A stretch of DNA of 64,000 nt from Umezawaea tangerina (lineage in GTDB: Bacteria; Actinomycetota; Actinomycetes; Mycobacteriales; Pseudonocardiaceae): positions 310,001-374,000 of the forward strand of contig NZ_PVTF01000003.1 in assembly GCF_003002815.1 (NCBI RefSeq), written 5' to 3'. Under the pieces are notes generated by a model, which saw nothing but the letters and a program-made list of their open reading frames with translations, searched no databases and was not told where the DNA came from. Numbering within the stretch: position 1 is the first letter of the stretch; every line of letters begins with the position of its first letter. Both the position numbers and the translations under genes were made by a program. Shown one piece after another: positions 1 through 64,000 of the stretch.

Positions 1-197
1 TCACCCCGCAGACGAGCTACGCGGGCAAGGATGTCGTGTACTACCGGGAACGGCCCGAGGGCCTGACGATCGACTGGTACGTGCTGCTCAAGGGCGGTGC
101 GCAGGTCAGCGTCGGGTGCCAGTACACGCAGGCGGGCGAACAGCGGGTCCGCTCCGCCTGCGAACAGGTCGTCCGGACCTTGACCGTCACGAGTTGA
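1..197 (+). CDS. C-terminal fragment of a type VII secretion-associated protein
   Basis: Only the last 64 codons are present; the reading frame is open from base 3 to the TGA at 195-197. The fragment ends in a compact segment with paired Cys (VGCQY and SACEQ) and Trp-Tyr motifs. It lies directly upstream of WXG100 genes and rplM, the position held by the Rv3446c-type secretion-associated protein in mycobacterial ESX-4 loci. That assignment rests on synteny and general appearance because the N-terminal part lies outside the window. It is probably the upstream member of the ESX operon, since only 14 bases separate it from the next start. Confidence 0.5.
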   Translation, partial: TPQTSYAGKDVVYYRERPEGLTIDWYVLLKGGAQVSVGCQYTQAGEQRVRSACEQVVRTLTVTS

Positions 198-211
198 CCA
201 GGAGGGTCGGC

Positions 212-622
212 ATGACCTCGGAAGCGTTCGCCAGGTTCCGCGCGGACCTGTCGGCGGCCGTCACCAGGGGTCGGCGGGCCGCCGCGGCCGCGGGCGCGCG
301 CAACGCGGAGGCCCGCGACCGCAGCCGTGAGCTGGCCGAGCGGTTGCGCGCGCGGCAGGCCGCGCCGGGGCAGCAGCCCACCTCGCCGGACGTCCGGAGG
401 GTGGCCAACGGGTTCCGCGAGGAGCGCGGCCTGCCCGTCGAGCGGCTGCCGGACGGTGCTCCGCAGGAGGCGCCGGCTGAGACGGAAAAGCCGGTCGACG
501 CAAAAGCAAATTCGGAGACGCCGACCACTCTCGGTTCACGTCCGGTGGCCGGTCCGCGGGGTCAACTTCCCCGTGCGGGTGACGATGACGAGGACTTTTC
601 GCAAGGGCAAATCCTCTACTGA
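212..622 (+). CDS. small ESX-associated protein with acidic C-terminal tail
   Basis: This 136-residue protein is unrecognised. The ATG at 212 follows an AGGAGG-like ribosome site at 200-206; an in-frame GTG at 116 would overlap the upstream gene and is less likely. Residues 1-60 are Ala/Arg/Glu-rich and predicted helical, followed by a low-complexity middle. The last residues are D-D-D-E-D-F followed by exactly seven residues (SQGQILY). The protein encoded at 7681-8187 ends in the same layout (five acidic residues, F, seven residues). Both genes sit in type VII substrate operons, so a chaperone, adaptor or co-substrate role is plausible, but this is inference. Confidence 0.65.
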   Translation: MTSEAFARFRADLSAAVTRGRRAAAAAGARNAEARDRSRELAERLRARQAAPGQQPTSPDVRRVANGFREERGLPVERLPDGAPQEAPAETEKPVDAKANSETPTTLGSRPVAGPRGQLPRAGDDDEDFSQGQILY

Positions 623-774
623 CCGTAACGGCCTCACCCGGTGACGTTCACTAGAGCAACTGTTTCCGGCGAAGGCGCGACAAGACGGAACCGGCATGGC
701 ACTGTGTCCGTCGTAGGGGCAGTACAGGCTGAGAACGTGCGGCCCGATCCCATCTATCAAGGGGGCTTTTCCCA

Positions 775-1083
775 ATGGCACTATTCGCAACTGGCAGCCA
801 GGAGCTCTTGACCGCGGGTCAGGACATCGTCAGCACCGGCGAAGAGATCGACGGCATTCTCAAGAACCTGAACAACATCATCGACGCGATCAACGGCACC
901 TGGTCCGGTGCCGCCAAGGACGCGTTCACGGTGCTGAACACCCGGTTCGACGAGGACGCCAGGAAGCTGAACGAGGCGCTGAAGGAAATCGCCGAGCAGG
1001 TCACCGGCAGCGCGAACCTGTACGTGCAGCAGCAGGAAGAGCAGGCGCAGCAGATGAGCTCCATCACCTCGCGCCTCGGCTGA
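775..1083 (+). CDS. WXG100 family type VII secretion protein (EsxU-like position)
   Basis: A 102-residue WXG100 protein, the usual length for this family. Two amphipathic helices are separated by the W43-S-G turn motif, and the C-terminal helix is Gln/Glu-rich with Y83 near the end (YVQQQEE, close to but not exactly the Y-x-x-x-D/E export motif). Such proteins form helical-hairpin heterodimers and are exported by ESX systems. The partner is probably the WXG100 protein encoded 62 bases downstream. By position it corresponds to esxU of ESX-4, though the sequence alone does not fix orthology. Confidence 0.85.
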   Translation: MALFATGSQELLTAGQDIVSTGEEIDGILKNLNNIIDAINGTWSGAAKDAFTVLNTRFDEDARKLNEALKEIAEQVTGSANLYVQQQEEQAQQMSSITSRLG

Positions 1084-1145
1084 GTACCGCAGCTCCACCT
1101 GTTTCACCTCCTTCGGCTTTTTCTGATTAGGACTTGGGGAATTTC

Positions 1146-1430
1146 ATGGACATCAAGGTTGATTTCGGTTCGTTGGACGGTCTCGCGGGCGACATCGCCT
1201 CGCAGGCCTCCACCCTGCAGAGCACGCTCGAGAACCTGAAGAGCCGCCTCGCGCCCGCCATCGCCCAGTGGGAGGGTGGTTCGGGTGGCGCGTACCAGGC
1301 CTCGCAGCAGAAGTGGGACCAGGCCGCCGAGGACCTGCAGCAGGTGCTCGCGCAGATCGGCACCGCCGTCCGCGCCGCGAACGAGTCCTTCCAGCAGGGC
1401 GAGCAGCAGAACACCTCTCGCTGGGGCTAG
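1146..1430 (+). CDS. WXG100 family type VII secretion protein (EsxT-like position)
   Basis: A 94-residue WXG100 protein with the W42-E-G turn between two helices. The ATG at 1146 is preceded by GGGGA at 1136-1140; a TTG at 1134 lies in frame but has no better ribosome site. It is the likely heterodimer partner of the preceding WXG100 protein and lies immediately before rplM, as esxT does in mycobacteria. The C-terminus (QQNTSRWG) lacks an obvious Y-x-x-x-D/E signal, which usually resides on only one member of a pair. A strong hairpin follows the stop codon. Confidence 0.87.
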   Translation: MDIKVDFGSLDGLAGDIASQASTLQSTLENLKSRLAPAIAQWEGGSGGAYQASQQKWDQAAEDLQQVLAQIGTAVRAANESFQQGEQQNTSRWG

Positions 1431-1455
1431 ATCTTCAGTCACGCAGCGTGACCAC

Positions 1456-1489
1456 GCGGGCCCTGGAACCGTTCGGTTCCGGGGCCCGC
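1456..1489 (+). terminator. terminator hairpin after the WXG100 pair
   Basis: A 15-bp stem (GCGGGCCCTGGAACC, with its near-perfect complement at 1475-1489 and one T-G wobble) closes a GTTC loop 25 bases after the WXG100 stop. No T-run follows, as is common in high-GC actinobacteria. It separates the ESX operon from rplM-rpsI. Confidence 0.75.
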
Positions 1490-1522
1490 GCACGTTCCGA
1501 CCACTGGTTGGCGGGGGCCGTT

Positions 1523-1552
1523 TTGACCCGGCCACGACCCAACCGGTATCTT
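1523..1552 (+). promoter_or_regulatory. candidate promoter for rplM-rpsI
   Basis: TTGACC at 1523-1528 and TATCTT at 1547-1552, separated by 18 bases, match vegetative -35/-10 hexamers. They lie downstream of the ESX terminator and about 140 bases ahead of rplM, leaving room for an untranslated leader in which no known ribosomal-protein leader fold was recognised. Confidence 0.45.
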
Positions 1553-1695
1553 CCTACGTTGTTGTGCGGTATCCGGTGCGACATTGCGCGCCGCGTGTGT
1601 TCTGGTCCACTTGCCCAGCTCGTTCTCGAGGGGCAATCCGGCCTGGAGCAGCCGCCGCAATGTCCACCAGACGCAAGTGACGACGAGGTAGATCC

Positions 1696-2139
1696 GTGCG
1701 CACGTACAGCCCGAAGGCCGGCGAGGTGACCCGCGCCTGGCATGTGATCGACGCCCAGGACGTGGTGCTCGGTCGGCTCGCCACCCAGGCCGCGACGCTG
1801 CTGCGCGGCAAGCACAAGCCGACTTATGCCCCGCATGTCGACACTGGCGACTTCGTCGTCATCATCAATGCTGACAAGGTTGCCCTGACCGGCAACAAGC
1901 GGGACCAGGAGTTCGTGTACCGCCACAGCGGTCACCCCGGTGGTCTGCGCAAGCAGTCCTTCGGCGAGGCGCTTGACACGCGCGCCGACCGGCTCGTCGA
2001 GAAGGCGATCAAGGGCATGCTGCCCAAGAACCGCCTCGGCAGCGTCATCGGCAGCAAGCTGAAGGTCTACAGCGGCCCGACGCACCCGCACGCCGCGCAG
2101 CAGCCGCAGCCTTTCGAGATCACCAAGATCGCCCAGTGA
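1696..2139 (+). CDS. rplM: 50S ribosomal protein L13
   Basis: A 147-residue L13, full length for the family. Visible signatures are the N-terminal [15 protein letters not shown] segment, the [13 protein letters not shown] core and the GMLPKNRLG motif that contacts 23S rRNA. L13 assembles early into the large subunit. The GTG at 1696 has a GAGG ribosome site at 1684-1687. rpsI follows directly, the usual rplM-rpsI transcription unit, which here lies between an ESX-4-like locus and glmM as in mycobacteria. Confidence 0.98.
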
Positions 2140-2168
2140 CCGGCGACGAGCACACCGAGGAAGTCACT

Positions 2169-2723
2169 GTGACCACCCCTGAGTCCGAAGTCGAGGCCGT
2201 CGAGACCGACGCCGTCGACGCCGTTGAGGCCGACGCCACCGAGGTCGACGCCGTCGAGGCCGAGGCCACCGAGATCGACGCCGATGAGGCCGAGGTCGAG
2301 GCCGCACCCGTGGTCAAGCACTCGCTCAACGGTGCCCACCACCTCGCGCAGACCGTCGGTCGGCGCAAGGAAGCCATCGTTCGCGTCCGCCTGGTGCCCG
2401 GCACCGGCAAGTTCACGCTGAACGGCAAGAGCCTCGAGCAGTACTTCCCCAACAAGGTGCACCAGCAGCTCATCCGCGAGCCCCTGGTCACCACGGAGAA
2501 GCCCGAGACGTTCGACGTGCTCGCCACGCTGCGCGGCGGCGGCACCACCGGCCAGGCCGGTGCGCTCCGCCTCGCCATCGCGCGTGCGCTGATCGCGATC
2601 GACATCGAGGACCGCCCGGTCCTCAAGAAGGCCGGCTTCCTCACCCGTGACCCGCGGGTCAAGGAGCGCAAGAAGTACGGTCTGAAGAAGGCCCGCAAGG
2701 CGCCGCAGTACAGCAAGCGCTGA
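2169..2723 (+). CDS. rpsI: 30S ribosomal protein S9 with acidic N-terminal extension
   Basis: The C-terminal ~130 residues are canonical S9: [14 protein letters not shown] near the start of the conserved part and the basic tail ending KAPQYSKR that reaches the P-site tRNA. The N-terminal ~45 residues are a low-complexity acidic stretch of repeated E-V-D-A-V-E-A-like units. The GTG at 2169 has GAGGAAG at 2157-2163; a GTG at 2136 overlapping the rplM stop would add 11 residues and remains possible. Actinobacterial S9 proteins often carry short variable N-termini, but this one is unusually long and acidic. Confidence 0.96.
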
Positions 2724-2742
2724 TCGGACTTCCAGCTTTACC

Positions 2743-2785
2743 CTGCGGGAGCAGCCAGTTCTTCATCGAACTGCTGCTCCCGCAG
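2743..2785 (+). terminator. terminator after rplM-rpsI
   Basis: CTGCGGGAGCAGC pairs perfectly with GCTGCTCCCGCAG, and AGTTC with GAACT, separated by one bulged C and closed by a short loop. It lies 20 bases after the rpsI stop, so glmM is probably transcribed separately or by read-through. Confidence 0.75.
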
Positions 2786-2836
2786 TGCTTTCCGGCCCCT
2801 TTCGCTGTGCGGTTGATCACGGAGGATCCTCGGATC

Positions 2837-4171
2837 ATGGCTCGCCTGTTCGGCACCGACGGAGTACGCGGTCTCGCCAATGCGGACCTCACCCCCGAAC
2901 TGGCACTGTCCGTGGCCGCCGCCGCGGCACGGGTGCTCGCCGAGCACGACCGGACGCACCGCCCGGTGGCGCTGGTCGGCCGGGACCCGAGGGCCAGCGG
3001 CGAGATGCTGGAGGCCGCGGTCGTCGCGGGCCTGAGCTCCGCGGGTGCCGACGTGCTCCGCGTCGGCGTGCTGCCCACGCCCGCCGTCGCGTTCCTGGTC
3101 GCCGCGCTCGGCGCCGACGTCGGCGTGATGATCTCCGCCTCGCACAACGCCATGCCGGACAACGGCATCAAGCTGTTCGCCGCGGGCGGCCACAAGCTCC
3201 CGGACTCGGTCGAGGACGAGATCGAGGAGAAGATGCTCACCCACGACGGCCGCCCCACGGGCGCGGCCATCGGCCGGGTCCGCGACGTCGAGGACGCCGA
3301 GGGCCAGTACGTCGAGCACCTCCTCAAGATCACCCCGCACCGCCTCGAAGGCATCAAGGTCGTCGTGGACTGCGCGAACGGCGCCGCCTCGATCGCCGCG
3401 CCGGACGCCTACCGCCGCGCGGGCGCCGAGGTGGTCGAGATCAACTCGTCCCCGGACGGCCTGAACATCAACGACAACTGCGGCTCGACGCACCTCGACG
3501 TCGTGCGCGCCGCGGTCCTCGAGCACGGCGCCGACCTGGGCATCGCGCACGACGGCGACGCCGACCGGTGCCTCGCGGTCGACGCGCGGGGCAACGAGGT
3601 CGACGGCGACCAGATCATGGCCGTCATCGCCGTGGCCATGCGCGACGCCGGTGAGCTGACCGACAACACGCTGGTCGCGACCGTGATGAGCAACCTCGGC
3701 CTGCACATCGCCATGCGCGAGCAGGGCATCGCGCTGCGCACGACCGGGGTGGGCGACCGGTACGTGCTGGAGGAGCTGCGCGCCGGCGGTCTCGCCCTGG
3801 GCGGCGAGCAGTCCGGCCACGTCGTGCTCCCCGCGCACGCCACCACCGGCGACGGCCTGCTGACCGCGCTGCGGCTGATGGCGCGGATGGCCGAGACCGG
3901 CAAGACGCTGGCCGAGCTGGCCGCCGTGATGAGCAGGCTGCCGCAGGTCCTGATCAACGTCCGGGTGTCGGACAAGGCTCTGGTGGCGAAGGACGCGTCG
4001 GTGAACGACGCCGTGGCGCGGGTCACCACCGAGCTCGCCGACTCCGGTCGCGTGCTGCTGCGCCCGTCGGGCACCGAGCAGCTCGTCCGCGTGATGGTCG
4101 AGGCGACCAGCCACGAGGTCGCCGAGTCGGCCGCCCGCAGGCTCGCCGATGTGGTTTCCTCGGTGCACTAG
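2837..4171 (+). CDS. glmM: phosphoglucosamine mutase
   Basis: Converts glucosamine-6-phosphate to glucosamine-1-phosphate on the way to UDP-GlcNAc for peptidoglycan. The 444-residue protein shows all alpha-D-phosphohexomutase signatures: the catalytic serine in SASHN (S102), the metal loop DGDADR, the sugar loop GEQSGH and the phosphate loop RPSGTEQ near the C-terminus. The ATG at 2837 gives the typical [13 protein letters not shown]-terminus; ACGGAGGA lies 12 bases upstream. GlmS, which supplies its substrate, is encoded at 9976-11838. Confidence 0.97.
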
Positions 4172-4187
4172 CGCGGTGACCGCAGCC

Positions 4188-4229
4188 CCCCGCCGCCGGG
4201 GAGTTCCGTCGTCCAGGTGAGCGGCGGGG
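4188..4229 (+). terminator. possible terminator after glmM
   Basis: CCCCGCCGC at 4188-4196 is complementary to GCGGCGGGG at 4221-4229, giving a 9-bp GC stem with a 24-base loop. The large loop makes this a weak call. Confidence 0.35.
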
Positions 4230-4280
4230 CCCGGCGCGGGTCGTGGTGACCGCGTCCAGGTCGAGATTCGGGGGGCGGGC

Positions 4281-4472
4281 GTGGTCAACCTGCTGTTGGG
4301 ATTCGTCGTCGGTGCGCTGGTCGGCGGCGGGGTCGCGGTCGCGGTCCTGAAGGCGAAGCGGCAGCAGCCGTTCCCGCCCAACCAGGGCTACCCGCCCCAG
4401 CAGCACGGCTACCCGCAGCCGCCTCCTCCCCAGGGGCCGCAGCCGCCCCAGCAGCCGCCTCGCCAGTGGTGA
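4281..4472 (+). CDS. small single-pass membrane protein with Pro/Gln-rich tail
   Basis: A 63-residue predicted protein. Residues 3-23 form one hydrophobic, glycine-rich transmembrane segment, followed by a short basic stretch (KAKRQQ) and a tail of repeated G-Y-P-P-Q-like units. The GTG at 4281 is preceded by a G-rich tract that can serve as ribosome site. No family was recognised. It sits between glmM and the second type VII substrate operon. Similar Pro-Gln-Gly-Tyr tails occur on the membrane protein encoded at 8240-8941. The coding bias and membrane topology support it as a real gene, with function unknown. Confidence 0.55.
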   Translation: MVNLLLGFVVGALVGGGVAVAVLKAKRQQPFPPNQGYPPQQHGYPQPPPPQGPQPPQQPPRQW

Positions 4473-4619
4473 TCCGCTGCCGGCCGCGCCCGGTGGCTGT
4501 TTACTAAGGCAACCGACTGTCCCAACCGGCCTCCGCACGGCCGTTGGGCTGGGAGTCTTGGGCGGAACCCGGAGCGACATGGCCGCGTCTCACCGGGGAC
4601 AAAGGGGAGGCAGGAGCAC

Positions 4620-4928
4620 ATGGCGGGTTACCAGGCCAATGCGGGCGAGATGATGTCGTCGGCGACCACCATCCAGGGGGTCGCCTCCGACGTCGAGGAG
4701 TACAAGGCGAAGGTCTCGGCGAGCGCGGTGTCGGCCGCCGACTTCGGTCGCGCGCACACCGCGGGCGGTTCGCGCTACCTCGCCGGGCTGCCGAAGATCG
4801 CCGAGGCGGTCGGCGCCCACTCCGCCGCGTTGAAGGGCCTCTCCGACAAGCTCCGCAACTCCGCCAACGGGTACGACTGGTCCGACACGGCGAACGCGCA
4901 GAACCTCGCCAACACCGGGGGCAAGTGA
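4620..4928 (+). CDS. EspC-like type VII secretion substrate
   Basis: A 102-residue helical protein resembling the ESX EspC-type family (DUF2580-like): an N-terminal helix from about residue 5, a G-G turn near residue 50 and a C-terminal helix. It ends with Y85-D-W-S-D89, an exact Y-x-x-x-D/E type VII export signal. The ATG at 4620 follows AGGAG. Its TGA overlaps the ATG of the next gene, so the pair is translationally coupled and the products are probably co-exported. No catalytic motif is visible; family assignment is by pattern only. Confidence 0.72.
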   Translation: MAGYQANAGEMMSSATTIQGVASDVEEYKAKVSASAVSAADFGRAHTAGGSRYLAGLPKIAEAVGAHSAALKGLSDKLRNSANGYDWSDTANAQNLANTGGK

Positions 4929-7684
4929 TGGCTACTCCGTCCTGGGAAGACGTGAAGAAGGTCGTCGACAACCCCGCGGTGTCCACGGAGGACAAGAAGG
5001 CCCTCCTGCTGGCGTACTACACCAACGACGTCAAGGACGACATCACCGGTACGCACAACGACGAGCTCGAGGAGTACCTCGACGACTACGACATCTCGTG
5101 GGGCGACGGCCAGTGGCAGGCGACCAAGGACGCGATGCCGTGGGCGGACAGCTCGGAAGACCGGCTGAACAGCGCCTACGACAAGGGCAAGAAGGCCGCG
5201 GACGAGGGTGACGCGCGCAACGCCCAGCACGAGAAGGACAAGAAGGCCGGGCAGGACGTCCTGGACGGCTCCGCGCAGCGGGCGTCCGACGGCGGCGCCG
5301 GTGTCGCGAACTCCAACCAGCTGCTGGACGCGGGCAAGCCGGGCCTGAAGTACTTCGAGAACTTCCTGCCGGTGTACCAGTCCGCGCTGTCGGTCATCGA
5401 CGGCGGCAAGGTCGACACGTCGGTCGACAACATGCACCGCCGCTACGACGAGCAGCGCGACATCGACTTCCACAAGATCGACATCGACATCGTCGAGCTG
5501 CACCAGGTCGCCCAGGACTCCCGCGACCGGCAGGGCGACGCCGAGAAGTCGATGAGCAAGCTCTGGTCCGGCTGGACGGGCAAGGCCGCCGACGCGTCGC
5601 GGAAGTTCGTGACCGACATGTCGAGCCGGGCCGCCACGCACGCCGAGGCCGTCGACCACATCGCCGAGGTCACCAGGGCCGCCTGCCACACCGTGTCCGG
5701 ACTGGTGAACACCAAGGCCAGGACCATCCTCGAGGGCGTCCGGAACGTCAACGACATCGCGGGCCTGAGCCCCGACCAGATCAAGCAGGTCATCGACGGC
5801 GTGTTCTCCGAGGACGAGGCGCTGCTGCGGCGGGTCGCGGGCTTCGTGAAGTTCACGATCGACGACGGCGCCTGCGACGGCGACGTGTGGAAGGAGCAGG
5901 TCCGCAAGGAGTCCATGAAGTGGCTCAAGGGGACCTTCAAGCCCGACGTCGACGGCAAGTACGAGCAGTTCGACGCGATCTGCAAGTCCACCAAGGAGTC
6001 GGTCGACAAGGCGTGGGAAGAGGTCGGCAAGCAGGTCGACGCCTTCAACACCAAGCCGTTCGACCCGCCGAAGCAGGACGCGCCGCCGAAGCAGGACAAC
6101 CCGCCCGCCAAGGACCACAGCGGCACCGGGAGCACCGGGACGAGCGGCACCGGCGGCACCGGGACCGGTGGCGGTGGCACCGGTGGCGGCGGCACGGGCG
6201 GTGGAGGTACCGGCGGTGGCGGCGGTGGGACCCCGCCGAGCACGCCGTCCATCCCGGAGATGCCGAAGCCGGAGAACCCGCTCGACAAGAACGGCGACGG
6301 GATCCCCGACGACGCCAACGGCGACGGCAAACCGGACGACCCGTCGGGCAGCGGCGGTGGTGGCGGTGGTGACGGCAAGGGCGAGGAGAAGAAGCCCGAG
6401 AGCGTCACGATCACCAGCGGTGCCAACGAGATCAAGGTCACGGAGCCGGACTCGCGCGGCCACGTGAAGATCACCGTCGACACGCCGAACTCGCCGCCGA
6501 AGACCTACGACCTCGACTTCAGCAAGAACCCCGAGGCGGCCAAGGCGCTGATGGGCGCGAACGGGGCGGCGGCGATCTCCCAGGCCCTCTCCGGCCAGGG
6601 CGGCGCCGGTGCCGGAGCGGGTGCGGGCACCACGCCCGGCAGCGCCCCGTCGGCCGGTGGCGCGACGCCGGTCGAGGCGGGCGCCGACGGCAAGGCCGTG
6701 ATCGAGCTCGACGGCCTGACCATCACGACCGAGATCGACCCGCTGACCGGCGAGGTCAACATCTCGGTCGACGACGGCACGGGCGAGCCGCAGCAGTACG
6801 GCCTGGAGTTCGGCGACGACGACGGGTCCTCCGACCCCGAGGGCACCGACAAGTCCGGCGCCGACCGGGGACGGCCGGACTTCAGCACGATGCCCGCGTA
6901 CGACAGCGGGCCGGGCTCCACCGACCCCGCGTTCGCCCAGGACGGCGGGCAGAGCCTCGGCGACCGCGTCTTCGAGCGCGAGTTCGGTGGCGGCCAGAGC
7001 TTCGGCGAGCCCGCGTTCGAGCGCGAGTTCGGTGGCCAGAGCTTCGCCGACCAGGGTTTCGGCGGGCAGGGTTTCGCCGACCAGGGCGGCCAGAGCTTCG
7101 CGGAACCGGCGCAGGCCCAGCAGTACGGCGGTCAGGGCTTCACCGACTCGGCGTTCGCGCAGAGCTTCAGCGAGCAGGGCTTCACCGATCCCGGGTTCGC
7201 GCAGCCGACGCCCGCGGCCGGGTTCAGCGAGCCCTTCGCGGGCGGGTTCTCCTCGTCCGACGGCGGCACGACGTCCACGGCGGGCGCCTCGGCGTTGGGG
7301 GACAGCAGCTTCGACCGCGCGGACTCCATGATCGGCCCGCAGGTCCCGCCGGCGGCCGCGGGCCCCGACCCGATGTGGGGTCCGCCGACGCCGAGCGGTG
7401 ACGCGAGCCTCGCCGACACCACCGCGGCGCAGGCGGGTCAGCCCGGCTCGGCCACGCTGCCGTCCATCGGGGACGGTGCGGGCCAGGGTCAGGCCGTGCC
7501 TCCCGCGGGCGGCATGATGGGCGGCGGGATGATGGGCGGCGGCCAGCCCGGCGGAGGGCAGCAGGGCGGCAGCGGTGACTCCGAGCGCGGCGCGAGCCAG
7601 TGGCGCACCACGGGGTCGCTGTTCGACGACGAGGCCGGCCTCGGTCGGCTCCAGGGCGTGCTCGGGGAGGACAACGCGAGATGA
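4928..7684 (+). CDS. giant WXG-type type VII secreted protein with calcium-binding-like and FGG repeats
   Basis: A 918-residue protein starting at the ATG that overlaps the preceding stop. Residues 1-120 are charged and helical. About 180-260 is a WXG100-like hairpin with W213-S-G-W-T-G, and 260-380 is a further helical domain. About 395-435 is a Gly/Thr linker, followed near 453-471 by D-x-N-x-D-G repeats of the thrombospondin type 3 / dockerin kind, likely Ca2+-binding. Small beta-type repeats follow, then a Gly-Gln-Ser-Phe (FGG, FADQ, FGEP) repeat region, and a C-terminus with GASQWRTTGSLFDDE that resembles tails of other large actinomycete ESX proteins. No nuclease, ADP-ribosyl or other toxin domain was recognised. 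Probably exported and surface-exposed. Confidence 0.75.
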   Translation: MATPSWEDVKKVVDNPAVSTEDKKALLLAYYTNDVKDDITGTHNDELEEYLDDYDISWGDGQWQATKDAMPWADSSEDRLNSAYDKGKKAADEGDARNAQHEKDKKAGQDVLDGSAQRASDGGAGVANSNQLLDAGKPGLKYFENFLPVYQSALSVIDGGKVDTSVDNMHRRYDEQRDIDFHKIDIDIVELHQVAQDSRDRQGDAEKSMSKLWSGWTGKAADASRKFVTDMSSRAATHAEAVDHIAEVTRAACHTVSGLVNTKARTILEGVRNVNDIAGLSPDQIKQVIDGVFSEDEALLRRVAGFVKFTIDDGACDGDVWKEQVRKESMKWLKGTFKPDVDGKYEQFDAICKSTKESVDKAWEEVGKQVDAFNTKPFDPPKQDAPPKQDNPPAKDHSGTGSTGTSGTGGTGTGGGGTGGGGTGGGGTGGGGGGTPPSTPSIPEMPKPENPLDKNGDGIPDDANGDGKPDDPSGSGGGGGGDGKGEEKKPESVTITSGANEIKVTEPDSRGHVKITVDTPNSPPKTYDLDFSKNPEAAKALMGANGAAAISQALSGQGGAGAGAGAGTTPGSAPSAGGATPVEAGADGKAVIELDGLTITTEIDPLTGEVNISVDDGTGEPQQYGLEFGDDDGSSDPEGTDKSGADRGRPDFSTMPAYDSGPGSTDPAFAQDGGQSLGDRVFEREFGGGQSFGEPAFEREFGGQSFADQGFGGQGFADQGGQSFAEPAQAQQYGGQGFTDSAFAQSFSEQGFTDPGFAQPTPAAGFSEPFAGGFSSSDGGTTSTAGASALGDSSFDRADSMIGPQVPPAAAGPDPMWGPPTPSGDASLADTTAAQAGQPGSATLPSIGDGAGQGQAVPPAGGMMGGGMMGGGQPGGGQQGGSGDSERGASQWRTTGSLFDDEAGLGRLQGVLGEDNAR

Positions 7685-8187
7685 CCGGTTTCGAGTCGCT
7701 GGAGAGCGTCAAGCGCAAGCTCGCGGGGATCACGTCGGAGCACTCGGCGCGGATGGAGCTCGCCACCCGCAAGCTCGCCGAGACCGACAAGGCGACCGCC
7801 GAGAGCCACAAGGAGTTCGTCGACAAGCAGAAGCGCGTCGTCGAACGCCTGCGCGAGATGGCGAAGGCCCAGCGCGAGGGCGCGGCCAAGAAGCCCGACA
7901 GCGAGCTCAACTTCGTGGTCGACGACGAGTCCGGGCCGGACGAGCTGGCGGAGGAGATCGCCGCGCTGGAGCGCGCCCGGATCGCCCGCGCCTCGCGGAC
8001 CGAGGAGGGCTCGTTCCTCCAGGCCGCCCCGTCCGCGGGCCCGAGCCGCTGGGGCCGCGAGCACCCGGCGCCCGAACCCGTCGCGCAGGCCCCGGTCCGG
8101 CCGCTCCCGCCGGTCCGCCAGCCGCCGCCGCGCCGCCCGGTGACCGATGACGACGACGACTTCGGCAACGAGAGCTACCTCACCTGA
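7681..8187 (+). CDS. ESX-operon coiled-coil protein with acidic C-terminal tail
   Basis: A 168-residue protein whose ATG overlaps the stop of the giant WXG-type gene by 4 bp. Residues 1-75 are a Lys/Glu/Arg-rich helix suited to a coiled coil, the middle is acidic then Pro/Arg-rich, and the end is D-D-D-D-D-F plus seven residues (GNESYLT). This repeats the tail layout of the protein encoded at 212-622. Strict coupling to the WXG-type protein suggests a partner or chaperone for secretion. No named family was recognised. Confidence 0.68.
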   Translation: MTGFESLESVKRKLAGITSEHSARMELATRKLAETDKATAESHKEFVDKQKRVVERLREMAKAQREGAAKKPDSELNFVVDDESGPDELAEEIAALERARIARASRTEEGSFLQAAPSAGPSRWGREHPAPEPVAQAPVRPLPPVRQPPPRRPVTDDDDDFGNESYLT

Positions 8188-8199
8188 GCCGGTGAACAG

Positions 8200-8233
8200 C
8201 AAGGGCCTCCCCGCCACGGCGGGGAGGCCCTTG
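8200..8233. terminator. bidirectional terminator
   Basis: A near-continuous 15-bp stem (CAAGGGCCTCCCCGC with its complement) closed by CACG lies between the convergent acidic-tail gene and the minus-strand membrane protein gene, so it can terminate both. Confidence 0.8.
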
Positions 8234-8239
8234 TCACGT

Positions 8240-8941
8240 CTACTGCCGCGGTGGCCCGTACCCCTGCTGGGGTGGGCCCTGGCCGGTGGGCGGGGGTCCG
8301 TAGCCCGCCGGTGGCCCGTAACCGGGAGGCGGGCCCTGTCCTTGCGGGGGGCCGTATCCGGGCTGCGGAGGGCCGTAACCCGGTGCGGGCGGCCCGTACC
8401 CCGTCCCCGGTCGCGCGGGACCCGGCTGCTGGGGCGTTCCGCGCAGCGCGCCCATGACGGGCGGCAGCACCGCGAGGATCGCGACGGCCACCCCGAGCAC
8501 GAGCGCGGTCACCTGGACGCCGTCGACGCCCACCCCGGTGAAGCCCCAGTAGTTCAGGTACACGACGTTCAGCACGAGCGGCGCGACCCCGAGCAGTGCC
8601 GCGAGGCCGACCACCAGCACGCCCGCGACCTTCTTCGAGAGCAGCAGGACCGCTCCCGCCAGGAAGGCCGCGAACGGCAGGAAACGGGCCCACTCCTGGA
8701 GGTTCGCGAGCAGCGACAGCGTGCCGGGGTCACCGCCGGTCTGCCGCATCATCACGTCGACCAGCTCCGGCGCGGTGTCCGGCTCGTTCTCGTGCAGCAG
8801 GCCGATCAGGCCGAGCACGCCCCAGAAGATCCCGACCCCGGCCGCGCCGACCGCCGCGATCACGACGAACGCCGTGTTCCCGCCGCGCGGCGGGGCGGGC
8901 GGCGGTTGCTGCGGCCACCCCGGTTGTTGCTGTCCTGGCAT
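8240..8941 (-). CDS. multi-pass membrane protein with Gly-Tyr-Pro-rich C-terminal tail
   Basis: A 233-residue protein with four predicted membrane segments (about 22-45, 85-105, 108-128 and 142-165), flanked by a short Pro/Gln-rich N-terminus and a ~65-residue tail of repeated G-Y-G-P-P units. The ATG at 8941 is preferred to the adjacent GTG at 8944. No family was recognised; Pro-rich tails of this kind are common on actinobacterial envelope proteins. It converges on the type VII operon and is separated from it by a shared terminator. Confidence 0.72.
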   Translation of the reverse strand: MPGQQQPGWPQQPPPAPPRGGNTAFVVIAAVGAAGVGIFWGVLGLIGLLHENEPDTAPELVDVMMRQTGGDPGTLSLLANLQEWARFLPFAAFLAGAVLLLSKKVAGVLVVGLAALLGVAPLVLNVVYLNYWGFTGVGVDGVQVTALVLGVAVAILAVLPPVMGALRGTPQQPGPARPGTGYGPPAPGYGPPQPGYGPPQGQGPPPGYGPPAGYGPPPTGQGPPQQGYGPPRQ

Positions 8942-9008
8942 CACGCGCTCGACGGTAGCGGGTCGTCCGGCCCGCGAGTGCCGTGTCGGCGCAGGTCCAC
9001 CCGGTTGG

Positions 9009-9830
9009 TCAGTGCCTCGCCCGCGCCAGCGCCGCGCGCTGGTAGGACAGGACCGCGCCCTTGACGTCGTTGTCCAGCAACGCGTCGAAGCGCTTGTCGT
9101 CGGTCAGGGTGCGCAGCAGGAAGGCCGTCGTGAACGCCTTCGCCATCTTGTTCGCCGCGCGCTCGCCCTTGCCGTCCAGCAGGAGCTCGCTCCAGTGCCT
9201 GCCCTCGGCGAACCCGAGGTGGCCGACCTTGGGCAGCGTCCGCACCTGCACCGGGCCGAGCCACGCCTCCGCGATGGCCTCGCTGTGCCCGACCGGCGGC
9301 GCGATCCGGTCCTCGCCCGCCGCGAGGTGCAGCCCTGGCACGGTGACCCGGCGCGCGGCGTCCAAAGCGGACGGTCGGGTCTCGGTGGCCGCCAACGTGA
9401 TCACGGCCTTGACCCGCTCGTCGTCGGCCGCGGCCAGCACGGCGGCGCCACCGCCGAGCGAGTGGCCCGCGACCGCGAGCTTGGCCGGGTCGACGCTGAT
9501 GCCGCCGTCGCCGAGCCGCACGCCCGCGCAGACGTCGAGGGTGGTGCTGAGGTTCGCGGCGTGCAGCCGGGCGGACAGCAGCGGCCCGCGCTGGGTGTTC
9601 GGCGCGGCCGCGACGAAACCCCACGACGCGAGGTGGCGCAGCAGGCCGAGGTAGCGGCCGACGGGCTGGAGCCAGCCGTGGCCGAACGCGACGGCGGGCA
9701 GCCCGAGCCCGGAGGCGGGGGTGAACACCTCGCCGGGCAGCCCGACGAGAGCCAGGTCGCCCCGCAGCACCTCGTGCCCGCCGGGCTTGCTGAGCTGGTC
9801 CAACGCCTGCTTCGCCGAGTAGCCGCTCAC
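9009..9830 (-). CDS. alpha/beta hydrolase, dienelactone hydrolase/chlorophyllase-like
   Basis: A ~273-residue serine hydrolase. The nucleophile elbow is GHSLGGG, GHGW in the first half fits an oxyanion/HGW segment, D-R in GEDRIAPP is a candidate acid, and H in KVGHLGF is the likely catalytic histidine. The fold order fits small cytosolic esterases with a lid-less core (chlorophyllase/PET hydrolase-like). The GTG at 9830 gives MSGYSAKQAL; an upstream GTG at 9878 would add an Arg/Glu-rich 16 residues. It is divergent from glmS. The substrate cannot be inferred. Confidence 0.82.
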   Translation of the reverse strand: MSGYSAKQALDQLSKPGGHEVLRGDLALVGLPGEVFTPASGLGLPAVAFGHGWLQPVGRYLGLLRHLASWGFVAAAPNTQRGPLLSARLHAANLSTTLDVCAGVRLGDGGISVDPAKLAVAGHSLGGGAAVLAAADDERVKAVITLAATETRPSALDAARRVTVPGLHLAAGEDRIAPPVGHSEAIAEAWLGPVQVRTLPKVGHLGFAEGRHWSELLLDGKGERAANKMAKAFTTAFLLRTLTDDKRFDALLDNDVKGAVLSYQRAALARARH

Positions 9831-9975
9831 CCCTGGAACCGTAGTCGATCGGCGGGTTTCCCGAGACTCGCGCCACACCTCGACATTGGTCTACACCAAA
9901 TGTGCGCGTGACCTGGGCAAATCCGAGCTGCTCACACTTTCAGGTTACGGCCGTGGTCTAGCTACGCTGTCCCCC

Positions 9976-11838
9976 GTGTGCGGAATCGTGGGATACGTGG
10001 GTCACCGGTCAGCGCTGGACGTCGTGCTCGACGGGCTGAGGCGGATGGAGTACCGGGGGTACGACTCGGCGGGCGTCGCCGTGCTCGACGGCGACGGCGG
10101 TCTGACCGTCGAGCGCAAGGCCGGACGGCTGGCCAACCTGGAGGCCCGGCTCGACGAGGTCGGCCGGGACGCCTTCGCGGGCACCTCCGGCATGGGCCAC
10201 ACCCGCTGGGCCACGCACGGCGCCCCGGTCGACCGGAACTCCCACCCGCACCGGGACGGGACCGGCAAGGTCGCCGTCGTCCACAACGGCATCATCGAGA
10301 ACTTCATCGCGCTGCGCACCGAGCTCGAGGGCTTCGGCGTCGAGATGGCCAGCGACACCGACTCCGAGACCGCCGCGCACCTCGTCGCGCGGGCCTACGC
10401 CGAGGGCGGCACCGCCGGTGACCTGACCGAGAGCGTCCGCGCCGTGGTCCGCAGGCTCGAAGGCGCGTTCACGCTGGTCGTGACGCACGCCGACGTGCCG
10501 GACCAGGTCGTCGCGGCCCGCCGCTCCTCGCCGCTCGTGGTCGGCGTCGGCGAGGGCGAGCACTTCGTCGCCTCGGACGTGTCCGCGTTCATCGAGCACA
10601 CCCGCCAGGCCGTCGAGCTGGGCCAGGACCAGGTCGTCGTGATCACCGCCGACGGCTACGAGGTCACCGACTTCCACGGCGAGCCCGCCACCGCGAAGCC
10701 GTTCACCGTGGACTGGGACCTGTCGGCCGCCGAGAAGGGCGGCCACGACTACTTCATGCTCAAGGAGATCGAGGAGCAGCCGGAGGCGCTCGCCAACACG
10801 CTGCGCGGGCACTTCGACGGCGGCCGGATCATCCTCGACGAGCAGCGGCTGTCCGACCAGGACCTGCGCGACGTCGACAAGGTGATCGTCGTGGCCTGCG
10901 GCTCGGCCTACCACTCCGGCCTGATCGCCAAGTACGCCATCGAGCACTGGACCCGGCTCCCCGTGGAGGTCGAGCTGGCCAGCGAGTTCCGCTACCGCGA
11001 CCCGGTGCTCGACCGCGACACGCTCGTCGTCGCCGTCTCGCAGTCCGGTGAGACCGCGGACACCCTCGAGGCCGTCCGGCACGCCCGCGAGCAGAAGGCC
11101 CGCGTGCTGGCGGTGTGCAACACCAACGGCGCGCAGATCCCGCGCGAGTCCGACGCCGTGCTCTACACCCACGCCGGGCCCGAGATCGGGGTGGCGTCGA
11201 CCAAGGCGTTCCTCGCCCAGATCGCGGCGAACTACCTGGTCGGCCTGGCCCTGGCGCAGGCCCGCGGCACCAAGTACCCGGACGAGGTCGCCCGCGAGTT
11301 CCGCGAGCTGGAGGCCATGCCCGACGCCGTCGCGCGGGTCCTCGGCACGACCGAGCAGGTCCGCGCGCTCGGCCGCGAGCTGGCCGACTCGAAGGCGGTG
11401 CTGTTCCTCGGCCGCCACGTCGGCTACCCGGTGGCCCTCGAAGGCGCGCTGAAGCTCAAGGAACTGGCGTACATGCACGCCGAGGGCTTCGCTGCCGGTG
11501 AGCTCAAGCACGGCCCGATCGCGCTGATCGAGGAGGGCCTGCCGGTCGTCGTGGTCATGCCCTCGCCCAAGGGCCGCGCGGTGCTGCACTCGAAGATGGT
11601 GTCCAACATCAGCGAGATCCAGGCCCGCGGCGCCCGCACGATCGTGATCGCCGAGGAGGGCGACGAGACGGTCCGGCCGTTCGCCGACCACCTCATCGAG
11701 ATCCCGGCCGTGCCGACGCTGCTCCAGCCGCTCATCTCCACGGTGCCGCTCCAGGTGCTCGCCGCCGAGATCGCCCGCAGCCGCGGCTACGACGTCGACA
11801 AGCCCCGCAACCTCGCGAAGTCCGTCACCGTCGAGTAG
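9976..11838 (+). CDS. glmS: glutamine--fructose-6-phosphate aminotransferase
   Basis: Makes glucosamine-6-phosphate from fructose-6-phosphate and glutamine. The 620-residue protein begins V-C-G-I-V-G-Y, placing the N-terminal nucleophile Cys after the initiator. The glutaminase half runs to about residue 240, followed by two SIS sugar-isomerase domains (CGSAYHSG and SQSGET in the first; the second after about 460) and the C-terminal DKPRNLAKSVTVE. The GTG at 9976 has no Shine-Dalgarno and TAGCTA lies about 13 bases upstream, so the transcript may be leaderless. No glmS ribozyme is present. Together with glmM it feeds peptidoglycan synthesis. Confidence 0.97.
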   Translation: MCGIVGYVGHRSALDVVLDGLRRMEYRGYDSAGVAVLDGDGGLTVERKAGRLANLEARLDEVGRDAFAGTSGMGHTRWATHGAPVDRNSHPHRDGTGKVAVVHNGIIENFIALRTELEGFGVEMASDTDSETAAHLVARAYAEGGTAGDLTESVRAVVRRLEGAFTLVVTHADVPDQVVAARRSSPLVVGVGEGEHFVASDVSAFIEHTRQAVELGQDQVVVITADGYEVTDFHGEPATAKPFTVDWDLSAAEKGGHDYFMLKEIEEQPEALANTLRGHFDGGRIILDEQRLSDQDLRDVDKVIVVACGSAYHSGLIAKYAIEHWTRLPVEVELASEFRYRDPVLDRDTLVVAVSQSGETADTLEAVRHAREQKARVLAVCNTNGAQIPRESDAVLYTHAGPEIGVASTKAFLAQIAANYLVGLALAQARGTKYPDEVAREFRELEAMPDAVARVLGTTEQVRALGRELADSKAVLFLGRHVGYPVALEGALKLKELAYMHAEGFAAGELKHGPIALIEEGLPVVVVMPSPKGRAVLHSKMVSNISEIQARGARTIVIAEEGDETVRPFADHLIEIPAVPTLLQPLISTVPLQVLAAEIARSRGYDVDKPRNLAKSVTVE

Positions 11839-11844
11839 GCCCTT

Positions 11845-11881
11845 CCCGGCTGTGCGGCGCGTCACGTGTCGCACAGCCGGG
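11845..11881 (+). terminator. terminator after glmS
   Basis: CCCGGCTGTGCG pairs perfectly with CGCACAGCCGGG (12 bp) around a 13-base loop, starting 7 bases after the glmS stop. Confidence 0.75.
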
Positions 11882-11901
11882 GGGTGGCAAGGTATGTGGG
11901 C

Positions 11902-13305
11902 ATGCGCGGTCTGTGGAACACCGAACACGTGAAGGCGGCCGAGGCCCGGCTGCTGGCCAGGACCCCGGAGGGCTCGCTCATGCGGCGGGCCGCCTTCGGG
12001 GTGGCCACGGTGGCCCTGGAGCTGCTGGCGGGCCGCAGGCGGGTGGGTCTGCTGGTCGGCTCGGGCGACAACGGCGGCGACGCGCTGTGGGCCGGGTACT
12101 ACCTGCGCCGCCGGGGTGTCGCCGTGTTCGCCGTCCTGCTGAGCCCGGAGCGCGCGCACGCCGAGGGGCTGGCCGCGTTCCGCAAGGCGGGCGGGCGGGT
12201 CGTCGACAAGCTGCCCGAGGTGGACCTCGCCGTCGACGGCGTCGTGGGCCTGTCCGCGCGCGGCCCGCTGCGCCCCGAGGCCGCCGAGCACGTCGCGGGC
12301 GTGACGGCGCCGTTCCTGGCGGTCGACCTGCCCAGCGGCGTCGACCCGGACACCGGTGTCACCGGCGGCCCGTTCGTCGAGGCGGCCACCACCGTCACGT
12401 TCGGCTGCCTCAAGCCGGTGCACGCCCTGGCCGACTGCGGTGACGTGCGGCTGGTCGAGTTCGGCCTGCGGCCCGAGCTGCCCGGCCCGGACCTGATGGA
12501 GCTGGAGCGCGAGGACATCGCGTTCGCCTGGCCCGTGCCCGGTGCGGGCGACGACAAGTACACCCAGGGCGTCACGGGCATCGCCGCTGGCTCGGCGACC
12601 TACCCCGGCGCGGCCGTGCTGGCGACCGGCGCCTCGGTGCTGGCCACCTCCGGCATGGTCCGCTACGCCGGGCAGGCCGCCGACGCCGTGCGGGCCCGCT
12701 GGCCCGAGTCCATCTGCACCGGCTCGATCACCGACGCGGGCCGCGTGCAGGCCTGGTCCGTCGGGCCGGGTCTCGGCACCGGCCTGAGCGCGGAGAACGT
12801 GCTCAAGTACGTCCTGGAGGCCGGTGTCCCGGTGTGCGCGGACGCCGACGCGATCACGATGTTCGCCAACAACCCGGACCTGTGGGACGCCCGCGACCCG
12901 GACACCGCGGTGGTGCTCACGCCGCACGACCGCGAGTACGCCCGGCTGATGGGCGAGGACGTCGGCGACGACCGGGTGGCCGCCGCCCGGCGGGCCGCCG
13001 CGCGCTTCAACGCCGTTGTGCTGCTCAAGGGCAACACGACGATCATCGCCGACCCCGGCGGCGCGGTCGCGGTCAACCGGTCCCGGTCGTCGTGGCCCGC
13101 GACGGCGGGCTCCGGCGACGTGCTGTCCGGCGTGATCGGCTCGCTGCTCGCGGCGGGCGTGTACCCGCTGCTCGCCGCGGCCAGCGCGGCCCACGTGCAC
13201 TCGCTGGCCGGTGAGCTGGCCGCGAACGGCGCGCCGATCCCGGCGTCGTCGCTGATGGCCGCCATTCCGGACGCGATTCGGTCCGTGCGGGCTGTGACAC
13301 CATGA
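11902..13305 (+). CDS. nnr: bifunctional NAD(P)H-hydrate epimerase / ADP-dependent NAD(P)H-hydrate dehydratase
   Basis: Repairs damaged NAD(P)HX. The 467-residue fusion has an N-terminal YjeF_N epimerase domain (GSGDNGGDA at about 53-61) and a C-terminal ribokinase-like dehydratase domain (GPGLG, LTPHDREYARL, KGNTTIIADP and AGSGDVLSG near residue 402). The ATG at 11902 gives the usual MRGLWNTEHVKAAE start. The stop overlaps alr by 4 bp. The nnr-alr order matches mycobacteria and Streptomyces. Confidence 0.94.
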   Translation: MRGLWNTEHVKAAEARLLARTPEGSLMRRAAFGVATVALELLAGRRRVGLLVGSGDNGGDALWAGYYLRRRGVAVFAVLLSPERAHAEGLAAFRKAGGRVVDKLPEVDLAVDGVVGLSARGPLRPEAAEHVAGVTAPFLAVDLPSGVDPDTGVTGGPFVEAATTVTFGCLKPVHALADCGDVRLVEFGLRPELPGPDLMELEREDIAFAWPVPGAGDDKYTQGVTGIAAGSATYPGAAVLATGASVLATSGMVRYAGQAADAVRARWPESICTGSITDAGRVQAWSVGPGLGTGLSAENVLKYVLEAGVPVCADADAITMFANNPDLWDARDPDTAVVLTPHDREYARLMGEDVGDDRVAAARRAAARFNAVVLLKGNTTIIADPGGAVAVNRSRSSWPATAGSGDVLSGVIGSLLAAGVYPLLAAASAAHVHSLAGELAANGAPIPASSLMAAIPDAIRSVRAVTP

Positions 13306-14450
13306 TTGGTGCCATGGTTGCCCCCACCCCCCGCGCCGAGGTCGTAGTCGACCTCGCCGCCTTCCGCCGCAACGTCGCCGTGCTGGCCGGTCTGGCCGAC
13401 CGCACGGGCGCGGCGACCATGGTCGTGGTCAAGGCCGACGGCTACGGCCACGGCGCCGTCGACGTGGGGCGCGCCGCGCTCACCGCGGGCGCCACGTGGC
13501 TCGGCGCTTGCTCGCTGGCCGAGGCCCTGGTGCTGCGCGAGGCGGGCATCACCGCGCGCGTGCTGTCGTGGCTGGACCTGCCCGGTGAGGACTTCGCCGC
13601 CGGGGTGGCCGCCGACGTGGACATCTCGGTCGCCTCGACCCGGATGCTGCGCGTCGTCGCCGAGGCCGCCCGCCGGGTCGGCAGGCGCGCCCGTGTGCAC
13701 CTCAAGATCGACACCGGGCTGTCCCGCAACGGCTGCCAGCCCGCGGACTGGCCCGCGCTCGTCGCGGAGGCCGCCGGCACCCCGGACGTCGAGGTCGTCG
13801 CGATCTGGTCGCACCTCGCGTGCGCCGACGAGATCGGCCACCCGTCGATCAGCCTCCAGGCCGAGCGGTTCGACGCGGCCTACCGGCAGTCCCTCGCGGC
13901 GGGCCTGCGGCCGATGCGGCACATCGCCAACTCGGCCGCCCTGATCACCCGCCCCGACCTGCACTTCGACCTCGTGCGGCCCGGCATCGCCGCGTACGGG
14001 CTGAACCCCGTCCACGTCCCGCTCGACCTGCGCCCGGTGATGACGTTCCGCGCGGGCGTCGCGCTGACCAAGCGCCTCCCGGCGGGCGAGTCCGTGTCGT
14101 ACGGCCTGACCTGGACGACCCCGGTCGACACCACGATCGCCCTGGTCCCCGCCGGTTACGCCGACGGCGTCCCGCGCAGCCTCTCGGGTCGGATGGAGGT
14201 GCTGCTGCACGGCAGGCGGCTGCCGGTCGTCGGCCGGGTCTGCATGGACCAGATCATGGTCGACTGCGGCGACCTGCCGGTCCGGGAGGGCGACGAGGTC
14301 GTCCTGTTCGGCCCCGGCGACCGCGGCGAGCCGACCGCGCGCGAGTGGGCCGACGCGATCGGCACCATCGACTACGAGATCGTCACCGGCATGCACCGGC
14401 CGCGCCTGCGCCGCACGTACGCGGGCGTCCCCGAGCTGGTCGAGACATGA
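13302..14450 (+). CDS. alr: alanine racemase
   Basis: PLP enzyme converting L- to D-alanine for peptidoglycan. The 382-residue protein shows the PLP-lysine motif VVKADGYGHGA (K44), a barrel N-terminal domain and a C-terminal beta domain with the SYG tyrosine region and GRVCMDQIMVD. The ATG at 13302 overlaps the nnr stop (ATGA); an internal ATG at 13314 is an alternative. The downstream hydrolase overlaps by 4 bp, so nnr, alr, hydrolase and tsaE look like one operon. Confidence 0.96.
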   Translation: MIGAMVAPTPRAEVVVDLAAFRRNVAVLAGLADRTGAATMVVVKADGYGHGAVDVGRAALTAGATWLGACSLAEALVLREAGITARVLSWLDLPGEDFAAGVAADVDISVASTRMLRVVAEAARRVGRRARVHLKIDTGLSRNGCQPADWPALVAEAAGTPDVEVVAIWSHLACADEIGHPSISLQAERFDAAYRQSLAAGLRPMRHIANSAALITRPDLHFDLVRPGIAAYGLNPVHVPLDLRPVMTFRAGVALTKRLPAGESVSYGLTWTTPVDTTIALVPAGYADGVPRSLSGRMEVLLHGRRLPVVGRVCMDQIMVDCGDLPVREGDEVVLFGPGDRGEPTAREWADAIGTIDYEIVTGMHRPRLRRTYAGVPELVET

Positions 14451-15553
14451 GCGCCCTCTGGAAGACCGTCGGCTGGGCGGGCGGTGTCCTCGGCGCGGCC
14501 GCGACGGGTGTCGCGGTCGGCGCGGCCGCGCACCGCAAGAAGGTGTCGCAGGAGCGCCGCAAGACCGACGACCCGCTGGCGGGCGAACCGCTCGGCGAGC
14601 TCCGGCCGGACCACGAGTCCACCGTGGCCGCCGACGACGGCGTGCCGCTGTCGGTGGAGGAGGTCCTGCCGGAGAGCGGCGCGGACCCGGAGCTGACCGT
14701 CGTCCTCGTGCACGGCTTCGCCCTCGACCGGCGCTGCTGGCACTTCCAGCGCCGCGACCTCGCGAAGCTGGAGGACCCGCCGGTCCGCCAGGTCCTCTAC
14801 GACCAGCGCAGCCACGGCCGTTCGGGCCGGTCGACGGCCGAGGGCAGCACCATCGAGCAGCTGGCCCACGACCTCGACGCGGTGATCCGCGCCGTCGTGC
14901 CCGACGGCCCGCTCGTCCTGGTCGGCCACTCCATGGGCGGCATGACGATCATGGCCCTCGCCGAGTCCCGCCCCGAGCTGTTCGCCGACCGCGTCCGCGG
15001 CGTCGCCCTCGTCGGCACGGCCGCCGGCGCCGTCGGCGGCGCGGGCCTGTCCAAGTCCGTGCTGTCCCGGTACAACCCCGTCACGCTGGGCGTCGGCCGC
15101 CTGGCCGGCATCCAGCCGGGGTTCGTCGAGTGGGCGCGGCGGCGGGCCGACAAGGTCACCTGGGGCGGCATCAGGCTGCTGGCGTTCGGCGACCGCAAGG
15201 TCAGCCCGCTGCTGGTGGACCTGATGGAGAAGATGATCAACCAGACCTCGGTGAAGGTGCTGACGGAGTTCCTGGAGACCCTGGGCACCCACAACCGGTA
15301 CCGGGCGCTCGCGGGCCTGCGGCACTGCGAGGTGCTGGTGATCAGCGGCGACGCGGACCGGCTCACGCCGTTCTCGCACGCCGAGCGGATGGCCGAGGAG
15401 ATGCCCGACGGCGAGCTCGTCCGAGCACCCGGCGCGGGCCACATGGTGATGCTGGAACAGCCCGGTCTCGTGACCGGGCACCTGATCGGGTTGATTCGGC
15501 GGTCCGCCGTCGAGCAGGACGGAAGTCGACGGCGATGGTGGCGACGGGCGTGA
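14447..15553 (+). CDS. membrane-anchored alpha/beta hydrolase
   Basis: A 368-residue protein with an N-terminal hydrophobic segment (about 7-27, GGVLGAAATGVAVGAA) followed by basic residues, then a typical hydrolase domain: VLVHGFALDRRCW (oxyanion region), VLVGHSMGGM (nucleophile Ser), SGDADRLTP (acid) and GAGHMVMLE (His). The gene overlaps alr upstream and tsaE downstream. A hydrolase at this place between alr and tsaE is common in actinobacteria. The substrate is unknown. Confidence 0.88.
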   Translation: MSALWKTVGWAGGVLGAAATGVAVGAAAHRKKVSQERRKTDDPLAGEPLGELRPDHESTVAADDGVPLSVEEVLPESGADPELTVVLVHGFALDRRCWHFQRRDLAKLEDPPVRQVLYDQRSHGRSGRSTAEGSTIEQLAHDLDAVIRAVVPDGPLVLVGHSMGGMTIMALAESRPELFADRVRGVALVGTAAGAVGGAGLSKSVLSRYNPVTLGVGRLAGIQPGFVEWARRRADKVTWGGIRLLAFGDRKVSPLLVDLMEKMINQTSVKVLTEFLETLGTHNRYRALAGLRHCEVLVISGDADRLTPFSHAERMAEEMPDGELVRAPGAGHMVMLEQPGLVTGHLIGLIRRSAVEQDGSRRRWWRRA

Positions 15554-16026
15554 GCACGACGGTGGAGCTTCCCCTGGTGGAGGACACCGAGGACTTCGGA
15601 CGCAGGCTGGGGGAGGTGCTGCACGGCGGCGACCTCCTGCTGCTCGCCGGCCCGCTCGGCGCGGGCAAGACCGCCTTCGTCCGCGGCCTCGCCGACGGCC
15701 TCGGCGTGCTCGGCCGGGTCAGCTCACCGACCTTCGTGATCGCCCGCGTGCACGAGGCGGGCGAACGCGGCGTGGCCCTGGTCCACGTCGACGCCTACCG
15801 CCTGGGCGGCGAACTGGCCGAGCTCGACGACCTCGACCTCGACACCGACCTGCTCGACGCCGTGGTCGCCGTCGAATGGGGCGAGGGGTTGGCGGAGCGG
15901 CTGTCCGAGGACCACCTGCTGATCAGGCTGGAACGACAGGAGGACGACGTCCGCGTCGCCCACCTGGAACCGCACGGGTCCTGGGTGGGACGGGAGCTGC
16001 CGGTCCGGGGGCCAGGTCGGGGTTGA
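15535..16026 (+). CDS. tsaE: tRNA t6A biosynthesis ATPase TsaE
   Basis: P-loop ATPase that drives the TsaB-TsaD complex in threonylcarbamoyl-adenosine formation at position 37 of ANN-decoding tRNAs. The 163-residue protein has Walker A GPLGAGKT at 39-46, SSPTFVIAR, and HVDAYRLGG (TsaE signature). The ATG at 15535 has GGAAG nine bases upstream; a GTG at 15550 overlapping the preceding stop is an alternative. Its partners TsaB and TsaD are encoded 3.7-6 kb downstream, separated by the matB and merR segments, unlike the contiguous order in mycobacteria. Confidence 0.94.
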   Translation: MVATGVSTTVELPLVEDTEDFGRRLGEVLHGGDLLLLAGPLGAGKTAFVRGLADGLGVLGRVSSPTFVIARVHEAGERGVALVHVDAYRLGGELAELDDLDLDTDLLDAVVAVEWGEGLAERLSEDHLLIRLERQEDDVRVAHLEPHGSWVGRELPVRGPGRG

Positions 16027-16089
16027 TCGCGGGGTTGATCGCGGTTGCCGAGCTTGATTGGCCGTGTGGGGGTCAAGACCCGTGGTGGT

Positions 16090-16205
16090 GTGGCCGATTT
16101 GACTTGGGGCCCCTTTTTTGGGCTTCGTCGGGCGAAAAAGGGCAGGTGGTAGAGCCTGCCCGCCGACTAATTGTAAGCCCAAAAACCCCAAGTCAAATCG
16201 ACCAC
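16090..16205. repeat. long nested imperfect palindrome between convergent genes
   Basis: The left arm (16090-16125) and right arm (16175-16205) are inverted copies: CGATTTGACTTGGGG at 16095-16109 recurs inverted at 16186-16200, and T6-GGGCTT at 16114-16125 matches AAGCCC-A5 at 16175-16185, with an extra CCCC in the left arm. A nested stem GGGCAGG/CCTGCCC (16140-16146/16155-16161) fills the centre, with GTCGGGCG/CGCCGAC between. The whole 116-base element can fold into one long hairpin. It lies between the ends of tsaE and the minus-strand carboxyltransferase gene. It could be a MITE/REP-like repeat or a bidirectional terminator. Confidence 0.8.
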
Positions 16206-16273
16206 GGTTCGTGTTCGTCCTGCTTTCCAGCGGCTTGGGCGGGTCGGCCTTCGGGCTGGTCGCCTTCCAGCGG

Positions 16274-17494
16274 CTACGCCCCGGCCACCCCCCGAACCAC
16301 CCCCAGCTCCACCAGGTCCTGCGGGCGCAGCTTCAACTGGTCCGCGGTGGCCGCCACCTGGTCGTCCCCCCGCTTCAGGATCGCCACGGCCAACTCCGGG
16401 GCGATCACCGAGAAGTAGGCGTCCGGGGCGATCCACGTCTGGTCCGGTGAGGACAGCGCCAGCGCGCCGCCGGACCCGCCTTCCCCGATGACCAGCGTCG
16501 TGATCGGCACGCGTGCCGAGGCCACCGTCCCGAACAGCTCCGCGATCGCGGGTCCGATGCCCGCGCGTTCGGCGGCCGCGTCGTTGGCCGCGCCGGGGGT
16601 GTCCACGAGCGTGAGCACCGGTAGTCCCAGGCGTTCCGCCAAGCGGATCACGCGGCTGGCGGTGCGGAAGCCCGCGGGGGTGTTGGCGGTGCCGGTCTGG
16701 GCGGCGTAGACGACCGCGCGGCCCTCGTGCAGGCCGATGCCGCACAGCATGCCCGGATCGACGCCGCCCGCGCGGTCGCCGCTGAACGGGACGCGGGCGG
16801 AGAAGAAGTCGTCCAGGTAGGCGGGGGCGCGGGGGCGTTCGGGGGCGCGGGCGCGGGTGACGGCGTCCCAGCCGTCGGCGGGCAGGTCGGTCCGGCCCAG
16901 TGCCCTGGGGACCGAGGCGGGGCGCAGGTCGCCGCCCATCAGCAGGGGCAGCAGGGTGCCGAGCACGCCGCCGAGCTCCTCCGGTGGCACGACCAGGTCG
17001 ACGGCGCCCGCGGCGAACTGGCCCTCGCTGGTGTAGGCGGGGTCGGGGCCGGGGCGGACGCGGCTGCCCGCGAAGCCGACCTGGGCGCCGGGGACGGCGA
17101 GCACCACGTCGGCGCTCGCACCGAGGGACGCCCAGATGCCGCCGGTGGTGGGGTCGCAGAGCACGGACACGTGCGGCAGGCCCGCGTCGGCGTGCTGGGC
17201 GCACAGGTAGGCGATGCGCTGGAGCTGGCGCAGGGAGGCCATGCCCTCCTGCATGCGGCTGCCGCCGGTGGCGATCACCGAGACGACGGGCAGGCCCTCC
17301 TCGCGGGCGTCGGTGAAGGCCTCCTCGACGAGGTCGCCGGTGGCGGTGCCGACGGAGCCGCCGAGGAAGCGGAAGTCGAAGGAGAGGGCGACCGCGTCGG
17401 TCCGCCGCTCCCACGAGACCGACTCGTCGTGGCCGGTCCTGGACCGGGCCCGGCCGAGCTGCGCGCCGTAGCCCGCCCAGCCCAGCGGGTTCAT
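16274..17494 (-). CDS. fused acyl-CoA carboxylase carboxyltransferase (beta and alpha halves)
   Basis: A 406-residue protein combining AccD-like and AccA-like crotonase-fold halves. The first carries GGSRMQEG and DPTTGGIWASLG; the second carries GTANTPAGFRTASR, VDTPGA and GEGGSGGALAL. The N-terminal zinc finger of classical AccD is absent, and the protein is shorter than usual ~500-residue carboxyltransferases. The ATG overlaps the matB stop by 4 bp, so the two are co-translated. No biotin carboxylase or carrier gene is nearby. It may transfer carboxyl to acetyl-, propionyl- or another acyl-CoA; pairing with matB suggests malonyl/methylmalonyl-CoA supply. Confidence 0.82.
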   Translation of the reverse strand: MNPLGWAGYGAQLGRARSRTGHDESVSWERRTDAVALSFDFRFLGGSVGTATGDLVEEAFTDAREEGLPVVSVIATGGSRMQEGMASLRQLQRIAYLCAQHADAGLPHVSVLCDPTTGGIWASLGASADVVLAVPGAQVGFAGSRVRPGPDPAYTSEGQFAAGAVDLVVPPEELGGVLGTLLPLLMGGDLRPASVPRALGRTDLPADGWDAVTRARAPERPRAPAYLDDFFSARVPFSGDRAGGVDPGMLCGIGLHEGRAVVYAAQTGTANTPAGFRTASRVIRLAERLGLPVLTLVDTPGAANDAAAERAGIGPAIAELFGTVASARVPITTLVIGEGGSGGALALSSPDQTWIAPDAYFSVIAPELAVAILKRGDDQVAATADQLKLRPQDLVELGVVRGVAGA

Positions 17495-18837
17495 GCGCCG
17501 AGCGAACGCTTGAGGACCTTGCCCATGTCGTTGCGCGGCAACGCCTCCAGGAAGCGCACCACCCGAGGTCGTTTGTGCGGCGACAGCAGCCGGGCGACGT
17601 GGTCGCTCAGCTCGGCCTCGGCCGGGAAAGCGCCCGCGGCCGGGACGACCCAGGCCACGATCCGCTCGCCGAGGTCGTCGTCCGGTTCGCCGGTGACCGC
17701 GACCTCGGCGACGTCGGGGTGCTCCAGCAGGGCGTTCTCGATCTCGCCCGCGCCGATCTTGTAACCGCCGCTCTTGATCAGGTCCGTCGCGCGCCTGCCG
17801 ACGATCCGCAGGTAGCCGTCGGGGTCGCGGACCGCCATGTCGCCGGTGCGGAACCAGCCGTCGTGCAGCGCGGCGGCGGTGGCGTCGGGGCGGTTGAGGT
17901 ACTCCAGGAACAGGTTGGGGCCGCGGACCTCGATCTCGCCGATCTCGCCGCCCTCGTCGACCAGCCGCACGTCCACGCCGTCCAGCGGCGGCCCGACGGT
18001 GCCCGGACGGCGGTCGCCGGAGGCGCGCACGCTGGTGTTCATCAGGGTCTCGGTCATCCCGTACCGCTCGACCACCTGCTGGCCGGTCACCGCGGTGATG
18101 CGCCCGTGCACGGTCGCCGGGAGCGCGGCCGACCCGGACACCAGCAGCCGGGCGGCGCGGAAGCCCGCGGCCAGCGACGGGTCGGCCTCGACCTCGGTGG
18201 CCACGCGGGAGTACATCGTCGGCACGCCGAACATCACGCCGCCGCCGCTCAGCGCCTCGGAGGCCGCGGCGACGGAGAACCGGCCGAGGTGGTGGACGGT
18301 CCCGCCGCGCCGCAGCGGGCCGAGCACGCCGAGGCCGAGGCCGTGCACGTGGAACAGCGGCAGCGCGTGCACGACCACGTCGTCGGCGGTCCACTCCCAC
18401 GCGGCGGCCAGCGCGTCGAGGTTGCTGGCCAGCGCCCGGTGCGGCAGCACGACGCCCTTGGGCGGCCCGGTGGTCCCCGAGGTGTAGACGACCAGCGCGG
18501 GCGTCTCGCCGTCGAGCTCCCGCACCTCGGCGGGCGGGCCGGAGGGCAGCGTCCCGTCCAGCACCAGGTCGGGGGAGCTGTCGGACATGATGTGCGCCAG
18601 CTCGCGCTCGCCGATCTTCGGGTTGATCGGCACGACCGGCACCCCGGCGAGCAGGGCGCCGACGACGGCGACGCACGTCTGCACCGTCGGGTGCGCCCAC
18701 ACGGCCACCCGGCCGACGCCCTCCAGGCCGCCCGCCACCTCGCGGGCCGCGTCGGCCAGCTCCCGGTAGGTCAGCGACCTCTCCGGGAAGCGCAGGGCGG
18801 CTGTGTCGTCGGGTGCGGCGAGCGCGGGGAACAACAT
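17491..18837 (-). CDS. matB: malonyl-CoA / methylmalonyl-CoA synthetase
   Basis: An acyl-adenylating enzyme of 448 residues closely resembling the Streptomyces MatB pattern: VYTSGTTGPPKG (AMP-binding P-loop), LPLFHVHGLGLG, VERYGMTETLMNTS, WFRTGDMAVRDPDGY, GRRATDLIKSGGYKIGAGEIE and a terminal PRNDMGKVLKRSL bearing the catalytic lysine. It activates malonate or methylmalonate with ATP and CoA. The product would supply polyketide or fatty acid extender units. It is the first gene of a two-gene minus-strand operon with the carboxyltransferase. Confidence 0.9.
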   Translation of the reverse strand: MLFPALAAPDDTAALRFPERSLTYRELADAAREVAGGLEGVGRVAVWAHPTVQTCVAVVGALLAGVPVVPINPKIGERELAHIMSDSSPDLVLDGTLPSGPPAEVRELDGETPALVVYTSGTTGPPKGVVLPHRALASNLDALAAAWEWTADDVVVHALPLFHVHGLGLGVLGPLRRGGTVHHLGRFSVAAASEALSGGGVMFGVPTMYSRVATEVEADPSLAAGFRAARLLVSGSAALPATVHGRITAVTGQQVVERYGMTETLMNTSVRASGDRRPGTVGPPLDGVDVRLVDEGGEIGEIEVRGPNLFLEYLNRPDATAAALHDGWFRTGDMAVRDPDGYLRIVGRRATDLIKSGGYKIGAGEIENALLEHPDVAEVAVTGEPDDDLGERIVAWVVPAAGAFPAEAELSDHVARLLSPHKRPRVVRFLEALPRNDMGKVLKRSLGA

Positions 18838-18872
18838 CCGTCAACGATGCCGCACCCCGAGCCCGCCGTGCA

Positions 18873-19199
18873 TCACAAGTGTGGTTCGAGCCACGCCAGC
18901 AGGTGGATCTTCGGCTTGGCGCCCACCAGCTGGGCCACCAGCACGCCGTCCTTGTACAGCTGCAGCGTCGGCGCGGACATCACCCGGAGGTCGCGGGCCG
19001 TGCGCGGGCTGGCGTCGAGGTCGACCTTCGCCACGGTCAGCGCGTCCGGCATCTCGGCCGCGATCTGCTCCAGCACGGGCTCGACCATCCGGCACGGGCC
19101 GCACCAGTCGGCGCCGAACTCGACGAGGACGGTGCCCCGGCTCACGGCCTCGGTGAACGTGTCATCGGTCAGGGTCTTCAGCGTTGTCGCCGTGGTCAA
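18873..19199 (-). CDS. thioredoxin
   Basis: A 108-residue thioredoxin with active site W-C33-G-P-C36 and the cis-Pro loop SAPTL. The TTG at 19199 has GGGAG five bases upstream and lies within the 3' end of the MerR gene, so translation is probably coupled. Pairing with a MerR regulator having two conserved cysteines suggests redox-responsive control. It is not the main trxA-trxB locus because no reductase is adjacent. Confidence 0.93.
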   Translation of the reverse strand: MTTATTLKTLTDDTFTEAVSRGTVLVEFGADWCGPCRMVEPVLEQIAAEMPDALTVAKVDLDASPRTARDLRVMSAPTLQLYKDGVLVAQLVGAKPKIHLLAWLEPHL

Positions 19200-19590
19200 G
19201 GTCGCTCCCAGCGCTCGTCGGGCAAACCGGTGTGGTGAAGGGCAGCTCGGCCAGCGCCAGCTGGTCGCGCAGGCGCTCGCGCACCGCGCTCATCCGGCCG
19301 ATCAGCTCGTCGAGCTCGGCGAGCTTGCGCCGGTAGACCGCGACCGAGGCCGGGCACGAGTCCCCGGTGGGGTGCCCCGTGCGCAGGCAGTCCAGGAACG
19401 GCCTGGTCTCCTCCAGCGCGAACCCGATGCCGGTCAGCGACCGGATCTCGGAGACCAGCCGCAGGTCCGACTGGTCGTACTCGCGGTGCCCGTTGGCGCC
19501 GCGCCGCGCGGGCAGGAGCCCCTGCGCCTCGTAGTAGCGCAGCGCCCTGGTCGTCGTCCCGGCCAGCTCCGCCAGTTCCCCGATGCGCAT
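19162..19590 (-). CDS. MerR family transcriptional regulator paired with thioredoxin
   Basis: A 142-residue MerR regulator. Residues 1-70 form the winged HTH (MRIGELAEL-GTTTRALRYYEAQGLLPARR), followed by a dimerisation helix from about 85. C68 and C79 (FLDC and DSCPAS, eleven residues apart) plus a C-terminal Cys could sense redox or metal. The ATG at 19590 is chosen over a GTG at 19596. The 3' end overlaps the thioredoxin gene by 38 bp. A perfect dyad at 19651-19670 upstream is the likely operator. Confidence 0.9.
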   Translation of the reverse strand: MRIGELAELAGTTTRALRYYEAQGLLPARRGANGHREYDQSDLRLVSEIRSLTGIGFALEETRPFLDCLRTGHPTGDSCPASVAVYRRKLAELDELIGRMSAVRERLRDQLALAELPFTTPVCPTSAGSDLDHGDNAEDPDR

Positions 19591-19650
19591 CCCGACCCCG
19601 TCCGTGCCCGGCCCGGCCGTCGAGCCGCGCCCTTCGAAAGCGATGCTCCA

Positions 19651-19670
19651 CCTTGACGCCGACGTCAAGG
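19651..19670. promoter_or_regulatory. MerR-type operator dyad
   Basis: CCTTGACG-CCGA-CGTCAAGG is a perfect 8-4-8 inverted repeat containing TTGACG on both strands. It sits 61 bases upstream of the merR start and 38 bases before tsaB. MerR proteins bind dyads placed within promoter spacers, so it may control the merR-thioredoxin operon and possibly tsaB. Confidence 0.65.
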
Positions 19671-19707
19671 CAAGGACCGTTCGCGAACACCCGTACCCTT
19701 GACAACC

Positions 19708-20382
19708 GTGCTCGTGCTCGCCATCGATACCGCCACACCCGCGGTCACCGCCGGTGTGGTCGACCTGACGGCTGATTCGCCGCCCCGACTCCTCGCCCAG
19801 CGGGTGACGCTCGACGCGAAGGCCCACGGCGAGCTGCTCACCCCCCACCTCACCGACGCCCTCGCCGAGGCGGGCCGGACGTTCGCCGACGTCGACGCGA
19901 TCGTCGTCGGAGCCGGTCCCGGCCCGTTCACCGGGCTGCGGGTCGGCCTGGTCACGGCCGCCGCGCTGGGCCAGGCCCTCGGGAAGCCGGTGTACCCGGT
20001 GCCCACCCCCGACGCCGTCGCGCTCGCCGCCGCGACCGGTGAGCCGCTGCTCGTCGCCACGGACGCGCGCCGCCGCGAGGTCTACTGGGCCGTCTACGAC
20101 GCGGCGGGCGTCCGGGTCGACGGGCCCGGTGTCGACCGCCCCGCCGACCTGGCCGAACGCGGCCTGGACGTGCGCGCCGCCGTGGGGGAGGGGGCCGTGC
20201 TCTACGCCGACGTCCTCGGCTTCCCGGTCGTCGGCCCGCACCACCCGACACCGGTCGCGCTGGTCGCGGTCGCCGCCGCCGACGTGCTCGCCGGTGCCGA
20301 GCCCGGCCCGCTGACCCCGCTGTACCTGCGCAGGCCCGACGCCGTGGAGCCGGTCGGCCGCAAGAGGGTGACGCGGGCATGA
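19708..20382 (+). CDS. tsaB: tRNA t6A biosynthesis protein TsaB
   Basis: The 224-residue ASKHA-fold partner of TsaD, lacking its own catalytic site. The N-terminus [17 protein letters not shown] and the [13 protein letters not shown] loop are diagnostic. The GTG at 19708 gives the usual start; a TTG at 19699 would add three residues. No Shine-Dalgarno is evident, so the message may be leaderless. The stop overlaps rimI by 4 bp. Confidence 0.93.
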
Positions 20383-20861
20383 GCGGCGCGAGCCTGGTGA
20401 CGATCTCGCCGCTGCGCCGCGAGGACGTGCCGCGCTGCGTGGAGATCGAGCACGAGCTGTTCCCCGGCGACGACCCGTGGAGCGCGACGTCGTTCCTGTC
20501 CGAGATGGCGGTGGGCAACCACTACCTCGGCGCCTACCTGCCCGACGGCACCCTGATCGGCTACGGCGGCCTCGCCGTCGTCGGTCGGAGGCCGGACTTC
20601 GAGGCGAGCGTCCACACCCTGGCCGTGGACCTCGGCCACCACCACTCCGGCATCGGCAAGCGGCTGCTGCGGGCACTGCTGGAGCGCGCCGACGAGGTGC
20701 GCGCCCCGGTGTTCCTGGAGGTGCGCACGGACAACGCGCCCGCCATCGCCCTCTACGTCGCGCACGGCTTCGAGAAGATCGGCCTGCGCCGCCGCTACTA
20801 CCAGCCGTCCGGTGCCGACGCGTACACGATGGCCCGGCCCGCCGTGAGGGAAAACCCGTGA
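20379..20861 (+). CDS. rimI: ribosomal protein S18-alanine N-acetyltransferase
   Basis: A 160-residue GNAT acetyltransferase. Visible are the N-terminal [16 protein letters not shown], the [15 protein letters not shown] acetyl-CoA pyrophosphate loop and the C-terminal [22 protein letters not shown]. RimI-like genes sit between tsaB and tsaD in most actinobacteria. The N-terminal alanine of S18 is the textbook substrate; broader N-alpha acetylation is possible. It overlaps both neighbours by 4 bp. Confidence 0.93.
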
Positions 20862-21910
20862 CCGACAGGCTCATCCTCGGCATCGAGAGCTCGTGCGACG
20901 AGACCGGTGTCGGCATCGTCCGGCTCGGCCCCGACGGCGCGCTGGAGCTGCTCTCCGACGAGGTCGCGTCCAGCGTCGAGCAGCACGCCCGGTTCGGCGG
21001 CGTCGTGCCCGAGGTCGCGAGCCGCGCCCACCTGGAGGCCATGGTCCCGACCATGCGCCGCTCGCTGGAGATCGCGGGCGTCGAGCTGTCCGACGTGGAC
21101 GCGATCGCCGTGACCGCCGGTCCCGGTCTCGCGGGCGCGCTGCTGGTGGGGGTCTCCGCCGCGAAGGCGTACGCCGCCGCGCTGGGCAAGCCGCTCTACG
21201 GCGTCAACCACCTGGCGGGCCACGTCGCCGCCGACACCCTGGAGCACGGCCCGCTGCCCGACCGCTGCCTCGCGCTGCTGGTCTCCGGCGGCCACTCCCA
21301 GCTGCTGCTGGTCGAGGGGCTGGCGCACAAGATCACCGAGCTGGGGTCGACCGTCGACGACGCCGCGGGCGAGGCCTACGACAAGGTCGCCCGCCTGCTC
21401 GACCTGCCCTACCCCGGCGGCCCGCCGATCGACAGGCTGGCCAAGACCGGCAACGGCTGCGCGATCGCGTTCCCGCGCGGCCTCACCGGCCCCCGCGACA
21501 ACCGCTACGACTTCTCGTTCTCCGGTCTGAAGACGGCCGTGGCCCGCTGGGTCGAGCGCAGCGAGAAGGCCGGTGACGAGCTCCCGCTCGCCGACGTGGC
21601 CGCGTCGTTCCAGGAGGCCGTCGCCGACGTCCTCACCATGAAGGCCGTCCGGGCCTGCAAGGACCTGGGCATCGACACCCTCGTCGTCGCGGGCGGCGTC
21701 GCCGCCAACTCCCGCATCTCCGGCCTCGCCGCCGAGCGCTGCGCGGAGGCGGGCATCGACCTGCGGGTACCCCGCCCGAAGCTGTGCGGCGACAACGGTG
21801 CCATGATCGCGGCCATCGGCGCGCACCTCGTCGCGGCGGGCGCCGAGCCGTCCCCGGTCGACCTGTCGACGACCCCCGGTCTGCCGGTGGGCACGATCCA
21901 GGTCCGCTGA
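20858..21910 (+). CDS. tsaD: tRNA N6-adenosine threonylcarbamoyltransferase
   Basis: The catalytic subunit of t6A synthesis, 350 residues. Signatures are [26 protein letters not shown], the GVNHLAGH metal site, [23 protein letters not shown] and CGDNGAMIA. The GTG at 20858 overlaps the rimI stop (GTGA). The tsaB-rimI-tsaD operon ends just before the CIRCE element of groES. Confidence 0.97.
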
Positions 21911-21955
21911 TTTCGGGGCTGCTCCGAACAGCCGACCACGGCCCTCGTTGAAGCA

Positions 21956-21982
21956 TTGGCACTCAAGTGGGTAGAGTGCTAA
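21956..21982 (+). promoter_or_regulatory. CIRCE element (HrcA operator)
   Basis: TTGGCACTC-N9-GAGTGCTAA matches the consensus TTAGCACTC-N9-GAGTGCTAA with one mismatch. It lies about 98 bases upstream of groES, so HrcA should repress groES-groEL1 until heat shock. Confidence 0.95.
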
Positions 21983-22079
21983 TCACACGGCGCCAGCACC
22001 GCCCCGACCCCCGCGACGGCGGGGTGGCAGGAGCCGTACCAACCTGCCAACGCTTTCAATGACCGTGGAGGTCAGCCCG

Positions 22080-22373
22080 GTGAGCGTGAACATCAAGCCG
22101 CTCGAGGACAAGATCGTCGTCCAGGCCAGTGAGGCCGAGACCACGACCGCTTCCGGCCTCGTGATCCCGGACACCGCGAAGGAGAAGCCCCAGGAGGGCA
22201 AGGTCATCGCGGTGGGCCTCGGACGTATCGACGACAAGGGCAACCGCGTCCCCGTGGACGTGGCTGTCGGCGACGTCGTCATCTACTCGAAGTACGGCGG
22301 CACCGAGGTCAAGTACAACGGCGAGGAGTACCTCATCCTCTCCGCCCGCGACGTGCTGGCCGTCATCAACTAG
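22080..22373 (+). CDS. groES: co-chaperonin GroES
   Basis: A 97-residue GroES, exactly family length, with [14 protein letters not shown], the mobile loop around [19 protein letters not shown] and the [18 protein letters not shown]-terminus. The GTG at 22080 has GGAGG nine bases upstream; an ATG at 22059 lies before that site and is unlikely. It forms the heptameric lid for GroEL. A CIRCE element controls the operon, and a hairpin lies before groEL. Confidence 0.98.
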
Positions 22374-22393
22374 TCGTTCGGCTGACACGCAAG

Positions 22394-22428
22394 CGCCCCG
22401 GCGACCCCTACCCGGGGCTACCGGGGCG
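22394..22428 (+). terminator. intercistronic hairpin between groES and groEL1
   Basis: An outer stem CGCCCCGG/CCGGGGCG encloses an inner CCCC/GGGG stem, followed by TTTCG. It resembles a partial terminator that could lower groEL1 relative to groES. Confidence 0.6.
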
Positions 22429-22448
22429 TTTCGCACAAGAGAGGCTAG

Positions 22449-24071
<1,623 letters not shown>

Positions 24072-24145
24072 GTAGTCGGTTGGGTTTGTGGTTTTACGGC
24101 TGGGTTCTGCGGCTGGGTATTACGGCTGGGGTTCGTGGCTGGAGG

Positions 24146-24178
24146 AGGGGCGGTGCCGGGGTTCCCGGTGCCGCCCCT
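24146..24178 (+). terminator. terminator after groEL1
   Basis: AGGGGCGG at 24146-24153 pairs with CCGCCCCT at 24171-24178, with an inner CCGGG/CCCGG stem and a two-base internal mismatch; it lies 75 bases after groEL1. Confidence 0.55.
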
Positions 24179-24257
24179 CTGGCGTTTCGGGGTGGCGGGA
24201 TGTGTGCCGTCGTTCCCACCCGTGCGAAGCCCGGCCCCCGGCGCGCGATTGTCTCAA

Positions 24258-24314
24258 TGCCCTGCCCTGCTTTGTCAAGACGATAAAGCTGTCTTGACAA
24301 AGCAGGGCAGGGCA
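24258..24314. repeat. 24-bp perfect inverted repeat with 9-base loop
   Basis: The arms 24258-24281 and 24291-24314 are exact reverse complements over 24 bases (inner end TTTGTCAAGAC / GTCTTGACAAA, outer end TGCCCTGCCC), around the loop GATAAAGCT. Each arm contains a TTGAC-like motif. The perfect symmetry suggests recent spread or selection on structure. Confidence 0.9.
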
Positions 24315-24373
24315 GGAGGGCGCTGTGTATCGGGGGCAGGGGTAGGTCTGGCTTCGCCAGCATCGGCTGCGCC

Positions 24374-24476
24374 GACAAGGCATCCTCGGCTTCGCCGTCG
24401 GACAGGGCATCCGCGCTTCGCGGCGGACAGAGCATCCTTGCTGCGCGGCGGACAAGGCCCCAGGCGCTTCGCGCCG
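24374..24476. repeat. tandem stem-loop repeats with TTCG-type loops
   Basis: Four consecutive 25-27-base units start at 24374, 24401, 24426 and 24451. Each opens with GACA-R-R-G-C, mostly GCATCC, then a small hairpin whose loop is GCTTCGC or GCTGCGC flanked by complementary bases. Covarying flanks (for example CGGCTTCGCCG versus CGCGCTTCGCGG) suggest that stem pairing is maintained. Confidence 0.7.
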
Positions 24477-24662
24477 GATGCGCGCTGGCGGGCTGCGCCC
24501 ATCGTGGGGGCCGTGTGCGCTGGGTTTGGATGCGTGCTGGTGGCTGCGTCCATCGGGGTGGGGTTGGTCGTGTTGGTGGTGTCCTGGAAAGCCGAAAGGG
24601 CAGGCCTCGTTGGGAGGCCCACCCCTGTGGCGTCTGGCTGGTGGTGTTGGTGGTGTTGTTGT

Positions 24663-24959
24663 TCAGGTGAGTGCGAGTTGGCGTTTGCGGGACTTGATGA
24701 TGTTGTCGCGTTCCGACTCGGACAGGCCGCCCCAGATGCCGTAGGGCTCTTGGACGGAGAGGGCGTGGCGCCTGCACATCTCCAGGACCGGGCAGGCCAG
24801 GCAGACTGCTTTGGCTCGTGCTTCGCGCCTGGCCCGTGCGGGGCCGCGTTCGCCGTCGGGGTGGAAGAAGAACGCGCTGTCCATCCCGCGACAAGACCCG
24901 GTCATCTGCCAGTCCCAGACGTCGGCGTTGGGACCGGGGAGCCTTCGGGTGTCCGCCAT
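24663..24959 (-). CDS. whiB3: WhiB family iron-sulfur regulator, WhiB3/WhiD type
   Basis: A 98-residue Wbl protein. Four cluster-binding cysteines are C23, C53, C56 and C62 (C-x29-C-x2-C-x5-C), followed by the G-I-W-G-G turn (74-78) and a basic C-terminal DNA-binding tail. The N-terminus LPGPNADVWDWQMTGSCRGMDS and FFHPDGERG closely match WhiB3/WhiD. These proteins sense O2/NO through a 4Fe-4S cluster, bind SigA region 4 and act in redox metabolism (mycobacteria) or spore maturation (Streptomyces). The ATG at 24959 has GGAGG ten bases upstream. Confidence 0.93.
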   Translation of the reverse strand: MADTRRLPGPNADVWDWQMTGSCRGMDSAFFFHPDGERGPARARREARAKAVCLACPVLEMCRRHALSVQEPYGIWGGLSESERDNIIKSRKRQLALT

Positions 24960-24977
24960 GTCGAGACCGCCTCCTTG

Positions 24978-24996
24978 GTCCACTTCAGTAGTGGAC
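24978..24996 (-). promoter_or_regulatory. inverted repeat in the whiB3 leader
   Basis: GTCCACT-TCAGT-AGTGGAC, a perfect 7-bp dyad, lies directly upstream of the whiB3 ribosome site and 27 bases downstream of the predicted -10. It could be an operator or an mRNA hairpin. Confidence 0.45.
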
Positions 24997-25022
24997 TGCT
25001 CCATTCGGCTTAATGTTGATCC

Positions 25023-25051
25023 ACCGTAGAACCGCGCCAAAACTTGTTCAA
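25023..25051 (-). promoter_or_regulatory. candidate whiB3 promoter
   Basis: On the minus strand, TTGAAC (25051-25046) and TACGGT (25028-25023) are separated by 17 bases, a good match to SigA-type hexamers, about 65 bases upstream of the whiB3 start. Confidence 0.55.
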
Positions 25052-25163
25052 GGGGTCTGGCACCAGAAAGCCGGATGTTCAACCGATGGGTGATCGGCCG
25101 GTGTTCAAACCTTCACAGCCCGGAGTTGCCGCGCGGGCCCGAGGACCGGACCATGGCCGCGTG

Positions 25164-26189
25164 ATGACGCATCCGGAGAAACCCGCCGCGCCGACCGGCG
25201 GTGAGCGGGAAACCGGCGCGGCAGAAGAAGATCCGGTCACCGAGCTGCTGTTGTCGGTGGCCGCGGTGGCGCGTCGGCTGGGGGTCGCGCCCGCCACGTT
25301 GAGGACCTGGGACCGGCGTTACGGGCTCGGGCCCAGTGATCACACGACCGGGCGACACCGCAGGTACGCGCCGCGCGACATCGCCAGACTGGAGCTCATG
25401 CAGCGGGCACTGCTGCGGGGGGCGTCGTCGGCGGAAGCCGCGAAGTACGCGCTCACCGCGAGCGTTCCCGCACCTCGAGCGCAGGCGCCGACGGCACCGG
25501 CGCCGGTCCCGGTGCTCACCGGTGGCGAGTTCGAGGCGGGAGCGGCTGTCGCGGGCGGCCGGGGCCTGAGGATGCCGGGAGCGAGCCGCCGGGCGCGGGG
25601 GCTCGGTCGGGCGGTCCTCGCGATGGACTCGGCCGCCGCGCAGCAGATCCTGGCCGACTCGCTCGGCGAGGACGGCGTGGTCGCGACCTGGGACCAGGTG
25701 GTGCGGCCGCTGCTCGGGGCGATGGCCGCGAGGTGGGAGCACTCCGGCGCGGGCGTCGAGGTGTCGCACCTCCTCAACGAGTGCGTGCTCGCCTCGATGA
25801 TCAGGGTGACGCCGCTGGTGACCACTCCCCGCAACCACCGGCCGGTGCTGCTGGCGTGCATGCCGGACGAGCGGCACAACATCCCGCTCTACCCGTTGGC
25901 GGCGGTCCTGGCGCAGCGCGGGGTGGGGATTCGTCAGCTCGGCGCGGCGCTGCCCGCCGAGGCGCTGCGCTCCGCCGTGCGCCGCATCGCGCCCGCCGCC
26001 GTGGTGCTCTGGGCGCAGCTCCCGCGCTACGCCGATCCGGGGGCGCTCGCGGCTCTGCCGCGAACGAGGCAGCAGGTGCGCCTGTTCGTCGGTGGACCCG
26101 GTTGGGAACGCGGTGTCGTACCCCCGACCGCCGAGCGGATCGACGACCTGGGGACGGCTGTCGCGGCGATCGAGACGGCCGTCTGCTGA
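25164..26189 (+). CDS. MerR-type HTH regulator with degenerate B12-binding-like domain
   Basis: A 341-residue protein. Residues ~30-95 are a MerR HTH (LSVAAVARRLGVAPATLRTWDRRYGLGP, then TGRHRRYAPRDI). A Pro/Ala linker leads to a helical domain (~150-220) and a Rossmann-like C-terminal domain, the layout of CarH/LitR light- or B12-sensing repressors. The cobalamin ligand motif D/E-x-H-x-x-G is altered to E-R-H-N-I-P, so B12 binding is doubtful. ATG 25164 follows a weak site; GTG 25161 is equivalent. It is divergent from whiB3. A developmental or stress role is only inferred from its neighbours. Confidence 0.85.
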   Translation: MTHPEKPAAPTGGERETGAAEEDPVTELLLSVAAVARRLGVAPATLRTWDRRYGLGPSDHTTGRHRRYAPRDIARLELMQRALLRGASSAEAAKYALTASVPAPRAQAPTAPAPVPVLTGGEFEAGAAVAGGRGLRMPGASRRARGLGRAVLAMDSAAAQQILADSLGEDGVVATWDQVVRPLLGAMAARWEHSGAGVEVSHLLNECVLASMIRVTPLVTTPRNHRPVLLACMPDERHNIPLYPLAAVLAQRGVGIRQLGAALPAEALRSAVRRIAPAAVVLWAQLPRYADPGALAALPRTRQQVRLFVGGPGWERGVVPPTAERIDDLGTAVAAIETAVC

Positions 26190-26220
26190 CTCTGTCGTCC
26201 GAACCCGGCACGATGTTGCT

Positions 26221-27114
26221 GTGGACGACCAGTTGAGACGAGCGGCTTTCGGCGACGCGCCCGAGACACCCGTCTGGAGCACGCTCCGGGGCGGCTCGGC
26301 GCGCGACCGGTGGCTCGCGGCGGTCGTGCTGGGAGGGCAGGGCCACTACGCGGCCGCCGCCACGGCCCTGACGGCGCTGCTGGCGGACCGGGACCGCGTC
26401 ATCGCCTCGTTGGCCGCCTCGACGCTCGCGTCGCACCGCCGCCAACTGGGGGGCCACGCCGCCGCCAGGGCGCTGGACGGCCGCGCGCTGGCGACCGCGC
26501 CAGGGGCAGGGCCCTCGGACCCGGACGGCGTGGACGCGGCCGGTGCCCGCGCGGACGCGCTGCTCGGGCTGGCTGCGGACGCCATCGGCGCTGGTCGCAC
26601 GGGTGAGGCCCGGCTGCTGCACGGGCGGGTGGAGGCGCGCTCCTGGCGGTCGGAGGTGCGCCGGGGGTGGGTGGCGGCCGAGGTCGAGCTGGCCGAGGGG
26701 CGGGCCGACCGGGCCGTCGCGCCCGCCGAGGCCGCGGTGGCGGTCGCCCGCGACGCGGGAGCGGTGCGCCACGAGCTCAAGTCCGAGGTCGTCCTGGGGA
26801 CCTCTTTGGTGGTGTGGGGGACCGCCGACGGGGTGGCTCGAGGGGTTGAGCTACTAGAGTGTGACCTAAATCACATCACCAAACGAGACCTCTGGTCGTT
26901 GATCTGGCCGACGGCACTCGTGCTGCTCGACCATGACCCATCCGGGGCGGGTAATCCTCCCGTACGGGCTACCGAGGCTCTGAGCTGCGTGTTGCGCAGG
27001 GCCGACCCGATCGGTCGACGGCTCGCCCTCGCCTCCCCGTGGGTGCCGACGGCGCTGCTCCGTTCCGGGGAACCCCCGAACGCAGACCCCCGGTCGAAGT
27101 TCTTGACGGATTAA
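26221..27114 (+). CDS. conserved hypothetical TPR-like protein (Rv3415c position)
   Basis: A 297-residue Ala/Arg-rich helical protein without recognised catalytic motifs; the spacing of A-x3-L-x2-A helices suggests TPR-like repeats. The GTG at 26221 lies close to a possible -10 (GATGTT), so the message may be leaderless. In mycobacteria a hypothetical gene (Rv3415c) sits between whiB3 and sigD, and this gene is in the same place. The function is unknown; association with whiB3, bldM and sigD suggests a link to developmental or stress signalling. Confidence 0.72.
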   Translation: MDDQLRRAAFGDAPETPVWSTLRGGSARDRWLAAVVLGGQGHYAAAATALTALLADRDRVIASLAASTLASHRRQLGGHAAARALDGRALATAPGAGPSDPDGVDAAGARADALLGLAADAIGAGRTGEARLLHGRVEARSWRSEVRRGWVAAEVELAEGRADRAVAPAEAAVAVARDAGAVRHELKSEVVLGTSLVVWGTADGVARGVELLECDLNHITKRDLWSLIWPTALVLLDHDPSGAGNPPVRATEALSCVLRRADPIGRRLALASPWVPTALLRSGEPPNADPRSKFLTD

Positions 27115-27194
27115 GCACCGGATCGTGTCAAGGTTGGGCTCCAAGCGTCCGATAGGGGAGATGAAACGTCACTCGGCTGCAGGAAGGAGTCCCC

Positions 27195-27791
27195 GTGACT
27201 ACGGTCCTTATTTGCGACGACCGGCGCAGCGTGCGGGAGGGCCTCACCCGTGTCATGTCGGCCGTCCCCGGGGTTAGTCGCATCGACTGCGTAGCGCACG
27301 GTGACGAGTTGTTGGCTCGCTTTTCGAGGCAGCCAGTCGACGTCGTGCTGGTAGGTACCCAGCGCGCCGTCCCGACCGGGGTGGAAGCAACCCGGCGACT
27401 CGTCTCGGCCAACCCGCAGGCCAACGTCATCGTGTTCGGTGCCCCGGACGACGCGGGCAGCATCGCCGCCGCGATCGCGGGTGGCGCCCGTGGTTACCTC
27501 CGCTGGGACGCCTCGCGCCCCGAGCTGGTGGCCGCGCTGGCCCACACCCTCGCGAGCACGTCGGTGCCTGCTCCTCGTCAACCCTCGGACCCCGGCGTCC
27601 AGCTCACCGAGCGCGAGCTCCAGGTGCTGCGCGGCATGAGCCAGGGCAAGAGCAACGGGCAGATCGGGCGCGAGCTCTACCTGTCCGAGGACACCGTGAA
27701 GACCCACGCGCGGAGGCTCTTCCGCAAGCTGGGTGTGCGCGACCGGGCTCAGGCGGTCGCCCACGGCTTCCGCCGCGGTCTCGTGTCCTAG
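27195..27791 (+). CDS. bldM: atypical NarL-family response regulator BldM
   Basis: A 198-residue orphan regulator with an N-terminal receiver and a C-terminal LuxR HTH (LTERELQVLRGMSQGKSNGQIGRELYLSEDTVKTHARRLFRKLG) nearly identical in pattern to Streptomyces BldM. The acidic pair D8-D9 is kept, but the phospho-acceptor position is G54 (VVLVGTQ instead of a D-containing strand end), and the conserved Thr/Lys positions are also changed, so phosphorylation-independent action is expected. In Streptomyces, BldM controls aerial growth genes alone or with WhiI. It is followed by sigD, as in Streptomyces (bldM-shbA). Confidence 0.88.
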   Translation: MTTVLICDDRRSVREGLTRVMSAVPGVSRIDCVAHGDELLARFSRQPVDVVLVGTQRAVPTGVEATRRLVSANPQANVIVFGAPDDAGSIAAAIAGGARGYLRWDASRPELVAALAHTLASTSVPAPRQPSDPGVQLTERELQVLRGMSQGKSNGQIGRELYLSEDTVKTHARRLFRKLGVRDRAQAVAHGFRRGLVS

Positions 27792-27813
27792 ATCACGACT
27801 GTTGGTATCCACG

Positions 27814-27842
27814 TCCAGCCCGGTGACTTTCGCCGGGCTGGA
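27814..27842 (+). terminator. terminator after bldM
   Basis: TCCAGCCCGG and CCGGGCTGGA form a perfect 10-bp stem around a 9-base loop, 23 bases after the stop. A second short hairpin (GGGGCCC/GGGCCCC, 27869-27884) follows. Confidence 0.75.
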
Positions 27843-27922
27843 TTCGGTGCGCGTGTTGGCTGGTCAGAGGGGCCCGTGGGCCCCTTCTGCCGCCATTCGG
27901 CCTCAGGCCCGGTACGGTGTGG

Positions 27923-27940
27923 GTCACCGGTACGGGTGAC
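27923..27940. promoter_or_regulatory. inverted repeat upstream of sigD
   Basis: GTCACC-GGTACG-GGTGAC forms a 6-6-6 dyad 65 bases upstream of sigD. A second perfect palindrome, ACGCCTAGGCGT, lies at 27971-27982. Dyads of this size suit LuxR-type or other dimeric regulators; the adjacent BldM is an obvious candidate. Confidence 0.5.
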
Positions 27941-28004
27941 TTAGAGGGTCTCGTGCTGTTTGTTGTCGATACGCCTAGGCGTAACACCGGGGCTGCTGTC
28001 TGCG

Positions 28005-28577
28005 ATGACCAACTTGGGGGACGGACTGGACGCCGAAGTAGGCGCGGCCGTCGAAGGTGACAGGGCCGCCATCGAGCGCCTGTTGGCTTCGATCCGTCCC
28101 TTGGTGGTGCGGTACTGCCGCGCCCGAGTCGGAAGGCAGGAGAGGTCTTTCGCTTCGGCGGACGACGTGGCCCAGGAGGTGTGTCTCGCGGTGTTGACGG
28201 CCCTGCCCAGCTACCGCGACCAAGGTCGGCCCTTCCTCGCGTTCGTGTACGGCATCGCGGCGCACAAGGTGGCCGACTCCCACCGCTCCGCCTCGAGGAA
28301 CCGCTCCGAGCCCGTGTCGGAGGTGCCGGACGGGCCCGAGACCGAAGCGGGCCCCGAGCAGCGCGCCATGCAGGGCGAGCTCACCGGGCAGATGGCCCAG
28401 CTCTTGCGCGTCCTGCCCGAGAAGCAGCGGGAGATCCTGCTGCTCAGGGTGGTCGTCGGTCTGTCGGCCGAGGAGACCGCGGACGCGGTCGGGTCGACTC
28501 CGGGAGCGGTCAGGGTGGCGCAGCACCGCGCGCTGTCCAGGCTCCGCAAGACGTTGGCAGCCGAGGAGGTGGTCTGA
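28005..28577 (+). CDS. sigD: RNA polymerase sigma factor SigD / ShbA
   Basis: A 190-residue sigma-70 family ECF-type factor. Region 2 reads VVRYCRARVG, ADDVAQEVCLAVLTALP and FLAFVYGIAAHKVADSHR; region 4 reads LPEKQREILLLRVVVGLSAEETADAVG and VRVAQHRALSRLR. The pattern matches mycobacterial SigD and Streptomyces ShbA, the latter needed for transcription of the principal sigma gene hrdB. The ATG at 28005 fits SigD length. The anti-sigma gene begins immediately after the stop. Likely regulators are BldM and the dyads upstream. Confidence 0.93.
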   Translation: MTNLGDGLDAEVGAAVEGDRAAIERLLASIRPLVVRYCRARVGRQERSFASADDVAQEVCLAVLTALPSYRDQGRPFLAFVYGIAAHKVADSHRSASRNRSEPVSEVPDGPETEAGPEQRAMQGELTGQMAQLLRVLPEKQREILLLRVVVGLSAEETADAVGSTPGAVRVAQHRALSRLRKTLAAEEVV

Positions 28578-29498
28578 GTGGCCGACCAGCACGAGAAGGA
28601 CAACGGAGAAGTCGTGCGCGGACAACGAAGGAGAGCCCAGCTCCCTTCAGATGAACCAGTGGACTTTGGCGGCGACCCGTCCTCGGGCGACCTGTCCGGC
28701 ATCCAGGCCGACGACGCGCTGCTCGACGCGCTCGGCGGCAAGGACCCCGACCGCGTCGGCGACCTCGTCCAGGACGACCTGAACGCACTGCTCCTCGCCT
28801 GGCGCCACGACGTGGACAGCCAGGCCATCGGCGCCCTCGTCGACACCGACACCGCCATCGCGACCATCGCGGCCGCCCGCCCGGTGCCCCGCTCCCGACA
28901 CCGCTTCCTCATCCCGCTCGCCAGCGCCGCCGCCGTGCTCGCCATCGCGTTCACCGGCGTCAGCCTGGTGGCCCGCGACGCCCAGCCGGGCGACGCGCTC
29001 TGGGGCCTCACCCGCGTCCTCTACTCCGACCACGCCCGGTCGGTCGAGGCGGCGGTGGCCGTGAAGACCGACCTCGACGCCGCCCGCGCCGCACTGCGCG
29101 AAGGCCGGGTCAACGAGGCCAAGGACGCGCTGGACAAGGCCGGGGTCGCCCTGCCGAAGGTGTCCACCGACGACGGCCACATCACCCTGTCGCAGACCCA
29201 CGAGCAGCTGCTGGTCGAGCTGACGAGCACCACGACCAACCCGGCCGCGACCTCGGACAGCAAGACCAAGACGAAGGACCCGAAGCCGCCGAAGTCGAGC
29301 TCGACGAGCCCGTCCTCGGACCCGACGGACACGTCCACGTCGCAGTCCACGCCCACGACCAGCACGACCGAGCCGTCGGTCAGCAGCTCCAGCCAGGCGA
29401 CGGTCCCACCGCCGCCGCCCCCGCCGGAGGAGACGACCGACGCGACGACGAGCGGCTTCTCCCCGAAGTCGGAGCCAGACCCGGCCCCGTCGTCCTAG
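28578..29498 (+). CDS. rsdA: anti-sigma-D factor RsdA-like membrane protein
   Basis: A 306-residue single-pass protein. The cytoplasmic N-terminus (about 1-110) contains DDALLDALGG and ends before a membrane segment at ~110-130 (FLIPLASAAAVLAIAFTGVSL). An extracytoplasmic helical region follows, with SLVARDAQPGDALWGLTRVLYSD and a Ser/Thr/Pro-rich tail. The GTG directly abuts the sigD TGA with GAGGAGG upstream, so production is coupled 1:1 with SigD. RsdA in mycobacteria binds SigD and is degraded by ClpXP after proteolysis; the same is inferred here. Confidence 0.88.
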   Translation: MADQHEKDNGEVVRGQRRRAQLPSDEPVDFGGDPSSGDLSGIQADDALLDALGGKDPDRVGDLVQDDLNALLLAWRHDVDSQAIGALVDTDTAIATIAAARPVPRSRHRFLIPLASAAAVLAIAFTGVSLVARDAQPGDALWGLTRVLYSDHARSVEAAVAVKTDLDAARAALREGRVNEAKDALDKAGVALPKVSTDDGHITLSQTHEQLLVELTSTTTNPAATSDSKTKTKDPKPPKSSSTSPSSDPTDTSTSQSTPTTSTTEPSVSSSSQATVPPPPPPPEETTDATTSGFSPKSEPDPAPSS

Positions 29499-29511
29499 AT
29501 CGGACCAGACC

Positions 29512-29550
29512 CCGCCGCCCCCGTGCCCCTCGTGGACACGGGGGCGGCGG
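29512..29550 (+). terminator. terminator after sigD-rsdA
   Basis: A 14-bp perfect stem (CCGCCGCCCCCGTG and its complement) closes an 11-base loop, starting 14 bases after the rsdA stop. Confidence 0.8.
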
Positions 29551-29586
29551 CGTGAAGGGCGCGTGCCGGTGCTCACCGGTCCCGGA

Positions 29587-29629
29587 TGTGACGAAGCCCG
29601 CCCCGGAATCCGGGGCGGGCTTCGTCACA
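29587..29629. terminator. strong bidirectional terminator
   Basis: A 20-bp perfect inverted repeat (29587-29606 with 29610-29629) closed by AAT lies between rsdA and the 3' end of the convergent DUF5319 gene. It can terminate transcripts from both sides. Confidence 0.85.
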
Positions 29630-29631
29630 CC

Positions 29632-31693
<2,062 letters not shown>

Positions 31694-31739
31694 CGCACCG
31701 CGCGTCGGACGTCCACACCACCCGCTGAGAGGAAGACAA

Positions 31740-32873
31740 GTGCGCGATCTGGTCGAGATCGGCATGGGCCGGACCGCGAGGCGGGCCTACGAGCTGGACG
31801 ACATCGAGATCATCCCCTCGCGGCGGACCCGTTCGTCGAAGGACGTCTCGACGGCGTGGCAGATCGACGCCTACCGGTTCGACATCCCGCTGATCACCCA
31901 CCCGACCGACGCCATCGTGTCGCCGGGCACGGCGGTCGCGGTCGGCGAGCTCGGTGGCCTCGGCGTGCTGAACGCGGAAGGCCTGTGGGCCCGGCACGCC
32001 AACGTCGACGAGGCGCTGTTCCGCCTGGTCGAGGCGACCGAGGACACCGACGACCCCGGCGCGCCGGTGCGGATCCTCCAGGAGCTGCACTCGGCGCCCG
32101 TCCGCCTCGACCTGGTCGCGGCGGCCGTCAAGGAGGTCCGCGACTCCGGCGTGACCGTCGCGGTGCGGGTCAGCCCGCAGCGCGCGGCCGAGCTGACGCC
32201 GGACCTGCTGGCGGCGGGCGTGGAGATCCTGGTCGTCCAGGGCACGATCATCTCCGCGGAGCACGTGCTCCGCGACGGTGAGCCGCTGAACCTGAAGTCG
32301 TTCATCGCCGACCTCGAGGTCCCGGTCATCGCGGGTGGTGTCGGCGACTACCGCACCGCCATGCACCTCATGCGCACCGGTGCCGCGGGCGTCATCGTCG
32401 GCTACGGCTACACGCCCGGCGTCACCACGACCGACTCCGTGCTCGGCATCGGCGTCCCGATGGCCACCGCCATCGCCGACGCCGCGGCCGCCCGGCGCGA
32501 CTACCTCGACGAGACCGGTGGCCGCTACGTCCACGTCATCGCCGACGGTGGTGCCCTGACCAGCGGTGACATCGCCAAGTCCATCGCGTGCGGCGCGGAC
32601 GCGGTGATGCTCGGCGAACCGCTGGCCTCCGCCACCGAGGCGCCGGGCCAGGGCCTCTACTGGACCGCCGCCTCCGCCCACCCGTCCGTGCCGCGCAGCT
32701 TCGTGTCGCCCGGTGTGGACCAGGAGGTCGACCTCCGGACGCTGCTGTTCGGGCCGTCGGTCGACCCGCGCGGCGTGACCAACCTGTTCGGCTCGCTGCG
32801 CCGCGCCATGGCCAAGACCGGCTACTCGGACCTCAAGGAGTTCCAGAAGGTCGGCCTGACCATCCGCGGCTAG
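31740..32873 (+). CDS. guaB3: GuaB3 family IMP dehydrogenase-related protein
   Basis: A 377-residue CBS-less IMPDH-fold protein typical of actinobacteria. It begins MRDLVEIGMGRTARRAYELDDIEIIPSRRTRSSKDV, with GVGDYRTAMHLMRTGAAGVIVGYG near the usual active-site region and IADGGALTSGDIAKSI. The canonical IMPDH catalytic Cys loop (G-S-I-C-T-T) is not evident, so the reaction is uncertain; family members have been proposed as GMP reductase-like or regulatory. GTG 31740 has GAGGAAG upstream. Confidence 0.93.
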   Translation: MRDLVEIGMGRTARRAYELDDIEIIPSRRTRSSKDVSTAWQIDAYRFDIPLITHPTDAIVSPGTAVAVGELGGLGVLNAEGLWARHANVDEALFRLVEATEDTDDPGAPVRILQELHSAPVRLDLVAAAVKEVRDSGVTVAVRVSPQRAAELTPDLLAAGVEILVVQGTIISAEHVLRDGEPLNLKSFIADLEVPVIAGGVGDYRTAMHLMRTGAAGVIVGYGYTPGVTTTDSVLGIGVPMATAIADAAAARRDYLDETGGRYVHVIADGGALTSGDIAKSIACGADAVMLGEPLASATEAPGQGLYWTAASAHPSVPRSFVSPGVDQEVDLRTLLFGPSVDPRGVTNLFGSLRRAMAKTGYSDLKEFQKVGLTIRG

Positions 32874-32885
32874 TCCTGAGACCAC

Positions 32886-32918
32886 GATGGGCGTCTCCCA
32901 CGCCGGGAGGCGCCCATC
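32886..32918 (+). terminator. terminator after guaB3
   Basis: GATGGGCGTCTCCC pairs with GGGAGGCGCCCATC (14 bp, one G-T pair) around ACGCC, 12 bases after the guaB3 stop. Confidence 0.8.
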
Positions 32919-32998
32919 GCCGTGTCCTAGTTGATCTTGTTGTGCGCCCTCTCGCTACAGTGGTCCCGCATAACGAACCGATGACGAGGAAGGGCCCC

Positions 32999-33229
32999 GT
33001 GGACGACCTGGTCGAACTGGGACTGGCCGATGACGACAACGACACCGAGGTCGAGGGGGCGGAGGTCGAGCAGGCGCCCTCGACGCCGTTGAACAGCCGC
33101 GCGGGCTTCGCCGGGTCGGTGGTCGCCCTGGTGCTGGCCTCCGTGGCCGGTGTCGCCCTGTTCGCGTGGATCATCCTGTTCTGGCTCGCCCCGCCGTTCC
33201 TGGCCTGGCTGGACAGCCTCGGGTTCTGA
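32999..33229 (+). CDS. small single-pass membrane protein
   Basis: A 76-residue protein. An acidic N-terminal half (DDDNDTEVEGAEVEQ) is followed by one membrane segment at about 41-66 (GSVVALVLASVAGVALFAWIILFWL) and a short tail. The GTG at 32999 has an excellent GAGGAAGG site at 32986-32993; the ATG at 32981 would place that site inside the gene. No family was recognised. It lies between guaB3 and the ChoD-like oxidase gene. Confidence 0.65.
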   Translation: MDDLVELGLADDDNDTEVEGAEVEQAPSTPLNSRAGFAGSVVALVLASVAGVALFAWIILFWLAPPFLAWLDSLGF

Positions 33230-33277
33230 ACCGGTTCGGAATAGGCGTTACCGGAAGTAACCCCTAATCTCGGACCC

Positions 33278-35014
33278 ATGGGTGAACTCGCCAGTAGCAA
33301 CGTGGACTTCGACGTCGTCGTGGTCGGGTCCGGCTTCGGCGGCAGCGTCGCCGCGTTGCGGCTGACCGAGAAGGGCTACCGCGTCGCCGTCGTGGAGGCC
33401 GGTCGGCGGTTCGCCGACGACGAGTTCGCCGAGACGTCGTGGGACCTGCGGAAGTACCTGTGGGCGCCCAAGCTCGGCTGCTTCGGCATCCAGCGGATCC
33501 ACCTGCTGCGCAACGTCATGGTGCTCGCGGGCTCGGGGGTCGGCGGCGGGTCGCTGGTGTACGCGAACACGCTGTACCGGCCGCTCAAGCCGTTCTTCGC
33601 CGACCGGCAGTGGGCGCACATCACCGACTGGGAAGCCGAGCTGTCGCCGTTCTACGACCAGGCGTCCCGGATGCTCGGCGTGGTCACCAACCCGACCACG
33701 ACACCGGCCGACGTGGTGATGCAGCAGGTCGCCGGGGACATGGGCGTGGCCGACAGCTACCACCCGACACCCGTGGGCGTGTACTTCGGCGAGCCGGGCG
33801 TCGAGGTCGCCGACCCGTACTTCGGCGGCGCGGGCCCGGCCCGGACCGGGTGCACGGAGTGCGGCAGCTGCATGTCCGGCTGCCGGGTCGGGGCGAAGAA
33901 CACGCTGGTCAAGAACTACCTGCACCTCGCGGAACGCGGTGGCGCGCGGGTGCTCCCGCTGACGACGGTCACCGGCCTGCGCCAGACCGGCGTGACGTGG
34001 GAGGTCGACACCGAGCGCACCGGCGCGAAGCTGCGCAAGGGCCGCCGCACGATCACCGCGACCAAGGTCGTGCTGGCGGCGGGCACCTGGGGCACCCAGC
34101 AGCTGCTGCACCGGATGCGCGCCGAGGGCGTGCTGCCCGAGCTGTCGCCGAGGCTGGGCGAGCTGACCCGCACGAACTCCGAGTCGATCGTCGGCGCGGC
34201 CCGGCAGACCGTCGACCCGGACCGCGACTTCACCAGCGGCGTGGCGATCACCTCGTCGTTCCACCCCGACGAGACCACCCACATCGAGCCGTGCCGCTAC
34301 GGCAAGGGCAGCAACGTCATGGGGATGCTCCAGACCCTGGCCACCGACGGCGCGTCCAGCACCCCGCGCGTCCTGCAGTTCCTCCGCCAGGCCGTGCGGC
34401 ACCCCCGGCGGCTGCTCCGGCTGCTGTCGGTGCGCCAGTGGAGCGAGCGGACGCTGATCCTGCTGGTCATGCAGAGCCTGGACAACTCCATCACCACGTT
34501 CGCCAAGCGCGGCCTGTTCGGGCGGCACAAGCTCAGCTCGCGCCAGGGCCACGGCGAGCCGAACCCGACGTTCATCCCGGCCGGGCACCGGGCGAACGAG
34601 CTGACCGCCAAGCACATCGGCGGCATCGCGGGCGGCACCTGGGGCGAGCTGGCGGGCATCCCGCTGACCGCGCACTTCATCGGCGGCTGCCCGATCGGCG
34701 AGGACGCCGAGCACGGCGTCATCGACCCCTACCACCGCGTCCACCACTACCCCGGCCTGTCGGTCGTCGACGGGGCGGCCATCTCCGCGAACCTGGGCGT
34801 CAACCCGTCGCTGACCATCACCGCCCAGGCCGAGCGCGCGTTCTCGTTGTGGCCCAACAAGGGCGAGGCCGACCCGCGTCCCGAGCCGGGTGCCGGCTAC
34901 CAGCGCGTGGCACCGGTCGCGCCGACCACCCCGGCGGTGCCCGCCAGTGCGCCCGGCGCGCTGCGGCTGCCGATCGTGGCGATCACCAGGCCGGTGCGGT
35001 CGACCCCCGCGTAG
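33278..35014 (+). CDS. GMC-family FAD oxidoreductase (ChoD-like cholesterol oxidase family)
   Basis: A 578-residue flavoprotein. The FAD-binding Rossmann motif is VVGSGFGGSVAAL (G17-S-G-F-G-G22), the E of VVEAGRR binds ribose, and SGVGGGSLVYANTL fits the GMC loop. A cysteine cluster C192-x2-C-x2-C-x3-C202 in GCTECGSCMSGCRVGAKNT looks like a 4Fe-4S site and also occurs in mycobacterial ChoD (Rv3409c), which has the same position after guaB3. The C-terminus has HFIGGCPIGEDAEHGVID and VVDGAAISANLGVNPSLTI. The substrate may be a sterol or another alcohol; activity on cholesterol is not established for this subfamily. Confidence 0.88.
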   Translation: MGELASSNVDFDVVVVGSGFGGSVAALRLTEKGYRVAVVEAGRRFADDEFAETSWDLRKYLWAPKLGCFGIQRIHLLRNVMVLAGSGVGGGSLVYANTLYRPLKPFFADRQWAHITDWEAELSPFYDQASRMLGVVTNPTTTPADVVMQQVAGDMGVADSYHPTPVGVYFGEPGVEVADPYFGGAGPARTGCTECGSCMSGCRVGAKNTLVKNYLHLAERGGARVLPLTTVTGLRQTGVTWEVDTERTGAKLRKGRRTITATKVVLAAGTWGTQQLLHRMRAEGVLPELSPRLGELTRTNSESIVGAARQTVDPDRDFTSGVAITSSFHPDETTHIEPCRYGKGSNVMGMLQTLATDGASSTPRVLQFLRQAVRHPRRLLRLLSVRQWSERTLILLVMQSLDNSITTFAKRGLFGRHKLSSRQGHGEPNPTFIPAGHRANELTAKHIGGIAGGTWGELAGIPLTAHFIGGCPIGEDAEHGVIDPYHRVHHYPGLSVVDGAAISANLGVNPSLTITAQAERAFSLWPNKGEADPRPEPGAGYQRVAPVAPTTPAVPASAPGALRLPIVAITRPVRSTPA

Positions 35015-35030
35015 GAGCCGGCAACGGTGA

Positions 35031-35064
35031 TGGGCCGGTCGGGGGTGATCCCGTGATCGGCCCA
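35031..35064 (+). terminator. terminator after the ChoD-like gene
   Basis: TGGGCCG (35031-35037) and CGGCCCA (35058-35064) enclose an inner GGGG/CCC stem, 17 bases after the stop. Confidence 0.5.
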
Positions 35065-35096
35065 CCGGGGCGCCGATTCGGTGGCAAAGTGGACTT

Positions 35097-36062
35097 ATGG
35101 CAACGAAATCGTCCGCGAACGGTGCCGACCCGGAGTACAGGGAGGAGTCGTTCGTCCAGCTCGTGGACGGCGTCTACGCGCTGACCAGCGACAGCGAACC
35201 GAACGTCGGCGCGGTGGAGGCGGAGGACTTCCTCGTCTGCTTCGAGGCCAGGTCCACCCCGGCGGCCGCCCGGCGCTGGCTGCTCCGGCTGCGGGAGCGC
35301 ACCGCGAAACCCGTGCGCTACCTCGTGCTCAGCCACTTCCACGCCGTCCGCACGCTGGGCGCCAGCGCGTTCGACGCGGACGTGGTCATCGCGCACGAGC
35401 GCACCAGGACGCTCATCGCCGAACGCGGCCGCCAGGACTGGGCGGGCGAACTGGCCCGCACACCGGAGGCGTTCCCCGAAGCGGAGGGCATTCCCGGCCT
35501 GACGTGGCCGACCCTGACGTTCTCGCACCGCCTCACCATCCCGCTCGGCGGCGAGCGCGGCGACCTCGAACTGCGCCACCCCGGCCGCGGCCACACGGCG
35601 GGTGACGTCGTCGGATGGCTTCCGCAGCAACGGATCCTGTTCGCGGGTGACCTCGTCGAGTCGCGGGCCGCACCGCACTGCGGCGACGCGTTCCACGACG
35701 AGTGGGCGACGTCCACTTTGGACAACGTCGAGGCGCTCGGCGCCGAGCTCCTCATCGGCGGCTGCGGCCCGGTGGCGCGCAACCGGGCCGAGGTCGACGC
35801 CGCCATCGCCCAGAGCAGGCACTTCCTCGACGAGCTCCGCCGCACCGTCACCGACGTCCGCGACCGCGCGGGCACCCCGGCCGAGGCCTACCGCGCCGCG
35901 CACGACGCACTCGCCCCGCGCTTCCGCGACCGCCCGTCCTTCGACACCCTGCCGCTGGCCGTGCGGCGCTGCTGGGACGAGTGCGACGGCGTCACGTGGC
36001 CGCGGATCTGGACCGCGCAACGGGAGTCCGAGGTGCGGGAGGCGTTGGCACCGAGTCGATAG
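35097..36062 (+). CDS. metallo-beta-lactamase-fold hydrolase with reduced metal site
   Basis: A 321-residue MBL-fold protein. The HxHxDH motif is degenerate: SHFHAVRTLGA keeps the two first histidines but has no D-H. GHTAGDVVGWLP supplies the next histidine and AGDLVESRA the bridging aspartate. The C-terminal ~110 residues are helical, as in alkyl sulfatase/quinoprotein-relay-like members. It probably binds one metal or has a changed mechanism. The substrate is unknown. The ATG at 35097 has no clear Shine-Dalgarno and may start a leaderless message. Confidence 0.85.
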   Translation: MATKSSANGADPEYREESFVQLVDGVYALTSDSEPNVGAVEAEDFLVCFEARSTPAAARRWLLRLRERTAKPVRYLVLSHFHAVRTLGASAFDADVVIAHERTRTLIAERGRQDWAGELARTPEAFPEAEGIPGLTWPTLTFSHRLTIPLGGERGDLELRHPGRGHTAGDVVGWLPQQRILFAGDLVESRAAPHCGDAFHDEWATSTLDNVEALGAELLIGGCGPVARNRAEVDAAIAQSRHFLDELRRTVTDVRDRAGTPAEAYRAAHDALAPRFRDRPSFDTLPLAVRRCWDECDGVTWPRIWTAQRESEVREALAPSR

Positions 36063-36135
36063 CGCTTCGGACCGCGCGGCGAATCGGAATGTCTTGGAAT
36101 AGCACGGAAGCGCAACAGCGGTAACGAGCTGTACC

Positions 36136-36168
36136 CCGTTCACGACGACCTTGTGACGTCGTGAACGG
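36136..36168 (+). promoter_or_regulatory. perfect 12-bp inverted repeat reaching the ribosome site
   Basis: CCGTTCACGACG and CGTCGTGAACGG are exact complements around a 9-base loop. The right arm ends inside the GGAGG ribosome site (36167-36171) of the hydrolase gene, so the mRNA hairpin could limit translation, or the DNA dyad could be an operator. Confidence 0.6.
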
Positions 36169-36176
36169 AGGTGCCC

Positions 36177-37109
36177 ATGCCCGTCGACGCGGAATACTGC
36201 CCCTACGACCTGGACCGGGATCCCGGAGCCCACGGCCTGGTCGAGCAGTGGTCGAGAACGGACTTCGGCCTGCTGCACCTGGTGCGCAGCCCGGAGAGGA
36301 CCGGCGACCGCGCCACGCTCTTCGTCCACGGCGTGGCGAACACCTGGACCACGTGGACGCCGCTGCTGCGGGTGGCCCGTGAGCTCGGTGAGGAGTTCCA
36401 GGACGTCGTCCTGGTCGACCTCCCCGGTTTCGGCGCGTCCAGGAACCGGCTGGACCACCTGCGGTCCAAGGACGTCGGGAAGGCGCTCTTCGACGTGGTC
36501 GCCGGTCTCGGCTACACGAGCGTCCGGATCGTCGGGCACTCCATGGGCGGTTTCCTCACCTTGGACATGGCGAGTGAACCGGCTTTCCCGATCGAGTCGG
36601 TGCACCTGGTCTCCGGCGCCTACTTCTCGGTGGTGAAAGCGGTCCAGGAACCGGTGAGCACCCTTTTCTCGAGTCCCGCGCTGTCGATCGCCTACTGGTC
36701 GCAGGGCCTGCTCGCGCACACCGGCGGAGCCGGCGTCCAGGTGGTGAAGCTGGCTCAGAAGATCGGCCTCTTCCCGTTGTTCCTCAACGGGTTCGCGGCG
36801 CGTCCGTGGGCGGTCAGGTCGTCGTTCACCAAGTCGCTCGCCCACGACATGCGCCCCAAGTACTTCCTGCTGGCCGCGGCGAACGGCGACCACTACGACG
36901 CGATCGACCGCTGGTCGCGGATCGAGTGCCCCGTCCACGCGGTCTTCGGCGCCCAGGACAAGCTGGTGCCACCGCGGGACATGACCGATCTGCGCAGGGT
37001 GCGCAAGGACGTCCACGCCCACCTCGTCGAGCGCTGCGGCCACTTCGCGCACGTCGAGCGTCCGAAGGAGACCTACCGGCTGCTGTTCCCCGGAGGAAGT
37101 CGTGCGTGA
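36177..37109 (+). CDS. alpha/beta hydrolase
   Basis: A 310-residue hydrolase. TLFVHGVANTW (oxyanion), VDLPGFGASRN, VRIVGHSMGGFLTLD (nucleophile Ser), VFGAQDKLVPPRD (acid) and RCGHFAHVERP (His) complete the triad set. The ATG at 36177 is preceded by GGAGG with 5-base spacing. The stop overlaps the next membrane-protein gene, so they form a two-gene operon. The substrate is unknown; a lipid or ester linked to the membrane partner is possible. Confidence 0.88.
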   Translation: MPVDAEYCPYDLDRDPGAHGLVEQWSRTDFGLLHLVRSPERTGDRATLFVHGVANTWTTWTPLLRVARELGEEFQDVVLVDLPGFGASRNRLDHLRSKDVGKALFDVVAGLGYTSVRIVGHSMGGFLTLDMASEPAFPIESVHLVSGAYFSVVKAVQEPVSTLFSSPALSIAYWSQGLLAHTGGAGVQVVKLAQKIGLFPLFLNGFAARPWAVRSSFTKSLAHDMRPKYFLLAAANGDHYDAIDRWSRIECPVHAVFGAQDKLVPPRDMTDLRRVRKDVHAHLVERCGHFAHVERPKETYRLLFPGGSRA

Positions 37110-38256
37110 CAGGGCGAGGAGGCAGTTCCTCACGCAGGTGACGGCGATCGTCGCGGCCCCGGTGCTGCTGCTCGGCGCGCTCGCCCTCGTGTGCCTGCAC
37201 CGGGGTGTGCTGGGCGCCGCGGGGTGCGGGCCGCTGCGGATCGCGGGGCTCGCGGTGTTCGGCGTGGAGGAGCCGGAGGTCGTCTGCACCTCCATCCCCT
37301 TCGGCGCGGACATCCCCAGCTGGACGCTCGGGCTGACCTCGTCGGTCGCCGTCGCGCTCTACCTCGTGCTCGCGAGCAGGCTGCGCAACATCGAGGGCGA
37401 CCTGGTGGCCACGGGACTCCTCGACTCGGACGAGCTGTCGAAGGAGCCCCTGCGCGGGCACATGGCGAAGATGCGCAAGGGGCTGAGCGTCTCCATCGCG
37501 ACGCAGCTGCTCTTCTTCCTCCCGGTGCTGCTGCTCGGCGTGCTGTTCTACGTCTTCGTGAACGGCCACAACCACATGTTCGCGGACCTGCCGCTGATCC
37601 AGGGGGCCGGGCACGTCACGCAGGCCACCGAGAGCGCCTACCGCGAGAGCTGGTGGGCGAACTGGGACCGGCACCCGGTCCTGGGGGTCGCCTGGATCCT
37701 CATCGGTTCCGTCGGCGCGTACTTCGCCGTCAAGCAGGGCTACCTGTACTGGCGCCTGTCCAAGCTGTTCGTCAAGGGTGCGGAGCTGGCCGTGCTGAAC
37801 TACATCCCGGCCCGGCTGAACCGCGACCACGGGTGGCGCCCGGTGGGGCGGGTGATCAGCCTGTCCTACGTGGCGGCGCTGAACTTCCTCACGTCGCTGA
37901 TCGCCCTGCTCTACATGCTCAAGGACCCGGACGCCGGTCTCTTCCGCAACCTGGTGCTGGCGGGCTTCGCGATCCTGGGCACCGGGCTGAACATCCGGTT
38001 CGTGTACTCGATGATCAGCTGCGTCCGGCAGGCGCACGGGAAGACGGTGGACATCGAGCTGAACGAGCTCAACCACAGCATCGAGAGGGCCGGCGCGGTG
38101 GACGCCGCGGTCCCGCTGGAGATCCGCGGCGAGCAGCTGGCGTCCGCGCCGCCCTACCCGATCAAGGGCAGGATCCTGCGGTCGCTGTCGTTCGCACCGG
38201 GCCTGGTCGCGGCGACCAAGCTGGTGCACGACGCGTTCGGGCTGATCGTCACCTGA
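37102..38256 (+). CDS. multi-pass membrane protein of unknown function
   Basis: A 384-residue protein with about six hydrophobic segments (near 11-32, 73-90, 130-155, 195-212, 250-275 and 285-305) and a charged C-terminal domain containing VDIELNELNHSIERAG. The GTG at 37102 has GGAGGAAG upstream and overlaps the hydrolase stop by 8 bases. No family was recognised. Coupling to the hydrolase suggests a joint role at the membrane. Confidence 0.75.
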   Translation: MRDRARRQFLTQVTAIVAAPVLLLGALALVCLHRGVLGAAGCGPLRIAGLAVFGVEEPEVVCTSIPFGADIPSWTLGLTSSVAVALYLVLASRLRNIEGDLVATGLLDSDELSKEPLRGHMAKMRKGLSVSIATQLLFFLPVLLLGVLFYVFVNGHNHMFADLPLIQGAGHVTQATESAYRESWWANWDRHPVLGVAWILIGSVGAYFAVKQGYLYWRLSKLFVKGAELAVLNYIPARLNRDHGWRPVGRVISLSYVAALNFLTSLIALLYMLKDPDAGLFRNLVLAGFAILGTGLNIRFVYSMISCVRQAHGKTVDIELNELNHSIERAGAVDAAVPLEIRGEQLASAPPYPIKGRILRSLSFAPGLVAATKLVHDAFGLIVT

Positions 38257-38257
38257 C

Positions 38258-39703
38258 CTACAGCTGGATGCCCGTCAGCACGGTCGTCCGCTCCTCGGTG
38301 AAGTCCTCCATCGCCGAGCGCACCCCTTCGCGCCCGGTCCCGGAGCCCTTCACGCCGCCGTAGGGCATCTGGTCGGCGCGGTAGGACGGCACGTCGCCGA
38401 TGATCACGCCGCCGACCTCCAGCTCCGCCGCCGCGTCGAAGGCGACCTTCAGGTCGCGCGTGAACACGCCGGCCTGCAACCCGTACTCGGTCGCGTTGGC
38501 CTGGTCGAAGGCCTCCTCGACGCTGTCCACGACGGACACCGCGAGCACCGGGCCGAAGGCTTCCTGGTGCCACACCTTGGCTTCGGCGGGGACGTCCTCC
38601 AGGACGGTCGGTTCGACGGAGGTCCCGGAGCGGCCGCCGCCGACGTGCAGCCTGGCGCCGAGCGACACCGCCTCGTCGATCCACTCCTTGACCCGCACCG
38701 CGTTGTCCTCGTCGATCAGCGGGCCCACCTCGACCTCGGGGTCGTGCGGGTCGCCGGTCTTCAACGCGCCGACGGCGGCGACGAGCTTCGGCACGAACTC
38801 GGCGGCGACCGACCGGTGCACGATCACGCGCTGGACGGCGATGCACGACTGGCCGGCCTGGTAGTTGCCGAACGTGGCGATGCGGGAGGCCGCGTGGTCG
38901 AGGTCGGGCCAGTCCGCGCAGACGATGGCGGCGCTGTTGCTGCCCAGCTCCATCACCACGTGCTTGCGCGGGGCGTCGTCCATCAGCGACCAGCCGACAC
39001 CGGTGGAGCCGGTGAACGAGATGACGGGCAGCCGTTCGTCGGTCACCAGCGCCTTCATGTCGCCGCCGCGCACCGGCAGCACCGAGAACACGCCGTCGGG
39101 CAGGTCGGTCTCGGCGAGCAGCTCACCCAGCAGCAGCGCGGACAACGGGGTCGCGGACGCGGGCTTGACGACCACCGGGGCGCCGACGGCGAGTGCGGGC
39201 GCGACCTTGTGCGCGACCAGGTTCAGCGGGAAGTTGAACGGTGCCACGGCGAGCACGGGTCCGCGCGGCACCCGGCGGACCAGCGCCATCCGGCCGACGC
39301 CGTTGGGGTCGGTGTCCAGCCGCTGGAGGTCGCCGGTGAACCGGCGGGCCTCCTCGGCGGCGAACTTGAAAGTGCTCACCGCGCGGGTGACCTCGATCTC
39401 GGCCCACTTGAGCGGCTTGCCGTTCTCGGCGGTGATCGTCTCCGCGATCTCCTCGGCCCGCTCGGCCAGCGCCCTGGACACGTGCTCCAGCGCCGCCGCC
39501 CGCACGTGCGCGGGCGTGCGCCGGAACTCCTTGGCCACCGCGGCCGCGGCCGCTACCGCCCGTTCCACCTGCTCCGGTCCGGGCACGGCGACCGAGGCCA
39601 CCTCGGTCCCGTCGTACGGGTGGTGCACGGTGATCTCCTGCGCACCCTGTTCGGGGTGGCCGGCGATCCAGCAGGGCCGGGGCTGCGGGGTGATCGCGTC
39701 CAT
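38258..39703 (-). CDS. aldehyde dehydrogenase
   Basis: A 481-residue NAD(P)+ dependent dehydrogenase. Motifs in order: PFNFPLNLVAHKVAPAL (Asn of the oxyanion site), VISFTGSTGVGWSL (cofactor turn), VMELGSNSAAIV (general base Glu), NYQAGQSCIAVQRV (catalytic Cys), and EAFGPVLAV near the C-terminus. The ELGSN segment differs slightly from the usual ELGGK/N, as in NADP+-dependent or phenylacetaldehyde-type members. The ATG at 39703 gives MDAITPQPRPCWIAG. The substrate is not determinable. Confidence 0.92.
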   Translation of the reverse strand: MDAITPQPRPCWIAGHPEQGAQEITVHHPYDGTEVASVAVPGPEQVERAVAAAAAVAKEFRRTPAHVRAAALEHVSRALAERAEEIAETITAENGKPLKWAEIEVTRAVSTFKFAAEEARRFTGDLQRLDTDPNGVGRMALVRRVPRGPVLAVAPFNFPLNLVAHKVAPALAVGAPVVVKPASATPLSALLLGELLAETDLPDGVFSVLPVRGGDMKALVTDERLPVISFTGSTGVGWSLMDDAPRKHVVMELGSNSAAIVCADWPDLDHAASRIATFGNYQAGQSCIAVQRVIVHRSVAAEFVPKLVAAVGALKTGDPHDPEVEVGPLIDEDNAVRVKEWIDEAVSLGARLHVGGGRSGTSVEPTVLEDVPAEAKVWHQEAFGPVLAVSVVDSVEEAFDQANATEYGLQAGVFTRDLKVAFDAAAELEVGGVIIGDVPSYRADQMPYGGVKGSGTGREGVRSAMEDFTEERTTVLTGIQL

Positions 39704-39707
39704 GGCG

Positions 39708-40434
39708 TCAACGGTATGCCAGTCCGGCGAGACTGGCGCGGATGTAGTCGACGTGGGAGAGGTAGTGCTCGTCGTGCTCCTCGGCCCGCTGGACGTGGAA
39801 CGCCGGATCCTCCCTGATGGCGCGCACCATGTCGGCGAGCCGCGCCAGGACCCGGTCCACCAGGCCGTCACCCGGACAGCCGTACTCCGCGCAGAACAGC
39901 CGGGCCCTGCGCCACTGCTCCTCGGGGGTGCCGAACGCCGGTGAGAACGGTGCCAGGCAGTACACCGCGTAGGCCACGTCCCACCACCGCGGCGCAGGGT
40001 GGGCGGTGTCGAAGTCGATCACGCCCACCGGCAGGCCGTCGGCGAACACGACGTTGTAGGGCGCCAGGTCGCCGTGGCAGACGACCTCGGCGGGCTCGCG
40101 CGCCGGGAACTGCCAGCCGGACGTGCCCACCAGGTCGACCGACGCGTCGTGCAGCCGCCGCACCATCCGGGCGTAGGCGACGAGCGTGTCGTCCCCCCCG
40201 CAACGCCGGGGGGATCGGCGGGTGGCCAACCTCACCCGGCAGGTACGACAGCACCTCGCGCCCCTGGTCGTCGATGCCGTGCACCCGCGGCACGAACCCC
40301 GTGGGAGCCAAGAGCCGCAACAGCTCGTGCACGCGGGGAGCCCACGGACCGGCCGGGCGGCGCACCGTCGCGCCCACCCTCACCACCTCGTTCAGACCGC
40401 CTCCGGTCAGCGCTTCTTCGTCCACGTCTGACAT
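39708..40434 (-). pseudogene. aminoglycoside phosphotransferase-like kinase gene, frameshifted at a G7 run
   Basis: The N-terminal part (from ATG 40434, [13 protein letters not shown], to YLPGEVGHPPIPPALRGG) and the C-terminal part (DDTLVAYARMVRRLHDA onward, with catalytic CHGDLAPYNVVF and metal-binding VIDFDTAHP) lie in different frames. They meet at a run of seven C on the plus strand (40193-40199); removing one base restores a continuous ~240-residue APH-family protein. This is either a real inactivating or phase-variable frameshift or a sequence error. Family members phosphorylate small molecules such as choline, homoserine or aminoglycosides. The start lies only 9 bases from the divergent guaA start. 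Confidence 0.8.
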
Positions 40435-40443
40435 CCTTGCCGC

Positions 40444-42003
<1,560 letters not shown>

Positions 42004-42015
42004 CCTCCTGACACG

Positions 42016-42059
42016 GCGAGAAGGCCGTGACCCCGAGGTGGGGGTCACGGCCTTCTCGC
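42016..42059 (+). terminator. terminator after guaA
   Basis: GCGAGAAGGCCGTGACCCC pairs perfectly (19 bp) with 42041-42059 around a 6-base loop; it may also stop the convergent minus-strand transcript. Confidence 0.88.
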
Positions 42060-42076
42060 GTGAGTGGGGAAGGTGG

Positions 42077-42283
42077 TTACCGGCGTTGGCGGAGCACGGA
42101 CCCGGCCAGCAGGCCGAGGCCGATCACGATCGCCCCGCCCGCGACCACCCAGCGCAGGTCGAGGAAGTCCGGCCAGTAGTCCCCGCCGGTGAGCACGAAC
42201 CCGGCGGCCAGCAGGGCCCCCACCCCGAACACGAAAGCCACGATGTCGAAGCCGCCCCGCGGCTCGATCTCCTGGTCAGCCAC
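42077..42283 (-). CDS. small two-pass membrane protein linked to the PspC/LiaF-like gene
   Basis: A 68-residue protein with two hydrophobic segments (about 14-32 and 45-62), an acidic N-terminus (ADQEIEPRGG) and a basic end (VLRQRR). The GTG at 42283 overlaps the preceding gene's stop by 8 bases, so it is translationally coupled to the PspC-domain protein. No family was recognised; it may be a small subunit of the envelope-stress module. Confidence 0.7.
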   Translation of the reverse strand: MADQEIEPRGGFDIVAFVFGVGALLAAGFVLTGGDYWPDFLDLRWVVAGGAIVIGLGLLAGSVLRQRR

Positions 42284-43493
42284 GCTTCACCTCCACGTCC
42301 CCCACGCCGTTGCGCACGTGCAGCAGGATCTTCAGCCCACCCGGACCGTCGGTGCCGACGTCCTTCGTCTCGACCTGCGCGTCGGTCCCGTTGCTCTCCT
42401 GGCCGAGGCACTGCACGGAACCGAGGTCGGCCTCGCAGCGCACCTCGACGTCGGCGGTCCTCGGCACGGTCACCTGGAGGGTGCCGACGACCGACCGGAC
42501 CTCGGTCTCCACCTGGCCGGCGTTCGGCAGCCCGGTCAGGTCCAGCTGGATGCTGCCCGCCTTGAGGACGTACTCGCTGTCCACCTCCGCGATCGAGGTC
42601 GGCCGCGGGTTGAGGTCGCCGACGCGCCCGTTCCCGTTGAGGTCGGCCAGGTTCACCACGGTGCCCAGCACGCCGACCAGGCTCAGCGGGACGACCAGGC
42701 CGATCAGCCCGCGCCCGCCCCTGGTGAACGCGCCCACCAGCAGGCCGACGCCCATGACGCCCAGGACCGCGCCCAGGGTGTGCAGAGGGGTGAACCAGGT
42801 TTCGCCGCGACCGGTGATCACCGCGGTCGCCACCACCATCAGCGACAGGCCGAGGGTGATGCCGGTGACCGGCGACTTGCGCTTGCGGTACCGGCGCACC
42901 GGTGCGGGCGGCGGTGCGGGTGCCACGGCCTGGCCCGGTTCGGGCAGGTCCCAGGCGAACGGCGCCGCGCCCAGCGGGTCCCACGCCGGAGGGGTGTCGG
43001 TCTTCTCCTGGCCCATCTCGGTCACCTGCTCCGCGCTGGAGGTCGTCGTGATCGGCGCCGGTCGGTTGACCGCGCCGCGGTTGAGGTGCAGCAGGTAGAC
43101 GGCGCCGACGGAGAGCAGCACGCCCGCCACCATCGTGAAGCCGCCGTCGAAGAAGAACCCGGTCGCCGGGAACAGCGCCAGGCAGAGCAGCACCGTCAGC
43201 GGGATCGGCGTCGAGCTGCGGCCCTGGCCGATCAGCGCCTCGACGGGCGAGACCTCGTCGTCCTCCTGGGGCAGCCCGAGCCAGCCCAGCAGGTAGATGA
43301 ACACACCGGCACCGTTGCACAACGCCATCGCGACGAAAGCGACCCGCACGATCACCGGGTCGATCCGGTACCGCTCCGCGATGCCCTCGGCCACACCGGC
43401 GATCTTGCGCCCGCGGTGCGGCCGTCTGGGCCTGCTGGCCCAGAAGTCCTTCAGCGTCTCCTCGACGCCGGCAGCTGTCACGTTCCCACTCAC
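42276..43493 (-). CDS. PspC-domain membrane protein with LiaF-like C-terminal domain
   Basis: A 405-residue protein. The N-terminal PspC domain (KIAGVAEGIAERYRIDPVIVRVAFVAMALCNGAGVFIYLLGWLGLP) is followed by further membrane segments to about residue 275. The C-terminal domain (YVLKAGSIQLDLTGL, VGTLQVTVPRTADVEVRCEADLG, HVRNGVGDVEVKRG) has the repetitive beta pattern of LiaF/DUF4097 proteins. LiaF is the inhibitory partner of the LiaSR two-component system. The gene is divergent from a PspC-histidine kinase/response regulator pair, so it is the probable sensor/inhibitor of that system. GTG at 43493. Confidence 0.85.
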   Translation of the reverse strand: MSGNVTAAGVEETLKDFWASRPRRPHRGRKIAGVAEGIAERYRIDPVIVRVAFVAMALCNGAGVFIYLLGWLGLPQEDDEVSPVEALIGQGRSSTPIPLTVLLCLALFPATGFFFDGGFTMVAGVLLSVGAVYLLHLNRGAVNRPAPITTTSSAEQVTEMGQEKTDTPPAWDPLGAAPFAWDLPEPGQAVAPAPPPAPVRRYRKRKSPVTGITLGLSLMVVATAVITGRGETWFTPLHTLGAVLGVMGVGLLVGAFTRGGRGLIGLVVPLSLVGVLGTVVNLADLNGNGRVGDLNPRPTSIAEVDSEYVLKAGSIQLDLTGLPNAGQVETEVRSVVGTLQVTVPRTADVEVRCEADLGSVQCLGQESNGTDAQVETKDVGTDGPGGLKILLHVRNGVGDVEVKRG

Positions 43494-43603
43494 GTCGTCG
43501 AGTCTGCTGCGCCGACCCGCCGCGCACATCGGGGGAGCACCCTGAACCCCGACTCGGGTGGAACCCTGATGACCCGCATCCGGGCACGTGTGACGATCGT
43601 GGG

Positions 43604-44845
43604 GTGAGTTCGCAGGTGGAGACGGCAGCGGCGGCGGGCGTGGAGGTCGCGGTCCGCAGGCGCCGCAACGGGCGCGTGGTCGCCGGGGTGGCGGGCGGTG
43701 TCGCCGACCACCTCGGCGTCGAGGTGTTCTGGGTGCGCGCGGTGTTCGCGGCGCTGACGGCCCTCAACGGCGTCGGCGTGATCGCGTACGGGCTGCTGTG
43801 GGTCTTCGTGCCGCAGCGGCCCGTGGACTCGCCGGGGGAGGCGCCGACCAAGCCGAAGGAACGCCAGCAGGCCATCGGTCTGCTGGCGCTCGGCCTCGGC
43901 GCGGCGGTGCTGGTCACGCTGCTCACGGGGGCGGTCAGCGGCTGGGTCGTCGGCCCGCTGGCGGTGGCGCTGGTGGGCGCGGCCGTGGTGTGGCGCGAGG
44001 CGGACGAGGCGCAGCGCCGCCGTTGGCGGGACGGGGCCCGCAGCGGGGTGCTCGGCCGGAGCGGCCGGTCGGCGCTGATCCGGATCGCGTCCGGCGTCTG
44101 CCTGGTCGCGCTCGGCATCGGGGTGCTGCTGTTCAGCACCTACCAGCTCGACCAGATCCAGTTCGCGCTCGTCGCGGTGCTCGCCACGCTGGCGGGCGTC
44201 GCGCTGCTCACCGTGCCGCTGTGGATCAAGCTGGTGAACGACCTCGACGAGGAGCGCCGGGCCCGCATCCGCACCGAGGAGAAGGCCGAGATCGCCGCGC
44301 ACCTGCACGACTCCGTGCTCCAGACGCTGGCCCTGATCCAGAAGCAGGCCGAGGCGCCGCGCGAGGTCCGCAGGCTCGCCCGCGGCCAGGAGCGGCAGCT
44401 GCGGGACTGGCTCTACGGCCGCGACTTCGGCGAGAACGCCCGTCCCACCACGGTGTCCGCCGCCATCGCGCTGGCCTCGGGGGAGGTCGAGGACACGTTC
44501 GCGATCTCGGTGCAGCAGGTCGTCGTCGGCGACTGCGACCTCGACCACAACCTGCTGGCCATGGTGCAGGCCGCGCGCGAGGCGATGGTCAACGCCGCCA
44601 AGCACGCCGGGGTCGCCGAGATCAGCGTCTACGGCGAGGTGGAGGCCGACAGCGTCACCGTGTTCGTGCGGGACCGGGGCCAGGGTTTCGACCCTGGGGC
44701 GGTTCCGGAGGACCGGCATGGCCTCGCCGACTCGATCCGGGGGAGAATGGCCCGGCACGGTGGGGAGGCCAAGGTGCGCACGAGCCCCGGAGAGGGGACC
44801 GAGGTGCACTTGGAGATGCCGAGGAAGCAGGAGGCCAGGTCATGA
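43604..44845 (+). CDS. PspC-domain sensor histidine kinase
   Basis: A 413-residue kinase. It opens with a PspC domain (about 17-70: RRRRNGRVVAGVAGGVADHLGVEVFWVRAVFAAL) and has four to five membrane segments. The HisKA_3 box EIAAHLHDSVLQTLALIQ carries the phospho-acceptor His, and the ATPase domain has AAREAMVNAAKHAG (N box) and DRGQGFDP (G box). GTG 43604. The response regulator overlaps by 4 bp. Fusion of PspC to a NarL-type kinase is known in actinobacteria and points to envelope stress sensing. Confidence 0.9.
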   Translation: MSSQVETAAAAGVEVAVRRRRNGRVVAGVAGGVADHLGVEVFWVRAVFAALTALNGVGVIAYGLLWVFVPQRPVDSPGEAPTKPKERQQAIGLLALGLGAAVLVTLLTGAVSGWVVGPLAVALVGAAVVWREADEAQRRRWRDGARSGVLGRSGRSALIRIASGVCLVALGIGVLLFSTYQLDQIQFALVAVLATLAGVALLTVPLWIKLVNDLDEERRARIRTEEKAEIAAHLHDSVLQTLALIQKQAEAPREVRRLARGQERQLRDWLYGRDFGENARPTTVSAAIALASGEVEDTFAISVQQVVVGDCDLDHNLLAMVQAAREAMVNAAKHAGVAEISVYGEVEADSVTVFVRDRGQGFDPGAVPEDRHGLADSIRGRMARHGGEAKVRTSPGEGTEVHLEMPRKQEARS

Positions 44846-45504
44846 CCGAGGGCAAGAGGGTCAGGGTGTTCCTGGTCGACGACCACGCGCTGTTCCGCGC
44901 GGGGGTCAGGGCCGAGCTGGACTCGATCAGCGACGAGATCGAGGTGGTCGGCGAGGCGGGCTCCGTCGGCGAGGCGGTGGCCGGGATCGGCCACCACAAG
45001 CCGGACGTGGTGCTGCTCGACGTCCACATGCCCGACGGCGGTGGCGCCGCGGTGCTCGCCCAGGTGCGGACCGCCCTGCCGGACGTGGTGTTCCTCGCCC
45101 TGTCGGTCTCCGACGCCGCCGAGGACGTCATCGCGGTCATCCGCGCGGGCGCCCGCGGGTACGTGACGAAGACGATCTCCAGCCAGGAGCTGGTGCGCGC
45201 GGTCGTGCGGGTGTCCGACGGCGACGCGGTGTTCTCGCCGCGGCTCGCGGGCTTCGTGCTGGACGCGTTCGCCGACCGGCCCGGCGCGGCCCCGATCCGG
45301 GACCCCGAGCTGGACCTGCTGACCCCGCGCGAGCGGGACGTGCTGCGGCTGCTGGCCCGCGGCTACGCGTACAAGGAGATCGCCTCCGAGCTGTTCATCT
45401 CGGTGAAGACGGTCGAGACCCACGTGTCGAGCGTGCTGCGCAAGACGCAGCTGTCGAACCGGTACGAGCTGTCCCGCTGGGCGTCCGACCGCAGGCTGGT
45501 CTGA
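44842..45504 (+). CDS. NarL/LuxR-family response regulator
   Basis: A 220-residue regulator. The receiver has VDDH, the phospho-acceptor Asp in VVLLDVHMPDGGG and Lys in YVTKTIS. The C-terminal HTH is LTPRERDVLRLLARGYAYKEIASELFISVKTVETHVSSVLRK. ATG overlaps the kinase stop. It probably regulates the divergent PspC/LiaF-like gene and other envelope functions. Confidence 0.94.
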   Translation: MTEGKRVRVFLVDDHALFRAGVRAELDSISDEIEVVGEAGSVGEAVAGIGHHKPDVVLLDVHMPDGGGAAVLAQVRTALPDVVFLALSVSDAAEDVIAVIRAGARGYVTKTISSQELVRAVVRVSDGDAVFSPRLAGFVLDAFADRPGAAPIRDPELDLLTPRERDVLRLLARGYAYKEIASELFISVKTVETHVSSVLRKTQLSNRYELSRWASDRRLV

Positions 45505-45544
45505 GCTCCGTCCGAAGAGGACACGACGTTTCCCGGAAGAGGAC

Positions 45545-46177
45545 ATGACAGCGCACGTCTCGTCCACCGCCGTGCACCGCTCCGCCCGGTTCGCCACGGA
45601 GGTGCTGGCACCGTGGGTGTGGGTGCTCACGCTGCCGTTCGCCGTGGCTGCCGCCGCGACGCGGTCGCTGTGGCCCACCGTGCTGTGGGGTCTCGTCGTC
45701 GCGGTCACCGCCTCGGTCATCCCGATGGTGGTGATCGTGCGCGGCGCCCGCGGCGGGCGCTGGGACGGCCACCACGTCACCAACCGCGAGGGCAGGCTGG
45801 TCCCGCTGGTCGTGGCGGGCGGCTCGCTGGCCGTCGGCATCGCCGTGCTGCTGCTCGGGCGCGCGCCGCACGAGATGCTCGCGTTGGCGGGCAGCATGTT
45901 CGCGTCGCTGGTCGTGAGCATGGCGATCACGTTCGGCCTGAAGTGGAAGGTGTCGCTGCACGCGGCCGTGGCGTTCGCCGCCGTGGTGGTGGGAGCGGTG
46001 GTCCACGGACCGTGGCTGCTGCTGCTCGCCGTGCCCGCGGTGTTCGTGGCGTGGTCGCGGGTCGAGCTGGGCGACCACACGACGGCGCAGGTGTTGGTGG
46101 GCTCGGTGATGGGCGTCGTCGTGGGCGGTGGCGGGTACGCGCTGCTCGAGGTGCTGCTCAGAGCTTCGCCGAACTGA
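45545..46177 (+). CDS. PAP2-like membrane phosphatase
   Basis: A 210-residue protein with five to six membrane segments. The end carries WSRVELGDHTTAQVLVGSVMG, matching the PAP2 S-R-x5-H-T-x-x-Q-V-x-x-G motif, and KWKVSLHAAV supplies the S-x-H element; the first K-x6-R-P motif is degraded. It may dephosphorylate an isoprenoid or phosphatidate lipid. ATG 45545, 40 bases after the response regulator. Its 3' end overlaps that of the convergent kinase gene by 20 bases. Confidence 0.78.
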   Translation: MTAHVSSTAVHRSARFATEVLAPWVWVLTLPFAVAAAATRSLWPTVLWGLVVAVTASVIPMVVIVRGARGGRWDGHHVTNREGRLVPLVVAGGSLAVGIAVLLLGRAPHEMLALAGSMFASLVVSMAITFGLKWKVSLHAAVAFAAVVVGAVVHGPWLLLLAVPAVFVAWSRVELGDHTTAQVLVGSVMGVVVGGGGYALLEVLLRASPN

Positions 46178-47537
46178 TGATCTTCGGCTTCCCGTCGAAC
46201 TCCTGCACGCCGACCCGGTAGGTCTCGGTGCTCGTGGCGCCCTTCTCGGTGAACTGGACCTCGATGTCCACCACGAAGCCGTTCTCCGCGGTCACCACGT
46301 CGACCAGGTTGCCGGTGACCTTCTCCCACTGGCCCCAGAACGCCTGGTACTGCTCGATCGGCGGCCGGTAGTCCGGGGCGAGGTTCTCCCACGCCTTGCG
46401 CGGGTCGGCGCCCACCGACCGGTAGTGGTCGCGCACGAAGTTGGCGGCCTTGGCCGCGGTGAGCCCGGCCTGGGCGGGTCCGGTGGTCGACGGGCCCTGG
46501 CCGTCGCCGGGCCTGCCGTCGTCCACCGGGGTGGTCGTGGTCGCGCCGCCCTGGTTCGCCGCGCTGTCGTTGCGGGTGTCGTTCGCGGGCGGCAGGTAGA
46601 TCAGCACGCCCGCCACGGAGGCGGCCAGGACCACGGCGGCGACGGCGGGCGCGAGCCACTTCTGCCGGGTCTTCGCCTTGGTGGGCTCCGGTTCGGGCTC
46701 GGGAGCGGCCGCCACGGCGACCGCGCTCCGGGGAGCGGAGGTGGTGCCCGCGAGCAGCTTGACCAGCTCGGCGGCGGTCGGCCGCAGAGCCGGGTCGGTG
46801 GCCAGCAGCCGGGTCATCGGCCCGGTCAACGGGCCCGAGCGCATCGGCCGGTCGATCTGGCCGGTCGCCGCCCGGTAGATCAGGCCGAGGTTGTTGTCCG
46901 TCGGCCCGTAGGGCGAGCGGTCCTCGGTCATCGCGTAGAGGGTCGCGCCGAGGGAGAACATGTCCGACCTGGCGTCCGGCGTCTCGCCGCGGGCCACCTC
47001 GGGCGGCAGGTAGGCGGGGGTGCCGGAGATCATCCCGGCCTCGGTGAGCGTGCCGTCGCCGACCGCCTTGGAGATGCCGAAGTCGGTGAGCTTCACGGTG
47101 CCCTCGTGGCCGATCAGCACGTTGCCGGGCTTCACGTCCCGGTGCACGATGCCCGCCCGGTGCGCCGCGGCCAGCGCGGCCGCGACCCGGCCGCCGATCC
47201 GCGCGGCCTCCGCCGGGTTCATCGGGCCGTGCTCGGCCAGCACGGCGGCGAGGCTGCGGGACGGCAGGTACTCCATCACCAGCCAGGGCAGGCCGTCCTC
47301 GACGACGACGTCGTACACGCCGACCGCGTTCGGGTGCTGGAGCCGGGCGGCGATGCGCGCCTCGCGCATGGCGCGGGTGCGGGCGAGCTCCCTGGCCGCG
47401 GGGTCGCCGTCGGGGAGCTTGAGCTGCTTGACCGCGACCTCGCGGTGCAGCAGCTCGTCGCGGGCCCGCCAGACGACGCCCATCGCCCCGGCGCCGATCT
47501 CGCCGAGGAGGAGGTATCGACCGCCGACCGCGTTCAC
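46158..47537 (-). CDS. PknB-type Ser/Thr kinase with extracytoplasmic domain (kinase 1)
   Basis: A 459-residue transmembrane kinase. The catalytic domain has the glycine loop GAGAMGVVW, K37 in AVKQLK, HRDVKPGN, DFGISK, an activation loop with SGTPAYLPPE, and is followed by one membrane segment (about 295-317). The external ~110 residues include ANFVRDHYRSVGADPRKAWENL and YQAFWGQWEKV, a small domain also seen in kinase 2, kinase 3 and two kinase-less neighbours. No PASTA repeats are present. GTG 47537. A ligand and substrates are unknown. Confidence 0.92.
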   Translation of the reverse strand: MNAVGGRYLLLGEIGAGAMGVVWRARDELLHREVAVKQLKLPDGDPAARELARTRAMREARIAARLQHPNAVGVYDVVVEDGLPWLVMEYLPSRSLAAVLAEHGPMNPAEAARIGGRVAAALAAAHRAGIVHRDVKPGNVLIGHEGTVKLTDFGISKAVGDGTLTEAGMISGTPAYLPPEVARGETPDARSDMFSLGATLYAMTEDRSPYGPTDNNLGLIYRAATGQIDRPMRSGPLTGPMTRLLATDPALRPTAAELVKLLAGTTSAPRSAVAVAAAPEPEPEPTKAKTRQKWLAPAVAAVVLAASVAGVLIYLPPANDTRNDSAANQGGATTTTPVDDGRPGDGQGPSTTGPAQAGLTAAKAANFVRDHYRSVGADPRKAWENLAPDYRPPIEQYQAFWGQWEKVTGNLVDVVTAENGFVVDIEVQFTEKGATSTETYRVGVQEFDGKPKIISSAKL

Positions 47538-47598
47538 TCGATCAGGCTAGCTGGCGGTCCGGCCGCGAGCGACGCGCCCGGCGTCTCAAATGCCCCGG

Positions 47599-49137
47599 CT
47601 ACCCGTGGTACTCGGCGATCTTGAGCTGGCCGTCGACCATCTTCACGAGGACCTGGTAGTCCTTGACGTTCGACCGGCCGCCCTGGGTGAGCGTGACGGT
47701 CCCGGTCACCAGGTAGTCGTCGCCCTTGGCGGCCACCTCGGGGTTCGCGGAGGGGACGATCTCGTCGTACTGCCCCATGTCCTTGGCGTACTCGTCGTAG
47801 CTGGGCCGGGAGGCCGGGTCCATCTTGTCCCACGAGGACTGCGTCTCGGTCTTGGCGGAGCGCAGCCACCCGAGCACGAAGTTCCCCGCCACGGTCGGGG
47901 TGAGCTCGACCGCCTTCGCCGTGCCCGACACGGACTCCTGGTAGCGCTCGTCGTAGGAGCCGGGGTCCGTCCGGTAGTCGTCCTCGGAGTTGAGCAGCGT
48001 GCCCAGCGCGATCATGGTCCCCACCAGCAGCGCGACGGCGACGATGACCGGCACCAGCCACTTGGGGCGGGAGCCCGCCTTCCCGGCCCGACCGCTGTCC
48101 TGCTGGATGTGGACCGGGCTGATCCCGCGGATCCCGGTGGCGGGGTGGGCGAACGCGCTGGAGGGCTGCGGGGTCGTCGGCTGCGAGGCGGGCGGTCGCG
48201 GGGTGGGGTGCTGCGGGGACTGGGGCTGCTGGGACGGCGGCTGCGGCGTCGGGGGCTGCGGCGTCGGCGGCTGCGCGGGACCGGGCTTGGGCGGGCCGGT
48301 CGTGACGGGGATGCCCATGGGGGTCGGCACGGCGTCGGAGGGCAGCGCGGCCAGCATGTCGGCGGCCTCGGCGGCGGTCGGGCGCAGCGCCGGGTCGACG
48401 GCGAGCAGCCGTTCCATCGGGCCGATCAGCGCGCCCGCGCGCATCGGGCGGTCCATCTTGCCGATCGCGGCGCGGTACAGCAGGCCGAGGCTGTTCTCGT
48501 TGGAGCCGTAGGGGGAGTGCGCCTCGGTGGCCGCGTAGAGGGTCGCGCCGAGCGAGAACACGTCCGACCTGGTGTCGGGCGAGTCGCCGCGCGCCACCTC
48601 GGGCGCCAGGTACGCGGGTGTGCCGGAGAGCGCGCCCGCCTCGGTGATCGTGGTGTCGCCGGTGGCGCGGGAGATGCCGAAGTCGGTGAGCTTCACGGCG
48701 CCACCGCGGCCGATCAGCACGTTGCCGGGTTTCACGTCCCGGTGCACGATGCCCGCCGCGTGCGCCGCGGCCAGTGCCATCGCGACCTTGCCGCCGATCC
48801 TGGCCGCCTCGGCCGGGGACAGCGGGCCTGTCTCCTCGAGCACCGCCGCGAGGCTGAGCGAGGGCAGGTACTCCATCACGATCCAGGGCAGCTCGTCCTC
48901 GACGACCACGTCGTAGACCGCGATCGCGTTGGGGTGCTGCAACCGGGCGGCGATCCTGGCCTCGCGCATGGCCCTGGTGCGCGCCGCCTTGGACGCCACC
49001 GGTGCCATGTCAGGCAGCTTGAGCTGCTTCACGGCGACCTCGCGGTGCAGCAGCTCGTCGTGCGCGAGCCACACCACGCCCATACCGCCGCTGCCGATCT
49101 GCTCCTTGAGGAGGTACCGACCGCCGACCGCGTTCAC
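47599..49137 (-). CDS. PknB-type Ser/Thr kinase with extracytoplasmic domain (kinase 2)
   Basis: A 512-residue paralogue of kinase 1 with an almost identical start (MNAVGGRYLL) and intact motifs GSGGMGVVW, AVKQLK, HRDVKPGN, DFGISR and SGTPAYLAPE. A Pro/Gln/Thr-rich linker (about 280-345) precedes the membrane segment (about 365-387). The external domain includes AGNFVLGWLRSAKTETQSSW and a C-terminal KDYQVLVKMVDGQLKI. Tandem duplication with kinase 1 is likely; the linker and ectodomain have diverged most. GTG 49137. Confidence 0.92.
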   Translation of the reverse strand: MNAVGGRYLLKEQIGSGGMGVVWLAHDELLHREVAVKQLKLPDMAPVASKAARTRAMREARIAARLQHPNAIAVYDVVVEDELPWIVMEYLPSLSLAAVLEETGPLSPAEAARIGGKVAMALAAAHAAGIVHRDVKPGNVLIGRGGAVKLTDFGISRATGDTTITEAGALSGTPAYLAPEVARGDSPDTRSDVFSLGATLYAATEAHSPYGSNENSLGLLYRAAIGKMDRPMRAGALIGPMERLLAVDPALRPTAAEAADMLAALPSDAVPTPMGIPVTTGPPKPGPAQPPTPQPPTPQPPSQQPQSPQHPTPRPPASQPTTPQPSSAFAHPATGIRGISPVHIQQDSGRAGKAGSRPKWLVPVIVAVALLVGTMIALGTLLNSEDDYRTDPGSYDERYQESVSGTAKAVELTPTVAGNFVLGWLRSAKTETQSSWDKMDPASRPSYDEYAKDMGQYDEIVPSANPEVAAKGDDYLVTGTVTLTQGGRSNVKDYQVLVKMVDGQLKIAEYHG

Positions 49138-49158
49138 TCGAGCAGGCTAGCGTTCCGA

Positions 49159-49572
49159 TCAGCTGCTGGCGACGAGCTTCGCCAACTCGCGGTCGAAGTC
49201 GATCCACTGGTCCTCTTCACCGGGCTGCACGACGTCGTAGGTGAGGTCGAGGAACTCGGCGATGTGCTCGGCCTCGGCCGAGAGGATCGCGAAACCGGTG
49301 GGGGCGTTCAGCTCCAGCAGGACGCGCTCCGGGTCGTCGGCCGCGGGCCGGACCATGATGTCGCCCTCGCCGGAGGGGGTCAGCAGGCCGTCCGCGAGCA
49401 GGTCGCGGGCGAACATCCACTCGACTTTCCCCTGGCCCGTGTGGAACAGCACGGCGACCGCGTACGGGTCCTCGGGGTTGTACTGCAGCTCCGCTTCGAC
49501 GGGTGCCGGAGCGATGCCGGGGACCAGCAGCTGGAACGTGGTGCCAGCGGTGATGATCGTGTTCTCGGCCAT
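49159..49572 (-). CDS. SsgA family sporulation/cell division regulator
   Basis: A 137-residue protein with the SsgA-like pattern: LRYNP-like LQYNPEDPYAVAVLFHTG, VEWMFARDLLADGLLTPSGEGDIMVRP, VLLELNAPTGFAILSAEA and DFDRELAKLV. SsgA-like proteins are confined to morphologically complex actinomycetes; SsgB recruits FtsZ to sporulation septa. Which paralogue this is cannot be decided here. The ATG at 49572 is firm. It is clustered with envelope kinases, a sensible place for a septation regulator. Confidence 0.9.
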   Translation of the reverse strand: MAENTIITAGTTFQLLVPGIAPAPVEAELQYNPEDPYAVAVLFHTGQGKVEWMFARDLLADGLLTPSGEGDIMVRPAADDPERVLLELNAPTGFAILSAEAEHIAEFLDLTYDVVQPGEEDQWIDFDRELAKLVASS

Positions 49573-49761
49573 GGTGGCTCATCCCTTCCCTACCTGCGTT
49601 GTTCACGCTCTCATGGGAGGAGACGTCCGAGACAGCGCTCCGAGACGCGATTCGCCTGGGAACCACGCTATCGGGGGAGACGTGGATCTCACTTGGTCGT
49701 ATATGCCCAGGTCGCTTGTCTCAACTGGTGAAACGGACATCGCACGCTGCGTGACCGCCCG

Positions 49762-50685
49762 TCACTTCAGGGTAGTCGACACTACCGGTCGGGTGTCCAC
49801 GGGCGCCACCGCCGTGACCGGACGGCGGCGGGTCAGGGCGATCCCGAACAGCACGACCACCATGCCCGCGACGACCCGGACGGTCAGCGCCTCGTGCAGG
49901 AACGCCGCACCCAGCAGCACCGACACGACCGGCAGCAGGTAGCCCACGGTGGTCGCGTTGGTCGGACCCTCGTCCTCGATGAGCCGGTAGTTGATGATGA
50001 ACGCGACACCGGTGCCGAGGACACCCAGGATGCCCAGCGCCAGCAGCGCGCTCAGGCTCAGGTGCACCTCCTGGAGACCGCCGACCGGCACGATGAACGC
50101 GGTCAGACCGGAGCCGACCACGAGCTGGCCCGAGGACAGCTGCAGCGACGACAGGCCCTGGCCGGACAGCGTGCGGCTGATGTAGACGTAGGCCACGGCG
50201 TAGCTCGCGGCGGCCGCGAGGCAGGCCAGCGCGCCCCAGCTCGCCAGCCCGGCCCGCTGCCACGGCGCGAAGATCAGCAGGGTGCCCGCGAAGCCCAGCG
50301 CCAGCCCCGCCGTCCGCGCGGCGCCGCCCTGCTTCTCGAAGCCGAGCAGCAGGCCCAGTCCGAGCGTCCACAGCGGCGTGGTCGAGTTGATCACGCCCGC
50401 CACCCCCGAGTCGACGGTCCGCTCGCCGACCGCGAACAGCACGAACGGGATCACGTTGCCGAAGAGCGCCGCGACCGCCAGGTGCCCCCACGTGCGCGGG
50501 GCGCGCGGCAGCCGGTGGCCGCGGGCGTAGACCAGCACGACGATCACGGCGGCGCCGAGCGCGGTGCGGCCCATCGCGATCTGGACGGGGGAGAAGCCGG
50601 TCAGCGCGACCTTGATCCACAAGAAGCTCGAGCCCCAGATGAGCGCGAGGACACCGAACCTGACCAGCGTGCCGGGTTTGTTCAC
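49762..50685 (-). CDS. EamA family (DMT superfamily) transporter
   Basis: A 307-residue protein with about ten membrane helices in two EamA repeats (WGSSFLWIKVAL at the N-terminus and the second repeat from ~150, YAVAYVYISRTL). Typical end helices are LGTGVAFIINYRLIEDEGPTNATTVGYLLPVVSVLLG. It probably exports amino acids or other small metabolites. GTG 50685. The divergent LysR gene (50767) is the probable regulator, leaving an 81-base shared control region. Confidence 0.92.
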   Translation of the reverse strand: MNKPGTLVRFGVLALIWGSSFLWIKVALTGFSPVQIAMGRTALGAAVIVVLVYARGHRLPRAPRTWGHLAVAALFGNVIPFVLFAVGERTVDSGVAGVINSTTPLWTLGLGLLLGFEKQGGAARTAGLALGFAGTLLIFAPWQRAGLASWGALACLAAAASYAVAYVYISRTLSGQGLSSLQLSSGQLVVGSGLTAFIVPVGGLQEVHLSLSALLALGILGVLGTGVAFIINYRLIEDEGPTNATTVGYLLPVVSVLLGAAFLHEALTVRVVAGMVVVLFGIALTRRRPVTAVAPVDTRPVVSTTLK

Positions 50686-50766
50686 GGTTCCACGATGGGG
50701 TGAGCGAAGCACAAGCACAAGTGAAAAGAACTGCACGACCTTGTAGCTCAGCTGTAAGGTCGTGCC

Positions 50767-51669
50767 ATGTTGGACGTGCGCAGGATGCAGGTGCTCAGGG
50801 CCGTCGTGACCAGCGGTTCCATCACGGCAGCGGCCACCAACCTCGGCTACACGCCGTCGGCGATCAGCCAGCAGGTGGCCGCCCTGGAGAAGCAGGCGGG
50901 CATGGCCCTGCTGGAGCGGGTCGGCCGCGGCGTCCGAGCCACCCAGGCGGGCAGGCTGCTCACCGACCACGCCGCGGGCATCACCGACCGCCTCGTCGAG
51001 GCCGAGGCGGCGCTGGCCGACCTCCGCGCGGGCCGCACCGGCAGGCTCCGCGTCCGCTACTTCGCCACCGCGGGCGCCGCCCTCGTCCCGCCCGCCGTCG
51101 CCCGCTTCCGCGCCGAGCACCCGTCGGTGAAGCTCGACCTCAAGCTCACCGAGCCGGTCGACCCGATGCTGGAGATCGTCGCGGGCCGCGCGGACGTCGC
51201 GATCGTCGTCCACCAGCACGGCGCCGACACCGCCCCCGGCATCCGGCTGGTCCACCTGCTCGACGACCCGTACCTGGCCGTCCTGCCCCGCGGCCACGAC
51301 CTCTGCCGCAAGCGGGTCCTGGACCTGTCCGACCTCGCCGACCAGCCGTGGGTCGACTCCGCGCTCCCGGTCGGCGCCTGCCGCGACATCGTCCTGGACG
51401 CCTGCGCGGGCGCTGGGTTCGCCCCGAACTTCGTCGTCGAGTCCGACGACTACCCGACCGCGCAGGGGTTCGTCTCGGCGGGACTGGGCGTCACCATCGT
51501 CCCGAAGCTCGGCCTCGGGGTCGTCCACCCCGGCGTCGTCGTCCGCCGCCTGCGCAACCCCGAGCCGCTCCGTGAGATCCACGTCGCCTTCCGCGAGGAA
51601 GGCACCACCAACCCGGCCGCCGCGAGCCTCCTGGAGGCCCTCAAGGCCGCGGCGGCGGCCACCGCCTAG
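50767..51669 (+). CDS. LysR family transcriptional regulator
   Basis: A 300-residue LysR protein. The N-terminal winged HTH is MLDVRRMQVLRAVVTSGSITAAATNLGYTPSAISQQVAALE, followed by a two-lobed effector domain. ATG 50767 with GTCGTGCC just upstream. It is divergently arranged with the EamA transporter gene, the standard layout for LysR autoregulation and transporter control. The effector is unknown. Confidence 0.93.
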   Translation: MLDVRRMQVLRAVVTSGSITAAATNLGYTPSAISQQVAALEKQAGMALLERVGRGVRATQAGRLLTDHAAGITDRLVEAEAALADLRAGRTGRLRVRYFATAGAALVPPAVARFRAEHPSVKLDLKLTEPVDPMLEIVAGRADVAIVVHQHGADTAPGIRLVHLLDDPYLAVLPRGHDLCRKRVLDLSDLADQPWVDSALPVGACRDIVLDACAGAGFAPNFVVESDDYPTAQGFVSAGLGVTIVPKLGLGVVHPGVVVRRLRNPEPLREIHVAFREEGTTNPAAASLLEALKAAAAATA

Positions 51670-51683
51670 GGCGGCGCGGGCGC

Positions 51684-53318
51684 TCAGTAGTTCCCGAGCG
51701 CCGTCTCCTTGTCGATCAGCAGCTGGTTGCCCGACCACTCCAGGGCGATGAGCTTGCGCTCCTTGCTGACCGTGTTGTTCTTCAGCGTGTAGGTCACGTC
51801 GACCTCGAACGCGTACGGCGAGTTCAGCTTCACGTCGTCGACCTTCACCGACTTCACCGACTGCCAGAACTGCAGGTAGCCCGCCTTGCCCTTGCTGGCG
51901 CCCTTCATCTTGTCGGTGAGCCAGTTGAACGCCGAGTTCGGGTCGGACGGCAGGAGCGCGAAGTAGTCGCGGATCATCTTCTCCTGGGTCGCCTGGTCGG
52001 GGTCGCCGGTGACCTGGGGCGGGAGCTTGGAGCCGTCGCCCGCGGGGGGCGGGTCCTCCTTGCCGCTCTCCTGCGGCGGCTGGGAGACGCTGGCGGACGT
52101 GCCGGGCTCGGCGACCTTGTCGTTCTTCTTGTCGTCGCCGGACAGGAAGCTGGCCAGCATGATGCCGACGACCGCGGCGGCCACGATGGCGAGCGCGGTG
52201 ATCATCGTGGAGCGCTTGCTCGCGACGTCCTTGGCCGACGACGACGACCGAGGGGGCGCGGTGCGGTGCGGGGCGGCGGCCGGACGGGGCTGCTGCTGGT
52301 AGGGCTGCTGGTACTGCGGCTGTTGCTGCTGCTGGGGCGGCGGACCCGGTCGGACGTCGATGCGGGTACCGGGCGGCGGTGTCGACACGGCGGCCTGCGG
52401 GGACATCGCGCGGGTCGCGGAGTCGGTCGAGAGCGGGGCCCCGCGCCACGACGGCGGGCTGACCTGCTGGACGGCCATCGGGAACTCGGGGGCGGCCCGG
52501 CCCGCGGCCACGGCGGCCAGCGCTTCGCGCGCCTCGGCCATCGTGGGGCGGTCCTCGGGCTCCGGGCGGAGCAGGCGCATCAGCAGCGCCGTCAGCGGCC
52601 CGGCCTGCTTCGGCGGGTTCACGTTGCCGGAGGCGACCTGGTGCAGCAGCGCGATGGTGTTCTCGTTCAGCCCGAACGGCGGGGCGCCCTCGATCGCGGC
52701 GTACAGCGTGGAGCCGAGCGAGAACACGTCCGACGGCGAACCGGGGTCGTAGCCCTTCGCCACCTCGGGCGCCAGGTACGCCGGGGTGCCCGCGAGCATC
52801 CCGGTCGCGGTGACGGTGACGTCGCCGGTGGCCCGCGAGATGCCGAAGTCCGTGATCTTCACGACGCCTTCGTCGCCGAGCAGGATGTTGCCGGGCTTGA
52901 TGTCGCGGTGCACGATGCCCGCGTTGTGCGCCGCGGTCAGCGCCGAGGCGACCTGCTGGCCGATCGCGGCGACCTCGCGCGGCGGGAGCGTGCCGCGCTC
53001 GGACAGCACCGTGGACAGGCTCTTCGACGGCAGGTACTCCATGACCAGCCACGGCTGGCCGTCGTCCTCGGCGACGTCGTACACGGCGATGGCGTGCGGG
53101 TGCTGCAACCGGGCGGCGATCCGCCCCTCGCGCATGGCCCTGCGCTTCGCCTCGTCGGTGTCGGAGGCGGCCAGTCCGGGCTGGAGCAAGAGCTGCTTGA
53201 CCGCGACGATGCGGTGCAGGCGCTGGTCGTGCGCCTGCCACACGATGCCCATCGCACCGCTACCGATTCGGTTGCCCAATCGGTAGCGGCCTGCGACCAG
53301 GCGACCATCGTCGGTCAC
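51684..53318 (-). CDS. PknB-type Ser/Thr kinase with extracytoplasmic domain (kinase 3)
   Basis: A 544-residue transmembrane kinase. It has GSGAMGIVW, AVKQLL, HRDIKPGN, DFGISR and AGTPAYLAPE. A Gln/Pro-rich juxtamembrane linker (about 335-385) leads to a membrane segment (about 395-415). The ectodomain has KMIRDYFALLPSDPNSAFNWLTDKM and YLQFWQSVKSVKV. The GTG at 53318 has GGGAG five bases upstream; an ATG at 53330 is the alternative. It converges on lysR with only 14 bases between stops. Confidence 0.92.
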   Translation of the reverse strand: MTDDGRLVAGRYRLGNRIGSGAMGIVWQAHDQRLHRIVAVKQLLLQPGLAASDTDEAKRRAMREGRIAARLQHPHAIAVYDVAEDDGQPWLVMEYLPSKSLSTVLSERGTLPPREVAAIGQQVASALTAAHNAGIVHRDIKPGNILLGDEGVVKITDFGISRATGDVTVTATGMLAGTPAYLAPEVAKGYDPGSPSDVFSLGSTLYAAIEGAPPFGLNENTIALLHQVASGNVNPPKQAGPLTALLMRLLRPEPEDRPTMAEAREALAAVAAGRAAPEFPMAVQQVSPPSWRGAPLSTDSATRAMSPQAAVSTPPPGTRIDVRPGPPPQQQQQPQYQQPYQQQPRPAAAPHRTAPPRSSSSAKDVASKRSTMITALAIVAAAVVGIMLASFLSGDDKKNDKVAEPGTSASVSQPPQESGKEDPPPAGDGSKLPPQVTGDPDQATQEKMIRDYFALLPSDPNSAFNWLTDKMKGASKGKAGYLQFWQSVKSVKVDDVKLNSPYAFEVDVTYTLKNNTVSKERKLIALEWSGNQLLIDKETALGNY

Positions 53319-53449
53319 GGCTGCTCCCATGAGTGATTGCGGTGTGTCTGTCTTCTGCGGCGTTCGACGGCCACTACGGCACAAACGTAGCGACACCCGG
53401 TGCGGTTCGAACTAACCCGTCCGTGTGCGTGTCCACCTTACGAGTTAAC

Positions 53450-54853
53450 TCAACCGCCGGGCGCCGGGTTGGTGGTTGTCGTCGTCGTGGTGGTCGTGGT
53501 AGTGGTCGTCGTCGTCGTGGTCGGTGGGGGCTTGGTGGTCGTGGTGGTCGTCGGCGGCGGCGCCTTGGTGGTCGTCGTCGGCTGCTCGGTGGTGGTGGGC
53601 TGCTCCTCGGTCGTCTGCTCCTCCGTCGTCGGCTCGGCCGACGTGGTGGCGGCCTTCGACGTCGTGGTCACGGGGACGACCTTCGAGGAGCTGGTGTCGC
53701 CACCCGGCACGAGCGCCGGGTCCTTCGACTCGTCCTTGCCCTTGAACGCGCCCAGCGCGACCAGCAGGCCACCCACCGCGAGCAGCAGCACGAGCACGGC
53801 GGCGATGATCGCCAGCGTCCGGTTGTTCGACGGCTCCGGGGAGGCGACGGACCTGGTCGGGCCCACGGTCCGCGGGTGCTGGCCGGTGCGGTAGCCGGAC
53901 CCGGCGTTGCCGCGGTACCCGGTGCCCGAGGAGACCACGCGGGTCCGGTTCGGGTCCAGCACGGCCGTCGGACCGGGCACCGGCAGCACGCCCGGCGTGC
54001 TCGCGGCCCGCAGCCCGGTCAGGCTGGGGTTGCGGCCCGAGGCGACCGCGGCGAGCAGTTCGCGCGCCTGGCCCATGGTCGGCCGGTCGGCCGGGTCGAC
54101 GTTGAGCAGCCGCAGCAGCACCTCGGTGAGCGGCCCGTCCTGCGACGGCGGGTTGATGCGGCCCGCGGCGACCGCGTGCAGCACACCCAGGGTGTTCTCG
54201 CTGAGCCCGAACGGGGGTTCGCCCTCGGCCGCCGCGTACAGCGTCGAGCCCAGGGAGAACACGTCGGAGGCGGGCGTCGGGTCCGAGCCCCTGGCGATCT
54301 CCGGCGCCAGGTAGGCGGGGGTGCCCGCGATCAGGCCGGTCTTGGTGACCGTGATGTCGTCGGTGGCGCGCGAGATGCCGAAGTCGGTGATCTTCACTAC
54401 GCCGTTGTCCGCGATCAGCACGTTGCCGGGCTTCACGTCGCGGTGCACGATGCCCGCCGCGTGCGCCGCGGCCAGCGCCGACGCGGCCTGCGCGCCGATC
54501 TGGGCGACCTGCAGCGGCTCCAGCGCGCCGTACTCGGACAGCGTGTCCGCGAGGCTGTAGGACGGCAGGTACTCCATGACGAGGCAGGGCGCGCCCTGCT
54601 CCTCGACCACGTCGTAGACGGCGATGGCGTTCGGGTGGTGCAGCTTCGCGGCGATGCGGCCCTCGCGCATGGCGCGCTGGATCGCCTCGTCGTGCTCCCT
54701 GGTGTCCATCCCGGCCTGCAGCAGCAGCTGCTTGACCGCGACGATCCGACCGAGCCGCTCGTCCTGGGCGCGCCACACGATGCCCATGGCGCCGCTGCCG
54801 ATGCGGTCGAGGAAGCGGTAACGGTCGGCGATCAGCTGGCCCTCGGTGCTCAC
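53450..54853 (-). CDS. PknB-type Ser/Thr kinase with Thr-rich external tail (kinase 4)
   Basis: A 467-residue kinase with GSGAMGIVW, AVKQLL, HRDVKPGN, DFGISR and AGTPAYLAPE. One membrane segment (about 350-372) is followed not by a folded domain but by an extracellular tail of Thr-Glu and then Pro-Thr blocks ending in a long poly-Thr run before NPAPGG. Such tails are candidate O-mannosylated wall-spanning segments. GTG 54853 is chosen; an upstream start at 54955 would add an Arg/Pro-rich segment. The kinase domain is closest to kinase 3. Confidence 0.9.
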   Translation of the reverse strand: MSTEGQLIADRYRFLDRIGSGAMGIVWRAQDERLGRIVAVKQLLLQAGMDTREHDEAIQRAMREGRIAAKLHHPNAIAVYDVVEEQGAPCLVMEYLPSYSLADTLSEYGALEPLQVAQIGAQAASALAAAHAAGIVHRDVKPGNVLIADNGVVKITDFGISRATDDITVTKTGLIAGTPAYLAPEIARGSDPTPASDVFSLGSTLYAAAEGEPPFGLSENTLGVLHAVAAGRINPPSQDGPLTEVLLRLLNVDPADRPTMGQARELLAAVASGRNPSLTGLRAASTPGVLPVPGPTAVLDPNRTRVVSSGTGYRGNAGSGYRTGQHPRTVGPTRSVASPEPSNNRTLAIIAAVLVLLLAVGGLLVALGAFKGKDESKDPALVPGGDTSSSKVVPVTTTSKAATTSAEPTTEEQTTEEQPTTTEQPTTTTKAPPPTTTTTTKPPPTTTTTTTTTTTTTTTTTNPAPGG

Positions 54854-55142
54854 CGGGCCACCTCGCGCGGGTGCTGCGGGACCGCGGCGGGTGCAGCAGG
54901 TCTCACGCTGGGGCTCCTCGTTGTGCGCTCCGGTTGGCGGATCAGGGTAGGCCACCGCTCTTCATCTCGGGCTGTCCTGCCCGCAGAGCCTACCCCGGCA
55001 CCGAAGACGGGTTTCCGGCCGTTGCGCAGGTCACGGCCTGTCGGGCCGTCGATCGCGCAGGGATACCCGATACCTGTCCGCAACGTCACCGGTTCACGAG
55101 AAAGTCGTCGGAAATGGGGCCGAACGGCCTAGCGCCGAGCGC

Positions 55143-56006
55143 TCACAGCTCCGCGAAGAAGTCGAACCCGCCGAGCCCGAGGCCGATCCGGATGCCACCG
55201 GGGTCCTCGGACGGCTTGGTCGACGAGGGCGGCGTGGTCGAGTTCGAGGACGACGACGGCGTCGACGAGGACGTCGGCGGGGTCGTGCTGCTCGAGGGCG
55301 AGGTCGACGTGGGGTTGCTGCTGCTCGGGGGCGTGCCCTTGTCCGTGGTCGGCTGCGTGCTCGACTGCGAGGTCGACGTGACCGGGGCCTGCGTCTGGGT
55401 CTGCGTCTGCGTCGTCTGCGTCACCGGGGCCTGGGTGTCCTGCACCGGGACCACCTGCTGCTGCTGGGCCGCCTGCTGCGCGACCCGCTCCTCCTGCGTG
55501 GAGGTGGTGGTGCTGGTGGTCTGCGAGGTCGTGCCGGGCTTCTGGCCGGGCATGGCGACGCCGCCGAGGTTGCCGGTGTTGCTGGAGTTGCGCGCCGCGG
55601 GGCGGGTGTCGAACCGCACGTCGGCGAGGGGGCGCTCGTCGGGGGAGCCCAGCCACTGCGAGGCGCCGAAGGCGACCGAACCGCAGAGGACGACACCGCC
55701 GCTGGCGATGGCGACGAGCTTGCTGAGCGACATGCCGCCGCGCTCCTCGTCGGCCGGACGGCCTTCGCGGCGCAGCAGCTCGGCGACGTGCAGCTCGCGG
55801 CCGGACAGCGACGCGCGGGCGGACAGCGCGGTCGGGGCCGACGTGGCGGCGGGGGGCGTGACCGCCTTGAAGCGGACCGTCTCCTCCTCGTCGTCCCGGT
55901 ACACCGGGATCGGCTGTGTCTCGGCTTCACGCCGGGCGAGCAGCTCCGCTACCGAAAGCTGAGCGGTCGAGCCATCCCGCCGACGACGATTGTCCTCGTT
56001 CGACAC
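55143..56006 (-). CDS. membrane protein with SVAELLARR motif and Ser/Thr-rich external tail
   Basis: A 287-residue single-pass protein. Near the N-terminus is LSVAELLARREAETQ, and a second ELHVAELLRREG copy lies around residue 85. A membrane segment (about 107-128, LSKLVAIASGGVVLCGSVAFGA) leads to a ~170-residue Gln/Thr/Ser/Pro-rich external region ending GIRIGLGLGGFDFFAEL. GTG 56006; an earlier GTG at 56045 is possible. Proteins with the V-A-E-L-L motif next to kinases recur in this order of bacteria, but the function is unknown. Confidence 0.75.
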   Translation of the reverse strand: MSNEDNRRRRDGSTAQLSVAELLARREAETQPIPVYRDDEEETVRFKAVTPPAATSAPTALSARASLSGRELHVAELLRREGRPADEERGGMSLSKLVAIASGGVVLCGSVAFGASQWLGSPDERPLADVRFDTRPAARNSSNTGNLGGVAMPGQKPGTTSQTTSTTTSTQEERVAQQAAQQQQVVPVQDTQAPVTQTTQTQTQTQAPVTSTSQSSTQPTTDKGTPPSSSNPTSTSPSSSTTPPTSSSTPSSSSNSTTPPSSTKPSEDPGGIRIGLGLGGFDFFAEL

Positions 56007-56167
56007 CGCGGTCTCACACCTTCCCGGAAACTGCACTGCGTTCACTAGCCGGGAACATGGATACCGAATCGTGACCCCAGTTGTAACCCCTTTGGGGGAT
56101 TTTCTCGGGTTAAACCTTATTTAAGGCAACTCTACGTGAGCATTTAGGGGGTGCTCGCTACGCGGCG

Positions 56168-56974
56168 TCAGCTTCGCTGGGCCGAGAGCAGCTCGGTGCC
56201 GACGATCTTCGGGACCGACGTGTCGCCGAACCAGAAGAGCTGCTCGACCCGCAGCCACCGCCCGTCGAGCTCCTGCATCGACACCTCGGCCAGGACGCTG
56301 CCGTCGGGCCGCTGGGTGGTGCTGTCGACCGTGATGGCCTTGATCGTGCTCCACGAGCGCACGAAGCCGAGCGCGTCGCCGCCCACCAGGTCGCTCGTCA
56401 GCAGCAGCGCCGCCGCGGCGGGCTGGGCGGGCAGCAGGCTGTAGAACTCGCGGACGACGTCGATCCTCGGCTGGGAGCCGATCGCCACCGACGGCGGTGC
56501 CGCGGCGCTGCCGGTCGGCGGCGCGGACGACGGGGTCTCGGTCCTCGGGTCCGCCGCGATCGGCGCGTTGGACGCGGAGGGGGTCGTCTCGGCCGTGGGG
56601 GCCGCCGCGGGCTCGTCGCCCAGCCTGGCGCTGAGCAGGTCGGGGCGCAGCGCCGTGGAGCCGCTCAGCTCGATCGCGGCCGCCGTGCGCGGGGCGCTGG
56701 TGGACTCGGGGCGGTTGCCCGCCAGGATCGACGCCGCCGCGACCGAGGCGAACAGGACGAGGGCGCCCGCCACCAGCCCGGCCGCCTTGGCCGCCCGGTT
56801 GGAACGCCGCTGGTCGGTCTCCTCCATGCCGAGCACGTCCTCCACGAGGTCCTCGGTGTCGGCCTCCTCGCGGGAAGGGATGCGGACGGGGCTGGGCTGG
56901 TTCCTGATCAGCTCGGCCACGGTGATCGAACCGGCCCGGTTGTGCCGTCTGCCGGTCGTCGTAGGGCGCTGCAC
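56168..56974 (-). CDS. kinase-less membrane protein with the shared extracytoplasmic domain
   Basis: A 268-residue single-pass protein. The N-terminal cytoplasmic part has ITVAELIRNQPSP, related to the motif of its downstream neighbour. A membrane segment lies at about 66-88, then an Ala/Pro/Ser linker, and the last ~100 residues (DVVREFYSLLPAQPAAAALLLTSDLV, FVRSWSTIKAITV) resemble the ectodomain of kinases 1-3. The GTG at 56974 has GGAGGAG six bases upstream, which decides the start over the TTG at 56980. It may compete with or modulate the kinases. Confidence 0.78.
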   Translation of the reverse strand: MQRPTTTGRRHNRAGSITVAELIRNQPSPVRIPSREEADTEDLVEDVLGMEETDQRRSNRAAKAAGLVAGALVLFASVAAASILAGNRPESTSAPRTAAAIELSGSTALRPDLLSARLGDEPAAAPTAETTPSASNAPIAADPRTETPSSAPPTGSAAAPPSVAIGSQPRIDVVREFYSLLPAQPAAAALLLTSDLVGGDALGFVRSWSTIKAITVDSTTQRPDGSVLAEVSMQELDGRWLRVEQLFWFGDTSVPKIVGTELLSAQRS

Positions 56975-57146
56975 TGGCAACTCCTCCGTACCTTCTGCGT
57001 CGCCAGAACTCGTACCGTGGATGCCCTGGTCAAAGCCAGGACGACGCGCGCATTCACCTTTTCGTGGCGGTCAGCGGTAGACGCTTGTCGCTCTAATGGA
57101 GTAGTGGTTACAGACCGATGTCCCCCTGTGCGTTCGCGAATGACCG

Positions 57147-58115
57147 TTAGGCGATTCCAGTGAGCCGTTCGGCGTTGATCAAGGGCTCACCACTCAAGGT
57201 GAAGGTCAGCTCGCGCTGCTCGGTGCTGGCGGTGCCGTCCTTCTTCGTGATCTGCAGCGTGCTGACCGTGACGCCCCTGGTCGGGTCGACGCTGATCTCC
57301 TTGACCCGCACCAGCGACACGTCGGCGAACCGCTGCTCCAGCACCGCCTCGATGGTCGGCCGGGAGTCCTCGGTCGTCAGGGCCAGCGCGGTCGCGGTGT
57401 TGGCCGAGACCTCCTCGTAGAACTTCTCGGTGCGGGACGCGATGGCCGAGGCGTCGACGAGCGGCTTGTCCTGGTTCGGCACGGTGGTCACGGTCGGCGA
57501 CGTGGTGTCCGGCGCGCTGCCGGGTTCGGTGGTGCCCGCGGGCGTGGTCGCCGTCGTCGCGCCCGCACCGCCCGACGTGCTGCCGGGGTCGCTGCCGCGC
57601 GGTGCGGCCGTGGACGTCCCGCCCGCCCGCGCGGTGTCCTGCGGCCTCGTGTCGGCGCTCTGGCCGCTCGTGGGGGCCTTGGTGGACGTCCTGGTGCCGA
57701 AGTCGGTCACGATCGGGACGTTGGCGGGGTACTCGGGCATGCCGATGCGCTCGACCGGGCCGCTGTTGCCGACGAGCTTGGCCGCCGCGATGGCGAGGCC
57801 GACCAGGACGCCCGCCGAGGACACGACGGCGAACCAGGCGGCGCGCTTCCAGGTGCGGGGAGGGGTGACCGACGCGGGGACCAGGCCGATGTTGAACTTG
57901 CGCAGACCGGCGGCGTCGGTGTCCACCAGGGGGTCCGGTGCGGGCCTGCCGCGCTGCGCGGGCACCTGGCCCGGTCCGACCGCCGGGCGCGCGTGCGCCG
58001 GTCGCTCGTGGTCCGGTCGTCCGTGGTCCGGACCGGAGGCCGCGGGTGGCCACCCGTCGGTCCGGTCGTGCAGCCGGTGCTTGCCCGACCCCGCTGGTCC
58101 CGCCCCGTTGTCCAT
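57147..58115 (-). CDS. kinase-less membrane protein with related extracytoplasmic domain
   Basis: A 322-residue single-pass protein with a disordered Arg/Pro/His-rich cytoplasmic segment, a short FNIGLVPASVTPPRTW stretch, a membrane helix at about 88-110, a Thr/Ser/Gly-rich linker and a C-terminal domain (TEKFYEEVSANTATALALTTED, VSLVRVKEISVDP, ELTFTLSGEPLINAERL). The last domain resembles those of the neighbouring kinases and of the 56168-56974 product. ATG 58115. Function unknown. Confidence 0.75.
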   Translation of the reverse strand: MDNGAGPAGSGKHRLHDRTDGWPPAASGPDHGRPDHERPAHARPAVGPGQVPAQRGRPAPDPLVDTDAAGLRKFNIGLVPASVTPPRTWKRAAWFAVVSSAGVLVGLAIAAAKLVGNSGPVERIGMPEYPANVPIVTDFGTRTSTKAPTSGQSADTRPQDTARAGGTSTAAPRGSDPGSTSGGAGATTATTPAGTTEPGSAPDTTSPTVTTVPNQDKPLVDASAIASRTEKFYEEVSANTATALALTTEDSRPTIEAVLEQRFADVSLVRVKEISVDPTRGVTVSTLQITKKDGTASTEQRELTFTLSGEPLINAERLTGIA

Positions 58116-58426
58116 AGCTCCGCAGACCTCTCCCGCCCCCTGGTCCGGCGCGGTCCCCGACCCCTCGGGTCGGTTGCGCCACCGGGACCACGTCGGCCCG
58201 CCGTCCGGCCGTGCGGCCGTGGCGCTCCGCTGACCCGGCGCGGGGCCGGGGCCGCGACGCCGGTCGGACCGGATCCGGGAGGACCGGCCAGGCCGGCGGG
58301 GCGACCACGGTCACCCGCACCTACCTGAGGGTAGGTGCAAGGCGGGGCGGTAGCTGTGCGGGGTCACCCGGTCACGGCGGGTGACACACGGAAGTGTGAA
58401 CTTGCTGGACTTCCGGCGAGTTCTGG
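58116..58426. other. intergenic region with a 9-bp palindrome
   Basis: No gene is seen in these 311 GC-rich bases. They carry the promoter region of the membrane protein gene at 57147-58115 and the probable terminator of the gene at 58427-58747. An inverted repeat GTCACC-N11-GGTGAC (58363-58385) is also present. Confidence 0.6.
58317..58338 (-). terminator. palindrome, probable terminator of the 58427-58747 gene
   Basis: GCACCTACC and GGTAGGTGC are perfect 9-bp complements around TGAG, located about 90 bases downstream of the small membrane protein gene on the minus strand. An operator role is equally possible. Confidence 0.45.
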
Positions 58427-58747
58427 TCAGCTACCGCTGTTCAGGCGCTTGCGGCTGCTCTGCAACGCGCTCGTGGCGGCCAGCCCGCTGCCGCCCGCGA
58501 CCAGCGCGCCGATGATGTCGGACGCGGTGCTGTCGCCCGTCGTGATCAGCAGGCCGATCAGCGCGGCGGCGGTCGTGACGCCCGCGACGGTCCAGCGGCT
58601 CCGGACGTACTGCGCGATCGGCGCGCCCGCGGCCCGCTTGTTCTTCGCGGCGGATCCGAGCATGGCGAGATAGCCGTCGTGCGCCAGCGCGGCTAGCACC
58701 CCGACGATGGCGATGATGCCTGCGATGAGGCCGATGACAGTTCCCAT
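58427..58747 (-). CDS. small multi-pass membrane protein
   Basis: A 106-residue protein with two to three hydrophobic segments (about 3-20, 52-70 and 78-95), basic loops (KNKRAAG and SSRKRLN), and no recognised family. The ATG at 58747 is firm. It is divergent from the HDAC-like gene. Function unknown. Confidence 0.72.
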
Positions 58748-58810
58748 GGCTCCAGTGTGCCTGCCGATATCCGCTGGACCATCGGTGATCCCCCTGATAT
58801 CCGGTTGCGG

Positions 58811-59935
58811 GTGGACATCTTCTGGCACGACGCCTGCCTGGAGCACGACGCGGGCACGGGCCTGTGGGAGCTGCCGGGCGACTGGGACTGGCTCGACGTC
58901 CCCGAGCCGCACCCGGAGGGCGCGGCCAGGCTGCGCACGTTCCGGCACGCCCTGCGGCGCGGACCGGTCGCACCGCACCTGACGTGGCGCACCGGCAGGC
59001 TCGCCACCGACGACGAGCTGGCGCGCGTGCACACCGCCGACTACCTGGCGGCGCTGCGGAAGGCGTGCGAGGGCCCGGACCGGGTCGCGCTGGAGGTCAA
59101 CACGGTCGTCGGCCCCGGCACCTGGGACTCGGTCCTGGCCGCCGCGGGCACCTCGCTGGCCGCCCTGGAGTCCGTCCGCTCCGGCCGCGCGCGGACCGCC
59201 TACGCCCTGGTCCGCCCGCCCGGCCACCACGCCCAGCCCGCGATGGCCGACGGGTACTGCCTGGTCAACAACGCCGCCCTCGTCGCCGAGACGGCCAGGC
59301 GCGAGGGCCTGCGGGTGGCCGTCCTCGACTGGGACGTGCACCACGGCAACGGCACCCAGGAGATCTTCGCCGGCACCCCCGACGTGCTCACGGTCTCGTT
59401 GCACATGCGGCACGGCGCCTGGGGCACCAACCACCCGCAGACCGGCGCCCCCGACGAGCTCGGGGTGGACGGCCGCAACATCAACGTCGAGCTGTCCCTC
59501 GGCGCGGGCGACGAGGCGTACCTGCGCGCCCTGGACGAGATCGCCCTCCCCGCCCTGCGCGAGTTCGCCCCCGACCTCCTGGTGTGCGCGTCCGGCTTCG
59601 ACGGCTCCGCCTTCGACCCCAACGGCAGGCACAACCTGACCGCCGCCGGGTACCGCGCGATCGGACGGCGGGTCGCCGACCTCGGGCTCCCGCTCGTGCT
59701 CACCCAGGAGGGCGGCTACCTCCGCGGCTACGCCGCCCTGTGCCTGCACTCGCTCGTCGAGGGCCTGCTCCGCCTCCCCGACCCGCTCCTGCACGACCCC
59801 CTCGCCTACGTCCCCGACGACTCCCGCCCCACCACCGCTGACCTCGCCGCCGTCCGCGCGGCCCTGGCCCCGCACTGGCACTTCGCCCGCGACACCCCGC
59901 CGCCGGCGGACCTGGCACCGGGGCGGCCGACGTAG
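58811..59935 (+). CDS. histone deacetylase family / acetoin utilisation-type deacetylase
   Basis: A 374-residue zinc-dependent deacetylase of the arginase-deacetylase fold. Motifs: [30 protein letters not shown] (catalytic His pair), [16 protein letters not shown] (zinc Asp/His), [18 protein letters not shown] and [10 protein letters not shown] (catalytic Tyr region). Bacterial members act on acetylpolyamines or acetyl-lysine. The GTG at 58811 follows GATATC, consistent with a leaderless start; an upstream GTG at 58757 would add 18 residues. Confidence 0.92.
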
Positions 59936-60096
59936 TCCGGCCTCTTCTCGCCACAGGGTCGGCTGCCCGGACGACCAGCCCTGGTCCGCGCCAAGCCCGC
60001 CACCAGGGCCGCCCACCTCGTTCAAGATCGACTGTCGGCACCCGCTCGTACTCTGGAACTCGGGGGGCCCACCCGACCGGGGGACTCCCGGTCACC

Positions 60097-60200
60097 GCTG
60101 CGACGAACCACCCGCCGCGACGAGCCGAACTCCTGCCGCGACGAGCCGAACCGTTCGCCGCGACGAGACGAACCACCCGCCGCGAGGGACCGACGAGCCG
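60097..60200. repeat. degenerate 21-22-bp tandem repeat
   Basis: Units based on GCCGCGACGAGCCGAAC start at about 60114, 60135, 60157 and 60179, with a partial copy at 60098. They share the CGACGA core with the 16-bp array downstream. Confidence 0.7.
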
Positions 60201-60247
60201 ACGAACGAACGGGGCGAAGCGAGGGACCGGCGAGCCGACGAACGGGC

Positions 60248-60358
60248 GAGCGGGCGAACCGACGAGCGGGCGAACCGACGAGCGGGCGAACCGACGAGCG
60301 GGCGAACCGGCGAGCGGGCGAACCGGCGAACGGGCGAACCGACGAGCGGGCGAACCCC
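60248..60358. repeat. seven-copy 16-bp minisatellite
   Basis: Seven contiguous copies of GAGCGGGCGAACCGAC, with variants ending CCGGC or beginning GAACG, run without spacers. The last copy is truncated by one base. The unit length is not a multiple of three, so it is not a coding repeat. Confidence 0.92.
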
Positions 60359-60367
60359 GGCCCCCGA

Positions 60368-60637
60368 TCAGCGCCCCAGCGCCCCGCGACCCAACCTCAG
60401 CAGGATCATCGCGAGGTCCTTGCCCTCCGGGCCGAGCTCCTTGTAGCGCGCCAGCACGTCGATCTCGCGGTTGTGCACGATCCGCGTGCCGCCGGCGGCC
60501 ATCCGCGCCGCGCCGATGGTCTTGGACACCTCGGCGCGCCGTTTGACGAGGCGCAGCAGTTCCTTGTCCAGGTGGTCGATCTCCTGGCGCAGCGCGTCGA
60601 TGTCCGGAGCGGTGGCGGGGGATTCGGTGGTGCTCAT
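60368..60637 (-). CDS. chorismate mutase (AroQ class)
   Basis: Converts chorismate to prephenate, the branch point to Phe and Tyr. The 89-residue all-helical protein has DIDALRQEIDHLDKELLRLVKRRAEVSKTIGAARM with the active-site Arg and Lys (R of LRQEID, K of VSKTIG) and TRIVHNREIDVLARY. The C-terminus ends RLGRGALGR, the segment that in the mycobacterial MtCM (Rv0948c) couples it to DAHP synthase. The uvrD1/pcrA gene is close by, as in mycobacteria. ATG 60637. A leader peptide and hairpin upstream suggest attenuation by aromatic amino acids. Confidence 0.92.
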   Translation of the reverse strand: MSTTESPATAPDIDALRQEIDHLDKELLRLVKRRAEVSKTIGAARMAAGGTRIVHNREIDVLARYKELGPEGKDLAMILLRLGRGALGR

Positions 60638-60688
60638 GGTGGGGCCTCTCGACTCTCTTCTGCTGAGTCCCGGCCCCGGAAGCGGCGA

Positions 60689-60715
60689 AGCCCCGGGTCC
60701 GAGGACTCCGGGGCT
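60689..60715 (-). terminator. attenuator hairpin upstream of chorismate mutase
   Basis: On the minus strand, AGCCCCGG (60715-60708) pairs with CCGGGGCT (60696-60689), and GTC/GAC extends the stem past a bulged A. It lies between the leader peptide stop (60732) and the chorismate mutase start (60637). Its 5' arm contains CCGGAGTCC (60711-60703), exactly complementary to GGACTCCGG in the leader peptide gene (60757-60749), so an alternative antiterminator can form. No U-run follows. Confidence 0.7.
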
Positions 60716-60731
60716 CTGTGGATGCTGTGCG

Positions 60732-60812
60732 CTAGGCGACCACGGGAGCCGGAGTCCGGTTCCCGTAGAAAAACTCGAAGTGGGTCGAGCGCACGCCGCA
60801 ACTGTGCCACAC
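60732..60812 (-). CDS. candidate aromatic-amino-acid leader peptide
   Basis: A 26-residue open frame starting with GTG at 60812, preceded by GAAGAGGACGGGC (Shine-Dalgarno AGAGGA with good spacing), and ending TAG at 60732. It encodes H-F-E-F-F-Y in consecutive codons (60782-60765), then GNRTPAPVVA. The Phe/Tyr cluster sits about 8 bases before the antiterminator segment, the spacing expected for ribosome-stalling control of the downstream chorismate mutase gene. A second in-frame GTG lies at 60794. This is inference from layout; no homologue was searched. Confidence 0.68.
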   Translation of the reverse strand: MWHSCGVRSTHFEFFYGNRTPAPVVA

Positions 60813-60994
60813 GCCCGTCCTCTTCGGCTACCCGAAGTTCGAGGAGTGGGACGCGCCGTCGTTCCGGCGGCCGACGCGGGCTCCGCACTCCGGTTTGGTC
60901 ACGATCCGTCATCGCAGGCGGCGTGGGTGAAACGACTCTGGCCTGCTCATCGATCTAGTGTGCCAAGGGGTGCGACGACACAGAGGGTGGCGAC

Positions 60995-61501
60995 ATGCGT
61001 GGTTTGACGGTGACCAGGCGCACGGTGTTCGGGATGGCCGTGGTGACGGCCGCGGTGGGGGTGGCGGGCAGTACGGCCGGGATCGCCAACGCGCAGACCG
61101 CGCAGCAGCCCGCTGACCTGCCGGGGGTGGACCTCGATCCCGGCAAGGGCGTCATCAAGGCCAACGACGACTGGTGGTACGTGCACGGCGGCACCTTCGA
61201 GTTCGCGGTGACGCTGGGCGCGCGCACGCAGGGCCGGAAGCGGACGGTGCGGCTGGCCGTGCCGAAGGGCCTGAACATCGTGTCGATCAACGGCGACAAG
61301 TGGAAGGTCGAGAAGGTCGACGACACCGACGTCGAGGCCACCCACCCGGAGCTGGAGAAGCCGGGCCTGAAGCTGCCGAAGCTCGTGATCGCGGCCAAGG
61401 CGAGGAACTTCGGCGCGAGCACGCTGGACGCGTCGGTGCGCGAGCAGGCCGTGAACTACAAGCGCCGGGGCGTCAAGCTGATGGTGGACACGAGCGTCTG
61501 A
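60995..61501 (+). CDS. secreted protein with GKG-ANDDWWYVHGG motif (paralogue 1)
   Basis: A 168-residue exported protein. The N-terminus (VTRRTVFGMAVVTAAVGVAGSTAGIANAQ) is a signal peptide with twin arginines, possibly Tat-dependent, with cleavage near A-N-A-Q. The mature part starts with GKGVIKANDDWWYVHGGTFEFAVT, followed by a beta-rich Lys-containing domain without cysteines. The next gene encodes a paralogue with the same motif. No family was recognised; an Ig-like fold is plausible. ATG 60995. Confidence 0.78.
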   Translation: MRGLTVTRRTVFGMAVVTAAVGVAGSTAGIANAQTAQQPADLPGVDLDPGKGVIKANDDWWYVHGGTFEFAVTLGARTQGRKRTVRLAVPKGLNIVSINGDKWKVEKVDDTDVEATHPELEKPGLKLPKLVIAAKARNFGASTLDASVREQAVNYKRRGVKLMVDTSV

Positions 61502-61596
61502 GATTCCACTCTTCGGTGTACCGGGGTTCACCCGACAGGGGGATGGCCGTCGTGCGATCGTTGGAGATCGACACATCTCGGGCGAAGGTGATTCCC

Positions 61597-62124
61597 ATGC
61601 GGATGAGCAGGGTGGCCGCCGGACTGGTCGGGGTGGGCGCCGTCCTGGCCCTCGCGGTCGGTTCGGCCGCGGTGGCGGTCGGCTCCCAGCCGGCCTCCGA
61701 CACGCCGAGGCCGGCCGCCGCGCCGACCAAGGACGATCCGGGCGCCGTGGAGCTGGAGCACGGCAAGGGCGTCGTCCTCGCGAACGACGACTGGTGGTAC
61801 GTCCACGGAGGGCCGTTCGAGTTCTCCGTGACGGCCACCGCGGCCCGTGACGGGCAGGCGGGACAGGCCGCGCTGTTCGTCTCGTGGCCGTCCGAGTTCT
61901 CCCTCGTGGAGACGGCGGGCGAACGCTGGACCTGCGGTGCCGTCGAGGGCGGAGTGGAGTGCACGAACCCCGCTCCCGCGGTGCCCGGCGAGGCGTGGCC
62001 CGCGTTGACGCTCGCGGTGAGCGGGTCTGGCGCGGTGCAGGACTCGATCGACGTCTACCTGCGCGGCGCGGACGGTTCGGAGGCCCACGCGGGCGCGCCG
62101 ATCGTGTTCGACACGAGCAGCTGA
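61597..62124 (+). CDS. secreted protein with GKG-ANDDWWYVHGG motif (paralogue 2)
   Basis: A 175-residue exported protein with signal sequence MRMSRVAAGLVGVGAVLALAV (cleavage near A-V-G-S), then a Pro-rich spacer and GKGVVLANDDWWYVHGGPFEFSVT. The C-terminal part, with ERWTCGAVEGGVECTNPAPAVPGEAWPALTLAVSG, follows the pattern of cysteine-bridged Ig-like domains on actinobacterial surface proteins. ATG 61597 has GAAGG eight bases upstream. Function unknown. Confidence 0.78.
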   Translation: MRMSRVAAGLVGVGAVLALAVGSAAVAVGSQPASDTPRPAAAPTKDDPGAVELEHGKGVVLANDDWWYVHGGPFEFSVTATAARDGQAGQAALFVSWPSEFSLVETAGERWTCGAVEGGVECTNPAPAVPGEAWPALTLAVSGSGAVQDSIDVYLRGADGSEAHAGAPIVFDTSS

Positions 62125-62127
62125 AAC

Positions 62128-62163
62128 CGGTTCCGCTCACCGCCTCGGCGGTGAGCGGAACCG
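62128..62163 (+). terminator. terminator after the secreted paralogues
   Basis: CGGTTCCGCTCACCGC pairs perfectly (16 bp) with 62148-62163 around CTCG, directly after the stop of paralogue 2. Confidence 0.88.
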
Positions 62164-62196
62164 AGCGTCGTACGGGGCGGGTAACGTGACCCCACG

Positions 62197-64000
62197 ATGA
62201 GCGCCTTGTTCGACTTGCCCGCGAGTCCCCCGTCCCCTCGGCCGTCCAGGTTGCTCGACGACCTGAACCCCGCCCAGCGGCGGGCGGTGGAGCACGCCGG
62301 GTCACCGCTGCTGGTGGTGGCGGGTGCGGGCTCCGGCAAAACGAGGGTCCTGACCCGCCGCATCGCCTACCTGCTGGCCGAACGCCGGGTCCACCCCGGC
62401 GAGGTCATGGCGATCACCTTCACCAACAAGGCCGCGGCCGAGATGAAGGAGCGCGTCTCCGAGCTCGTCGGCCCGCGCGCCCGGTCGATGTGGGTGTCGA
62501 CGTTCCACTCCATGTGCGTGCGGGTGCTGCGCCGCGAGGCCAAGACGCTCGGCATGTCGTCGAACTTCTCGATCTACGACTCCGACGACTCGCGCAGGCT
62601 GATCACGCTGGTCGCGCGCGACCTCGACCTCGACCCGAAGCGCTACCCGGCGCGGACGCTGTCCATCCACATCTCGAACCTCAAGAACGAGCTGGTGGAC
62701 GCGGAGACCGCGGCGGCGCAGGCGACGAACGACCTGGAACGCCGGGTGGCCGAGGTCTACTCGTCCTACCAGCGCAGGCTCGGCGAGTCGAACTCCATGG
62801 ACTTCGACGACCTGATCATGCGGACCGTCGAGCTGCTGCAGGGCTTCCCGGCCGTGGCCGAGCACTACCGGCGGCGCTTCCGGCACGTGCTGGTCGACGA
62901 GTACCAGGACACGAACCACGCGCAGTACACGCTGGTGCGCGAGTTCGTGGGCACCGGCGCCGACGGCATCCCGCCCGGCGAGCTGTGCGTGGTGGGCGAC
63001 GCCGACCAGTCCATCTACGCGTTCCGCGGCGCGACGATCCGCAACATCGTGGAGTTCGAGCGGGACTACCCGCAGGCCACCACGATCATGCTGGAGCAGA
63101 ACTACCGGTCGACGCAGAACATCCTGAGCGCCGCCAACGCGGTCATCTCGCGCAACCCGGACCGCCGCGAGAAGCGGCTGTGGAGCGACCTCGGCGAGGG
63201 CGAGAAGATCGTCGGATACGTCGCCGACAACGAGCACGACGAGGCCGCGTTCGTCGCGGGCGAGATCGACAAGCTCGTCGACGGCGGTGACGCGACCAAC
63301 GGCGAGATCGCCGTCTTCTACCGCACGAACAACCAGTCGCGCGTGTTCGAGGAGATCTTCATCCGCCTCGGCCTGCCGTACCGGGTCGTCGGCGGTGTCC
63401 GGTTCTACGAGCGCCGCGAGGTGCGCGACGCGCTGGCGTACCTGCGCGCGCTGGCGAACCCGGACGACACGGTGTCCATGCGGCGCATCATGAACGTGCC
63501 CAAGCGGGGCATCGGCGATCGGGCCGAGGTGTGCGTCTCCAACCACGCCGAGAAGTACCGGATGAGCTTCCACGCCGCCCTGCGCGACGCGGTGGCGGGC
63601 AAGGTCGCGTTCCTCAACCCGCGGTCGCAGCGCTCCATCGCCGGGTTCATGGACCTGATGGACGAGCTGGGCAAGCTGGTCGAGCGCGGCGACGACGTGG
63701 CGGACATCCTCGAGGCCGTGCTGGAGAAGACGGCCTACCGGGCCGAGCTGGAGGCCAGCGAGGACCCGCAGGACCACACCCGCGTCGAGAACCTCAACGA
63801 GCTCGTCACGGTCGCCCGCGAGTTCGGCGACCTGACCGCCCTCGCCCCGGTGTCCTCCGACGCGGAGGCCGTCGAGGTCGTCGAGGTGCCCGCCGAGGAC
63901 GAGGGGCTGCCCACCGAGAGCTCGCTGGCCGCGTTCCTGGAGCGCGTCTCGCTCGTCGCGGACGCCGACTCCATCCCGGACGCCGACTCCGACGGCATGG
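62197..64000 (+). CDS. pcrA: UvrD/PcrA-type superfamily 1 DNA helicase (5' part)
   Basis: The first 601 codons of an ATP-dependent 3'-5' helicase; the frame is open to the window end. Motifs: NPAQRRAVEH (Q motif), GAGSGKTRVLTRRI (Walker A), TFTNKAAAEMKERV (Ia), VSTFHSMCVRVLRR, VDEYQDTNHAQY (Walker B), VVGDADQSIYAFRGA (III) and LEQNYRST (IV). An acidic segment of alternating E-V, A and D residues near the window end interrupts the 2B/2A region, as seen in actinobacterial UvrD1/PcrA. It acts in nucleotide excision repair and replication. ATG 62197. Confidence 0.95.
   Translation, partial: MSALFDLPASPPSPRPSRLLDDLNPAQRRAVEHAGSPLLVVAGAGSGKTRVLTRRIAYLLAERRVHPGEVMAITFTNKAAAEMKERVSELVGPRARSMWVSTFHSMCVRVLRREAKTLGMSSNFSIYDSDDSRRLITLVARDLDLDPKRYPARTLSIHISNLKNELVDAETAAAQATNDLERRVAEVYSSYQRRLGESNSMDFDDLIMRTVELLQGFPAVAEHYRRRFRHVLVDEYQDTNHAQYTLVREFVGTGADGIPPGELCVVGDADQSIYAFRGATIRNIVEFERDYPQATTIMLEQNYRSTQNILSAANAVISRNPDRREKRLWSDLGEGEKIVGYVADNEHDEAAFVAGEIDKLVDGGDATNGEIAVFYRTNNQSRVFEEIFIRLGLPYRVVGGVRFYERREVRDALAYLRALANPDDTVSMRRIMNVPKRGIGDRAEVCVSNHAEKYRMSFHAALRDAVAGKVAFLNPRSQRSIAGFMDLMDELGKLVERGDDVADILEAVLEKTAYRAELEASEDPQDHTRVENLNELVTVAREFGDLTALAPVSSDAEAVEVVEVPAEDEGLPTESSLAAFLERVSLVADADSIPDADSDGM

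What the first reader, a model, noticed from the sequence alone, without database searches (positions are those of the whole stretch)
60637..60812. Complete aromatic-amino-acid attenuator ahead of chorismate mutase
On the minus strand a short frame with a good ribosome site encodes H-F-E-F-F-Y in tandem. It is followed by a stem-loop (60715-60689) and then the chorismate mutase start. The leader-gene segment GGACTCCGG (60757-60749) is exactly complementary to CCGGAGTCC in the 5' arm of the stem-loop (60711-60703). This gives mutually exclusive antiterminator and terminator folds placed correctly for stalling at Phe/Tyr codons. Phe/Tyr shortage would thus raise chorismate mutase. The architecture parallels trp/phe attenuators; I know of no description for this gene.
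Basis: partly seen in the sequence, partly recalled or inferred. Interest (0 to 1): 0.78.

Follow-up and report, generated by a model that had tools for sequence, protein, structure and literature searches.

The report
Phe/Tyr attenuator ahead of chorismate mutase
A short Phe/Tyr-rich peptide-coding stretch and a pair of competing RNA hairpins sit in front of a chorismate mutase gene and probably switch it on when phenylalanine or tyrosine runs short; the same device recurs in many related actinobacteria.

Summary
The finding is real, and conservation supports it far better than the single sequence does: the 9-nt complementarity alone occurs in 58 of 3000 shuffles. All 60 primary chorismate mutase (CM) orthologues from 60 sampled family genomes carry an F/Y leader and the matching hairpin. 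Order-wide, 182 of 249 genomes match a model of it; the 40 hits opened all precede CM. A gene-blind pattern search had CM downstream in 77 of 80 listed loci; 3 run off the fetched DNA. Correction: the claimed ribosome site is unsupported; the start is probably GTG 60794-60792, six bases after a conserved -10-like box, so the leader is leaderless. Best explanation: classical ribosome-mediated transcription attenuation by Phe/Tyr-tRNA. No experiment exists, and tree-corrected covariation is not significant. Beyond the finding: related leaders precede DAHP synthase elsewhere; clustered DAHP synthase leaders nearly always include Trp (25 of 26), CM leaders almost never (1 of 47), as if sensor codons match the products of the controlled step. 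Prior art: E. coli pheL-pheA, C. glutamicum aroR-aroF.

The parts
60801..60811 (-). predicted extended -10 box TGTGGCACAGT (consensus TGTGnCAnnnT)
   Evidence: conserved in position 6-7 nt before the leader start in family and order loci; not experimentally mapped
60732..60794 (-). leaderless leader ORF, GTG start at 60794-60792 (predicted +1), MRSTHFEFFYGNRTPAPVVA, stop TAG 60734-60732
   Evidence: related leaders in 60 of 60 primary family orthologues (five of them read by eye)
60765..60782 (-). control codons H F E F F Y (CAC TTC GAG TTT TTC TAC)
   Evidence: sequence; median 4 F/Y codons per leader in 95 loci with an automatically chosen start, 0 in one of them
60741..60767 (-). pause hairpin P1 (segments 1:2), TACGGGAACCGG/ACT/CCGGCTCCCGTG
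   Evidence: 906 of 1034 pair cells form standard pairs in 94 loci; two-sided changes at A5-A21 and A6-A20
60749..60757 (-). segment 2, 5' arm of the antiterminator GGACTCCGG
   Evidence: pairs with 60711-60703; 771 of 846 cells paired over 94 loci
60740..60743 (-). 5' arm GTGG of an inner antiterminator helix
   Evidence: own pairing exceeds 20000 of 20000 permutations in 60 loci, not tree-corrected; 41 of 45 loci concordant for G/A versus C/T
60718..60721 (-). 3' arm CCAC of the inner antiterminator helix
   Evidence: present in the computed antiterminator fold
60703..60711 (-). segment 3, CCGGAGTCC: 3' arm of the antiterminator and 5' arm of the terminator
60688..60716 (-). terminator hairpin (segments 3:4), GAGCCCCGGAGTCCTCGGACCCGGGGCTTC, short U tail
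   Evidence: 875 of 940 cells paired in 94 loci, with A-U to C-G and G-C changes at its base; longer U tracts in other families
60641..60677 (-). second hairpin GGGGCC/GGCCCC plus GACTC/GAGTC next to the CM ribosome site; role uncertain
   Evidence: no consistent sequestration over 58 family loci
60645..60650 (-). ribosome-binding site GAGAGG of chorismate mutase
   Evidence: sequence
60368..60637 (-). monofunctional AroQ-type chorismate mutase, 89 aa, the regulated gene
   Evidence: PF01817 E 2.1e-11; 60 of 60 sampled family genomes have it

Best explanation
A classical ribosome-mediated transcription attenuator. RNA polymerase starts at or next to GTG 60794, and a ribosome loads on the 5' end without a Shine-Dalgarno site (inferred). 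If Phe-tRNA (and perhaps Tyr-tRNA) is scarce, the ribosome stalls on TTC/TTT/TTC/TAC and covers the 5' arm of the pause hairpin. Segment 2 (60757-60749, extended by GTGG 60743-60740) then pairs with segment 3 (60711-60703, plus CCAC 60721-60718), so the terminator cannot form and chorismate mutase is transcribed. If charged tRNA is plentiful, the ribosome runs to TAG 60734 and masks segment 2, the terminator 60716-60688 forms and transcription stops before the gene. Shown: the parts, their conservation, their mutually exclusive complementarity and their location. Inferred: stalling, termination, leaderless initiation and the direction of the response.
For: Conservation: all 60 primary orthologues in 60 sampled family genomes carry leader and hairpin. 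The order-wide model hits 182 of 249 genomes; 40 hits were opened (weakest E 2.7e-6), 39 with CM downstream by the window's CM as query and the last by a Streptomyces-type CM query. A gene-blind pattern gives CM in 77 of 80 listed loci; 3 are cut off. Only one good copy exists in the window's genome (E 1e-21, next 0.56), and the CM paralogue L050 lacks it. Aromatic clusters (4 or more in 7 codons): 47 of 61 family CM upstreams (L050 included) versus 0 of 61 reverse strands and 0-1 of 61 in five shuffles. Antiterminator: 91.1% of cells paired versus 26-69% when slid; permuted partners average 84.4%, 0 of 2000 reach it. RNAalifold chose the antiterminator for the family alignment and P1 plus terminator for the order alignment, i.e. 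both alternatives. Energetics: antiterminator -28.7 kcal/mol before segment 4 exists; terminator fold preferred afterwards. RNA-level constraint: 7 of 60 family leaders change or lose the conserved reading around or after FFYG (L026, L030, L035, L047, L051, L060, L062) while the RNA segments persist (one base shorter in segment 2 of L060 and L062).
Against: No TSS, Term-seq or reporter data. On a CM tree, co-changes in the antiterminator are not significant: independent pairs that differ in the 5' base number 2, 4, 9 and 2 at A12-A15, and the partner goes the same way in 0.5, 0.0, 0.7 and 1.0 of them, mostly not changing at all. In families f2 and f16 only 45 of 63 and 55 of 72 antiterminator cells pair, so the 2:3 fold there may differ. 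The window's own terminator has a short U tail (CTTCG). Before segment 4 exists, the antiterminator is the best fold even with the P1 arm free, so P1 must act kinetically; and the forced antiterminator is 3.1 kcal/mol less stable than the full terminator fold (-32.8 versus -35.9). In C. glutamicum aroR, Tyr availability had no effect although Tyr is in the leader (PMC11802643 passage), so the Tyr part is doubtful.
Confidence: 0.85

Rival explanations
1. Translational attenuation: stalling in the leader frees the ribosome-binding site of CM from a hairpin, with no transcription termination.
For: In the window a second hairpin (60677-60641) encloses the site GAGAGG, and actinobacterial terminators often lack U tails (recalled).
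Against: Over 58 family loci the site is unpaired with mean probability 0.49, varying from 0.03 to 0.96, with no consistent sequestering helix (no shuffled control was run). The conserved 3' hairpin is terminator-like, with longer U tracts in other families, and ends roughly 37-57 nt upstream of the CM start.
Confidence: 0.08
2. The conserved peptide itself (FFYG.RTPAPV) acts, as a nascent-chain arrest peptide or a small protein, rather than charged-tRNA sensing.
For: The downstream peptide FYGxRxPxPV is conserved in most families of the order sample.
Against: 7 of 60 family leaders change or lose that reading (for example FFYGPGLRRP*, FFYGNRTPASRG..., FFYGYWIRCP*) while the hairpin and pairing segments stay; the peptide conservation is explained by the P1 and segment-2 RNA that encodes it.
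Confidence: 0.04
3. A constitutive terminator or a small RNA with a chance leader; no regulation.
For: Terminator hairpins are common, and weak model hits in the class are mostly not this element: of 18 opened hits with E 1.5e-5 to 5.6e-4, 13 have neither CM nor DAHP synthase downstream.
Against: Gene specificity (77 of 80), F/Y codon conservation against reverse-strand and shuffled controls, and conserved start spacing.
Confidence: 0.03

Closest known systems
aroR leader of C. glutamicum aroF (DAHP synthase); Neshat 2014, seen only through passages of PMC11802643 and PMC4046766
   Same: Actinobacterial Phe/Tyr leader peptide (Phe-Tyr-Phe) ahead of an aromatic pathway gene; ribosome stalling raises transcription under Phe limitation
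   Different: Controls DAHP synthase, not chorismate mutase; its sequence was not held here, so homology was not tested
E. coli pheL-pheA attenuator (PMC11802643 passage; details recalled)
   Same: Phe leader, alternative hairpins, product contains a chorismate mutase domain
   Different: Fused CM-prephenate dehydratase in gammaproteobacteria; leader with a ribosome site and without Tyr sensing (recalled); sequences not compared here
trpE/trpS, leuA/leuS, ilvB attenuators of Streptomyces, Corynebacterium and Mycobacterium (PMC1262725 read in part; passages of PMC8079986, and PMC13236596)
   Same: Leader peptide plus hairpins ahead of an amino acid gene; several leaderless leaders in S. lividans
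   Different: Trp, Leu or Ile/Val codons and other genes; neither the part of the 2005 survey that I read nor the S. lividans table seen lists a Phe/Tyr leader
Cys-rich uORFs of mycobacteria (PMC4633059 passages)
   Same: Short uORF upstream of a biosynthetic gene, sensor codons of the end product
   Different: Cysteine; described as translation attenuation in M. smegmatis (PMC13236596 passage)
uORFC-13-1 motif ahead of aroF in Acholeplasma (PMC8632094 passage)
   Same: Candidate Phe uORF with a terminator ahead of DAHP synthase
   Different: Different phylum, with a ribosome site; 24 sequences

Membership tests
ribosome-mediated (leader-peptide) transcription attenuators | short translated leader with codons for the end product of the regulated gene | tested here: met
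   F/Y leader in 60 of 60 primary family orthologues; 47 of 61 upstreams with 4 or more aromatics in 7 codons, 0 of 61 on the reverse strand. Translation itself not tested
ribosome-mediated (leader-peptide) transcription attenuators | terminator hairpin between leader and gene | tested here: met
   hairpin present and conserved; U tail short in the window; termination itself not tested
ribosome-mediated (leader-peptide) transcription attenuators | mutually exclusive antiterminator pairing with the terminator's 5' arm | tested here: met
   771 of 846 cells paired; 0 of 2000 permutations reach it; computed fold
ribosome-mediated (leader-peptide) transcription attenuators | compensatory changes in the antiterminator independent of relatedness | tested here: inconclusive
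   few independent events in which both sides change; no significance
ribosome-mediated (leader-peptide) transcription attenuators | amino-acid-dependent termination in vivo | not testable with these tools
   needs Term-seq or a reporter
C. glutamicum AroR type | Phe-Tyr-Phe leader upstream of the aroF DAHP synthase | tested here: not met
   regulated gene is CM; no PF00793 DAHP synthase was found in the window's genome at E 0.001
any Rfam family | covariance-model match | tested here: not met
   no match in window 60300-61100 at E 5; over 11 related loci one microRNA match far below its gathering score
T-box / riboswitch | known conserved aptamer in the leader | tested here: not met
   no Rfam match

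The most novel reading that the evidence does not exclude
One ancestral aromatic attenuator family, with FYG(Y)R(P) coded in its pause hairpin, runs through the Actinomycetes. It has been passed between chorismate mutase and DAHP synthase, and its sensor codons were rewritten to match the products of the step it controls: Phe/Tyr only ahead of CM; Phe, Tyr and Trp ahead of DAHP synthase. This would be a genetic layer parallel to the known inter-enzyme allostery of the same two enzymes.
Probability: 0.5. Interest if true: 0.7.

Novelty: new member of a known kind. Interest (0 to 1): 0.5.

Why it matters
Chorismate mutase is the branch point between Phe/Tyr and Trp. In M. tuberculosis and C. glutamicum it is known for being switched by complex formation with DAHP synthase (PMC7762937 passages; the word 'transcription' was not found in that main text). 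A conserved Phe/Tyr attenuator would add a transcriptional layer to that control in a large set of bacteria, among them antibiotic producers whose aromatic precursors matter. The codon rule (F/Y for CM, F/Y/W for DAHP synthase) would let one predict, from sequence alone, which end products a given aromatic leader senses. The element could also become a new RNA family: Rfam left the eleven loci tested and the window stretch unannotated.

Tried and rejected
Start at GTG 60812 with a ribosome site: rejected (overlaps the -10 box; CTG in the congener). Ribosome-site sequestration as the main switch: no consistent pattern (no shuffled control). Rfam: nothing. More copies in the own genome: none with E under 0.5. 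Class-wide count with model R2 (185 of 394 at E 0.01): not taken at face value. Of 40 class hits opened, 18 of the first 20 (E 1.2e-14 to 5.5e-6) have CM or DAHP synthase downstream, but only 7 of the second 20 (E 3.5e-9 to 5.6e-4), and 5 of the 18 weaker than 1e-5. Order hits weaker than 2.7e-6 were not opened. Tree-corrected covariation: no significance. Type I DAHP synthase in the own genome: none found. G264, tried as a possible source of an aroF leader, has no type I DAHP synthase, so homology to AroR stayed untested. In one search, 8 of 95 automatically chosen starts were out of frame; for L015, L028, L032, L104 and L115 an in-frame start exists, while L026, L030 and L051 are real changes.

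Rows dropped: L058 from A1 (insertion) and L050 (no element); L004, L011, L012, L018, L033, L098 (terminator anchor shifted), leaving 94 of 100; L098 and L120 from A2, and only 26 of the 60 family loci were put into A2. In one search, ten loci with low P1 scores (indels or other anchors) were kept and pull the P1 percentage down. In one search the inner-helix test used 45 of 60 loci (other arms or ambiguous partners left out). In one search the DAHP synthase set is 50 of the 79 matching genomes (30 best plus 20 that I picked for family spread; one, L341, is truncated; the cluster counted in L340 looks unlike the others and may be chance).

Literature not readable: Neshat 2014 (aroR; not attempted by id, known through other papers), Lopatovskaya 2010 (Mol Biol 44:128, seen only as a reference), and PMC8764745 and PMC10122055 (not held). 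Lopatovskaya 2010 could already contain this prediction.

Full report
WHAT IS THERE. On the minus strand the window shows a -10-like box TGTGGCACAGT (60811-60801). Six bases later is GTG (60794-60792), opening a 20-codon frame MRSTHFEFFYGNRTPAPVVA that ends at TAG 60734-60732. Then come a terminator-like hairpin (60716-60688), a ribosome site GAGAGG and the ATG (60637) of an 89-residue AroQ-type chorismate mutase (PF01817, E 2.1e-11).

IS IT MORE THAN CHANCE. In one sequence the 9-nt complement is weak evidence: 58 of 3000 dinucleotide shuffles have one. Comparison settles it. The CM protein was found in 60 of 60 sampled genomes of the family. All 60 primary orthologues carry the leader and the hairpin; in five (L053, L057, L058, L061, L063, read by eye) FFY is replaced by other F/Y arrangements, and in L030 the frame is lost after one F. 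The CM paralogue L050 has no element. In upstream regions of this family (L050 included), 47 of 61 have a short ORF with at least 4 aromatic residues in 7 codons, against 0 of 61 on the reverse strand and 0-1 of 61 in five shuffles. A model built from 59 of the leaders finds one good copy in the window's genome (E 1e-21; next best 0.56).

LEADERLESS START. Over 179 loci, 148 have [CT]ANNNT followed after 5-8 nt by an in-frame ATG/GTG (gap 6 in 91, gap 7 in 54, gap 5 in 3); the two wrong frames give 10 and 0. Of the 20 misses printed, 14 have the same spacing with AA or GA in the box. With a usual -10 to start distance (recalled) the transcript would begin at the start codon. This is comparative inference, not a mapped start. 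Leaderless leaders are documented for several S. lividans attenuators (PMC8079986 passages).

ALTERNATIVE FOLDS. Three exclusive helices recur. P1 (60767-60741) includes the Tyr codon in its base. The antiterminator joins segment 2 (60757-60749) to segment 3 (60711-60703), with an inner helix GTGG/CCAC (60743-60740 / 60721-60718). The terminator uses segment 3 as its 5' arm. Over 94 of 100 loci from ten families, standard pairs fill 906 of 1034 cells in P1, 771 of 846 in the antiterminator and 875 of 940 in the terminator; sliding the antiterminator partner gives 26-69%, and permuting it among loci averages 84.4% with 0 of 2000 reaching 91.1%. Two-sided changes are seen between families: A13-B15 C-G to G-C in f2, f14 and f15; A15-B13 C-G to G-C in f8; A14-B14 T-A to C-G in f2, f4, f5, f8 and f16. 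The inner helix follows its partner in 41 of 45 family loci (GTGG with CCAC, GTGA with TCAC) and its pairing beats 20000 of 20000 permutations over 60 loci.

AGAINST. Counted on a CM protein tree, no test reaches significance. At A12, A13, A14 and A15 there are 2, 4, 9 and 2 independent pairs of loci that differ in the 5' base; the 3' partner goes the same way in 0.5, 0.0, 0.7 and 1.0 of them and mostly does not change. For the inner helix, 3 supported pairs give 1.8 the same way and 0.0 the other way. f2 and f16 pair less well (45 of 63, 55 of 72).

ENERGETICS IN THE WINDOW. With segment 4 not yet made, the antiterminator is the best fold (-28.7 kcal/mol), whether or not the 5' arm of P1 is masked, so P1 must act by forming first. 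Once the whole terminator is present, with the RNA free from just inside P1, the terminator fold (-35.9) exceeds the forced antiterminator (-32.8), so the antiterminator must win by time. With the RNA free only from 48 nt after the Tyr codon's first base, as with a ribosome at the stop codon, only the terminator remains (-24.2).

RNA OR PEPTIDE. Seven of 60 family leaders change or lose the conserved reading around or after FFYG (L026, L030, L035, L047, L051, L060, L062) yet keep the RNA segments, one base shorter in segment 2 of L060 and L062. The conserved peptide FYGxRTPAPV is therefore best read as the translation of a conserved hairpin.

SPREAD. Order-wide, 182 of 249 genomes match at E 0.01 or better. 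Of 40 hits opened from nine further families (weakest E 2.7e-6), 39 have CM on the same strand by the window's CM as query, and the last (L101) by a Streptomyces-type CM query. A gene-blind pattern search of named genomes listed 80 of at least 119 stretches, mostly Amycolatopsis, Lentzea, Saccharothrix, Pseudonocardia, Prauserella and Actinokineospora, with two Rhodococcus and one Mycobacteroides; 77 of the 80 have CM downstream and the other 3 run off the fetched DNA. In the class, a broader model gives 185 of 394 genomes at E 0.01, but this count includes other terminators: 18 of the first 20 hits opened (E 1.2e-14 to 5.5e-6) and 7 of the second 20 (E 3.5e-9 to 5.6e-4) have a CM or DAHP synthase gene downstream. 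Family f33, which I take for Streptomyces from genome sizes, carries leaders such as MFTQTTFFFTYGNRPAGRHGRAA ahead of CM in 6 of 6 loci opened.

AN UNEXPECTED SECOND TARGET. In f31 (8 of 9 loci opened in both batches) and several other families the model built only from CM leaders lands ahead of a type I-beta DAHP synthase instead (type recalled from its sequence), with leaders such as MQRNFWRFYGYRPTGSVARRALR. Taking DAHP synthase upstreams directly (79 of 197 class genomes match the query; 50 examined), 26 of 50 have the aromatic cluster, 0 of 50 on the reverse strand, and 25 of the 26 include Trp; among the family CM leaders with a cluster 1 of 47 does, and 3 of 99 CM leaders have Trp within the seven codons ending at the Tyr. 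These counts are not corrected for relatedness; the 26 come from ten families, 14 of them from f31 alone, and 24 of the 50 show no cluster at all. The reading is that sensor codons match the products downstream of the controlled step. Two type I DAHP synthase genes in f8 genomes also follow aromatic leaders (GYWRF, AYFWF, read by eye).

HOW IT PROBABLY WORKS. Scarce Phe-tRNA (possibly also Tyr-tRNA) stalls the ribosome over the P1 5' arm, the antiterminator forms and CM is made; plentiful tRNA lets the ribosome reach the stop codon, the terminator forms and transcription ends. In C. glutamicum aroR, Phe limitation but not Tyr availability had an effect (PMC11802643 passage), so I would bet on Phe as the main signal.

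WHAT IS KNOWN. Attenuation as a mechanism is classical; Phe attenuation ahead of pheA (CM-prephenate dehydratase) and Phe/Tyr attenuation of aroF in C. glutamicum are known (passages). In the part of the 2005 survey of actinobacterial attenuators that I read (part 1 of 3), Trp, Cys and Leu elements and ileS T-boxes are reported, with the statement that no conserved structures were seen for other amino acid biosynthesis pathways. S. lividans has eight leaders in the table seen, none for Phe or Tyr. Word look-ups in the main text found no 'chorismate' in PMC13236596, PMC9094748, PMC8632094, PMC2965389, PMC4833913, PMC11109978 and PMC8269248. Searches for chorismate mutase with leader peptide and attenuation terms, uORF/leaderless terms, Term-seq terms (15 of 54 listed), Rv0948c, DAHP synthase leaders, aroF leaders (20 of 236 listed) and attenuation surveys (15 of 137 listed) showed no description of this element in their listings. 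Several relevant papers are not held (Neshat 2014, Lopatovskaya 2010; for two others), so absence from print is not established.

VERDICT. A real, deeply conserved attenuator of a known kind, without an Rfam match, on a gene for which I could find no such description in this phylum, with a testable codon rule as the more interesting part.

Noticed in passing
L263-L269, L275, L280, L281, L283, L292 and 26 of L299-L348: DAHP synthase genes in many actinobacterial families follow short leaders rich in Phe, Tyr and Trp, several with a terminator-like hairpin behind them; a candidate attenuator class for the first step of the pathway.
   Followed up: partly
60226-60356 and 60104-60185: Two tandem repeat arrays (16-bp unit x 8.2; 22-bp unit x 3.8) directly downstream of the chorismate mutase stop codon.
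   Followed up: no
62197-63999 (+): A UvrD/PcrA-like helicase frame near the CM gene (by eye); the neighbourhood resembles mycobacterial CM next to uvrD1 (recalled).
   Followed up: no
58757-59935 (+): Histone-deacetylase-family protein (PF00850, E 1.3e-75) on the other side of the CM gene.
   Followed up: no
60995-61501 (+) and a frame within 61174-62124 (+): Two neighbouring frames share the stretch ANDDWWYVHGG.FEF and look like paralogous secreted proteins; no Pfam match for the first.
   Followed up: no
L030: A two-base difference in the leader removes the FFY reading and the frame then runs to the CM start; an attenuator that may have decayed or switched to translational coupling.
   Followed up: no
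L114, L117, L121: Three leaders of family f8 carry a Trp codon a few codons before FFY ahead of CM, the only exceptions to the F/Y-only rule among the 99 CM leaders tested.
   Followed up: no
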